From: Parcubacteria group bacterium GW2011_GWA2_38_13b
GTDB lineage: Bacteria; Patescibacteriota; Minisyncoccia; GWA2-38-13b
DNA length: 36,733 bases
Assembly (NCBI GenBank): GCA_000992445.2
Contig: LBUF02000021.1
Span: forward strand, 1 to 36,733
Direction of reading: 5' to 3'
The notes under the pieces are model-generated. The model was not told where the DNA came from, did no database searches, and was given only the letters and a program-made list of their open reading frames with translations. Shown piece after piece: positions 1 to 36,733 of the stretch (positions are counted from its first letter, which is position 1; the number at the start of each line of letters is the position of its first letter). The position numbers and the translations under genes were made by a program.

Positions 1-1514
1 CAATTAAAACACTTTCTCGGTATTGGAATTAACATTTCCCGATAAAATTCCAATTCCGATTTCACCAAACGATAATTCGCGCCACAATTAACGCATTTAA
101 GAATCTCGTTTAATATGCCGTCGGGTATTTCCTTAATATTATCGGGAATTTCTTCCGGTTTCAATGTCTCCTGATTATAAGTATGCGGTATATTATCTTC
201 CCACCGAAAACCCTGTTTTATCGCCTCTTAATTGGAAATGGGAAACATATTCAAAGCCACGGTTTCATTATAAGCGAATGGCGCCATTTCCAATGGAAAA
301 TAAAGACCGTACTGTCCGCTTTTTTTCAATTGACCGACGATTTGATCGCGCAATATTTTATATTCGTTTTTACCGTATTCCTTGTTTAATATGCGGCATT
401 TGGCATTCCTCAATCCGTCGCATCCAAAACAATCATCAGCTCTTTCCACGTCAAAACAATATTCAATATTAACGCAATGATGCGAAGAAAAACTCCCGAT
501 GACTTTATTGGAATAGCCGACCGCAACCGTTGCCAAGTTTAGCTCGCAATCATAACCATAGCCCACATTATCGCGGCTATCCTTGATTGATTTAGTAAAA
601 AAATTAAATTTGCAATCTTCGCCATTTATCATTTCAAAACAATAATGGCAATTTTTTGATTGTAGCAAGTATTCTCCGTCGGAATCAACGGTTTTAATAT
701 TGTTGTTTTGCCGTTGCGAAAAATTCGATTTAAAATCCCGAAATTCCCGCCAAAATTTTTCAATTTTATCGTAACTGCCGAGAATGCCGGAAACTTTATC
801 AATATATTCTTTTTTCTCCAATGGTTTATTTAAAAAATGATAATTTTTATTCCGTAAATTTACGCAACCAAAACAACTTTGAAGATTATTGCAATTAAAT
901 AAAAACTGTGAGTTCAAACAATTGGAAATATTTTGGCTATAACATATTCCATAACTGTTTTGCGCGTTTATACACTCATAAGATTTTTCAAGCTGTTCCG
1001 CGAAATAACTGTCCAAAACATCGCGGCAATAACGAAGCCCCCTTGAATAAGAACAATTTTCAGTATAACCGGTATTGAAAACAAAATAACATTTTTTATT
1101 GAATCCTGAAAAATTTTGGTACTCGCCCTTAACATTTGTCCCTCCGCTAATAAACAAAGTTTGCTTAGGAACAATTAACAACAATTCCTTCATTTGTTCC
1201 ATAAACGGCCGAATTTTATCGTAATCTTTGGCATAATTTTTAGCATCCCATTTGTCGGATTTATAACAATCATTGCAATAAACCGTATAGGGCGAATTTG
1301 GATTATACATTGAAATCATTGATTCGGCGCATAAATCGCAATTTCTTTTATAAAGAGTTGTTTCGTTCCTAAACATCATTATTTGTTTGATCCGGCAATA
1401 GCCGCATATATTCGGAACGGGAACCTGCATTTTTTCGTAAAATACGAAATCATCCGATTCTATCGTAAAATCGGTTTTACAGTTTTGGCAAATTTTTGTT
1501 TGCGATTGGTTCAT
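1..1514 (-). pseudogene. Cysteine-rich zinc-ribbon repeat protein, copy 1, interrupted by an in-frame stop and cut by the window edge
   Basis: This is the last of four tandem paralogs. The start is placed at 1514 (MNQSQTKICQNC) because copy 4 begins with the same residues; an upstream ATG at 1544 overlaps copy 2. The N-terminus has two CxxC pairs (CQNC, CGYC) and then CDLC/CNDC, as in a zinc ribbon. The middle is a series of short N-x-C/C-x-x-C repeats containing NLQSCFGCVNLRNK. The frame meets TAA at 228-230, but translation in the same frame continues to the window edge with clear homology to the C-terminal part of the other copies (QGFRWEDN, then IPDNIKEIPDGILNEI, then ELEFYRE). Alignment with copy 2 (FPLTKEEI versus FPISN*EA) puts the stop where Glu is expected, so one GAA-to-TAA change explains it. 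Either the gene is broken or this is a sequence error. Function is unknown. Confidence 0.8.
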
Positions 1515-1519
1515 ATTGA

Positions 1520-3256
1520 TTAAATTACTTCCTGCCGATAGCATCGTTCGCAGTAAACTTTTAATTTCTTCGCGGGATCAACGGAAGAAGGCATCATTTT
1601 ACCGCATTTTGAACAAGGATATTGCCATAAACGGAAACGCCGTTGAAATAAAAAACGATTCCTTATCCTTTGCAAGGGATGAATCGTCGGCAAGGGCAAT
1701 TTTTTCTTGCGATAAAAATCCAACTCAAAATCGGTTATCAAAAATGGTTTATTAGTTTCTTCGCAAATAATGGCCGACTTTAATATATCGTCAGAAATAT
1801 CGGAAATATCGTCGGGAACTTCTACGGTTTTTAATATTTTTAGTCGCGCTAAATCGATATTATCCCCCACTTCTTCTTCCCAATGCCATCCATTTTTTAT
1901 TATCTCCTCCTTGGTTAACGGAAACTCAATTGAAGCGCTGGAATCCGTATAATTGACATGGCTCATAGTTAATGGAAAAAATTCTCCGTATTCTCCGTTT
2001 TTTAACATTTGAGTTTTTATTTTATCAACATTTTCCCAATATTCATTTTCATTATATTGTTTATTGAAAATACAATATTTTTTATTTTTTAATCCGAAAC
2101 AACCAAAACAATATTCACAATTATTGCATTCAACGCAATATTCCAAGCCCAATCCACCTCTTATTATCATGGAAAATTTAATATTGCTTGCCGGCGACAA
2201 ACCGGTTGATTCATAACACCACGACGAATCGGAAAAACTCATAGTATCCATGGAATCACTCACCTTATCGGCTACGCATACATATCTTAAATTCTCACTC
2301 CCGCCGAAAACCCTGAAACTGCGAAAACAATTCCGGCATTCGTGAAGATCGTCTCCCAAAGAATTTTCCGCTTTGACATTTCTAAGATTCTTTTTTATCG
2401 CGCCGTCCATATATTCCCTAAATTTTATTTGCCATTGTTTCAATACGCTCCTTTTGCCCAAATTAATTTCATTGATTCTTTCTTTATATCCTTCCGCGCT
2501 TAATTGTTGATTGAAAAAGCAATAACTTTTATTTCTTAAATTGACGCACCCGAAACAATTGGAACAATTATAGCAATCAAAAAGAAAATAACTGTCCATA
2601 CAACCGTTTGATTCATAGCAAAAACTGCAATTATAACAATGGTTTGCCAAAACGGTTTCATAGCACATTTCCGAATAGTCGGTATTATTAACATCAACGC
2701 AATATTTTGAAAATAAGGGACTGGAAGAATAATAAACATTTTCTGAATAATAAGGTATGGTCATATAATAACAATTTTTTGCCGCTTTGCCCGCTATCGC
2801 GTATTCACTGTTAACGCTTTTGGGATCTCTATGCATTCTCTGGCGCGGAATCGTAAATGAAAAATCATAAAATTGCTTAAAAAAAGATTTTTCAAAATCA
2901 TAATTCTTGCCGAATTCCAAGCCGTCCCATTTGTCGGAAAAATAGTACTCGTCATCGTAAACTTTTACTTTATTATTCGGCGAAAAAAAACTGATTACGG
3001 TTTCGTTGTGCCCTGGCGCGCCGCATTTTTTCTTATAAAATACCGGCAAAAAATACACGCGATGACCCAATCGCCTTTGCAATCGGCAATCGGGGCATAA
3101 AGTCGGCGTTGGAACCTGAAACTTTTTGTAAAATTCAATGTCTTCCAAGAAAACATCAAAAACAACGCCGCATTGTTTGCAGTTTTTTTTATGCGGCTTC
3201 TGATCTTTTAAAATTTCATTTATCGCCGCTTCAAATTGTGGTGTTTTGGAAAGCAT
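1520..3256 (-). CDS. Cysteine-rich zinc-ribbon repeat protein, copy 2
   Basis: This 578-aa protein has no signal peptide or membrane segment. An N-terminal zinc-ribbon-like unit (CKQCGVVF, then CPDCRLQRR, then CGAPGH) is followed by a long central region of short repeats rich in Asn, Tyr and Cys (NCYYM, NCSFC, NCSNCFGCVNLRNK, then NCEYCFGCFGLKNKKY). This suggests a stacked, beta-helix-like coil of about 10-20 residues per turn. A second ribbon-like unit ends the protein (CSKCGKM, YCERCYRQEV) and mirrors the first one: ELDFYRKKKLPLPT matches the N-terminal IEFYKKFQVPTPT. Its start lies 8 nt after the stop of copy 3 and its stop 5 nt before copy 1, so the copies are probably one operon. I recognise the family as common in CPR genomes, often under unreliable names, with no known function. 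Metal binding is inferred from the cysteines only. Confidence 0.85.
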   Translation of the reverse strand: MLSKTPQFEAAINEILKDQKPHKKNCKQCGVVFDVFLEDIEFYKKFQVPTPTLCPDCRLQRRLGHRVYFLPVFYKKKCGAPGHNETVISFFSPNNKVKVYDDEYYFSDKWDGLEFGKNYDFEKSFFKQFYDFSFTIPRQRMHRDPKSVNSEYAIAGKAAKNCYYMTIPYYSENVYYSSSPLFSKYCVDVNNTDYSEMCYETVLANHCYNCSFCYESNGCMDSYFLFDCYNCSNCFGCVNLRNKSYCFFNQQLSAEGYKERINEINLGKRSVLKQWQIKFREYMDGAIKKNLRNVKAENSLGDDLHECRNCFRSFRVFGGSENLRYVCVADKVSDSMDTMSFSDSSWCYESTGLSPASNIKFSMIIRGGLGLEYCVECNNCEYCFGCFGLKNKKYCIFNKQYNENEYWENVDKIKTQMLKNGEYGEFFPLTMSHVNYTDSSASIEFPLTKEEIIKNGWHWEEEVGDNIDLARLKILKTVEVPDDISDISDDILKSAIICEETNKPFLITDFELDFYRKKKLPLPTIHPLQRIRNRFLFQRRFRLWQYPCSKCGKMMPSSVDPAKKLKVYCERCYRQEVI

Positions 3257-3264
3257 AATTTAAT

Positions 3265-5115
3265 CTACGCCACCTCCTCCTGATAGCATTTTTCGCAATA
3301 AACTATTTCTTTTCTATCCGAAGAATAAATGGTTTCAAATTCATTAGGGCAATGATTGTCGTTATGGTGATTATGATTGATCGTATTCCGGTAAACCTTA
3401 TTATCCGATTGCGTTCCGGCGCACTGGCATTGACGATGCCAGAGTTTAACCGGATCGCATTGCCTTATTCTTTCAAAATGGCGGCAAATTGGACAAAGAC
3501 GAGGAATCGGCAACCCATACTTCTTGTAAAATTCCAACTCTCGGGGAATAATTTTAAAAACAATGGAACAAGGTTCATCGCAACCGCCTTTATGGGCGCA
3601 TTCTATCACTTCGTTTAAAATATCATCGGAAACATCATTAATCTTATCGGGCAATGATTTGTTTTCTAAAGTAACTTTGTATTTATTATACTTAGGTTCT
3701 TCCCAACCATAACCCATTTTAATAGCCGCATTCATGGTCAACTTAAAATACTGGTGAGCCATTGTTTTATTATAACCGAACGAACAAAATTCTTCGGGAA
3801 AAAATTCGCCATAACGATAGATTATTTCTCGCGTTTGAGATTTTGAATTTTGGTTATTGGAATTTATTTGTAATTTAGGATTTAGGATTTGTGATTTTCG
3901 AGATATATACGGCGCGTCGTTCATATGCTGAATTATTTTAGAAACCATATTTTTATATTCTTCCGCGGAATATTGTTTGTTAAAAATACAGTATTCTTTA
4001 TTATTCAAACCTACGCAACCGAAAAGATACGATGAATTTCGGCAAGTATCGGAATAATAAATATCGTGGCAATTTTCAGTGATGTTGTTGGAAAAAAATA
4101 CCCTAAAAGTGTTAAGTCCGACGCTTACGGAATCATATATTAACGAGGCTTTTCCGCCGGAATCAACGCAATCATAACTGTCGTTAAACCCGAGACCGGC
4201 TAAAATTATAAACTTTACATCTTCCGCCCCCATAATATCAAAACATTCGCGGCAATTCTTGGCGTTGCGCAGTCCGTTTCCGGAACTATTGAAAGAATTA
4301 ACCATTACGGCAAAACGGCGGGGATACGAATTTTTAAAATCGTTAAATGTATTTTTCAAAGATGCTAAACCGTTAAAACCGCTAAAATCATACTCGCCGA
4401 CGATCTTGAAATACTCCTCTTTTGAATATTGTTTATTAAAAATATGGTATTTTTTATTTCTTAAATTGACGCAACCGAAACAATTGGAACAATTTGAGCA
4501 ATTATAAAGCAAAAAAGAATCCAAACAATTTGTGGCGTACTGGCTGAAAAAAACATTATAGCACTTTTCGCAATTAATGCAGGAATAACAATTCTCGCAG
4601 GCGTTGATAAACCAGCAATCAACGCAATTTTTGCTTGAAATCGCGGCCGCGGAATACAAACAATCTTCATCATAAATACCGATCGTCAAATAACAATTTT
4701 TAGAATAACTGATGGTGCCGCAATAATCGCAATTGACCGAATTGCGAATACTTTGGTTATACCTGGGCACCGCTTTTTGAAGATCATAAAGCTGCGAGAA
4801 AAATGGCCGGGAAAAATCGTAATCGCGACCGCAATTCATCGGATCCCATTCATCCGAAAACCAGTATTTATGGTCATAAATCTTAAATAACCCGTTTTCC
4901 GGATATACCGAAAAAATCTCTTCGTTATGATTCGGGGCCTGGCACTTGATTTTATAAAGCACGACTTCGCTTCGCCAAATCATTTTTCTTCTCATCCGGC
5001 ATTCCGGACAAAATGTCGGCGGCGGAACATTGATTTTGTCGTAAAACGCGAAATCTTCCGATTCTATCGTGAACGGATTTTGACAACTTTGACAAGTTTT
5101 ATTTTCTCGATTCAT
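3265..5115 (-). CDS. Cysteine-rich zinc-ribbon repeat protein, copy 3
   Basis: The protein has about 616 residues from the ATG at 5115 (MNRENKTCQSC); a longer start at 5151 would overlap copy 4 and is not conserved. The layout matches copies 2 and 4: N-terminal CQSC/CPEC ribbon, central Asn/Cys short repeats with NCSNCFGCVNLRNKKY and a second FGCVGLNNKEY block, then a C-terminal ribbon (CPICRHFERI, CQCAGTQ, YCEKCYQEEV) that includes the His-rich stretch NHNHHNDNHC. About 25 residues before YRYGEFFPEE (KSQILNPK through SKSQTR) are absent from copy 4 and look like a translated intergenic repeat. The first 26 or so codons share an identical 78-bp block with copy 4, pointing to recent duplication or gene conversion. 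Function is unknown. Confidence 0.85.
   Translation of the reverse strand: MNRENKTCQSCQNPFTIESEDFAFYDKINVPPPTFCPECRMRRKMIWRSEVVLYKIKCQAPNHNEEIFSVYPENGLFKIYDHKYWFSDEWDPMNCGRDYDFSRPFFSQLYDLQKAVPRYNQSIRNSVNCDYCGTISYSKNCYLTIGIYDEDCLYSAAAISSKNCVDCWFINACENCYSCINCEKCYNVFFSQYATNCLDSFLLYNCSNCSNCFGCVNLRNKKYHIFNKQYSKEEYFKIVGEYDFSGFNGLASLKNTFNDFKNSYPRRFAVMVNSFNSSGNGLRNAKNCRECFDIMGAEDVKFIILAGLGFNDSYDCVDSGGKASLIYDSVSVGLNTFRVFFSNNITENCHDIYYSDTCRNSSYLFGCVGLNNKEYCIFNKQYSAEEYKNMVSKIIQHMNDAPYISRKSQILNPKLQINSNNQNSKSQTREIIYRYGEFFPEEFCSFGYNKTMAHQYFKLTMNAAIKMGYGWEEPKYNKYKVTLENKSLPDKINDVSDDILNEVIECAHKGGCDEPCSIVFKIIPRELEFYKKYGLPIPRLCPICRHFERIRQCDPVKLWHRQCQCAGTQSDNKVYRNTINHNHHNDNHCPNEFETIYSSDRKEIVYCEKCYQEEVA
3833..3903 (-). 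repeat. AT-rich repeat carried in frame inside copy 3
   Basis: On the coding strand this stretch is built of near-repeats of AAATCCTAAAT and CAAAATTCAAAAT type. It translates to a low-complexity linker (SQILNPKLQINSNNQNSKSQ). Copy 4 joins its flanks directly (ADKKGRIYKYGEFF). Sequences of this kind are familiar as intergenic repeats in CPR genomes; that it is an inserted repeat is inferred. Confidence 0.55.
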
Positions 5116-5126
5116 ATTTTTTTTGA

Positions 5127-6914
5127 TTACACCACTTCCTGTTGATAGCATTGTTCACAATAAACAATCTCCTTTCGTTCCGGCGCGTAGGTCGTCTCAA
5201 ACTCGTTGGAACAATGATTATCGTTATGATGGTTATGATTGATCGTATTTTGATAAACCCTGTTATCCGATTGTGTTCCTCCGCACATACATTGCCTGCG
5301 CCACAGTTTTAACGGGTTTCGTTGTTTAATGCGCTGATAATGGCGGCAATCCGGGCATACGCGCGGTAACGGTAAATTATTTTTTCTGTAAAATTCCAGT
5401 TCTCGCTCTATAATTTTAAAAACTCCGATTCCCTTGCAAGCATTACCGTTAAAACATCCGATTATTTCATTTAAAACATCGTCTTTCACGTTTTTAATGT
5501 TATCCGGAATATCTTTTGCCCGAATCGTTAAATCGTAACTGCCTTTATATTTCCTAATATCCGTGTATCTATAACCGCAGTTATCAATTTCTTTTTTATC
5601 TAACGGAAAATATTCGTTAGCGATAGTTTCATTGTAAGCGAATGGCGATAATTCAATCGGGAAAAATTCGCCGTATTTATAAATTCTCCCTTTTTTGTCT
5701 GCGTAAGGCGCATCGTTCATATGCTGGATTATTTTTGGCACAATCTCTTCATATTCTTCTTTAGCGTATTGCTTATTTAAAATGCAATATTGTTTGTTAC
5801 GCAAACCGATGCAACCGAAAATATGATGAGCCGGACGGGACAAATCCGAGTATATAACATTGTAACTTTCACCGGCAGCATTAACGGTAAATAATATATT
5901 GTAACCGAAAGAAGTAACGCTGTCGTAACACAACTGCGCCCCTTCTCCGGTTTCCGACATATCATAACTGTCGCTTACGCCGGTAGCCATAAAAATATAA
6001 CGCGCGTTTTCGGTATTATAATTTAAGGTGTCGGAATCAAAGCAATTGCGGCAATTCTTGGCGCCGACAATGTTATTGCCGGTGGTATCGATTGTCTTTA
6101 ATAGCGCGGCGTAACGGCGAGGAATCCGATTTACGAATTCATTAAATTTCTCCCGCGCTAAACTAAAATTTTCAAAACCGCTAAGATCGTATTTATCGCG
6201 CATTATTTTTTCATACTCCTCTTTTGAATACGGCTTGTTAAAAATGTAATATTGCTTATTTCTTAAATTAACGCAACCGAAACAATTACTGCAATTCCGG
6301 CAATCATATAAAAAATATGAATCGCGGCATTCAATCGCGCATTGCGAAAAATAAACCTTACTGCAACTCGTGCAATTTATTGATTCGTAACACGAATCGC
6401 ATTTAACCAACATAAAATAGTCAACGCAGTTTTTTGCCCAACGGGTATAATTGCCATATAAACAATCCTCTGTTTCAAATCCTATAGTAAGGTAACAATT
6501 CTTGGAATTCCATACTTTAGCGCAATAATCGCAATTAACGCTATTAAGATTTACAAAGGCAAATCTCGGCACAACATTCATTAATTCTTTGTACTGTTCA
6601 AAAAACAGCTTATTGAAATCGTAGTCCTTGCCGTAATCCATAGGATTCCAATTGTCGCTATACCAACATTTTTGACAATAAACCGGAAAAGAAACATCGG
6701 GATAATATAAAGCAAAAATTTCATTTTCGCATAAATCGCATTTCCGCTTATATAAAATTCTTTCGTTTAAAACCGCCAGCCGTCTCTGCAACCGGCATTC
6801 CGGACAAAATGTCGGCGGCGGAACATTGATTTTGTCGTAAAACGCGAAATCTTCCGATTCTATCGTGAAATCGGTTTTACAGTTTTGGCAAATTTTTGTT
6901 TGCGATTGGTTCAT
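5127..6914 (-). CDS. Cysteine-rich zinc-ribbon repeat protein, copy 4 (first of the tandem set)
   Basis: This 595-aa protein starts MNQSQTKICQNCKTDF. The N-terminal ribbon has CQNC, CPEC, CDLC and CQKC. The central region carries many short repeats (NCYLTIGFETEDC, NCVDYF, CDSCYESINC, NCSNCFGCVNLRNKQY, later FGCIGLRNKQY). The C-terminal unit repeats the ELEFYRKNNLPLPRVCPDC pattern and ends with CMCGGTQ, the His-rich NHNHHNDNHC and YCEQCYQQEVV. N- and C-terminal units look like copies of one ancestral domain flanking the repeats. It lies 57 nt downstream of the hibernation-factor gene, with no clear terminator between them, so read-through is possible. No catalytic motif is visible, and a structural or metal-binding role is a guess. 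Confidence 0.85.
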   Translation of the reverse strand: MNQSQTKICQNCKTDFTIESEDFAFYDKINVPPPTFCPECRLQRRLAVLNERILYKRKCDLCENEIFALYYPDVSFPVYCQKCWYSDNWNPMDYGKDYDFNKLFFEQYKELMNVVPRFAFVNLNSVNCDYCAKVWNSKNCYLTIGFETEDCLYGNYTRWAKNCVDYFMLVKCDSCYESINCTSCSKVYFSQCAIECRDSYFLYDCRNCSNCFGCVNLRNKQYYIFNKPYSKEEYEKIMRDKYDLSGFENFSLAREKFNEFVNRIPRRYAALLKTIDTTGNNIVGAKNCRNCFDSDTLNYNTENARYIFMATGVSDSYDMSETGEGAQLCYDSVTSFGYNILFTVNAAGESYNVIYSDLSRPAHHIFGCIGLRNKQYCILNKQYAKEEYEEIVPKIIQHMNDAPYADKKGRIYKYGEFFPIELSPFAYNETIANEYFPLDKKEIDNCGYRYTDIRKYKGSYDLTIRAKDIPDNIKNVKDDVLNEIIGCFNGNACKGIGVFKIIERELEFYRKNNLPLPRVCPDCRHYQRIKQRNPLKLWRRQCMCGGTQSDNRVYQNTINHNHHNDNHCSNEFETTYAPERKEIVYCEQCYQQEVV

Positions 6915-6971
6915 TTAACTTTCCCGCTCAAAGCGAACTCGCCTATAATTTTTATTTTTTAGATTTTACTT

Positions 6972-7349
6972 TTAAAATTCGCTGGCTTCCCGCATAATTT
7001 CCTTTGCCTTGCGCGCGCCTTTTTTATAACCGGCAACTTTTTTATCTTTAAATTTGCGGATTTCCGCTTCAAGATTCCTGTGCATAGCGTCAATCGCCAC
7101 TTTTATATCCCACTCTTTCGCCGAAGCGCGCAATAAAATTCCGCCGATTTTTAAATTCGCTTCGGCATAAAATATTTCATCACCCTTTTTATGATGCTCG
7201 GTTGTCCGTGCGACTTCTATTTCAGCTTCCTGCGGCAATTTAAGCGATTTCGTCAATCTGGCTATTTTATCCATTTTCTTAAAAATATATTCTCGAATAT
7301 TATCCGCCAGATCAAATTTTGTCGTTTTAATGTTTATTTCCATAACCAT
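6972..7349 (-). CDS. hpf: Ribosome hibernation promoting factor, short form
   Basis: At 125 residues this fits the short HPF/YfiA family, which binds the small ribosomal subunit at the mRNA/tRNA channel and keeps idle ribosomes inactive. The fold pattern is visible: EINIKTTKFDLADNIREYI (strand then helix), basic helix KKMDKIARLTKSL, strand AEIEVARTTEHHKKGDEIFYAEANLKI, and the second helix DIKVAIDAMHRNLEAEIRKFKDKK. The C-terminal dimerisation domain of long HPF is absent. Two ATGs are possible (7349 and 7343, MVMEIN); neither has a clear ribosome binding site. A weak promoter (TTGGTA, 18 nt, TATTAT) ends just before them, so the mRNA may be nearly leaderless. Confidence 0.9.
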   Translation of the reverse strand: MVMEINIKTTKFDLADNIREYIFKKMDKIARLTKSLKLPQEAEIEVARTTEHHKKGDEIFYAEANLKIGGILLRASAKEWDIKVAIDAMHRNLEAEIRKFKDKKVAGYKKGARKAKEIMREASEF

Positions 7350-7434
7350 AATATGCGGATACTGCTAATAGTACCAATAAATTATAAAAAAATTTATTTC
7401 TAACATCAGCATCAATTCGCATTATTTTAAAATC

Positions 7435-8430
7435 CTACCTGCCGGTAAACGGGCCCACTAATTGCACTTCCAACTCCAATATAACTCCAAACTTTTCTAC
7501 CACGCTTTTTTTAATAATATTTATCAGCGCCAGCGCGTCTTGGGCTTTGCCGTTTTTTACATTAAGTAAAAAATTCGGTTGCTTCAGGGAAATCATTATA
7601 CCGCCGATTGTTTTGCCTTTCAAACCGCATTTATCAACCAAATACGCGGCTGGTATTTTATTGCCCCATTTTTCCATATTTTCTTTCGCGTCCGAAAATT
7701 TCTCCGTGATTTTTTTTATTATTTTCTTATCATAAATATTCTTAAACGCGGAACCGAAACTCGGATAATCCAACGGGTGACGCGATTGACGATATCGCAT
7801 TGTTTCGCTGATTTTTTCTTTTAATGCTTTTTTGTTGCCTTTTTTTAATGATAATTCCGCCGACCAAATAAGAAGATTATTTCTTTTTTTAAATGCGCTT
7901 TCACGATAAGCAAACAAACATTCGGAATTGTTAAATTTTTTAATATTACCGGTTTTCAAATCTACGGCGGAAACACTTTTAATTACATTGCTCATTGAAC
8001 CGCCAAAAGCGCCCGCGTTGCCGCGAATTGCTCCGCCGAGAGTACCGGGAATACCAGCCGCCCACTCCATCCCCGATAAACCTTTATTTATGGTTTCAAT
8101 TACAATTTTGCCCAACGGAACGCCCATCTCCGCTTCAATATATGAATTTTTTCCGCCCGAGGCGGATCCGCCTGCTTGCCCGCCTTTGGCGGGGGCGGAA
8201 AACTTGGAACTTGAAACCTTAACGACTAAACCGTCAAATCCTTTGTCGGAGATTAGCAGATTGCTGCCGCCGCCCAAAACGAAAATTTCCAATTTATTTT
8301 TTTTGGCAAAATTTAACGCTTCCTTTAATTCATCCAAGGTTTTGATTTCGCAAAAATATTTAGCCGGACCGCCGATCTTAAAAGTGGTAAATTGCGACAA
8401 TAAAATGTTTTTTTTAATTTTAACATTCAT
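7435..8430 (-). CDS. murB: UDP-N-acetylenolpyruvoylglucosamine reductase
   Basis: MurB reduces UDP-GlcNAc-enolpyruvate to UDP-MurNAc with NADPH and FAD in cytoplasmic peptidoglycan synthesis. The FAD-binding signatures are present: FKIGGPAKYF near residue 17, GGGSNLLISDKGFDG at 53-67 and GIPGTLGGAIRGNAGAFGG at 126-144. The C-terminal domain has YRQSRHPLDYPSFGSAFKN, with the Ser expected to act as proton donor, then AAYLVDKCGLKG and the terminal Glu in LELEVQLVG. Residues 75-95 (KFSAPAKGGQAGGSASGGK) are a Gly/Ala-rich insert encoded by a palindromic repeat. The start lies 1 nt after the stop of the upstream metallopeptidase, so the two are likely cotranscribed. The gene is away from the dcw cluster at 23400-28300. 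Confidence 0.95.
   Translation of the reverse strand: MNVKIKKNILLSQFTTFKIGGPAKYFCEIKTLDELKEALNFAKKNKLEIFVLGGGSNLLISDKGFDGLVVKVSSSKFSAPAKGGQAGGSASGGKNSYIEAEMGVPLGKIVIETINKGLSGMEWAAGIPGTLGGAIRGNAGAFGGSMSNVIKSVSAVDLKTGNIKKFNNSECLFAYRESAFKKRNNLLIWSAELSLKKGNKKALKEKISETMRYRQSRHPLDYPSFGSAFKNIYDKKIIKKITEKFSDAKENMEKWGNKIPAAYLVDKCGLKGKTIGGIMISLKQPNFLLNVKNGKAQDALALINIIKKSVVEKFGVILELEVQLVGPFTGR
8148..8208. repeat. Palindromic GC-rich element inserted in frame in murB
   Basis: In an AT-rich gene, this short stretch consists of nested inverted repeats: CCCGCC-aaa-GGCGGG and the palindrome GGCGGATCCGCC followed by TCGGGCGG. It encodes the Gly/Ala-rich linker of MurB. The CCCGAGGCGGATC core recurs in the intergenic copy at 24757-24787 and, less exactly, at 27814-27846. 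Confidence 0.6.
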
Positions 8431-8431
8431 G

Positions 8432-10183
8432 TCAAAATCTTACATTCGCTCCGATTATGTAAAAATCTCTCTCTGATTTATTAATAACGGAAACTGCGTC
8501 CCATTTCCGGCCCGAAACCGAAAATACCTCGGCGGACATATTAAGCCAATGTTTGGTTTTATCTCCGTTAATTTCGTAAACCCTCTCATCTCCCATTGCC
8601 CGCACCAAAAAACTTTCTTCATAGTCCGCTAAAATCATTGGATCAACTTCGGTTATGCTTTCCCATGAAAGATGTCCATAAAAATCAAAAATTTTCCCGT
8701 CTAAAATATGCCGCTTATATTTATCGTTAATTATGTAAACCTTATAATCCCCTTTCGCACGAACCAATGAACCGTCCGGCAAATCCAATTTTACGAAATT
8801 CGTTTTATTTTCAACTAATTCTTCCTGCGGAACATCCGAATTATCAATCACATTAACGGTTAAAGTAAAACTCTTAGCGTCATCGCTGGCCAAAACCGTT
8901 TCCGCATCAATGGAATGGCTCGCCGGAATAACTAAAACATTTTTAATCTTATCGCCGAAATCTTTTATATAACTCATTCCGGAGTCATTGGTCAGTTTCA
9001 TATATTCCAAAGAAGTTTCTCCGTTGCTTGTTTCCGCGATATAAGGAATTTTAAAATCTCCGCTGACATTTTGACCTTCAAAATTAAGCCGCAATGTTTT
9101 GTCGGAAAAATTTTCTCCGGAAAATTTATACCAGCGAGCCGACCAATCCTGAATTTTCCCGCCAATAGATATGGATGTTAAGGCATTAAAAATATCGTAT
9201 TTCGCCGTCGGTTCAATTTTAATGCCCGTAAGATTGCTATTTTTATAACAATAATTACCGTCCTCCAATAAACAATTATTAAATATATTCGCGATTGTCC
9301 AATCGGAAAAAATTCCGGAAAAATCTTTACCAAAACCATTATCTACCAACGCCTGATTTACGCTAGCGATGCCTATCTTGGAATTTTTAATCATTGACGA
9401 AAAAATATTACCGCTATAATGATCCGCCAAATATTGAGCGAAGAAATTTGCAACACCATAATCCTCGGAAATATTTTTCCATTCAGTCAACGGATCGCCG
9501 GGGGTAGCCAAAAAATGTTTTTCGCGGTAGCTGATATTACTCCCATCGTAAACATCGTCGTAGCCGACAATAGTCGGAGCATATTCCGATCTCATTTCAT
9601 TTAGCCATACTTCGTCGTCAATGTTAAGCACTTTATTCTTTTGATTAAAATTAATGAGATGCTGAAATTCGTGAGCAACCAACGCTTTGGCGCGATTATT
9701 AACCGCGTGTTTCGCGTTAAAATAAATCATTTCCCGTTCATTGCTATCGGCCATTTCGCTAACCAAAAATTCATCGTTTGTTCTGAAATATCCGCCGGCA
9801 TCGTCGGCCATCGGCGTAAAAAGAAATGTAATCCGCGAATTATTATCAATACCGGGGTTCCATTCGGATCCGTAAAATTCCGTAAGTTTTGGATATATTA
9901 CATTATCAAATTCGTCAGCCAGCAAATTTTGCGCGTTCAAAAAATTATTCTGCTGAACGGAACCCAAAGAATTAAAATAGTTATCTTCAACGTAGAAATA
10001 CGCGCGCTGGCCGATTTTCCGCAAAGTCGCTTGAACCTGATTTCTGCCGCTTGAATCGTATTTTTGATCCACGACAAAAAAAACGGATTCGCCCAAATTA
10101 CCGTTTACGGCCGCCCGCGCGTTTTGGAAAAAAATCAATCCGCTAAAAACAAAAATTACAATAAAGATAATTTTTCTTTTCAT
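8432..10183 (-). CDS. Secreted HExxH metallopeptidase with C-terminal surface repeats
   Basis: The 583-aa protein begins with a signal peptide (MKRKIIFIVIFVFSGLIFF, then NARA). The zinc-peptidase motif HEFQH is at residues 171-175, followed by EVWLNEMRSEYAP, whose Glu near 196 is a likely third ligand. The arrangement resembles M30 (hyicolysin)-like peptidases. The C-terminal 130 residues hold two copies of a repeat with the pattern SLVRAKGDYKVYIINDKYKR and FLVRAMGDERVYEINGDKTK, a unit often found at the ends of CPR extracellular proteins. It is probably exported and acts on outside protein, as nutrient scavenging or surface processing; that role is inferred. It heads the murB transcript, and its mRNA leader contains two strong secondary structures. 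Confidence 0.8.
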   Translation of the reverse strand: MKRKIIFIVIFVFSGLIFFQNARAAVNGNLGESVFFVVDQKYDSSGRNQVQATLRKIGQRAYFYVEDNYFNSLGSVQQNNFLNAQNLLADEFDNVIYPKLTEFYGSEWNPGIDNNSRITFLFTPMADDAGGYFRTNDEFLVSEMADSNEREMIYFNAKHAVNNRAKALVAHEFQHLINFNQKNKVLNIDDEVWLNEMRSEYAPTIVGYDDVYDGSNISYREKHFLATPGDPLTEWKNISEDYGVANFFAQYLADHYSGNIFSSMIKNSKIGIASVNQALVDNGFGKDFSGIFSDWTIANIFNNCLLEDGNYCYKNSNLTGIKIEPTAKYDIFNALTSISIGGKIQDWSARWYKFSGENFSDKTLRLNFEGQNVSGDFKIPYIAETSNGETSLEYMKLTNDSGMSYIKDFGDKIKNVLVIPASHSIDAETVLASDDAKSFTLTVNVIDNSDVPQEELVENKTNFVKLDLPDGSLVRAKGDYKVYIINDKYKRHILDGKIFDFYGHLSWESITEVDPMILADYEESFLVRAMGDERVYEINGDKTKHWLNMSAEVFSVSGRKWDAVSVINKSERDFYIIGANVRF

Positions 10184-10200
10184 GGTTAAATATTAACATA

Positions 10201-10228
10201 AAACCGCCAATCTTCAAATTGACGGTTT
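10201..10228 (-). promoter_or_regulatory. Stem-loop just upstream of the metallopeptidase start
   Basis: AAACCGCCAAT and ATTGACGGTTT form an 11-bp stem with one G-T pair and a 6-nt loop. On the minus strand it is followed by TTAT rather than a full U tract, 17 nt before the ATG. It could be an attenuator or a translation-affecting hairpin. Confidence 0.5.
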
Positions 10229-10240
10229 AATACAATATAA

Positions 10241-10293
10241 GTCCGGGGAGTAACTCCAATACAATGTATTTAAGTGAGTGCTAACCCCCGGAC
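10241..10293. promoter_or_regulatory. Multi-branched RNA structure candidate
   Basis: An 8-bp closing stem GTCCGGGG/CCCCGGAC encloses two smaller inverted repeats, GAGTAACTC and AATACAATGTATT (10258-10270). On the minus strand it would sit at the 5' end of the metallopeptidase mRNA. On the plus strand it is followed by ATTTTTAT and could act as a terminator. The strand is not certain. Confidence 0.45.
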
Positions 10294-10296
10294 ATT

Positions 10297-10326
10297 TTTA
10301 TAATATCATATCAAAATTTAATGTAA
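10297..10326 (-). promoter_or_regulatory. Possible promoter for the metallopeptidase-murB transcript
   Basis: On the minus strand TTACAT (10321-10326) and TATAAA (10297-10302) are 18 nt apart. Transcription would begin near 10290, right at the structured element. The match is weak. No gene is seen in 10330-10480. Confidence 0.35.
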
Positions 10327-10480
10327 AGAAATAAAAAAAAGAAAATATACGAAAAAATGCGCAAACACAACCATATTTTTTATAAATTATCGTTATATAT
10401 TTGATTTCTAATTTCCCGCCATTAAATTTTATGCCAAATTTAATATAATTCAATGTGGCTATTGGTAATCGCCGTCGTCC

Positions 10481-10514
10481 GTCAACCTTTTGGGCATATG
10501 CCCAAAAGGTTGAC
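10481..10514. repeat. 34-bp perfect palindrome downstream of the PaaX/Cas2-like gene
   Basis: The half-site GTCAACCTTTTGGGCAT is followed exactly by its reverse complement. A related palindrome with the same GGGCATATGC centre and GTCAA/TTGAC ends lies upstream of the gene at 11151-11186, so the gene is bracketed by the pair. No poly-T follows, so it is not an ordinary terminator. Confidence 0.85.
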
Positions 10515-10542
10515 GTTAATAACACAACGACACTAAAAAATT

Positions 10543-11085
10543 TTAAATTTCTATCTCTCTAACAAACAATAGCCTAACATAATCTTCAAAGTCAAAATGT
10601 TTTATTAATAATTTAGTTTCTTCTAAAACATTATAAGGAGACACCATAATACTTTTCTGCAACATCTGATACCCTAATTCCCTTAAACATTCTCTGAAAC
10701 TATTTCGTTTCTTATTTTTATCGCTGGGAATATCATACATTACCATCTGCCATCTTCCGTCTTTACGCTTTTCCAGCTCCATAGATCTTCTCTCTGTCTT
10801 CTTAACTGCGTTTAATAATTTTTTTTGGCCCTTCAGCGTAATCAAAATACCTTCCTTGCCCTTAAATGCTTTTATTTTTATCCATCCTTTCTTTTTCAAA
10901 TAATAAATGATTTTTCTAAACCTTTCCCTGTCTTGTTTTCTTTCATATTCTTTTTTCAATTGAATATATTCCGGATAAATCAATTCACTCCAAGAAGTTG
11001 GAAGAAAACGAATCTTTACCGGCTTATCGGGATTAATTAAATTGTATAAATCCCAGAGGAATTTTTCCGTAAATGGTAATTTCAT
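10543..11085 (-). CDS. PaaX-like regulator: winged helix plus Cas2-like domain
   Basis: The 180-aa protein has an N-terminal basic part (residues 30-100: RKIIYYLKKKGWIKIKAFKG, then GILITLKGQKKLL) that fits a winged helix. The C-terminal half has the Cas2-type ferredoxin-like pattern: GRWQMVMYDIPSDKNKKRN with strand 1 and YDIP, LRELGYQMLQKSIMVSPYNV, then DYVRLLFVREIEI. PaaX repressors and a group of CPR proteins labelled Cas2 share this layout. No CRISPR repeats or cas genes occur in the window, so I favour a transcription regulator. A promoter directly upstream overlaps a palindrome at 11151-11186, and another palindrome lies 28 nt after the stop. Autoregulation by binding those sites is inferred. 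Confidence 0.75.
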   Translation of the reverse strand: MKLPFTEKFLWDLYNLINPDKPVKIRFLPTSWSELIYPEYIQLKKEYERKQDRERFRKIIYYLKKKGWIKIKAFKGKEGILITLKGQKKLLNAVKKTERRSMELEKRKDGRWQMVMYDIPSDKNKKRNSFRECLRELGYQMLQKSIMVSPYNVLEETKLLIKHFDFEDYVRLLFVREIEI

Positions 11086-11127
11086 AATATTTAAGGTTGT
11101 GAAAAGATTAAATATAAGAACAAGTAA

Positions 11128-11156
11128 ATTGTAGAAAAATTTTAATCATTCGTCAA
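11128..11156 (-). promoter_or_regulatory. Promoter of the PaaX/Cas2-like gene
   Basis: On the minus strand TTGACG (11151-11156) and TACAAT (11128-11133) are separated by 17 nt. The -35 box is the end of the upstream palindrome, so a protein bound to the palindrome would block polymerase. The predicted leader is about 36 nt. Confidence 0.65.
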
Positions 11157-11186
11157 TGTTTCGGGCATATGCTCAAAACATTGACG
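11151..11186. repeat. 36-bp imperfect palindrome upstream of the PaaX/Cas2-like gene
   Basis: The arms CGTCAATGTTT and AAACATTGACG surround the centre GGGCATATGCTC, with mismatches only next to the centre. Its centre and ends match the palindrome at 10481-10514, but the bases between differ. It overlaps the -35 box of the gene. Confidence 0.8.
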
Positions 11187-11261
11187 CGGTTCGCGATTAA
11201 TGACTGACTAACGAGTAGGGAGGATAAGGGACGCGAAAACAAAAACCGGAAAATAGAAACT

Positions 11262-11296
11262 AAAGCAAAAAGCCCCTGGATAACCAAAGGGCCTTT
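11262..11296 (-). terminator. Intrinsic terminator
   Basis: AAAGGCCCT and AGGGGCTTT pair with one mismatch around an 11-nt loop on the minus strand, then TTGCTTTA continues the T-rich tail. It ends the MscS-like transcript and the candidate small RNA. Confidence 0.7.
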
Positions 11297-11336
11297 CGCC
11301 TACATCATATAGAATCTCCAGAAAGGAGACACTCAC
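11262..11336 (-). ncRNA. Candidate small RNA between the MscS-like and PaaX/Cas2-like genes
   Basis: A good minus-strand promoter (11343-11372) lies directly after the MscS-like gene, and an intrinsic terminator (11262-11296) follows about 40 nt later. The intervening RNA of about 75 nt would contain a small hairpin (TCTCC-tttct-GGAGA) and the terminator stem. No start codon with a worthwhile open frame is present. It may instead be only the 3' end of the upstream mRNA. Confidence 0.4.
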
Positions 11337-11342
11337 TTTATT

Positions 11343-11372
11343 ATATTATCATACCGACACAATGTATGTCAA
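11343..11372 (-). promoter_or_regulatory. Promoter downstream of the MscS-like gene
   Basis: On the minus strand TTGACA (11367-11372) and TAATAT (11343-11348) are 18 nt apart. A TATAAT overlaps at 11340-11345. It begins 6 nt after the stop codon at 11379, and its only product before the terminator would be a short RNA. Confidence 0.55.
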
Positions 11373-11378
11373 TAGCGA

Positions 11379-12059
11379 TTATTTTTTAATACTCCTTTTC
11401 AATAAACCGATTAATTCCTGCGCATATTCTTTGCCCCCCAAACCGAAAGCGATGCCTCCGCCTATCGCGACCATTGCCACAAAACCCGTGAATAAAGTGC
11501 CAATGAGATTAGGCGCTACGTCCAATCGCGTTAAAGCGGCAAAAATGGCAAAAACGAAAATTGACCACTTGGTTACCGTCGCCAAGAACAACGCGTGCGA
11601 AAAATCGCTTGCCAGAATCGCGGCTTGAACCACCTTCTCCAAAAAAGTCGCGACAATCAAAGCGGCCAATAATATAAATACTGCTATTATGACTTTAGGA
11701 ATATACGTCAAAACATCCCTTAGAAACAGCGACACTTCGTCTAATCCCAAAATTTTCGTAGCCGCCAAAAGAAAAGCGACGACCAAAAACCACTTCACGA
11801 GTTCGCCGACGAAATAACCAATATCCAATTTTAGTCCGGCCTTTTCCAAAGAAGCGCGAAAACCCATTTTCTCAAGCACTGAATCAAGACGTAAAATATT
11901 AATCAATCTTCTAACCAATTTCGCCAATCCAACGGCGATAATCAAACCGACTAAAAAAATAATTAACGCGCTGATAAAATCCGGAATAAAATTTACGAAA
12001 CCGATCCAAATGGCTTCCAATGAAGAAAAAATTACAGTACCCCAAGTTTGTACAAACAT
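11379..12059 (-). CDS. MscS-like / conserved TM-helix family membrane protein
   Basis: This 226-aa protein has about five hydrophobic helices (for example DFISALIIFLVGLIIAVGLA, KWFLVVAFLLAATKILGL, VIIAVFILLAALIVATF, WSIFVFAIFAALTRL, and a Gly-rich last helix with FVAMVAIGGGIAFGLGGKEYA). The last helix resembles the pore-lining TM3 of MscS, and the pattern fits the CmpX/TM-helix-repeat branch of small-conductance mechanosensitive channels. The cytoplasmic beta domain of true MscS is missing; the protein stops soon after GGKEYAQELIGLL. It is likely an inner-membrane protein for osmotic release or membrane organisation. It stands alone, with its own terminator at 11262-11296. Confidence 0.75.
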   Translation of the reverse strand: MFVQTWGTVIFSSLEAIWIGFVNFIPDFISALIIFLVGLIIAVGLAKLVRRLINILRLDSVLEKMGFRASLEKAGLKLDIGYFVGELVKWFLVVAFLLAATKILGLDEVSLFLRDVLTYIPKVIIAVFILLAALIVATFLEKVVQAAILASDFSHALFLATVTKWSIFVFAIFAALTRLDVAPNLIGTLFTGFVAMVAIGGGIAFGLGGKEYAQELIGLLKRSIKK

Positions 12060-12138
12060 TTATTGATAAAATCCGAATACGCAAACAATATACGAAATAC
12101 GAATAATATTTGCAAATTCCGGATAAGTTTTTTCACCC

Positions 12139-12238
12139 TGCGGGCGATCTCCCGCAAAAAGATAATTATGATATTATTTTATATAATTTTTGACTTCTTG
12201 CCCCGCAATGTCCGCTTTGGACGGACTGCTGTCGGGGT
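12139..12238. repeat. Intergenic hairpins between the LOG-like and MscS-like genes
   Basis: One hairpin is TGCGGG-cgatct-CCCGCA (12139-12156). A second, nested one at 12200-12238 has an outer stem CCCCG/CGGGG and an inner stem GTCCG/CGGAC. No poly-T follows on the minus strand. They look like small REP-type elements in a gene-free 240-bp gap that also contains TACGAAT-type repeats near 12080. Confidence 0.4.
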
Positions 12239-12301
12239 CGACCACCTTGTTCATTATAACAAAATAAACTCAAAGTTCATTACATAAATTGTGGATAACC
12301 A

Positions 12302-13021
12302 TTAAAACTCTTTTCTTTCCGGAGAATTTTTAATCAACTCAAACGCTTCTTCGGCGCTGTCAACAATTGAATAAATACGCAAATTTTCCTTATCAACAAA
12401 ATTAAATTTTCCATACACATCCGTCTTTAACCATTCAAGAAGCGGATCCCAAAATTCTTTGCCAATCAAAATAATCGGCATTTTCACGGATATTTTTTTT
12501 GTCTGGACAAGAGTAATCAACTCGAAAAATTCGTCAAGCGTACCGAAACCGCCCGGAAAAAATACATAAGCCTGCGCCGAATAAGCAAGCATAACTTTTC
12601 GCACAAAAAAATAATGAAAACCCGTATTTTTTCGCACATACGGATTAACCCGTTGTTCATGTGGAAGCTCGATGTTCAACCCTATTGAATCGCCACCGCT
12701 TTCCATGGCGCCACGATTTGCCGCTTCCATTATTCCCGGCCCGCCACCCGTCACTACTCCGAAATCGGCTCTAGACAAAAGCGATGCCAATTTTTCAGCT
12801 TCCTTGTACCAATAATTATTTTTATTTATCTGCGCCGAACCAAAAATCGTCACTGTTTTACGAAAATCCGCTAAAAACTGAAAACCATTTATAAATTCGG
12901 CTAAAATCCTGAATACTCTCCAATGAAAAGATGAACGAAAATCATCTGATTTTTCCTTAGCCATCGGAAGATCTTTGGCCGGCACATTAATATCTTCTTT
13001 TTTTAAATTTTTAGTTGTCAT
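12302..13021 (-). CDS. LOG-family protein (cytokinin riboside 5'-monophosphate phosphoribohydrolase-like)
   Basis: The 239-aa protein has the Rossmann-type LOG/TIGR00730 fold. The signatures GGGPGIMEAANRGAMESGG (near residues 92-110) and PGGFGTLDEFFE (near 158-169) supply the nucleotide-binding and catalytic Arg/Glu residues. Family members split nucleoside 5'-monophosphates into base and ribose 5-phosphate. In bacteria the real substrate is often unclear, so a role in nucleotide salvage or clean-up is inferred. Its promoter (TTGGCG, 18 nt, TATGAT) ends about 7 nt before the ATG, which suggests a leaderless mRNA. Confidence 0.85.
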   Translation of the reverse strand: MTTKNLKKEDINVPAKDLPMAKEKSDDFRSSFHWRVFRILAEFINGFQFLADFRKTVTIFGSAQINKNNYWYKEAEKLASLLSRADFGVVTGGGPGIMEAANRGAMESGGDSIGLNIELPHEQRVNPYVRKNTGFHYFFVRKVMLAYSAQAYVFFPGGFGTLDEFFELITLVQTKKISVKMPIILIGKEFWDPLLEWLKTDVYGKFNFVDKENLRIYSIVDSAEEAFELIKNSPERKEF

Positions 13022-13059
13022 ATTTTATATCATATCATAAAAAACAATAACGCGCCAAA

Positions 13060-14430
13060 TCACCTGCCCCGTCCGGCTAAAACTATTCTTATTGTTTTAA
13101 AAATAATTGCCAAATCCAATAAAAAAGATCTGTTTTTTATATAATAAAGATCATACTGCAAACGCGTTTTCATTGTTTCAATACTTGAAGAATATTGCCA
13201 ATTGACTTGCGCCCACCCCGTAAGGCCCGGCTTCACCAAACTCCTTTCTTTATGAAACGGGATTTCCATCTCGAATGCCTCAATCCACGTTTGACGTTCC
13301 GGACGAGGACCGACCAAACTCATTTCTCCCTTGATTATATTCACAAACTGAGGTAATTCATCCAATCGCAATTTTCGCAAAATACTTCCGGTTTTCGTTA
13401 CGCGCCTGTCATTCGCTTGAGCAAACATGGGACCGTTGCGTTCAGCATCGCATATCATTGTTCTGAATTTAAAAAGAGCAAACGGTTGATTGCGCAATCC
13501 CACCCTGCTTTGACGGTAAAAAACTGGTCCGCTACTGTTAATTTTTATTACCAAAGCTATCAACGGCAAAATAACAACAAAAATGATGCCAACAATAATT
13601 CCGGCGGTTAAATCAAATAATCTTTTACCGAAATTATAAAACCCTGAATAGTGAACATTTTCCAAGAACCACACTTTACTCAACGGTTCCAATGGTATTT
13701 TGCCGGTTAAACTTTCATAAAACGAAAAAATATTTACAAATTCTATTTTCTTGAACGACAAAATACTGAAAAGCTCGTCAAGGACGCGCCTGTCATTGGC
13801 CAAATCCGCCGCAATCACAGCTAAATCGATAACCAAATCATTCGCGTTAACTAATTTATGAAAATCTAAAAGCTGTATTACTTTAATAAAATTAAATTCA
13901 CCTCCTTCAATTTTCTCTCCGGAATTGACTGCAAATAAAATTTTATATTCCGGCTGTTCGTTGTTTTTTATCTCCCGAATAATATTTATAACATTATCAT
14001 TCAATCCGATAATTACGGCATTTTTTACCAATCCCCTGCGCCAAATCCAGGAAAATAACAACTTGCGCCATAATACCGCCAACATAAAAAACACGCCGGC
14101 GTCAATCACTAAAAATGTTTTTGGAGAAATTATATCAAAAGACGTTTGAATATAAAAATAAAAAACAGCCGCGCCGAAAGCCGTAACTATCGCCAAAATA
14201 TAATTTTTCAAAAAATCAACGGGTCGAAAACCGTGATTCGTCCCGTAAAAACCGTAAAGACTGAAAATAAAAAACCAAATTACATAAATAACGCTAAAAT
14301 GGAAAATATGCGCCGTCAACGCATGATCGTAAAAAACCGCGCCATACCGAATATAAAGCGCGGCAAATAATGCCAAATAAGCGGCAATCGCATCACCAAA
14401 TAATAAAATTGCAATTCGAAGCTTGATCAT
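13060..14430 (-). CDS. Polyprenyl-phosphate sugar-1-phosphate transferase (WcaJ/WbaP type)
   Basis: This 456-aa membrane enzyme would attach the first sugar-1-phosphate to undecaprenyl phosphate, starting a surface glycan. The N-terminus has four or five membrane helices, then a Rossmann-like region (KNAVIIGLNDNVINIIREI). The C-terminal catalytic domain has the standard order: KRLFDLTAGIIVGIIFV (membrane hairpin), GPVFYRQSRVGLRNQPF, LFKFRTM, LRLDELPQFVNIIKGEMSLVG-PRPE and KPGLTGWAQVNW. The Asp-Glu pair in LDELPQ is the expected catalytic site. With the TPR protein (14474-15169) and the polymerase-like protein (15351-17597) it forms a small surface-polysaccharide locus. Confidence 0.9.
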   Translation of the reverse strand: MIKLRIAILLFGDAIAAYLALFAALYIRYGAVFYDHALTAHIFHFSVIYVIWFFIFSLYGFYGTNHGFRPVDFLKNYILAIVTAFGAAVFYFYIQTSFDIISPKTFLVIDAGVFFMLAVLWRKLLFSWIWRRGLVKNAVIIGLNDNVINIIREIKNNEQPEYKILFAVNSGEKIEGGEFNFIKVIQLLDFHKLVNANDLVIDLAVIAADLANDRRVLDELFSILSFKKIEFVNIFSFYESLTGKIPLEPLSKVWFLENVHYSGFYNFGKRLFDLTAGIIVGIIFVVILPLIALVIKINSSGPVFYRQSRVGLRNQPFALFKFRTMICDAERNGPMFAQANDRRVTKTGSILRKLRLDELPQFVNIIKGEMSLVGPRPERQTWIEAFEMEIPFHKERSLVKPGLTGWAQVNWQYSSSIETMKTRLQYDLYYIKNRSFLLDLAIIFKTIRIVLAGRGR

Positions 14431-14473
14431 CGATAAATTTCACAATGAAAATTATATGCTTGCCGCGCGATCT

Positions 14474-15169
14474 TTAATACCCGCGCAATTTCTTTAATTC
14501 GTTTTTAGCCGCTTCATTTTCCGGCATTACTTTCACCAGCCGCTCGTAATATCCAATCGCCTTTTCTTTATTGCCGGTATCTTGATAATAAGTGGCAAGC
14601 ATAGCCAAAATCTGGGGATCATCCGGATTCTTCTCTAATCCAGACAATAAAATGTCATCGGCCTGGTCTTCTTTTGACTTGTACAAATATCGGTATAAAT
14701 CGTGCAGATCGCGCCACGCTTCAATATTATAAGATTCAACTTCCGTTATTTTTAAATACAATTTTTCGGCTCCGTTGAAATCTTCGCGATCCCTGTAAAT
14801 ATTGGCAAGGTTATTTAAAGCCGGCACGCTTTCCGGGTTTAGACGCAATACTTCTTTATAATATTTTTGGGCCGTTTCTTTGTCGCCCAATGTATCGTGC
14901 AAAAATCCGATAATTTCCAACGCGTCCGTATCGTTGGGATTTTTCGCCAGCAGGTCCTTTGCCGCGGCTATTCTGTCCATAAAAATTTTCCTTTGTTCTT
15001 CCGACCTGTCCCGCATCAATTGGATTAATTGTTCTTCGCTGAATTCCAGCGGTTTCCGGTTAAAAAAATCTTTTATTTTTCCGCCGCCCAAAACGGCAAT
15101 CGCGATAACGACAATCAAAAAAAAGGCGATAACAATCTCCTTGTTCTCTCTGATAAATTTTTTTATCAT
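14474..15169 (-). CDS. Membrane-anchored TPR protein
   Basis: The 231-aa protein has one N-terminal membrane segment (residues 11-28, IVIAFFLIVVIAIAVLGG) and then about four tetratricopeptide repeats (ALEIIGFLHDTLGDKETAQK, ALNNLANIYRDREDFNGAEK, ILAMLATYYQDTGNKEKAIG). The repeats are a protein-binding scaffold and face one side of the membrane. It lies between the sugar transferase and the divergently read polymerase-like gene, whose own C-terminus is also TPR. A partner role in glycan assembly is a guess from context. Confidence 0.8.
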   Translation of the reverse strand: MIKKFIRENKEIVIAFFLIVVIAIAVLGGGKIKDFFNRKPLEFSEEQLIQLMRDRSEEQRKIFMDRIAAAKDLLAKNPNDTDALEIIGFLHDTLGDKETAQKYYKEVLRLNPESVPALNNLANIYRDREDFNGAEKLYLKITEVESYNIEAWRDLHDLYRYLYKSKEDQADDILLSGLEKNPDDPQILAMLATYYQDTGNKEKAIGYYERLVKVMPENEAAKNELKKLRGY

Positions 15170-15315
15170 AAATTAATTTACGAATTGCGAACGATAAAAT
15201 TTCACGCCTTTTTATAAAATATCCGGCGTAAATAAATGTTGCAATTCATATTTTTTATATATCTTAATACTACAATTTTTTGTGCCCGATGGCAATAATT
15301 TGCGCGTATGCCTTG

Positions 15316-15344
15316 TTGTCATTATTGCAAGTTTACCCTACTAT
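15316..15344 (+). promoter_or_regulatory. Promoter of the polymerase-like gene, leaderless geometry
   Basis: TTGTCA (15316-15321) and TACTAT (15339-15344) are 17 nt apart. The ATG at 15351 lies 6 nt after the -10 box, so transcription should start at or next to the start codon. This argues against the longer frame opening at 15282. Confidence 0.6.
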
Positions 15345-15350
15345 AACATT

Positions 15351-17597
15351 ATGAATACGCTAAATCAAAAATCGGAAAAAATCGCCAATAAAATAATCCT
15401 TTGGGGAATATACATTTCAATGCTGAATCCGCTTCTGATCAGCGAGTACTTGCTGTTGCCGGATAAATTCGCGAAAGCGGTAATATTCAGAATTACCGTT
15501 GAAATTATTTTAATCGCTTATATTTTTCTTATTTTGCGCGACAAAAAATACCTTCCCCGTTTTGACATTCTGTCGTTCGCAACGGCTGGTTTTTGGACAA
15601 CGGCTTTATTGTCTGTAATTTTTTCAACACAGCCGTTCACCAGTATCTGGGGCTCGGCGACAAGAGGCAGTGGTTTTTTCAACTTCACCCATTATGTAAT
15701 TCTGTTTTTTATATTAAGGGGGGTCGCGCGAGAAAAATCACAATGGCAAAAAATTTTTAATTTCGCGATTATCGCGGCGGTTCTTACCGCGTCGTTCGCC
15801 ATACTTCAAAAAATATTTCCAGCGCTAAACGGATATTATATGAATTCGTCGTATTATCGGCCGGCGGGAACAATGGGCAACCCCATAATGCTTACGAATT
15901 ATCTGGCAATGACGGTTTTTATCGCGTTCGCTTTTTGGAAGCAAGAAACGAATCGCCGAAAAAAAATATTATATTTTCTCGCCGGAATACTCATACTATC
16001 CGCAATTTTCGTCTCGCAAACGCGGGGAACTTTTTTGGGACTCGCCGTTAGCGGACTTTTTTTATTAATATTTTATCCGTCAAAAAATATAAAATTTACA
16101 ATAAAAAAACGACTGCTAATATTGCCTGTGATCATCGCGCTGATCTTGCCGTTTTTTATATTCCGAAGTAACCTGAATATTTTACCGGAAAGGTTCCTGG
16201 TTTTTGATAATTCAAACCGCCTCGCTTCGTGGCGGATCGCCCTAAAAGCGATCGCCGACAAACCGATATTCGGCTGGGGAATGGAAAATTTTGCCATACC
16301 TTTTGATAAATATTATCCCGGCAGATACACTACCGCGTACAGCAATCTCGCCGAAACATGGTGGGACAAAGCCCATAATGTGCCGCTGGATATCGGGGCG
16401 ACGATGGGCTTCGCCGGCCTTATCGCCTACTTTTTTGTATTTGCCGCTATTTTTCAACAATTGCGCAAGAATCCAGCAAACGATGATAATATTTCAATGC
16501 CGCACATTATCGGCGCGGTTTTCATCGCGCATTTTGTCCAAAATCTTACCGCTTTTGACAGCGTCACTTCTGAAATTATGTTTTTTACTTTCCTCGCCTA
16601 TGTTTATTTTTTATCGTCCAGATGCAGGATTCCCGAAACCCTACATCATGATAAAAACGATTCGCGAACCGGATTTACACGCCTGACGGGATGGAAAAAA
16701 ATAATTTTTGCCGCATCCACCATTACGATGTTGATAACTCTGATACAAGTAAGTTTAATTCCTTTTTGGCTTAATTATACGAGCAATAAAGCCGCTGTAC
16801 TCGCAAAAAAAGGCCTATACAACGAAACTATGCAATTTTACCGCGACATTACCGAAAAATACCGAGGAAAAACGTATTTTGAAAAAGAATTGAATGAAAA
16901 ATTTATGAAAATCGCTTCTTATTTTGCTCCCTTACTGCTTGATCAAACGGAAAATCGCGAAGAATATTTAAAATTAAACCAAGACACAATTAATCTTTTA
17001 AACAGAAGCGTTGAACTTGAACCGTACCATACGAAACATTACTACAATATCGGATTATTTTATAATAACATTACGGTGATAAATCCTTCCGCGGGTCAAG
17101 AAGGATTAAAGTATTTTACGAAGTCCTTGGAATTATCCCCCAATCGCGAACAAGCGCTTATTGAATCGGCAAAAATGCAGATGATGTTCTCTGACTATGA
17201 CGGCGCCATTGCGAAATTGCAAAAAACAGCCGCGACAAATCCCGAACTTGCCGAATCATATATCTGGCTCGGTATTGCCCATCTCTACAAAAAAAATAAT
17301 GAAATCGCCGAGGAATATTTTTCGGTCGCCAAAAAATACGGCTATAATTTTGAAGAAACGAACATATTGAAATTAATGTCCGGCGCGTATGCCAATAACC
17401 AGCAATGGGCAAAAGCAATTCCTTATTACATCAAAATACTGGAAAAAAAGCCGAACGACATTGAAGCCCGCGCTCTTCTTGCCGGTTCCTACCAAAAAAT
17501 CGGTAAAACGGAAGAAGCGCGCCGCGAAGCGGAAATCTTGTTGAAAATCGCGCCGCAAGCAAAAGAAAGCATTGAGCAATTTTTAAAAAATTTATAG
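15351..17597 (+). CDS. O-antigen ligase/polymerase-like membrane protein with C-terminal TPRs
   Basis: From the ATG at 15351 the protein has 748 residues; the upstream extension to 15282 contains the promoter. About twelve membrane helices fill the first 450 residues. The Wzy/WaaL signatures are visible: WGSATRGSGFFNFTHYVILF, QTRGTFLGLAVSG, GWGMENFAIPFDKYYPG, and WWDKAHNVPLDIGATMGFAG with the conserved His of the periplasmic loop. From about residue 560 the protein becomes a soluble TPR domain (ALIESAKMQMMFSDYDGAIA, AESYIWLGIAHLYKKNNEIA). Such proteins polymerise or transfer lipid-linked glycans, or glycosylate proteins, on the outer face of the membrane. It is the only clear plus-strand gene of length in the window. 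Confidence 0.85.
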   Translation: MNTLNQKSEKIANKIILWGIYISMLNPLLISEYLLLPDKFAKAVIFRITVEIILIAYIFLILRDKKYLPRFDILSFATAGFWTTALLSVIFSTQPFTSIWGSATRGSGFFNFTHYVILFFILRGVAREKSQWQKIFNFAIIAAVLTASFAILQKIFPALNGYYMNSSYYRPAGTMGNPIMLTNYLAMTVFIAFAFWKQETNRRKKILYFLAGILILSAIFVSQTRGTFLGLAVSGLFLLIFYPSKNIKFTIKKRLLILPVIIALILPFFIFRSNLNILPERFLVFDNSNRLASWRIALKAIADKPIFGWGMENFAIPFDKYYPGRYTTAYSNLAETWWDKAHNVPLDIGATMGFAGLIAYFFVFAAIFQQLRKNPANDDNISMPHIIGAVFIAHFVQNLTAFDSVTSEIMFFTFLAYVYFLSSRCRIPETLHHDKNDSRTGFTRLTGWKKIIFAASTITMLITLIQVSLIPFWLNYTSNKAAVLAKKGLYNETMQFYRDITEKYRGKTYFEKELNEKFMKIASYFAPLLLDQTENREEYLKLNQDTINLLNRSVELEPYHTKHYYNIGLFYNNITVINPSAGQEGLKYFTKSLELSPNREQALIESAKMQMMFSDYDGAIAKLQKTAATNPELAESYIWLGIAHLYKKNNEIAEEYFSVAKKYGYNFEETNILKLMSGAYANNQQWAKAIPYYIKILEKKPNDIEARALLAGSYQKIGKTEEARREAEILLKIAPQAKESIEQFLKNL

Positions 17598-17616
17598 CGG
17601 TCAGAAAATATCACGC

Positions 17617-17645
17617 AAAAAAGACGGCGATGAGCCGTCTTTTTT
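17617..17645. terminator. Bidirectional intrinsic terminator
   Basis: AAAAAAGACGGC and GCCGTCTTTTTT form a perfect 12-bp stem with a 5-nt loop. It sits between convergent genes and can end both the polymerase-like and the L21 transcripts. Confidence 0.95.
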
Positions 17646-17664
17646 ATTTCATTGATATTAATTT

Positions 17665-17976
17665 CTATATTTTCGTTATTTCCACTTCAGTAAAATCCTG
17701 CCTATGCCCTTGTTTCTTATGATACCTCTTTTTGGCTTTGTACTTAAAAATAATCACCTTATCTCCCCTGTCTTGTTTTAAAATTTTTCCTTCCACTTTG
17801 ACGCCATTGATAAAAGGCGCGCCGATTTTCACTTCTTTCCCGTCTTCATCCGCCAAAAGCAAAACTTCGCCAAATTCCGTTTTGGTTCCTATTTCGCCTT
17901 CAATCTTTTCTATCTTTATTTTATCCCCCGCCTTAACTTTATATTGTTTTCCCCCCGTTTTAATTATCGCTAACAT
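17665..17976 (-). CDS. rplU: 50S ribosomal protein L21
   Basis: The 103-residue length and sequence fit bL21, a 23S rRNA-binding protein of the large subunit. Signatures include the start MLAIIKTGGKQYKVKAGDKI, GAPFINGVKVEGKIL, and the basic C-terminal FKYKAKKRYHKKQGHRQDFT. The usual partner rpmA (L27) does not follow; a terminator comes at once. A clear promoter lies upstream, giving a leader of about 40 nt. Confidence 0.97.
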   Translation of the reverse strand: MLAIIKTGGKQYKVKAGDKIKIEKIEGEIGTKTEFGEVLLLADEDGKEVKIGAPFINGVKVEGKILKQDRGDKVIIFKYKAKKRYHKKQGHRQDFTEVEITKI

Positions 17977-18015
17977 AATATTTTTTAAAATAATTATTTA
18001 TCTTATCGTAATGCT

Positions 18016-18044
18016 ATACTAACAAAATAATCGGAAACGGTCAA
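18016..18044 (-). promoter_or_regulatory. rplU promoter
   Basis: On the minus strand TTGACC (18039-18044) and TAGTAT (18016-18021) have a 17-nt spacer. Another TATAAT lies at 18079-18084, next to the large palindrome. Confidence 0.7.
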
Positions 18045-18089
18045 TAATTATAGTCTACATTCTACTCTCAACTGCAACATTATAAACCT

Positions 18090-18139
18090 ATTTTATTTGT
18101 ATTGTCTAATTCGCGCGAATTAGACAATACAAATAAAAT
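18090..18139. repeat. 50-bp perfect palindrome between the ArsR-type gene and rplU
   Basis: The 25-nt half (ATTTTATTTG then TATTGTCTAATTCGC) is followed exactly by its reverse complement. Its inner 32 bp (18099-18130) are identical to the palindrome at 18430-18461. It begins 6 nt after the regulator's stop codon. It may be an operator for the downstream TATAAT at 18079-18084, or one end of a small mobile unit. Confidence 0.9.
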
Positions 18140-18145
18140 TCAATG

Positions 18146-18412
18146 CTAAATAATGGGCATGAAATTTTTAATAAACTTGCTGCCAAAATCGGACAAATAA
18201 TAATGCTGTTCGAGCCCAGTTTGATTGCTTCTTGCAAAATCAACGTTCTTTAAAATCTGCAAGTGTTTTGAAGTCGCCGTAAACGATAAATCAATATGCT
18301 CCGAAATATCGGCAACAGTCGCCTTTTTTATTTTATGCAAATACAGGATAATCGCCAATCTCCTGCGATTGGCCAATGCCTTATATATTTTTTCCACTTG
18401 AATTAAATCCAT
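18146..18412 (-). CDS. ArsR-type winged-helix transcription regulator
   Basis: The 88-aa protein is close to the minimum for an ArsR/SmtB-like winged helix: EKIYKALANRRRLAIILYLH (helices 1-2), KATVADISEHIDLSFTATSKHLQILKNVDFA (helix-turn-helix with recognition helix), and TGLEQHYYLSDFGSKF (wing). No cysteine metal site is visible, so the signal is unknown. A TATAAT (18421-18426) ends 8 nt before the ATG, implying a leaderless mRNA. A 32-bp perfect palindrome sits just upstream of that box and an identical core lies after the stop. Self-repression through these sites is the simplest reading. Confidence 0.85.
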   Translation of the reverse strand: MDLIQVEKIYKALANRRRLAIILYLHKIKKATVADISEHIDLSFTATSKHLQILKNVDFARSNQTGLEQHYYLSDFGSKFIKNFMPII

Positions 18413-18420
18413 ATAAAATC

Positions 18421-18461
18421 ATTATACCAGTATTGTCTAATTCGCGCGAATTAGACAATAC
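18421..18461 (-). promoter_or_regulatory. ArsR-type gene promoter with 32-bp palindromic operator
   Basis: The palindrome at 18430-18461 has half-site GTATTGTCTAATTCGC. It is 3 nt upstream of the -10 box TATAAT (18421-18426), so it covers the -35 region. The identical 32-bp core occurs at 18099-18130 on the other side of the gene. Confidence 0.8.
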
Positions 18462-18496
18462 AAAAAACAAACCGCCAATCAAAAAATATATTAGTA

Positions 18497-18557
18497 GTGT
18501 CTGCCGGACAATACCGAAACTTTCTTTGAACAAAATCCGGATGCCAACTGATGCTCG
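18497..18557 (-). other. Possible decayed attC-like site
   Basis: On the minus strand GGCATCCGGA and TCCGGCAGAC could be degraded arms of the attC-like type seen at 20537-20663 (GGCATATCCGG). It lies where the site of the broken cassette at 18592-18957 should be. The core heptamers are not recognisable. The rest of 18465-18590 holds only a short inverted repeat, GTATTTA/TAAATAC, at 18571-18587. Confidence 0.25.
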
Positions 18558-18591
18558 CAAAAATTTTTGAGTATTTAGTCTAAATACTATT

Positions 18592-18957
18592 TTAATTCCT
18601 CCTCTTCCTAAGATATTTCTGAATTAAATATCCCACAAACGCAAAAAATAATCCGGAGATGAGGAAGGTAATGATAACGACTCCCGCCACATCATCATTT
18701 GGGTTCAGATACCGCAATGTTGCTATTACGCCACCAGCAACCATCTCGCCGAAGACAAAACCACTGATTACTCCCGTCTTGGCGTACTTTCCTGAAAGTT
18801 CATACGCGAGACCTGCGCTAAACAAGACGACACCGAAAAAAGCGAAAACGGTCCAAGGCCAATTCTATCCATCAACATACATATTCCCAAAAAACGGAAT
18901 CAGTAATATTCCTACCATCAAGAGCACGGACCGAATAATAATGTTCGTATTTTGCAT
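18592..18957 (-). pseudogene. Small membrane protein with an in-frame stop (cassette gene)
   Basis: The frame opens with ATG at 18957 (MQNTNIIIRSVLLMVGILLI-PFFGNMYVDG) and meets TAG. It continues in the same frame as NWPWTVFAFFGVVLFSAGLA and on to KYLRKRRN at 18592. Together this is about 121 residues with four hydrophobic helices. Proteins of this type with a membrane segment after a Trp-rich NW motif are common as small hypothetical cassette genes. A single TGG-to-TAG change would explain the stop. Taking the shorter frame from 18825 as intact would lose the first helix. A 5' module shared with neighbouring cassettes lies at 19005-19061. Confidence 0.65.
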
Positions 18958-19004
18958 AATGGCAGTTAATGATTTAAGTTTATAAATAAATGGTTTTCTG
19001 AAAT

Positions 19005-19061
19005 GGAGCGAAAGAAAACGCAATATTATCCCCATCTATCAATAAAGAAAAAATCAAATTT
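19005..19061 (-). promoter_or_regulatory. Shared cassette 5' module, copy A
   Basis: On the minus strand it reads AAATTTGATTTTTT, then an AT-rich stretch, ATGGGGATAAT, then GCGTTTTCTTTCGCTCC. Two similar modules stand before the 342-aa and dehydrogenase genes. The GATAAT after GGGG is the likely -10 box. Confidence 0.55.
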
Positions 19062-19121
19062 ATTCCCCTTTGAAAGCCCGTCATTCCTTATTCTCCGTTA
19101 GAAAAATATTTTTTGAATTGC

Positions 19122-19221
19122 GTATAATGCTCGGCATATCCGATGTTTGCCGTAGCGTAGCGGAGGCAAATATGGGTGGAGGTTTTGTATAAAATCCGTA
19201 ACCAGATATACGCTGTTAGCT
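19122..19221 (-). repeat. attC-like recombination site a
   Basis: On the minus strand the site starts with R'' AGCTAAC (19215-19221), then the left arm CGTATATCTGG and GGTT. It has an internal part almost the same as in site b (CACCCATATTTGCCTCCGC, then GGCAAACATCG) and the right arm CGGATATGCCGA. The R' core expected at 19122-19128 is ATTATAC rather than GTTRRRY, so this end looks decayed. Confidence 0.65.
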
Positions 19222-19278
19222 GATGTATTCCTTTTTTTCCGACAGCAGTCGAAATTGTTTTTAAAAATTTTCAAATTT

Positions 19279-19340
19279 CTTTTTCCGTTTTGAATTTTGG
19301 GCAGAGGGGTTAGGGGTGAATGCCCAAAATTCAAAACTCC
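19279..19340. repeat. Cassette 3' hairpin repeat, copy 1
   Basis: TTTTGAATTTTGGGCA (19288-19303) and its perfect complement (19321-19336) form a 16-bp stem with a GAGGGGTTAGGGGTGAA loop. Nearly the same element lies at 20721-20782. Each is just after the stop of a cassette gene and before its attC-like site. No U tract follows on the gene strand. Confidence 0.8.
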
Positions 19341-19354
19341 CTTTAGTATCTTTT

Positions 19355-20383
19355 TTACAAACCTAACTCTTCTTTACATAATCTTGCTTCCCCAATAATC
19401 CTAAGTAATTTATTTCTGTATTTTTCATCTAATTCCAATTCGTTCAGATAACCGTTTGTAGTCACTATAACAAAGTCCGGCCAGGTTCTCATTAACTCCA
19501 TTCTGCGATTATCACTTTTAACAAAAGCTTCGCGAGTCATTTTTATTTGACCTTCCATGTTGTCAACAATCTCTATCATTTTAATCTCATATTCCAAGCG
19601 GTCAGATATAGATTTTAACTTATTTATTCTGTCGGTAGATAATAGAGATAAGTTGCTTGCATTTTTAAGCGATTCTCGATGAAGTAAAGCAATAATATTC
19701 AAGGCAAGATGTGGAGTTTTTTTTAAATCATCTTTATTATTTAAATTTTGAAAAACTTCGGCTTCAAGTAATTTTATTTTTTCTTCTAGAGAATCCAAGC
19801 TACTTAGTGTTTTTTCAAACTCGACCAATGATTCTTTGAATTTTACTACACCCAATAAGGCGCTTTTTTTGTCCTGTGGGTTTATAAAAGCAAAACCATC
19901 CGTGTCCTTAATTTCTCTCAATTTTGTTCCATCAAAAATTAAAATTGCCGAACGATCTTCTGGGATACCAAGTCCATGGGAAGTGAATTCATCCTTGCCT
20001 TTGATAAAATAATCGTATAGTGTCCCGCAAAATACATCGGCTTTATTAAGTCCCGCTTCTATCGCTTTTTTTTCGACACCCCAAACATCATATCCCGAGC
20101 CATCAGCAACTCTGCGAAAATCATGCTCTTCGACACGCCCCTTGTCAGTTCCAAATTCAATAGCGTCTTGCACGAAGCCAGCATTAATAATTCTAAAAAC
20201 AGCTGTTTTTCCATAAAAATTAACAATTTTTGATATAGCGTCCTTGTTGTCACTTTCAATCGTAAAAACAGGAATATTGGATATTACTTCAAGCTTAGCG
20301 TTGGTCTCCTGACTTAACTTTTTCAGCTTTGTTTCTGGACTTTCTTGATTTATTTTATGTATTGATAATTCCGGACTGACCAT
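19355..20383 (-). CDS. Unknown 342-aa cassette protein
   Basis: I do not recognise a family. The protein is soluble, with no signal peptide or membrane segment. Residues 1-190 look like a mixed alpha/beta domain (KIVNFYGKTAVFRIINAGFV, then DKGRVEEHDFRRVADGSGYD, AILIFDGTKLREI). From about 195 it is helical and charged (SLVEFEKTLSSLDSLEEKIK), likely a coiled coil, and it ends with MRTWPDFVIVTTNGYLNELE. The gene lies between attC-like sites c and a and follows a copy of the shared 5' module. A hairpin (CTGCC/GGCAG, about 20416-20432) lies in its leader. Codon use is less skewed than in core genes, consistent with transfer. Confidence 0.75.
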   Translation of the reverse strand: MVSPELSIHKINQESPETKLKKLSQETNAKLEVISNIPVFTIESDNKDAISKIVNFYGKTAVFRIINAGFVQDAIEFGTDKGRVEEHDFRRVADGSGYDVWGVEKKAIEAGLNKADVFCGTLYDYFIKGKDEFTSHGLGIPEDRSAILIFDGTKLREIKDTDGFAFINPQDKKSALLGVVKFKESLVEFEKTLSSLDSLEEKIKLLEAEVFQNLNNKDDLKKTPHLALNIIALLHRESLKNASNLSLLSTDRINKLKSISDRLEYEIKMIEIVDNMEGQIKMTREAFVKSDNRRMELMRTWPDFVIVTTNGYLNELELDEKYRNKLLRIIGEARLCKEELGL

Positions 20384-20424
20384 ATCTTGTATTTTAAATA
20401 TAAATTATTTTTTTCTGCCTCTTT

Positions 20425-20479
20425 GTGGGCAGAAAAAACACCTTTTACCCCTCTATAAAATAAATAAAAAATCAAATTT
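20425..20479 (-). promoter_or_regulatory. Shared cassette 5' module, copy B
   Basis: On the minus strand: AAATTTGATTTTTTATTTA, then TATAGAGGGGTAAAAGGTG and TTTTTTCTGCC. It aligns closely with copy A and with copy C before the dehydrogenase. The box after GGGG is TAAAAG, weaker than the TATAAT in copy C. Confidence 0.55.
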
Positions 20480-20536
20480 TCGTCATAGTTCAATGCGCAA
20501 AACTCAAAATTACCACTAAGATAAAAAAATTATTTC

Positions 20537-20663
20537 GCACAACGTTAGACATACCCGAAGTTTTTCCGAAGTGGAGCGTAAGAAAAATTTGGGAGAAGAA
20601 ATTTTGCAAACCTTGATTTATTATAAAGTGCAAAATTTTTGAACCGGATATGCCTTGTTATGT
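20537..20663 (-). repeat. attC-like recombination site c
   Basis: On the minus strand: R'' ACATAAC (20657-20663), left arm GGCATATCCGG, GGTTC, a variable loop with CTCCCAAATTTTTC, right arm CGGGTATGTC, then AAC and R' GTTGTGC (20537-20543), followed by GAAATAAT. The arms pair over about 10 bp with wobbles. The R' core fits GTTRRRY except at its fifth base. Confidence 0.75.
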
Positions 20664-20720
20664 GATGTAAAATTCTTTTTCTTTTTCAAATTTGCTTTTT
20701 ATTCTAAATGATAAATAAGT

Positions 20721-20782
20721 TTTTTTCCGTTTTTGATTTTGGGCAGAGGGGTCAGGGGTGAATGCCCAAAATCAAAAACTCC
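20721..20782. repeat. Cassette 3' hairpin repeat, copy 2
   Basis: TTTTTGATTTTGGGCA (20730-20745) and its perfect complement (20763-20778) enclose GAGGGGTCAGGGGTGAA. This matches the element at 19279-19340 almost base for base, including flanking TTTTTCCG and ACTCC. It immediately follows the dehydrogenase stop codon. Confidence 0.8.
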
Positions 20783-20787
20783 TATAA

Positions 20788-21702
20788 CTACTCCTTACGA
20801 TTAGATTTCTGGTTAATTTTTTGCTGTTCGTACTCAATTGCAGCACTTGAAATCTCAATTATCTCTCCGTTTGCTATGTCAATATCATACTGACTGGAGT
20901 CGGGATTAAATTTTTTTCGCAATTCAGCCATTTTTGCAATAACAATACCGACCAGTTGTGGATCACGTTCTTTTCCCATAGCTCTTTCTTCAAGTTTGAC
21001 CTTACTCATTTCAGCCGTACCGACGGAAATAAGCAACCTGTTTGCGGGTGTATCGACAGTGCCAGGTATCACGGAAAAAACAAATATCCCATCATTTTCT
21101 TCATCATGAACAAAATCATTCAGATATTTGTGTAATCGTTTTTTGTTTTCGATATAATTTCCAATATCCTCTCTTACTGCAAGTGATTGACTATCAATAG
21201 TAGGAGCAGTTTCAATGTCCTTGACTATCCCAAATCGAGTCTGCATAAAAACTATCGTGCCTTTTGTTTTTTTGAGAGTTTCTCTTGCTTCGCGAATAAT
21301 AGCAACATTCCCAATTACATTAGTTTTAAACATCTTCTTCTGGATATCATCTTTGCTTAAATCAGAAGATTTAAATTGAAAATCAAAAATTGCAGCACTA
21401 AGCACTAGCACATTAAGGTCTTTCAAATCTTTAATCGCTTCGCGTGTAAATTTTTTAGCTTCTTGTCTGTCGCTTATATCAGCCTGCTGTGCTATTAAAT
21501 CTTTGTGCGTGTTTCTTAATTGTTTGATTTTTTCTTGCGATCGGCCGCAGATAGCAACTGAATCGTTGTTGTTTAAAAAGGCTTCCGCGATTGCCTTGCC
21601 AATTCCGTCAGTTCCTCCGGTTATTATGATTTTCTCTGAGTTGGGTTTATCTCTTTCTAATGTATTTGTTTTTGCTTCGTTGTTGATTGTAAATTTTTCC
21701 AT
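20788..21702 (-). CDS. Short-chain dehydrogenase/reductase family protein (cassette gene)
   Basis: The start at 21702 (MEKFTINNEA) is preferred over 21741, because the 21741 ATG overlaps the TATAAT promoter. The 304-aa protein has the NAD(P)-binding TGGTDGIG (residues 28-35), CGRSQEKIKQL after strand 2, ADISD, LSAAIFD, and the catalytic YIENK (Tyr183, Lys187). The usual Ser of the catalytic set appears as Thr155 in FMQTRFG, and the Asn-Ala-Gly of the fourth strand is Ser-Ala-Ala, so activity may be altered. The substrate is unknown. Its promoter module resembles those of two other cassettes, and a hairpin plus attC-like site c follow the gene. Confidence 0.85.
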   Translation of the reverse strand: MEKFTINNEAKTNTLERDKPNSEKIIITGGTDGIGKAIAEAFLNNNDSVAICGRSQEKIKQLRNTHKDLIAQQADISDRQEAKKFTREAIKDLKDLNVLVLSAAIFDFQFKSSDLSKDDIQKKMFKTNVIGNVAIIREARETLKKTKGTIVFMQTRFGIVKDIETAPTIDSQSLAVREDIGNYIENKKRLHKYLNDFVHDEENDGIFVFSVIPGTVDTPANRLLISVGTAEMSKVKLEERAMGKERDPQLVGIVIAKMAELRKKFNPDSSQYDIDIANGEIIEISSAAIEYEQQKINQKSNRKE

Positions 21703-21720
21703 ATAAATAATTAATTTCGG

Positions 21721-21782
21721 AGCGGAGCGGAGAAAACACATTATACCCCTCTTTAAATTAAAGAAAAAGAAATTTTAAATTT
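21721..21782 (-). promoter_or_regulatory. Shared cassette 5' module, copy C
   Basis: On the minus strand: AATTTAAAATTTCTTTTTC, then AAAGAGGGGTATAATGTG and TTTTCTCCGCTCCGCTCCG. The -10 box TATAAT is at 21740-21745. This gives a leader of about 30 nt to the ATG at 21702. A hairpin TTGGGC-tatc-GCCCAA lies further upstream at 21792-21807. Confidence 0.65.
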
Positions 21783-21827
21783 TTTAAAACAATTGGGCGA
21801 TAGCCCAAAAAAGAAAAGGAATATTTC

Positions 21828-21972
21828 AGCTAACGTTTAAGTATATGAGAAGTTTCGCAAAAAATTCCTTTTAAAATTTAACAGTTTTTTGCGAAATTTG
21901 GGTGAAAGAAAAAGTACAACCTTTGAAAATTATTTACGCACTTTTTCTTGAACCTCATATACTTTGTTAAGT
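21828..21972 (-). repeat. attC-like recombination site d (best formed)
   Basis: On the minus strand: R'' ACTTAAC (21966-21972), left arm AAGTATATGAG, GGTTC, a long loop with CACCCAAATTTCG, right arm CTCATATACTT, AAAC, and R' GTTAGCT (21828-21834) followed by GAAATATT. The arms pair perfectly over 11 bp. R'' fits RYYYAAC exactly and R' fits GTTRRRY at six of seven bases. Confidence 0.85.
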
Positions 21973-21998
21973 GATGTATTGCTTGGGCGATCTTACAT

Positions 21999-22217
21999 TT
22001 ACATTTGGGACAAAATCAAAATTGCTAAACCAGCAAGTGCAAGTGCTACTAATGGCCAAAGAAACCCTAGTATAAAGGCACCAATTATTGCGGGGAGCCA
22101 ACCTATTGCTAACCCAATTAGAAAACCCCAAGCGAAAAAGGAATAAATCCAAATTACGAAGAAAGCAATTACCCCCGTAATCCATGCGCCAATTATGTAC
22201 CAATTATTATCGTCCAT
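21999..22217 (-). CDS. 72-aa membrane protein (cassette gene)
   Basis: MDDNNWYIIGAWITGVIAFF is followed by a second hydrophobic stretch (GFLIGLAIGWLPAIIGAFIL, then WPLVALALAGLAILI). That gives two or three membrane helices and almost no soluble part. I do not recognise a family; small Trp- and Gly-rich membrane proteins are frequent cassette contents. A TATAAT lies at 22241-22246, giving a leader of about 17-20 nt. The gene sits alone between attC-like sites b and d, and the core heptamers at the two ends of this unit are exactly complementary, as expected of one cassette. Confidence 0.7.
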   Translation of the reverse strand: MDDNNWYIIGAWITGVIAFFVIWIYSFFAWGFLIGLAIGWLPAIIGAFILGFLWPLVALALAGLAILILSQM

Positions 22218-22268
22218 ATTTGTAAATGTTAATAATTAAAATTATATCACAAGCCCAAGCAATATTTC

Positions 22269-22359
22269 ACTTAACGTTCCTGGCTATGCGATGTTTGCCA
22301 TAACGCAGTGGAGGTAAATATGGGTGAAGCGAAGCGGAACCGCATAACCAGTGCTATGT
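22269..22359 (-). repeat. attC-like recombination site b
   Basis: On the minus strand: R'' ACATAGC (22353-22359), left arm CTGGTTATGCG, GGTTC, inner part CACCCATATTTACCTCCAC, right arm CGCATAGCCAG, GAAC, and R' GTTAAGT (22269-22275) followed by GAAATATT. The arms pair over 11 bp with one G-T. R' fits GTTRRRY exactly. Confidence 0.85.
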
Positions 22360-22383
22360 GGTGTAGACAGAAATTTCTATTCC

Positions 22384-22749
22384 TTAATTTTTTGGCAATT
22401 TATTTTCTTCTGTCGCTTTTGGATCATGACCATACCTATTATCGCCCTTGGTTCCGTCAGTGACTGCTAGAATAAAATTATAGATTGGAATTAAAAAAAA
22501 CCAGCCACTTTTATTAACATCATGCATTCTACGGACACCTACTGCAATCGATGGGATTAACACCGCTAGCTGATAAATAACAGCTAAAACACCGTCATCT
22601 GTTTCGGAAGCTATTCCTAGCAACCCTTCAATTAAGCCAAGGCCAAAGTCGATAATAACGTTGAATAAGAAAAAATACCAATATTCCGCCCTGCGAGCGC
22701 GGCCACTGAATACAGCGTATTTTTTTAATGTTGTTATGTAGTAATTCAT
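22384..22749 (-). CDS. DUF805 family membrane protein (first cassette)
   Basis: The 121-aa protein has the DUF805 hallmarks: the FSGRARRAEYWYFFLFN motif near residue 15, a central pair of helices, VGVRRMHDVNKSGWFFLIP near 75-93, and a tail with GDNRYGHDP. Members are small inner-membrane proteins of unknown function, common in mobile and accessory DNA. A good ribosome binding site (AAAGGA) is 5 nt before the ATG. It is the first gene of the array, starting 16 nt from the in-frame limit of the recombinase remnant, and is read away from it. Confidence 0.9.
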   Translation of the reverse strand: MNYYITTLKKYAVFSGRARRAEYWYFFLFNVIIDFGLGLIEGLLGIASETDDGVLAVIYQLAVLIPSIAVGVRRMHDVNKSGWFFLIPIYNFILAVTDGTKGDNRYGHDPKATEENKLPKN

Positions 22750-22765
22750 AGTTATCCTTTGTTAA

Positions 22766-23077
22766 AAAATTAAAAATGATCTTCAAAACTTAATCGCCGG
22801 TAAAAATTCAAACGACTATCTTTTTGAAAGTGAACGAGGCGGAAAGTTAACTGAAAGGACAGCTCAAAAAGTTTTTGAAAACGCGCTCCGAAAAGCCGGT
22901 ATCAAAAAAGATGCTACCTTTCATTCATTAAGACACAGCTTCGCGACGCATTTATTGGAAAATGGCGTTGATGTAAGGTATGTGCAGGAACTTTTAGGAC
23001 ATCAAAATATAAGGACAACTCAAATTTATACCCAAGCAACAAATCCAAAACTTAAAAATATTAAAAGTCCATTATAA
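22766..23077 (+). pseudogene. C-terminal remnant of a tyrosine recombinase
   Basis: In-frame sequence from 22766 gives about 103 residues and no usable start. It reads [20 protein letters not shown], then [38 protein letters not shown] and ends KIKSPL-like (NIKSPL). The catalytic HxxR, the GH and the nucleophile Tyr of IYT are present. The N-terminal DNA-binding domain and the first catalytic Arg are missing. The final half resembles IntI and XerC/D enzymes equally; the extra segment typical of IntI, expected before YLFES, is not seen. The remnant reads away from the cassette genes, as intI does in integrons. Upstream sequence was lost at the junction with the DUF805 gene. Confidence 0.85.
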
Positions 23078-23109
23078 TAACTAAACCATATTGATAGCGG
23101 CATTAAAAG

Positions 23110-23253
23110 TTAAAATACTAAATTCATCAGCCAGTAAAACGCGAAGCCGAAAAATATGGTGACAGGTAAAGTTAACATCCACGAAATGGCGATATCAATG
23201 GCGACTTGCCAGCGCACATTGATTTCAGCGACATTGACGATATGGCCGAAAAA
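23110..23253 (-). pseudogene. C-terminal remnant of a PiT-type phosphate transporter
   Basis: After an in-frame TAA, 47 residues remain: FFGHIVNVAEINVRWQVAID, IAISWMLTLPVTIFFGFAFY, WLMNLVF and stop. The GHIVNVAEINVRW-to-SWMLTLPVT pattern is the last cytoplasmic loop and last helix of inorganic phosphate (PiT) permeases. The rest of the gene is gone. The plus strand over the same region ends a short frame IDDMAEKLKRAGLY, which may be another fragment. The rest of 23078-23325 holds nothing else I can name. Confidence 0.65.
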
Positions 23254-23325
23254 TTAAAACGCGCGGGACTTTATTGATTGCTTCCATGAAATTCATACGA
23301 TTGAAAACAAGGGAGATTATTTTAA

Positions 23326-23398
23326 TAGCCCCTACGGGATTTGAACCCGTGTTTTCGCCATGAGAAGGCGACGTCCTAGGCCGCTAGACGAAAGGGCC
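23326..23398 (-). tRNA. tRNA-Glu (anticodon CUC)
   Basis: The 73-nt gene folds as a cloverleaf. The acceptor strands are GGCCCTT and AGGGGCT with discriminator A; the anticodon stem is TCGCC/GGCGA with loop TTCTCAT (anticodon CTC); the T arm is ACGGG-TTCAAAT-CCCGT. CCA is not encoded. It lies between murF and the recombinase remnant, a typical place for integrative elements. Confidence 0.93.
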
Positions 23399-23445
23399 GT
23401 AAAAATGACAAAACTATAATTAATTTTCAATTATCATTCGTTACG

Positions 23446-24744
23446 CTACGCGTCTTCCCAATCCTGCCGAACCAACAATTCTTTCGCTTTTTCCGGTTCA
23501 GCCATAATTTCTTGGACGATTTTTTCCATTCTCATTTCCTGAGATCCTTTAACTAAAATCATATCGCCGGAATTAATTTTTTTCTGAATAAATTTGCCCG
23601 CTTCTTCAATTTGATGATGATCAAAATAAAAAATATTTTCTTTGCTGAAACTGCGAGACAACGCTTCATCGTAAATAAATTTCGCCCGCGAACCTACGGC
23701 AATAATCAAATCGCAAACCTCCGCCGCTTTTTCGCCTAAATTACGATGCGCTTTTTCCGTATATTCCCCTAGTTCCAGCATATCGCCCAAAATAGCGATT
23801 TTGCGGTAATCCTTAAATATCGCCAATGTTTCTACGGCCGATAGCGCCGCCAACGGTGAAGAATTATAACTATCGTCTATTATCCACGAATTTTTGATTC
23901 CTTTCAAGAGCTTTATCCGCCCGGGCGGAGAAACATAATCGCCGATGCCTTCCGAAATTTCCAACAAATTCATACCCAATGCCAAAGCGATGCTGGCCGC
24001 CGCCAAAACGGCATAGGCCTGCGAATATCCCAAAAGACCGCGAACTCTTACTGGCACCGTGCTTCCATTGTATGCTATTTTAAAACTCATATAAAGATCC
24101 GCGTCCAAATTGTTTTTATCTTCCACGCCGCCAATGGCGTAATTATCGCCTTTCACAACGGCGCCGCTTCCAAAACCATAAGTCAATATTGATATATTTT
24201 CCGGCAATGAATGACGCATATCGCGCACGGATAAATCATCGTAATTTAAAACAGCGGCTCCGTTTTCAGGCAAAGCCGTTAAAATCCGCGCCTTTTCTTC
24301 TATTAACGCGTCGCGTTCGGGAAAAAATTCAATATGGGCCGGCATTTCTCCTATGGCCGTAACAACGGAAATATTAGGTCTGGCAATATCTGTTAAATAT
24401 TTTATATCGCCCGGTTTATCCGCTCCCATTTCCAATACCAAAAACCTCGGAAAATCATTGTTTTTCCAGAAAAATAAAAATATCCCACTGAAAATAACGT
24501 TTAAATATTCAAAAAATTTCAACTTGCCACTCCTTGATCCGATCACCGACATCGGAACGCCGATTTCATTATTATAATTCTTCACGCTTTTACGAACCCT
24601 AAAACGCTTTGAAATTAAAGTAAAAACAGCATCCCTAACGCTTGTTTTCCCGACACTTCCGGTAATAGCAATAATAACGGGTTTGTAACGCCATAATACG
24701 AATTTTGATATATATTTTAAAATAAATTGTAAAAAAAAATGCAT
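23446..24744 (-). CDS. murF: UDP-N-acetylmuramoyl-tripeptide-D-alanyl-D-alanine ligase, short form
   Basis: MurF uses ATP to add D-Ala-D-Ala to the UDP-MurNAc tripeptide in the cytoplasm. The P-loop AITGSVGKTSVRD is at residues 27-39, followed by NNEIGVPMSVIG, the central LEMGADKPGDIKYL and VVTAIGEMPAHIEFF, and the C-terminal domain with DDSYNSSPLAALSAVETLA, ILGDMLELGEYTEKAH and VKGSQEMRMEKIV. The protein is 432 residues and starts almost directly with the ATPase domain. The usual N-terminal UDP-binding domain of about 80 residues is replaced by a short hydrophobic stretch (MHFFLQFILKYISKFVLW). It is the last gene of the dcw cluster here. Confidence 0.9.
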   Translation of the reverse strand: MHFFLQFILKYISKFVLWRYKPVIIAITGSVGKTSVRDAVFTLISKRFRVRKSVKNYNNEIGVPMSVIGSRSGKLKFFEYLNVIFSGIFLFFWKNNDFPRFLVLEMGADKPGDIKYLTDIARPNISVVTAIGEMPAHIEFFPERDALIEEKARILTALPENGAAVLNYDDLSVRDMRHSLPENISILTYGFGSGAVVKGDNYAIGGVEDKNNLDADLYMSFKIAYNGSTVPVRVRGLLGYSQAYAVLAAASIALALGMNLLEISEGIGDYVSPPGRIKLLKGIKNSWIIDDSYNSSPLAALSAVETLAIFKDYRKIAILGDMLELGEYTEKAHRNLGEKAAEVCDLIIAVGSRAKFIYDEALSRSFSKENIFYFDHHQIEEAGKFIQKKINSGDMILVKGSQEMRMEKIVQEIMAEPEKAKELLVRQDWEDA

Positions 24745-24756
24745 AAATAAATTTTA

Positions 24757-24787
24757 TCAGCCCAAGGCCGATCCGCCTCGGGAGAGG
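24757..24787. repeat. Dispersed palindromic repeat between ftsI and murF
   Basis: CCCAAGGC-cgatcc-GCCTCGGG forms a hairpin preceded by TTTATCAG. Its complement closely matches 27814-27846 (CCCGAGGCG, four variable bases, GGCCTTGGGCTGATAAA) and shares its core with the insert in murB. Confidence 0.75.
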
Positions 24788-24790
24788 ATT

Positions 24791-26506
24791 TTATTTTTCA
24801 AATTCATAGTCCGGCTTTATTCCATAATAATTTAACATAAATTCGGTTAATTGCTTAAAAGTCGGGCTTAATGAATTGGACGCGAAATTTATCCCTTTCG
24901 GATTATTTATTTTCAGTAAAATCGCAAAACGAGGATTGAAAGCCGGCGCGAAACCGACAAAAGTATGAATTGTTTCTTCGCCATAATTCTTCTCATCTTT
25001 TAACGGAACCTGGGCTGTTCCCGTCTTTCCAGCTACATAATATCCCGAAACCTTAGCGGCTTTATCATAACCGTTATCTACAACACTTACCATCATATCG
25101 GCCAGCGAACGCGCCGCAGCGAAAGAAATTATCCGTTCTCCTTTATCGATTTCTGCTTTAATAATTTTTCCATCTTGATCACGGAATGAAGACAAAACGC
25201 GCGGCCGAACCATAATACCCTGATTGGCTATGGCGGAAACAGCGGAAATAAGTTCAATCGGCGTTACAGCGATCCCCTGTCCGAAAGAAGCGGTGGCATA
25301 ATTTATGTCCCGACCGAAATATAAATTGGAAATATTACCGGCGACTTCTCCGGCGAGATCAATACTGGTTTTTTTATCAAAACCGAAAGCTCTTACATAT
25401 TTCAAAAAATCATCTTTACTCAAAAGACTTTCCGCGAAAATAACGCCGGTATTTAACGATTTTTCCAACACCTGCGTCATTGTCTGTTCGCCATGACTTT
25501 TTTTATCCCAATTTTTTATAGTGTACCCGCCCATATTAACAAAACCGGTATCGGTATAAACAGTTGACGGCGTAATTTTACCGCTATCAAGCGCCGCCGC
25601 CATTGTAATTATTTTAAAAACCGAGCCCGGTTCAAAAAGATCACGGATAGATGAATTCAAGAAAACACCGGCATCTTTCATTGTAAAATATTCATTTAAA
25701 TCAAAAGTCGGATAATTAGCCATAGCCAATATTTCTCCGGAAACGGGATTCATAATAATCACATTGCCGGAATCGGCGCTCCATTTATCCATTACCTGCT
25801 TCAATTTATCTTCCGCTACGAGCTGGATATTTCTATCTATGCTTAAAATCAAATCGCTTGATTTCTTTTTAAAAGAAACGAATTCACCGATAACTTGAAA
25901 AAACTTCCTTAAAGCGTCTTTACTATTCTCAACGCCTTGATTCGCGATTCCCTTCAAGTCTTTTTCATAAAATTCTTCGACCCCGTATTGTCCGACCCGT
26001 TTATCAGTATCAAATCCGACAAAACCCAAAACATGCGCCAAAACATTTCCTAATGGATAATACCGAACATCTTCATTTATAACATTGATGCCCTTTATGC
26101 CCAAACTTTTAATCTTTTGCGCTTCGTTGCCGCTTAAACGATGCGCCAACGGTTCGTAAGGATCATTTTTTTTCTCAAGTTTCCCCCGTATTACTTCTTT
26201 GTCCAGATTCAATATAATCGCCAATTCTTCCGTTGCCCTGTCGCGATCTTGTTCGCTTACATCCCTTGGCGACACATAAACCATTGGCCACTTCCTGTTA
26301 ACGGCTGCCGGAAAAAAATCATTTTTATCATAAATCAAAATTTCACCCCGTTTATTTTCCGTTTCTTCCCGCGCCTTATACTGATTTTCAGCTGCTTGTT
26401 TATAATGCCCTCCGTTTACAACCTGCAATGAAAATAAGCGACCTACGATAGCCGCTCCCATAATAAACAAAACAAAAAAAATTATTCCCATTCGCCAGTT
26501 TCGCAT
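24791..26506 (-). CDS. ftsI: Penicillin-binding protein, septal transpeptidase
   Basis: This class B PBP cross-links peptidoglycan at the division septum. It has an N-terminal membrane helix (residues 6-25, MGIIFFVLFIMGAAIVGRLF), a pedestal domain, and a transpeptidase domain with all three motifs: SVFK (Ser295, Lys298), SLN (350-352) and KTG (494-496). The position between an ftsL-like gene and murF supports FtsI rather than an elongation PBP2. The 571-residue length is usual. It lies 10 nt after the ftsL-like gene and probably shares its transcript. No PASTA domain follows. Confidence 0.93.
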   Translation of the reverse strand: MRNWRMGIIFFVLFIMGAAIVGRLFSLQVVNGGHYKQAAENQYKAREETENKRGEILIYDKNDFFPAAVNRKWPMVYVSPRDVSEQDRDRATEELAIILNLDKEVIRGKLEKKNDPYEPLAHRLSGNEAQKIKSLGIKGINVINEDVRYYPLGNVLAHVLGFVGFDTDKRVGQYGVEEFYEKDLKGIANQGVENSKDALRKFFQVIGEFVSFKKKSSDLILSIDRNIQLVAEDKLKQVMDKWSADSGNVIIMNPVSGEILAMANYPTFDLNEYFTMKDAGVFLNSSIRDLFEPGSVFKIITMAAALDSGKITPSTVYTDTGFVNMGGYTIKNWDKKSHGEQTMTQVLEKSLNTGVIFAESLLSKDDFLKYVRAFGFDKKTSIDLAGEVAGNISNLYFGRDINYATASFGQGIAVTPIELISAVSAIANQGIMVRPRVLSSFRDQDGKIIKAEIDKGERIISFAAARSLADMMVSVVDNGYDKAAKVSGYYVAGKTGTAQVPLKDEKNYGEETIHTFVGFAPAFNPRFAILLKINNPKGINFASNSLSPTFKQLTEFMLNYYGIKPDYEFEK

Positions 26507-26516
26507 TGCAATGCAA

Positions 26517-26867
26517 TTATCTGTTTACGGCAACAGCCGGTTCAAAAATATCCAAATAGCTCATCTCTTTTGTCTCTAAAAATCCCATGGACGACAACTC
26601 TGTCTTTAACGACTCGAATGAAGAAATCCCTGATTTTTCTATAAAAAAACGCTGATTTTCCGTTTTCAAATTTTCCAATATTTCGTTGCCTGATTTTATT
26701 TCATATTTTTTTGCCGTAATAATATTTATTTCAATTATATAAAAAGCCATAATCACAAGAAAAGTTATCGCAAAAAATACGGCGGAAATAAACCACCCAT
26801 CCGATACGCAATAAATTTTTCCGGATGTTTTATTGTAATTAACGCAATTATTTTTAATAAAATTCAT
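26517..26867 (-). CDS. ftsL: FtsL-like division protein
   Basis: The 116-aa protein has one membrane helix (GWFISAVFFAITFLVIMAFY, residues 24-43) followed by a short predicted coiled coil (KSGNEILENLKTENQRFFIE) and a small tail. Size, topology and position between rsmH and ftsI fit FtsL, which joins the FtsQLB complex. Sequence identity within FtsL is always low, so the call rests on context. The cytoplasmic tail has two Cys residues (NNCVNY, IYCVSD). Confidence 0.7.
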   Translation of the reverse strand: MNFIKNNCVNYNKTSGKIYCVSDGWFISAVFFAITFLVIMAFYIIEINIITAKKYEIKSGNEILENLKTENQRFFIEKSGISSFESLKTELSSMGFLETKEMSYLDIFEPAVAVNR

Positions 26868-26882
26868 GATAACAACTATTAT

Positions 26883-27785
26883 TTATATTTTCACGGCGAC
26901 TCGCATTTTAGCCGACCGCGCGCGAGGATTATTTTTCACTTCTTCGAAAAATGGTCTTAACGGTTTTTTTGTCAAAATATTCATTTCTCCTTTTGTTTTT
27001 TTTTCGCGAAAAAAATCTTTAACCTCCTTGTCTTCCAATGAATGAAATGAAATTACCGCCAATCGCCCCCCGCTATTCAAAACATCAAATACTTGCGGCA
27101 AAACCGATTTTAAATTTTCAATTTCGCGATTAACTTCGATTCTCAATGCCTGAAAGATTCTGGTGGCGAAATGTATGCGATTATGCCGAAATTTCGAAAG
27201 AACGGCTGACTTGATGACACCGATCAATTCCTTGGTTGTTTTTATCAGCTTGGTTTTTCTCGCCTCAACTATTTTTCCGGCCATAGACCGCGCGAATCTT
27301 TCTCCCCCGTATTCCTTAAAAATTTCCGCCAATTTTTCGCCGCTGTAATTATTTATTATTTCTTCCGCGTTCGGAAGATCATTACCGAAACCATCGCCGA
27401 CAAAATTCATACCCAGCGGCTCGTCTTTTAAAAAAGTAAAACCCCTGCCGCTTTCTTCAATGTGAAATGAACTCATCCCTAAATCAAGCAAAACGCCGCT
27501 GATATTATTAAAATTATATTCGCTGACTATTTTTTTTAAATTGACAAAATTATCATTAACCAAAATCAACCTCTCGCGCAAATCAAAATCGGATATTCTT
27601 ATAATCACCCGCTTAATCATCTCCATATCCCAATCTATCGCTAAAACCTTTCCATTTGGCGCGTTTCGGTTAAGAATGCCCAATGTATGCCCTCCGTCGC
27701 CCAAAGTGCAATCAATGAAATTTTCACCCGATTTCGGATTTAAATACTTAAGTGTTTCATTATAGAAAACGGGGATATGCATCAC
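26883..27785 (-). CDS. rsmH: 16S rRNA (cytosine-1402 N4) methyltransferase
   Basis: RsmH (MraW) uses SAM to methylate the N4 of C1402 in the P site of 16S rRNA. The 300-aa sequence has the start HIPVFYNETLKYL, the SAM-binding DCTLGDGGHT (25-34), VLAIDWDMEMI, GVLLDLGMSSFHIEESGRGF, TRIFQALRIEVNREIENL, GGRLAVISFHSLEDKEVKDF, and the end NPRARSAKMRVAVKI. It follows mraZ, as in nearly all bacteria. The gap to mraZ holds a palindromic repeat and an AAATTTTAAATTT run. Confidence 0.97.
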   Translation of the reverse strand: MMHIPVFYNETLKYLNPKSGENFIDCTLGDGGHTLGILNRNAPNGKVLAIDWDMEMIKRVIIRISDFDLRERLILVNDNFVNLKKIVSEYNFNNISGVLLDLGMSSFHIEESGRGFTFLKDEPLGMNFVGDGFGNDLPNAEEIINNYSGEKLAEIFKEYGGERFARSMAGKIVEARKTKLIKTTKELIGVIKSAVLSKFRHNRIHFATRIFQALRIEVNREIENLKSVLPQVFDVLNSGGRLAVISFHSLEDKEVKDFFREKKTKGEMNILTKKPLRPFFEEVKNNPRARSAKMRVAVKI

Positions 27786-27846
27786 AAAATTTTAAATTTT
27801 AAATTTTAAATTTCCCGCCCGAGGCGAGTAGGCCTTGGGCTGATAA
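27785..27846. repeat. AT-rich run plus dispersed palindrome between mraZ and rsmH
   Basis: The first part (about 27787-27812) is an ATTTTAAATTTTAAATTTT run. The second (27814-27846) is a hairpin, GCCCGAGGC-gagta-GGCCTTGGGC, ending CTGATAAA. The second part matches the complement of 24757-24787. Confidence 0.7.
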
Positions 27847-27853
27847 ATTTCCG

Positions 27854-28285
27854 CTACACTCCTATTTCTCCCAATTGTTCGGCGATGTCATTGCTGTTTT
27901 TTTCCGTATCGGCTTTATACTGCTCCCATTTATCTTCGTCCCAAATTTCCAGCCGGTTATACAAACCGGCAATTACCGTTTTCTGTTTAATGAAAGCGTA
28001 TTTTCTTAAATAATCCGGTATAACAATTCTCCCTTGGCCGTCAATTTTTACATCCATAGCGCCGGCCAGCATCAAACGCACAAAAGCCCTGGTATTTGAC
28101 CGTGCTATCGGAAGCAAAATAAGTTTTTGAGCAAGTTTTTTCCATTCTTCGTTCGGATAAACAAATAAACAACCATCAAAACCCCTTGTGATTACTAACC
28201 CCCCCCTTAAGCCCGCCTTAAAGCGCGCCGGCAAAGCCACGCGCCCTTTAACATCAATCAAATGTTTATATTCTCCCAAAAACAC
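27854..28285 (-). CDS. mraZ: Transcriptional regulator MraZ
   Basis: MraZ is the DNA-binding regulator of the dcw cluster. The 143-aa protein begins MFLGEYKHLIDVKGRVALPA and has the two AbrB-like half-domains: GRVALPARFK near residue 14 and GRIVIPDYLRKYA near 87, with RAFVRLMLAGAMDVKIDGQG between. It heads mraZ-rsmH-ftsL-ftsI-murF. Three GTGG repeats at 10-bp spacing upstream are the expected target, so autoregulation of the whole cluster is likely. Confidence 0.96.
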   Translation of the reverse strand: MFLGEYKHLIDVKGRVALPARFKAGLRGGLVITRGFDGCLFVYPNEEWKKLAQKLILLPIARSNTRAFVRLMLAGAMDVKIDGQGRIVIPDYLRKYAFIKQKTVIAGLYNRLEIWDEDKWEQYKADTEKNSNDIAEQLGEIGV

Positions 28286-28292
28286 TGCTTTT

Positions 28293-28378
28293 ACAAAATA
28301 CGAATTCTTACGAATTTACGAATACTTTACAAACTGATTATTATAAAATTCGTATATTCGTACTTATTCGTATTTCGT
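28293..28378. repeat. Long imperfect inverted repeat in the mraZ leader
   Basis: Three TACGAAT units on the plus strand (28298-28323) are mirrored by ATTCGTA units (28348-28378). Arms of about 33 nt pair at nearly all but a few positions. In the mRNA this would be a long hairpin between the MraZ box and the mraZ start. Confidence 0.65.
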
Positions 28379-28385
28379 AAATAAT

Positions 28386-28430
28386 CCACTTATCCCCACT
28401 TTGCACCACATCAATTACATTTTATTCCAC
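28386..28430 (-). promoter_or_regulatory. MraZ box
   Basis: On the minus strand GTGGTGCAAA, GTGGGGATAA and GTGGATTATT follow each other, giving GTGG at exact 10-bp steps (CCAC at 28406, 28396 and 28386). A further GTGG lies 21 bp upstream at 28427-28430, inside the promoter spacer. The spacing matches the known MraZ target. Confidence 0.85.
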
Positions 28431-28447
28431 TATAATTTATTGGTCAA
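28419..28447 (-). promoter_or_regulatory. dcw cluster promoter (mraZ)
   Basis: On the minus strand TTGACC (28442-28447) and TAAAAT (28419-28424) have a 17-nt spacer. The MraZ repeats follow immediately, so bound MraZ would block transcription start. The leader to mraZ is about 130 nt. Confidence 0.75.
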
Positions 28448-28562
28448 ATAAAAATATGTGGATAAGTCAAAATGACTTGCGCGCCGACCACCGATGCTTT
28501 AAAAATAAAACACGAGAAATTGGAAAATTTTCTGAAATAATGCAATGCTTTCTTTAAACATA

Positions 28563-28587
28563 AAAACACCCGAAACGGGTGTTTTTT
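28563..28587. terminator. Bidirectional intrinsic terminator
   Basis: AAAAACACCCG-aaa-CGGGTGTTTTTT ends the DUF167 transcript on the minus strand. Confidence 0.9.
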
Positions 28588-28606
28588 AACATAAAAATAA
28601 AATACG

Positions 28607-28828
28607 CTAAAAAATAATATCAATAATCTTTCGCCTTAAATAATGACCGGATACGATTTTTACGGATTGAACGGAAATTTTAAAATAATCAGCCAATACT
28701 TTTTTAATCGCCTCGTTCGCCCGCCCCTGAATCGGCGGCTCTTTCACTGAAATGACAAAATGAGCGGAATCAATCTTTTCCACCCATTCTTCTTTGGCGT
28801 TCGGTTTCGCTTTTACGAAAATTTTCAT
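28607..28828 (-). CDS. DUF167 (YggU/UPF0235) family protein
   Basis: This 73-aa protein has the family pattern: FVKAKPNAKEEWVEKID, then FVISVKEPPIQGRANEAIKK with the conserved P-x-x-G-x-A-N, VLADYFKISVQSVKIVSGH and RRKIIDI. Members are small, widespread and of unknown function. It stands alone, with a terminator on each side. Confidence 0.9.
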   Translation of the reverse strand: MKIFVKAKPNAKEEWVEKIDSAHFVISVKEPPIQGRANEAIKKVLADYFKISVQSVKIVSGHYLRRKIIDIIF

Positions 28829-28869
28829 AACCGCATTTTACCGCAAATCGTTCCGAAATCAAAGCACAA

Positions 28870-28901
28870 AAAATTACCCCGCAATACTGCGGGGTAATTT
28901 T
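28870..28901. terminator. Bidirectional intrinsic terminator
   Basis: AAAATTACCCCGCA-atac-TGCGGGGTAATTTT is a 14-bp perfect stem after the cold-shock gene. Confidence 0.9.
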
Positions 28902-28923
28902 CGTAATTTCTGTTCAAGAAATA

Positions 28924-29133
28924 CTAGGCCTTTTTAACCTTCACGGCTGAAGGACCTTTCGGAGAATCATTGTTGACCTCGAAAGTTACGGCATCGCCTT
29001 CGCGAAGTTCGTCGAAACTAACTCCGTCCAATTCATTGGCGTGAAAAAACAAATCTCTTTCTTCACCATCCGGAAGGATAAATCCGAACTTCTTGTCAGC
29101 CAATAATTTTTTTATTTTTCCGTTCATAAACAT
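28924..29133 (-). CDS. Cold-shock domain protein
   Basis: The 69-aa protein is a single OB-fold: MNGKIKKLLADKKFGFILPD with the RNP1-like KFGFI, DLFFHANELDGVSFDELREG with RNP2-like DLFFH, then DAVTFEVNNDSPKGPSAVKVKKA. It binds single-stranded RNA or DNA and acts as an RNA chaperone. The true start may be the second ATG at 29127 (MNGKIKK), where most family members begin. It stands alone, with a strong terminator downstream. Confidence 0.93.
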   Translation of the reverse strand: MFMNGKIKKLLADKKFGFILPDGEERDLFFHANELDGVSFDELREGDAVTFEVNNDSPKGPSAVKVKKA

Positions 29134-29617
29134 GAAAATAAAGTTTATAAAATCATATTTTAAAAAAATATAAATAAAACTCTATTTCTATAATAACTAT
29201 TTATTTTATGCTGGATGTCGACTTTAAAAACACTTGATTTAAACCTATTAAAGCAAGCATTAACTCTCCTAAGCTTACGTTATTTATCGTATCATACTTT
29301 TATTAATTTGTCCATGTTATGTATAATGCCACCCTATTCTGCGCTCTTGGGACATGTTAAGAATAAATTATTTTCTTCCCCGTATTGATATCATAAATTA
29401 TGCAGTAGACAGCTTGCTTTGTAATCATATACTGCCATCTTACACCATCTTCGTAAACAGTGATAAACCCTTTGATTCCGATAAATTTACAATGTATTTT
29501 GTGGTAAAAACTCATGAAGCTTGCGGCTTCAAAGAGTGCAATATGTATCCGACATTATGCATTCGCACCAATCAAAAAATCACATCAGACAGACTCAATA
29601 TTGACGAAATAACCAAT
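29134..29617. other. Gene-poor stretch with a possible 52-aa frame
   Basis: No convincing gene fills this region. The best candidate is on the minus strand at 29357-29515: MSFYHKIHCKFIGIKGFITV, then YEDGVRWQYMITKQAVYCII and YDINTGKKIIYS. Its composition is protein-like, but it has no homology I recognise and no clear ribosome binding site. It may be the tail of a lost gene, as the frame is open for a few codons upstream. The 105-aa plus-strand frame at 29354-29671 overlaps it and looks random. Confidence 0.3.
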
Positions 29618-29653
29618 AAAAAATCTCCACTGTCATTTTGCAACAGTGGAGAT
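29618..29653 (-). terminator. Intrinsic terminator of the trypsin-like gene
   Basis: On the minus strand ATCTCCACTGT-tgcaaaatg-ACAGTGGAGAT is followed by TTTTTATT. Confidence 0.93.
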
Positions 29654-29656
29654 ACA

Positions 29657-30550
29657 TTACTTACCCTCTAACCATTTCCTCACCTCATTAGCCGGAAGGA
29701 CAAAGTTTATATTCGGGGGATTATTATTTTTACCACTAAATTTACTTTCTTCTCCCCCGCTTGCCCCCCCCCTATCACTGATAGGTTCTTTTTCAATCCT
29801 GCTCTGTACAAACCCGAGCAGGTGGCCCCTCACATTAAATACGGGACCTCCGCTCGAACCGCCGGGCAAATTTCCCGACAACTGCATCATTGATTCGCAA
29901 GGCGCATTAAAATTAAACAGCGCCTTTAACAATCCCCTCGTTCTCCTGCTATGCGCTACTTCACATCTATTAAAAGTAAACGGCATACCCAGGGGAGACG
30001 AGATTATAAAAACATCATCTCCAGTTTTTACTTCACTGCTATCTCCCCATACAACGTAAGGAAATTTTATTTTGGTTTCAATTATTTCCAGTTCCGCAAC
30101 ATCAAGCGCCATATTCGCGCGCAATATTCTCGCTTGATACAACATACGCGGTCCATTTTCCGAATATGACCACGCCACATAAATAACATTATCCGATTCT
30201 GGTCCAACCCCGTGGGCCAATGTTAATACACGACCTGATTCGGATATAATGACCCCAGATAAAGAAGATTTAATGAATAATTCATTCCCGAACCTATACT
30301 GACCGTACGAACCATACTCCAACATCAACTCTTCGTATGGATCGGCATCAACGCGATGGTTTAAGCCTGTAATCATCTCATTTAAATTTTTTTTACTTTT
30401 TTCGTCATACCTCCCAAAGTTTATTACGGTGCAAGCCGGCGGCCCTATAACATCACTTACCAATTCGCTAGTTTTCTCTCCGGCAAAAACCGGCGGACCG
30501 AATACCATAAATACAGTTAAGAAAATCAATAGAATCATTTTTTTCTTCAT
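29657..30550 (-). CDS. Secreted trypsin-like serine protease
   Basis: The 297-aa protein has a signal peptide (MKKKMILLIFLTVFMVFGPP, VFA) and a chymotrypsin-fold protease domain. The catalytic triad is visible: His113 in VLTLAHGVG, Asp150 in NMALDVAELEI, and Ser233 in GNLPGGSSGGPVFN. It resembles the protease domain of DegP/HtrA but has no PDZ domain. It should act outside the membrane on misfolded or foreign protein. A strong promoter at 30598-30626 and a ribosome binding site (AGAAAGGA) precede the start. Confidence 0.88.
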   Translation of the reverse strand: MKKKMILLIFLTVFMVFGPPVFAGEKTSELVSDVIGPPACTVINFGRYDEKSKKNLNEMITGLNHRVDADPYEELMLEYGSYGQYRFGNELFIKSSLSGVIISESGRVLTLAHGVGPESDNVIYVAWSYSENGPRMLYQARILRANMALDVAELEIIETKIKFPYVVWGDSSEVKTGDDVFIISSPLGMPFTFNRCEVAHSRRTRGLLKALFNFNAPCESMMQLSGNLPGGSSGGPVFNVRGHLLGFVQSRIEKEPISDRGGASGGEESKFSGKNNNPPNINFVLPANEVRKWLEGK

Positions 30551-30597
30551 TTTTCATTCCTTTCTATTTATATGTTTTCAAAGAATTATATTATAGT

Positions 30598-30626
30598 ATA
30601 GTATCATAAAAAAACTAATATGTCAA
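30598..30626 (-). promoter_or_regulatory. Promoter of the trypsin-like gene
   Basis: On the minus strand TTGACA (30621-30626) and TACTAT (30598-30603) have a 17-nt spacer. A second possible -10 overlaps just downstream (TACTAT/TATAAT at about 30590-30598). Confidence 0.8.
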
Positions 30627-30656
30627 TAAAATTTTCCAAGTAAACTTTTCTATGTT

Positions 30657-30684
30657 AAAAAGCGGGGCTAAACCCCGCTTTTTT
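30657..30684. terminator. Bidirectional intrinsic terminator
   Basis: AAAAAGCGGGG-ctaaa-CCCCGCTTTTTT ends the receiver-like gene on the minus strand. Confidence 0.93.
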
Positions 30685-30710
30685 GAAAAATTTCCGTTAA
30701 TGATAAAATC

Positions 30711-31274
30711 TTATTTTTCCTGCGGACAAATAAATTTCGCCTTGAATATACCCACGTTTTCCGGATCGGCTGATAAAGACAAAACCTTTTTTTCACTTGG
30801 ATGTTTCTCGCATTTCAAATACGGAAGAAAATTAAAATCCCTTGTCAAGCGCGCGGCGTCCAAAGCAATTTCATTAACATCGAGAAAATATTTTTCTCCA
30901 TGATCCCCTTCGATTCTCAAATGCGCCAACCTCACAACATCGACCGGCGGAGTGAAATCCAATAAAATAAAATCTTTAACTCCCAATTCCTGCGCCCTGA
31001 TTTTATCTTCCTGCCGGCCAAGATGCGATGACATCATAATTGGAATATTAGCAGTCCTTATATCATCTTTAAGGTGCTTTATCATATCGAAACCGTCCAT
31101 TTTTGGCATAATGATTCCCGCAAATATCAAATTGGGTCTTTTTTCCAGGGCCATATTAAGCCCCTCAACCCCGTCTCGCGCTTCTATGACATCAAACCCG
31201 TTCCCCTTAAAAACCTCTTTATATCTTTCCCGCACATTATTATCATCGTCAACGATAAGAATAGTATTATTCAT
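30711..31274 (-). CDS. Receiver-like protein without the phosphorylation Asp
   Basis: Residues 1-120 have the receiver fold: TILIVDDDNNVRERYKEVFK with the acidic pair, GFDVIEARDGVEGLNMALEK, and PNLIFAGIIMPKMDGFDMIK. In that motif the phospho-accepting Asp is replaced by Gly53 (LIFAGIIMP for LILLDIMMP). The Lys near the end of the domain also appears lost (KDFILLDFTPP for DDYLVKPF). It is therefore probably phosphorylation-independent. Residues 120-187 form a short unrecognised tail ending CEKHPSEKKV and FICPQEK. No histidine kinase is nearby. It may act by protein binding. Confidence 0.8.
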   Translation of the reverse strand: MNNTILIVDDDNNVRERYKEVFKGNGFDVIEARDGVEGLNMALEKRPNLIFAGIIMPKMDGFDMIKHLKDDIRTANIPIMMSSHLGRQEDKIRAQELGVKDFILLDFTPPVDVVRLAHLRIEGDHGEKYFLDVNEIALDAARLTRDFNFLPYLKCEKHPSEKKVLSLSADPENVGIFKAKFICPQEK

Positions 31275-31364
31275 ACTAAAAAAATTATTTTAATAATGTT
31301 AATTTTTTAAATTAACGCGATTAAAACAAAAATTTATTATTATTATATAATTAGTATAATTTAT

Positions 31365-33185
31365 TTATTGCCCGTCTTCCAGCGAATCTTCTAACATCTT
31401 CCTCAATCCGCCGATATCCACTTCTTTTTTACTTTTTTTTATCTCCTTGAATAATTTAGGTTTATATTTCAAGGCGTCCTTAAGAGAAACGGATGACGGC
31501 GTTTTTACTATTTTTTCCGCTTCTCTCTTAAAAGGCGCGGCTGCTCTCAACGGCGCGGAAAATTTCTGAACAGGTTTTTGAAATCTTCCGATATTTAAAC
31601 CGGTTCGCGACGGTTCTTCACTGTAGTTTTTCTTAACAACATCACTCCTTTTATCCTCCACTCCTATACCCAAAACTCCCAAATCAATTTCATATTCTTT
31701 TCTTTCTTCCATTTTAATGAACCGTTTCGACGGGATCGGCTGGATTTCTCCGGCTTGCACTTTATTCAAACAATCTTTGCAATAAATAGGTCTTACTCCA
31801 TCCGGTTCAAAACTGACACCTGTTTCTTTGGAACAATTCCAACATACCGCCTTAAATTTCCCCCTTGTTTCGCTTCCCCTGAATTCAGCCGCCGAAGATA
31901 TTCCGCCGCTCCATTTTTCTATTTCCCTTTCCACTTCCGGTTTTGATTTTCCGTAAAGTTCACGCGACCGCGCGATTATTTTATCCGTATTGCCTTCTGT
32001 TTTACTAACCGCAAAAGGCGGCAAAGTATCAGCTGAAAAAGGACGGCTGGTAACTCCATCAACCATTAATTTCAAATAAATGCTGAAATTAGACAAACCG
32101 ACCAAATCCTGCTGAGTGAATTCCGGAGCAAATTCGTTTTCCAAAAATTCCGCATCCGCCGCGCCAACCCTGAAAACTATCATCGTACCAACATTGCCAA
32201 ATACCGCATCCCTAACCTTTGTGCTGACATCCGTCACAAGCTGACCTATGTATTGATGGCTAATGATTAAATTTAATTTATATTTTCTTGCTTCGGATAA
32301 AATTGACGCGAATGATTCGGTGGCAAAATTCTGAAATTCATCAACATAAAGATAAAAATCCCTCCGCTCTTTTTCCGACACCCGCACTCTCTCCATAGCG
32401 GCTAGCTGAATCTTGGTAATAAGCATAGCACCGAGCAAAGCCGAATTATCTTCTCCGATTCTTCCCTTGGCAACATTAACGATTAAAATCTTTCCCTTGT
32501 TCATTATTTCCGGAATATTGATACTGCTGTGCGGTTGACCGATTATATTTCTAACAATGGCCGTGGAAAGAAATTGTCCGACTTTATTTTGAATCGGAGC
32601 AATAGCTTCACTCCTGAATTTATCCTGCCATCTTTCATATTCATTAACCCAAAATGACTTAACCACGGGATCCTTGATGCTGGCTACGATATTCTGCCTG
32701 TAATCCCTGTCAACCAGAATACGCATAATACCCAAAAGAGTGCTGCCCGGAGTATCCAAAAGAGCTAAAACGCAATTATTCAAAATATATTCCATTCTTG
32801 CCGACCAAACGCCGGCCCACAATTTCGTAAAAACTCCCATTAAATCGGAAGCGATCAAATGTTTATACTTAGGATCGGGAACTTCAAGAATATTAAAACT
32901 AACCGGATATTCATTGTCGGCCGGATTAAAATACACAACATCACTTATCCGTTCTTCGGGGATTCTATCTAAAATTTTTTCCGCCGATTCTCCGTGCGGA
33001 TCCACCATCGCTATACCGTGCCCCATCCGGATATCCTGTAAAATCATATTTTCCAAAACAGTCGTTTTACCTGTTCCGGTTTTTCCCAAAACATACATAT
33101 GCCGACGCCGATCGTCGGATTTTATACCAAATGCCCTGTCCTTACCCCTAAAATTAGTTTTAGCGAAAAATACCGTATCGTCCAT
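31365..33185 (-). CDS. TraG/TraD/VirD4-type ATPase
   Basis: The 606-aa protein starts close to its nucleotide-binding domain: HMYVLGKTGTGKTTVLENMI holds the Walker A motif (residues 34-42), then IAMVDPHGESAEKIL, and FYLYVDEFQNFATESFASIL with Walker B. This matches the type IV secretion coupling/TraM-recognition ATPases. It has no membrane helices of its own. A Cys4 ribbon follows the ATPase domain (CWNCSKETGVSF, YCKDC), and the C-terminal 100 residues are basic and low in structure. The gene upstream encodes a membrane partner. The pair is common in CPR genomes and may move DNA or protein across the envelope; that role is inferred. Confidence 0.85.
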   Translation of the reverse strand: MDDTVFFAKTNFRGKDRAFGIKSDDRRRHMYVLGKTGTGKTTVLENMILQDIRMGHGIAMVDPHGESAEKILDRIPEERISDVVYFNPADNEYPVSFNILEVPDPKYKHLIASDLMGVFTKLWAGVWSARMEYILNNCVLALLDTPGSTLLGIMRILVDRDYRQNIVASIKDPVVKSFWVNEYERWQDKFRSEAIAPIQNKVGQFLSTAIVRNIIGQPHSSINIPEIMNKGKILIVNVAKGRIGEDNSALLGAMLITKIQLAAMERVRVSEKERRDFYLYVDEFQNFATESFASILSEARKYKLNLIISHQYIGQLVTDVSTKVRDAVFGNVGTMIVFRVGAADAEFLENEFAPEFTQQDLVGLSNFSIYLKLMVDGVTSRPFSADTLPPFAVSKTEGNTDKIIARSRELYGKSKPEVEREIEKWSGGISSAAEFRGSETRGKFKAVCWNCSKETGVSFEPDGVRPIYCKDCLNKVQAGEIQPIPSKRFIKMEERKEYEIDLGVLGIGVEDKRSDVVKKNYSEEPSRTGLNIGRFQKPVQKFSAPLRAAAPFKREAEKIVKTPSSVSLKDALKYKPKLFKEIKKSKKEVDIGGLRKMLEDSLEDGQ

Positions 33186-33202
33186 TTTTGAAAAAAATAA
33201 AT

Positions 33203-34486
33203 TTATTTTTCATTTTCACTGCCGAAAATCGGCAAACCGGCCGGCGGTCCTATCCGCTTCGACTCAACCCTTCTCAACATCGGTGCCGTTAAAACAAGAA
33301 AAGTGGGAAAATGATATATCGTGGCAAGCTCCTCCACATTTAAAACCGGCGGATTATTAGTAAAGGCAAAATGAAACGGCAAAGAAGTTATCAATTCCCC
33401 CATAAAAGACGACTCCTTCATATTCCTTGTCCGATAATCAAAGTATATTTTCTTCTTCCTGTCCTTTAATCTCCATTTCCGAAAAAAATACAAAAACTCA
33501 TCCGTATCTTTATCTCTGTTTTTAGTAAAATAATTCAAATTTTGCGTCCCGTATTGGTTAAAAGCCGCGCGCACGCCTTTATTCGCCAAACTATCGTCAA
33601 ATGTATCGCGTGGCGCTAAATATACTATGCGAATCGTCGTATTAAAACCGACTTTTGCCACATTTTGTTCTATGGCTTCCATTACATCCCTTTGACCCGG
33701 CGTTAATTGAGTAGAGGTCATCACCCTTTCTTCTTCGCCCATAGTCGTTGTCATCTTTCTTTCGGCGTCTTTTCTTATATCTTCCAGCGCCTCCTTGGAA
33801 GCGTCTTTCCAATCAGGACTCGCCGGCAAAATCAAAAGCTGAATCCAAATCCTGTCTTCCTTTTTTGATTTAGTCAAAATTTCCAAAAGAGCGGATACCG
33901 GATCCAGCGATTTATCTTCGTCCGGCGATTCAAATTCAACATAAGTCCTTATAGGATAAACATCGGATTTTCCAAGCATCAATTCCGTTCCCCATAAATT
34001 AAAGCCCATATTGGAAACTTCATCAAATGATTCGGGAAATTCATTTATATAATCCTCGACTTCCGAAATATCCAAATCCTGATATTGCGCGTAAAGATTA
34101 GCCTCAACGATATTCCTAAACTTACGCGGAGTTCTGATGTAAAAATGGACTTCCCCGCCCATACTCACGACTTCCAAGCTGAACTTCAAAAGCGCTTTTC
34201 CAAACCACCATTTTTCAATAAATCCCCGGCCGCTTTTCGTATTATAAATATTGCACAAAAATTGTTCCATCGCCTTTGGACTTTTCCTGATTTCTCTCGG
34301 CATTTTTATTTCCAACAGCATGCCGGAATTTCTCGGCTTTGCACTATATAAACCTTCAAGATAAAAAATCCATAACGATTTAAAAACGAAAAAAACCGTA
34401 ACCGGAACATAAATCCACCAGTAATGAATCGCTATTTTAAATAAAACCAATGCGAATAATAATTGTTCCAGAATCTGTGTCCACAT
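33203..34486 (-). CDS. Membrane partner of the TraG-type ATPase
   Basis: This 427-aa protein has an N-terminal membrane segment or hairpin (LLFALVLFKIAIHYWWIYVP, VTVFFVFKSLWIFYLEGLY) and a long soluble domain (LLEIKMPREIRKSPKAMEQF, then GGEVHFYIRTPRKFRNIVEA). A mixed helical/strand part includes EEERVMTSTQLTPGQRDVME and ends at the conserved Pro-rich SKRIGPPAGLPIFG. It lies 17 nt before the ATPase gene, so the two are likely translated together. The proteins recur as a pair in CPR genomes. I take it to be a membrane anchor or docking subunit; no enzyme motif is visible. Confidence 0.75.
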   Translation of the reverse strand: MWTQILEQLLFALVLFKIAIHYWWIYVPVTVFFVFKSLWIFYLEGLYSAKPRNSGMLLEIKMPREIRKSPKAMEQFLCNIYNTKSGRGFIEKWWFGKALLKFSLEVVSMGGEVHFYIRTPRKFRNIVEANLYAQYQDLDISEVEDYINEFPESFDEVSNMGFNLWGTELMLGKSDVYPIRTYVEFESPDEDKSLDPVSALLEILTKSKKEDRIWIQLLILPASPDWKDASKEALEDIRKDAERKMTTTMGEEERVMTSTQLTPGQRDVMEAIEQNVAKVGFNTTIRIVYLAPRDTFDDSLANKGVRAAFNQYGTQNLNYFTKNRDKDTDEFLYFFRKWRLKDRKKKIYFDYRTRNMKESSFMGELITSLPFHFAFTNNPPVLNVEELATIYHFPTFLVLTAPMLRRVESKRIGPPAGLPIFGSENEK

Positions 34487-34514
34487 AAATATATTATATC
34501 ATAATGCTATAAAA

Positions 34515-34558
34515 GAAAAAACCAAATCCTGAGAATATAATTCAAGATTTGGCTTTTT
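34515..34558. terminator. Intrinsic terminator after the sigma-like gene
   Basis: On the minus strand GCCAAATCTTGA and TCAGGATTTGGT pair with one mismatch, followed by TTTTTC. A-rich sequence on the other side allows use on both strands. Confidence 0.85.
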
Positions 34559-34592
34559 CTGTTTGCGATTTATGCTATGCTTATTCCGCAAA

Positions 34593-35651
34593 TTACTCCG
34601 CCAAAATAAAAGCATTATCATCCGTTTTTTGAAATTCCGGAGAATTATTGATATTCAAAATTATCGTATTGGTTTTTACCATCCTCTTTTTCATAACTTC
34701 GTCGATAATTTCCTGCCTGGTCATCGGCCTGTTAGATTCTGCCAGCACTTCTCTTATGACATCTTTGACGGTGCCCGGCTTATAGCCCCATTCCGCCAAA
34801 GCGTAAAGGCCCCTGCCCACCAAAATAAATCTCGGATCTTTAATCAATTCATTGTGAACGGTCTGAGAATAAGCTGTTTTGGGAGACAAACCCATTTGGT
34901 TTATCAACTCGGCCACATTGGTAAAATGAAGCGGTTCGCCTTTTTTCTTCAATACTAAATAAGCCCTGTCTTTCACTCCTCTCGGATTTATAACGGGCCA
35001 GTGAACCAAACCGTATTCCCCGAAAATATTTTTTTCCACCAATTTCGCGACATCCAAATACGATAAATGCGCTTCCCGGGGAACATGCGATGCCGTAGAA
35101 ATCAGCCACTTCATCAAATCTTCTTCGGATATCACATTATTTAAACTATTAAAATAATCCACCAAACCGCGAATTATTTTCCGCGCTCCAATCAAAGACT
35201 CCTTGCCAAGCATCCATAAAGCGTGAGTATCTTCTGTTTCATTCGCATAATCAAACGGTTCGGAAATTGTCAAAATTAACGAAATGGCTCTCCCGTATCG
35301 CTTTATCTCTTTATTATTGGATGTATCCTGATAATAAGCTGACATCATATCATTAAGTAAAGTTTCTTCTTTTCGCAAATTACCATGACTTTTTAAATAA
35401 CTTTCTAAACGAAAAACTATCGGCTTAAAAAGCATCGATATTTCATCGCGCTTTAAACGTTTCAAGCCACCATCTTCTATTTGCCTGACCCTTTCCCTTG
35501 TGATGCCATAACTGCGACCTATGGATTCCAATGTTTCGGTTTCATTCTTATTTATGCCAAAACGACGCACAATAATATCCTTTGTACGCTTGGGCAATGT
35601 AGTTAAACCCTCATTGACCAACATATAAGGATTATTTAAACTTTTTCCCAT
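34593..35651 (-). CDS. Sigma-70 region 4 / HARE-HTH fusion protein
   Basis: The 352-aa protein starts with sigma region 4: LPKRTKDIIVRRFGINKNET, then LESIGRSYGITRERVRQIED (about residues 41-60), which would contact a -35 element. Sigma regions 1-3 are absent. The middle is helical and unknown. The C-terminal third has HARE-HTH/RpoE (delta)-like winged helices: GEPLHFTNVAELINQMGLSP, VGRGLYALAEWGYKPGTVKD, then RPMTRQEIIDEVMKKRMV. Such fusions may compete with the main sigma factor or connect it to other DNA sites. A near-consensus promoter at 35754-35782 gives a leader of about 95 nt. Its targets are not known. Confidence 0.8.
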   Translation of the reverse strand: MGKSLNNPYMLVNEGLTTLPKRTKDIIVRRFGINKNETETLESIGRSYGITRERVRQIEDGGLKRLKRDEISMLFKPIVFRLESYLKSHGNLRKEETLLNDMMSAYYQDTSNNKEIKRYGRAISLILTISEPFDYANETEDTHALWMLGKESLIGARKIIRGLVDYFNSLNNVISEEDLMKWLISTASHVPREAHLSYLDVAKLVEKNIFGEYGLVHWPVINPRGVKDRAYLVLKKKGEPLHFTNVAELINQMGLSPKTAYSQTVHNELIKDPRFILVGRGLYALAEWGYKPGTVKDVIREVLAESNRPMTRQEIIDEVMKKRMVKTNTIILNINNSPEFQKTDDNAFILAE

Positions 35652-35753
35652 AAAACTTTACGCATTATTCCATCCGCGGATCGCCCTCTTGATTTTACCG
35701 TGTATGAATAATTCATAAATTTATAATAATAAATTTTAATGATTAACAATAAT

Positions 35754-35782
35754 ATATTAGCATAGCATTAAAAATATGTCAA
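35754..35782 (-). promoter_or_regulatory. Promoter of the sigma-like gene
   Basis: On the minus strand TTGACA (35777-35782) and TAATAT (35754-35759) have a 17-nt spacer. It starts 18 nt after the stop codon of the beta-helix gene. Confidence 0.8.
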
Positions 35783-35799
35783 CATTTACTCCCTACATT

Positions 35800-36733
35800 C
35801 TACTCCGTCAAACCAACCGGATCGGTATTCATAATATTCGCCTCGTTCCCTTCTCCGAAAGTTATGTTCGTAAATGCCGGCGTTGAAGTCCCGTAAGATC
35901 CGATGCCGATGCGATTAAGTTTGAAAACGGAATCGGAAACAACCGGATCGGAATCTTGAATGTCAAACGCCGGCACAAGTCCCGGTATTTTTACTGCATT
36001 GCAAATACCGCCAAAATCTGCATAACCATTGCACTTAAATAAAGCGTTGGCGATTATGGAATCGGAATTTTTAAGCATTACTCCCCTTGAATAACTGTTT
36101 ATAATTTCAACATTGTCGATATTTATCGCCACATCATCGATTCTTATCATAGCGCCGTCAACAAAAGTTCCGTAACCGCCGTTTTCAATAATCGCGTATT
36201 TTAATTCCGATTCTTCATTCGCGTCTTCGGTAAAATGAATCCATTTCCACAAACCGAAACCGACACTGGTAAATTTAATCCGATTATCGCTTGTTCCGAT
36301 CGCTTTCAATGTTCCGTCTTGAATTTCAATGCCGCCGCCTCCGTTATTGAATTTTATTTCCGCGCCGGCGTTTATGGTTAAAATCGCGTTATTCTTTACT
36401 CCAATAAGCGAATTTACATAATACGGAAGATTTTTTTCCAGCACAACATCATCGCTTGTTTCATATCCCGTATCAAACCATATTCCGTTGTATGAATTGC
36501 CGGAAGCGGTATTTTCCGATAATACGGGATCCCCCTTTATGATATAAACAGGGTAATTCGTGTTGGAAAAACTATTATTCGCGATTGTCGGATTGGCTCT
36601 ATTGAGAATATTGATGCCGTAAGACGAAAATCCGCCGTTGCTATTTTTGAATACGGAATTATTGATTTGCGGATTGCCGCCGTTGATTTCCAGCATAGCG
36701 GAACCGAGTTTGGCATTGATATTGTCAAAAGTA
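35800..36733 (-). CDS. Right-handed beta-helix surface protein, C-terminal part (cut by window edge)
   Basis: The frame is open from the right edge of the window; the internal ATG at 36696 is not a likely start, because the codons before it (TFDNINAKLGSAMLEI) continue the repeat pattern. Repeats of 20-25 residues are seen: NPQINNSVFKNSNGGFSSYG, NPTIANNSFSNTNYPVYIIK, DPVLSENTASGNSYNGIWFD, DSIIANALFKCNGYADFGGI and DPVVSDSVFKLNRIGIGSYG. These have the N-x-S/T-F coil of parallel beta-helix (pectate-lyase-like) proteins. A spacer with LTINAGAEIKFNNGGGGIEI is typical of surface beta-helix proteins. It ends abruptly at DPVGLTE with no anchor. A surface or secreted role is inferred. Confidence 0.8.
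   Translation of the reverse strand, partial: TFDNINAKLGSAMLEINGGNPQINNSVFKNSNGGFSSYGINILNRANPTIANNSFSNTNYPVYIIKGDPVLSENTASGNSYNGIWFDTGYETSDDVVLEKNLPYYVNSLIGVKNNAILTINAGAEIKFNNGGGGIEIQDGTLKAIGTSDNRIKFTSVGFGLWKWIHFTEDANEESELKYAIIENGGYGTFVDGAMIRIDDVAINIDNVEIINSYSRGVMLKNSDSIIANALFKCNGYADFGGICNAVKIPGLVPAFDIQDSDPVVSDSVFKLNRIGIGSYGTSTPAFTNITFGEGNEANIMNTDPVGLTE

Follow-up and report, generated by a model that had tools for sequence, protein, structure and literature searches.

The window, a contig (C21) of 36,733 nucleotides from the genome of Parcubacteria group bacterium GW2011_GWA2_38_13b (0.87 Mb in 21 contigs), carries four paralogous genes arranged head to tail on the minus strand at positions 228-6914. 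Patescibacteria, to which this organism belongs, form a large and mostly uncultured radiation with very small genomes, living on other microbes. An earlier sequence-only reading had described four tandem cysteine-rich proteins at this locus, which we could confirm: cysteine accounts for 5.5-6.7% of the residues in the array proteins, and a full-length protein of the family contains about 30-40 cysteines. Copies B, C, and D share 35-55% identity with copy A (Table 1). The likely start codon of copy B is located downstream of the copy A stop codon, and the intergenic gaps in the array measure 20, 8, and 5 nt. The NHNHHNDNHC stretch, previously noticed in two of the copies, is indeed found only in copies A and B.

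Table 1. Coordinates of the array genes in the window and of the domains of copy A (Z, double zinc module; S, solenoid)
Feature	Position	Strand	Description
Copy A	5127..6914	-	595 aa, full-length Z-S-S-Z, array gene 1; AlphaFold2 pLDDT 92.2
Copy B	3265..5151	-	628 aa as listed; 613 aa from likely start ATG 5106
Copy C	1520..3256	-	578 aa; no His-rich insert
Copy D	228..1544	-	438 aa as listed; likely start ATG 1514; ends at in-frame TAA 228-230
Copy D frame beyond TAA (start of normal C-terminal region)	1..227	-	cut by contig end
Copy A N-terminal double zinc module, residues 1-100	6615..6914	-	conservation and hhalign
Copy A solenoid 1, residues 121-235	6210..6554	-	12-residue coils, Cys every 3, cap FGCVNLRNK
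Copy A solenoid 2, residues 268-400	5715..6113	-	homologous to solenoid 1; cap FGCIGLRNK and helix
Copy A C-terminal double zinc module, residues 478-595	5130..5483	-	homologous to N-terminal module; NHNHHNDNHC insert

The shortness of copy D is not natural, as its frame is interrupted by the in-frame TAA and then cut by the contig end. Because the frame resumes the normal C-terminal sequence past the stop codon, copy D is either a recent pseudogene or the result of a sequencing error. Copy C is closest to a copy encoded on contig C16 of this genome, not to its array neighbors. Elsewhere, the source genome contains at least four long copies (contigs C4, C15, C16, and C18), and C16 also ends in a copy fragment. 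Over their first 45 codons (6780-6914 and 4972-5106), copies A and B agree at silent positions in 97% of 31 comparable codons, compared with a silent-position identity near 50-58% beyond them, a sign of local gene conversion. We also considered a widespread conversion of the gene ends among 540 within-genome pairs, where only a mild excess was observed. The third-base identity was 0.56 within genomes versus 0.46 between genomes for the segment ZN, and 0.47 versus 0.45 for the coils, with clear conversion tracts in about 10 pair-segments, copies A and B included. We thus rejected the general case and retained the conversion as a local observation.

The proteins follow a Z-S-S-Z plan, in which a double zinc module resides at each end and two related coil domains occupy the middle. 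The EFY-K-x3-P-P-T-x-C-P-x-C unit is found at both protein ends, and hhalign identifies the N- and C-terminal modules as homologues (99.5%, E 7e-23). The terminal units had been read as mirrored; they are related, but as same-direction tandem duplicates and not as mirror images. The two FGC-x-x-L-x-N-K blocks, also recognized earlier, each cap one of two solenoid domains, which are homologous to each other (hhalign 99.9%, E 6e-35). Among 217 full-length relatives, Cys 9, 12, 37, 40, 542, 568, 586, and 589 are 99-100% conserved, whereas the conservation of the coil cysteines varies from about 0.2 to 0.95. The proposed conservation of cysteines among relatives accordingly holds for the termini but not throughout the coil. 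C59/C62/C80/C83 of the N-terminal module occur in a part of the family only. The basic zinc motifs CPxCRxxRR are conserved as well, and the zinc-type nature of the ends is supported. Hundreds of copies with a mean identity of 42% retain the zinc ligands, caps, and fold elements, and the sequence entropy is 1.4-2.0 in the zinc modules and caps versus 2.5-2.6 in the coils.

As for the coils, autocorrelation over solenoid 1 of the 217 members revealed a repeat period of 12 residues with a cysteine sub-spacing of 3 (lag 3 z=53 and lag 12 z=40 versus shuffles). The AlphaFold2 model of copy A, computed with 119 relatives (pTM 0.92), is a β-solenoid in which the coil strands recur at 3-residue steps and a helix follows each FGC cap. 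The solenoid pair alone was modeled with a pLDDT of 84.4 and a pTM of 0.77. The central region is confidently predicted to be a narrow β-solenoid, in agreement with the β-helix core with ordered cysteine positions suspected by the sequence-only reading. Neither the whole-protein model nor that of the solenoid pair had a PDB fold match at E<=0.001 in Foldseek, which likewise returned nothing among viral models, and a sequence search of the PDB returned no significant match. The four array proteins gave no match above the cut-off in Pfam, NCBIfam, or PHROGs, only weak ones to zf_Tbcl_2 and phrog_15341. No close relative of the 12-residue cysteine solenoid fold, as modeled, seems to have a solved structure.

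The top Foldseek matches were left-handed β-helix hexapeptide proteins (GlmU, LpxD), which resemble the model as β-solenoids in general. However, these matches have E >0.001 and TM-scores of at most about 0.2, and the turn comprises 12 residues in 3-residue steps instead of hexapeptides. The insect antifreeze proteins of the Tenebrio type (PF02420) share the 12-residue cysteine-containing coil repeat, whereas the window family is bacterial, cytoplasmic-looking, and capped by zinc modules. The period is alike, and we do not claim a common family; PF02420 gave no match to five coil segments up to E 10, although HMMER filters can drop weak matches. Small cysteine-repeat proteins of two phages, both encoded beside a helicase and a radical SAM gene, match solenoid 1 weakly: gp169 of Campylobacter phage CPt10 (L152, 2911-3336; E 0.3), with PF02420 annotations, and a protein of phage vB_CjeM_WX1 (L153, 2384-2944; E 1e-3). 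The zinc modules may be akin to the treble-clef domains zf_Tbcl (PF13451) and zf_Tbcl_2 (PF23477), the latter matched weakly by the window copies (14-17 bits, curated cut-off 27), with the difference that each end of the solenoid protein bears its own copy of the pair.

All named matches to the family in the genome collection are from Patescibacteria. In an even sample confined to this phylum, 36 of the 380 genomes contain the family, and 46/335 genomes of the window's class do so. Arrays are common, with up to seven or eight copies per 14 kb, and the suggested expansion is lineage-wide, reaching about 25 copies per genome (24 confirmed matches). Interrupted copies are found in other genomes, too, and the family is retained in genomes <1 Mb. 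We provisionally rejected an origin as a phage or plasmid module, since viral contigs yielded one partial locus and one weak phage match to the whole protein, and plasmids none.

The sequence-only reading had proposed looking for linked genes. It had not anticipated the dedicated ATPase partner. When the neighborhoods of 76 loci were clustered, an ATPase of the TrwB/VirD4-HerA type was dominant (27 loci), followed by CutA1 (11 loci); MreB, ABC transporters, and other neighbors were too rare to count. The ATPase gene often lies <1 kb from a family gene, and each of the 29 nearby ATPase genes examined shares its strand with the nearest family gene. Of 28 family-positive genomes from the phylum-wide sample, 20 encode such an ATPase no more than 5 kb away from a family member, compared with 3.2 genomes expected from random placing and a maximum of 9 in 2000 simulations. 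A tree of 37 ATPases places type P (called at E<=1e-150, roughly 490 aa) together with the array-linked ATPases of six out-of-class genomes in one clade, spanning several classes and with 100/100 support, excluding the unlinked paralogues of the same genomes. Among the 335 class genomes, type P is present in 51 and the solenoid family in 46, with both in 40; that is, type P occurs in 40/46 family-positive but 11/289 family-negative genomes (Fisher odds ratio 168, p 3e-35, from raw genome counts ignoring kinship). The co-presence spans 12 families of the class, and 23 of the 40 pairs are <5 kb apart, with at most a few family matches scored per genome. The six family-positive genomes without a type-P match and the 11 type-P genomes without the family may include incomplete assemblies. 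We are highly confident that the solenoid family is associated with this one ATPase clade.

The partner ATPases exceed the cut-offs of PF10412 (TrwB_AAD_bind), PF02534 (T4SS-DNA_transf), PF12696 (TraG-D_C), and PF01935 (DUF87). The type-P motor is single-copy where the solenoid family has expanded. In the source genome, the type-P gene (C15:31735-33111) is 1.9 kb from the C15 copy, on the opposite strand; it is near this one copy only, the four window copies being on another contig. Its product shows no clear transmembrane segment or N-terminal anchor (maximum 19-residue hydropathy 1.47).

Deep relatives, first seen as partial matches in the phylum search, proved to be shorter forms built from the same parts. 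In L148 and L149, the ATPase gene precedes a single-solenoid gene (232-240 aa), and in L151 the ATPase gene is followed in series by one for Z (99 aa) and one for S-S (347 aa). L150 has neighboring Z (98 aa) and S-S (301 aa) genes followed by a sigma70-region-4/HARE protein, and its stand-alone Z protein scores above the cut-offs of both zf_Tbcl and zf_Tbcl_2. Z and S-S are thus separate adjoining genes in L150 and L151, a Rosetta-type split. In a distant class (that of G067), a single-solenoid protein is found in 9/147 genomes; its gene adjoins the ATPase gene in eight of them, and the ninth (L162) carries the two as a fusion. The fusion is one 638-aa frame (1495-3408, minus strand) with the ATPase at residues 28-449 and the solenoid at residues 454-636, and it lacks the ATPase tail as well as the solenoid protein's first 50 residues. 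The solenoid is the common denominator beside the motor, the zinc modules being a separate gene or fused at both ends depending on the lineage. Even though the single L162 case possibly arose from a chance deletion or an assembly error, the fusion would argue for a stable complex between the ATPase and the solenoid. Together with the adjoining pairs of this class, the fusion, found in one genome, is the strongest sign that the solenoid and the motor might act as one complex.

The dedicated partner shifts the likely role of the family from metal binding or a passive scaffold to a component of an ATPase system. Constant ends and caps, diverged coils, and a single-copy type-P motor would be read most simply as a motor with exchangeable recognition subunits. 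We propose, at a little short of an even chance, that the array encodes interchangeable zinc-stabilized β-solenoid adaptors for a stand-alone soluble ATPase of the TrwB/VirD4-HerA superfamily. In this proposal, the single ATPase would be the docking site for the constant zinc modules and caps, and each paralogue would gain a binding surface of its own from the variable 12-residue cysteine-rich coils. A whole repertoire of adaptors or receptors would presumably serve one motor, and their cargo could be protein or nucleic acid.

The partner shares the TrwB/VirD4-type motor domain with the coupling proteins of type IV secretion systems (T4SS; VirD4/TrwB/TraD) and with HerA/DUF87. Unlike the coupling proteins, it has no clear transmembrane segment, falls into a separate clade, and appears to be tied to solenoid genes instead of relaxase or VirB genes. 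The paralogues could be substrates, recruited by a coupling-type ATPase through their constant ends as a signal and exported, e.g., onto the host of the epibiont. Coupling proteins do recruit substrates, the large variable arrays lie beside one ATPase, the family proteins show no signal peptide or transmembrane segment by simple hydropathy, and T4SS are thought to be repurposed in Patescibacteria (PMC12102498). We consider a substrate role unlikely, because one protein uniting ATPase and solenoid, as in L162, ill suits an exported substrate; moreover, the ATPase lacks an evident membrane anchor, cysteine-rich zinc modules fit the reducing cytoplasm, and most Patescibacteria coupling proteins are not near virB4 (PMC12102498). 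It is decidedly unlikely, in our judgment, that the pair acts on nucleic acid itself, in HerA-like translocation, DNA processing, or phage defense, and that the zinc modules and coils bind DNA or RNA. The ATPases do match TrwB, HerA/DUF87, and DNA-translocating families, the CPxCRxxRR motifs are basic, and variable multi-copy arrays are known from conflict systems, but PADLOC assigned 0 defense families to copies A, B, and C, the ATPase matches are generic, and no nuclease or other effector domain was found.

The sequence-only reading had considered the binding of many metal ions possible, and a protein for metal binding or tolerance, buffering zinc or copper, would make use of the many cysteines. 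CutA1, a divalent-ion tolerance family, is the second most frequent array neighbor, and CutA is enriched in family-positive genomes (16/46 versus 17/289 negative genomes, p 3e-7). Such a store is improbable because the coil cysteines are poorly conserved while the terminal ones are invariant, and the ordered fold predicted here also differs from metallothionein-like storage. CutA is missing from the source genome and most family-positive genomes, and metal buffering leaves the ATPase linkage unexplained. The nonsense codon in copy D and the interrupted copies elsewhere would suit a neutral, lineage-specific birth-and-death expansion in which most copies have little function. We regard this as highly improbable given the ligands, caps, and fold kept despite the low mean identity, the retention in genomes <1 Mb, and the conserved partner.

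Returning to the motor with exchangeable adaptors, the nearest functional parallel is Legionella DotL with DotM, DotN, and IcmSW, in which one coupling ATPase works with cytoplasmic cargo-recruiting accessory proteins (PMC7280309, PMC3441705). This likeness is a works-like analogy only, for which we claim no sequence relation, and it differs in that the accessory proteins here come as large, variable arrays of paralogues. A 2025 survey of 2,918 Patescibacteria genomes found 5,713 VirD4-type proteins, only 148 of them near virB4, and left open other functions or exaptation for them (PMC12102498). Thousands of these ATPases are without a known task (PMC12102498). The tandem solenoid sets and the motor ATPase point to a two-part system not recognized before; no published account of the solenoid family or of its ATPase link was found in the open-licence literature. 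With yet more caution, we suggest a Patescibacteria motor-plus-repertoire system in which a solitary coupling-type ATPase works with up to about 25 zinc-clamped solenoids, and which would allow genomes of about 0.5-1.4 Mb to select many different targets through one machine. Some Patescibacteria devote tens of kilobases to the solenoid family despite their tiny genomes. If true, such a system would explain a part of the VirD4-type ATPases located far from T4SS genes in Patescibacteria. One orphan ATPase clade and one anonymous expanded family, including a natural fusion, would then become one testable complex.

The window itself contains another ATPase gene (31365-33185), which we rejected as the partner, since the tree assigned it to a separate general clade, type D. 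Its product, like type P (L075), exceeds the cut-offs of PF10412, PF12696, and PF02534, and type D also occurs in genomes without the family and adjoins some arrays elsewhere. This TrwB/HerA-like protein bears a C-terminal zf_Tbcl_2 / CxxC-x17-CxxC zinc finger and belongs to a minus-strand cluster (31365-35651) whose other products are a 427-aa protein, hydrophobic at its N-terminus, and a protein combining sigma70-region-4 and HARE-HTH; a similar order is seen beside an array at L026. In two genomes without the solenoid family (G382 and G548), the type-P genes are broken by internal stop codons, as though the motor degenerates where no array is present. On contig C15 of G000 (L094, 1221-9959), the type-P ATPase and a family copy are near genes that, as read from sequence only, encode two DsbA-like thiol oxidoreductases and flavoprotein disulfide reductase-like, VKOR-like, and cyclophilin proteins.
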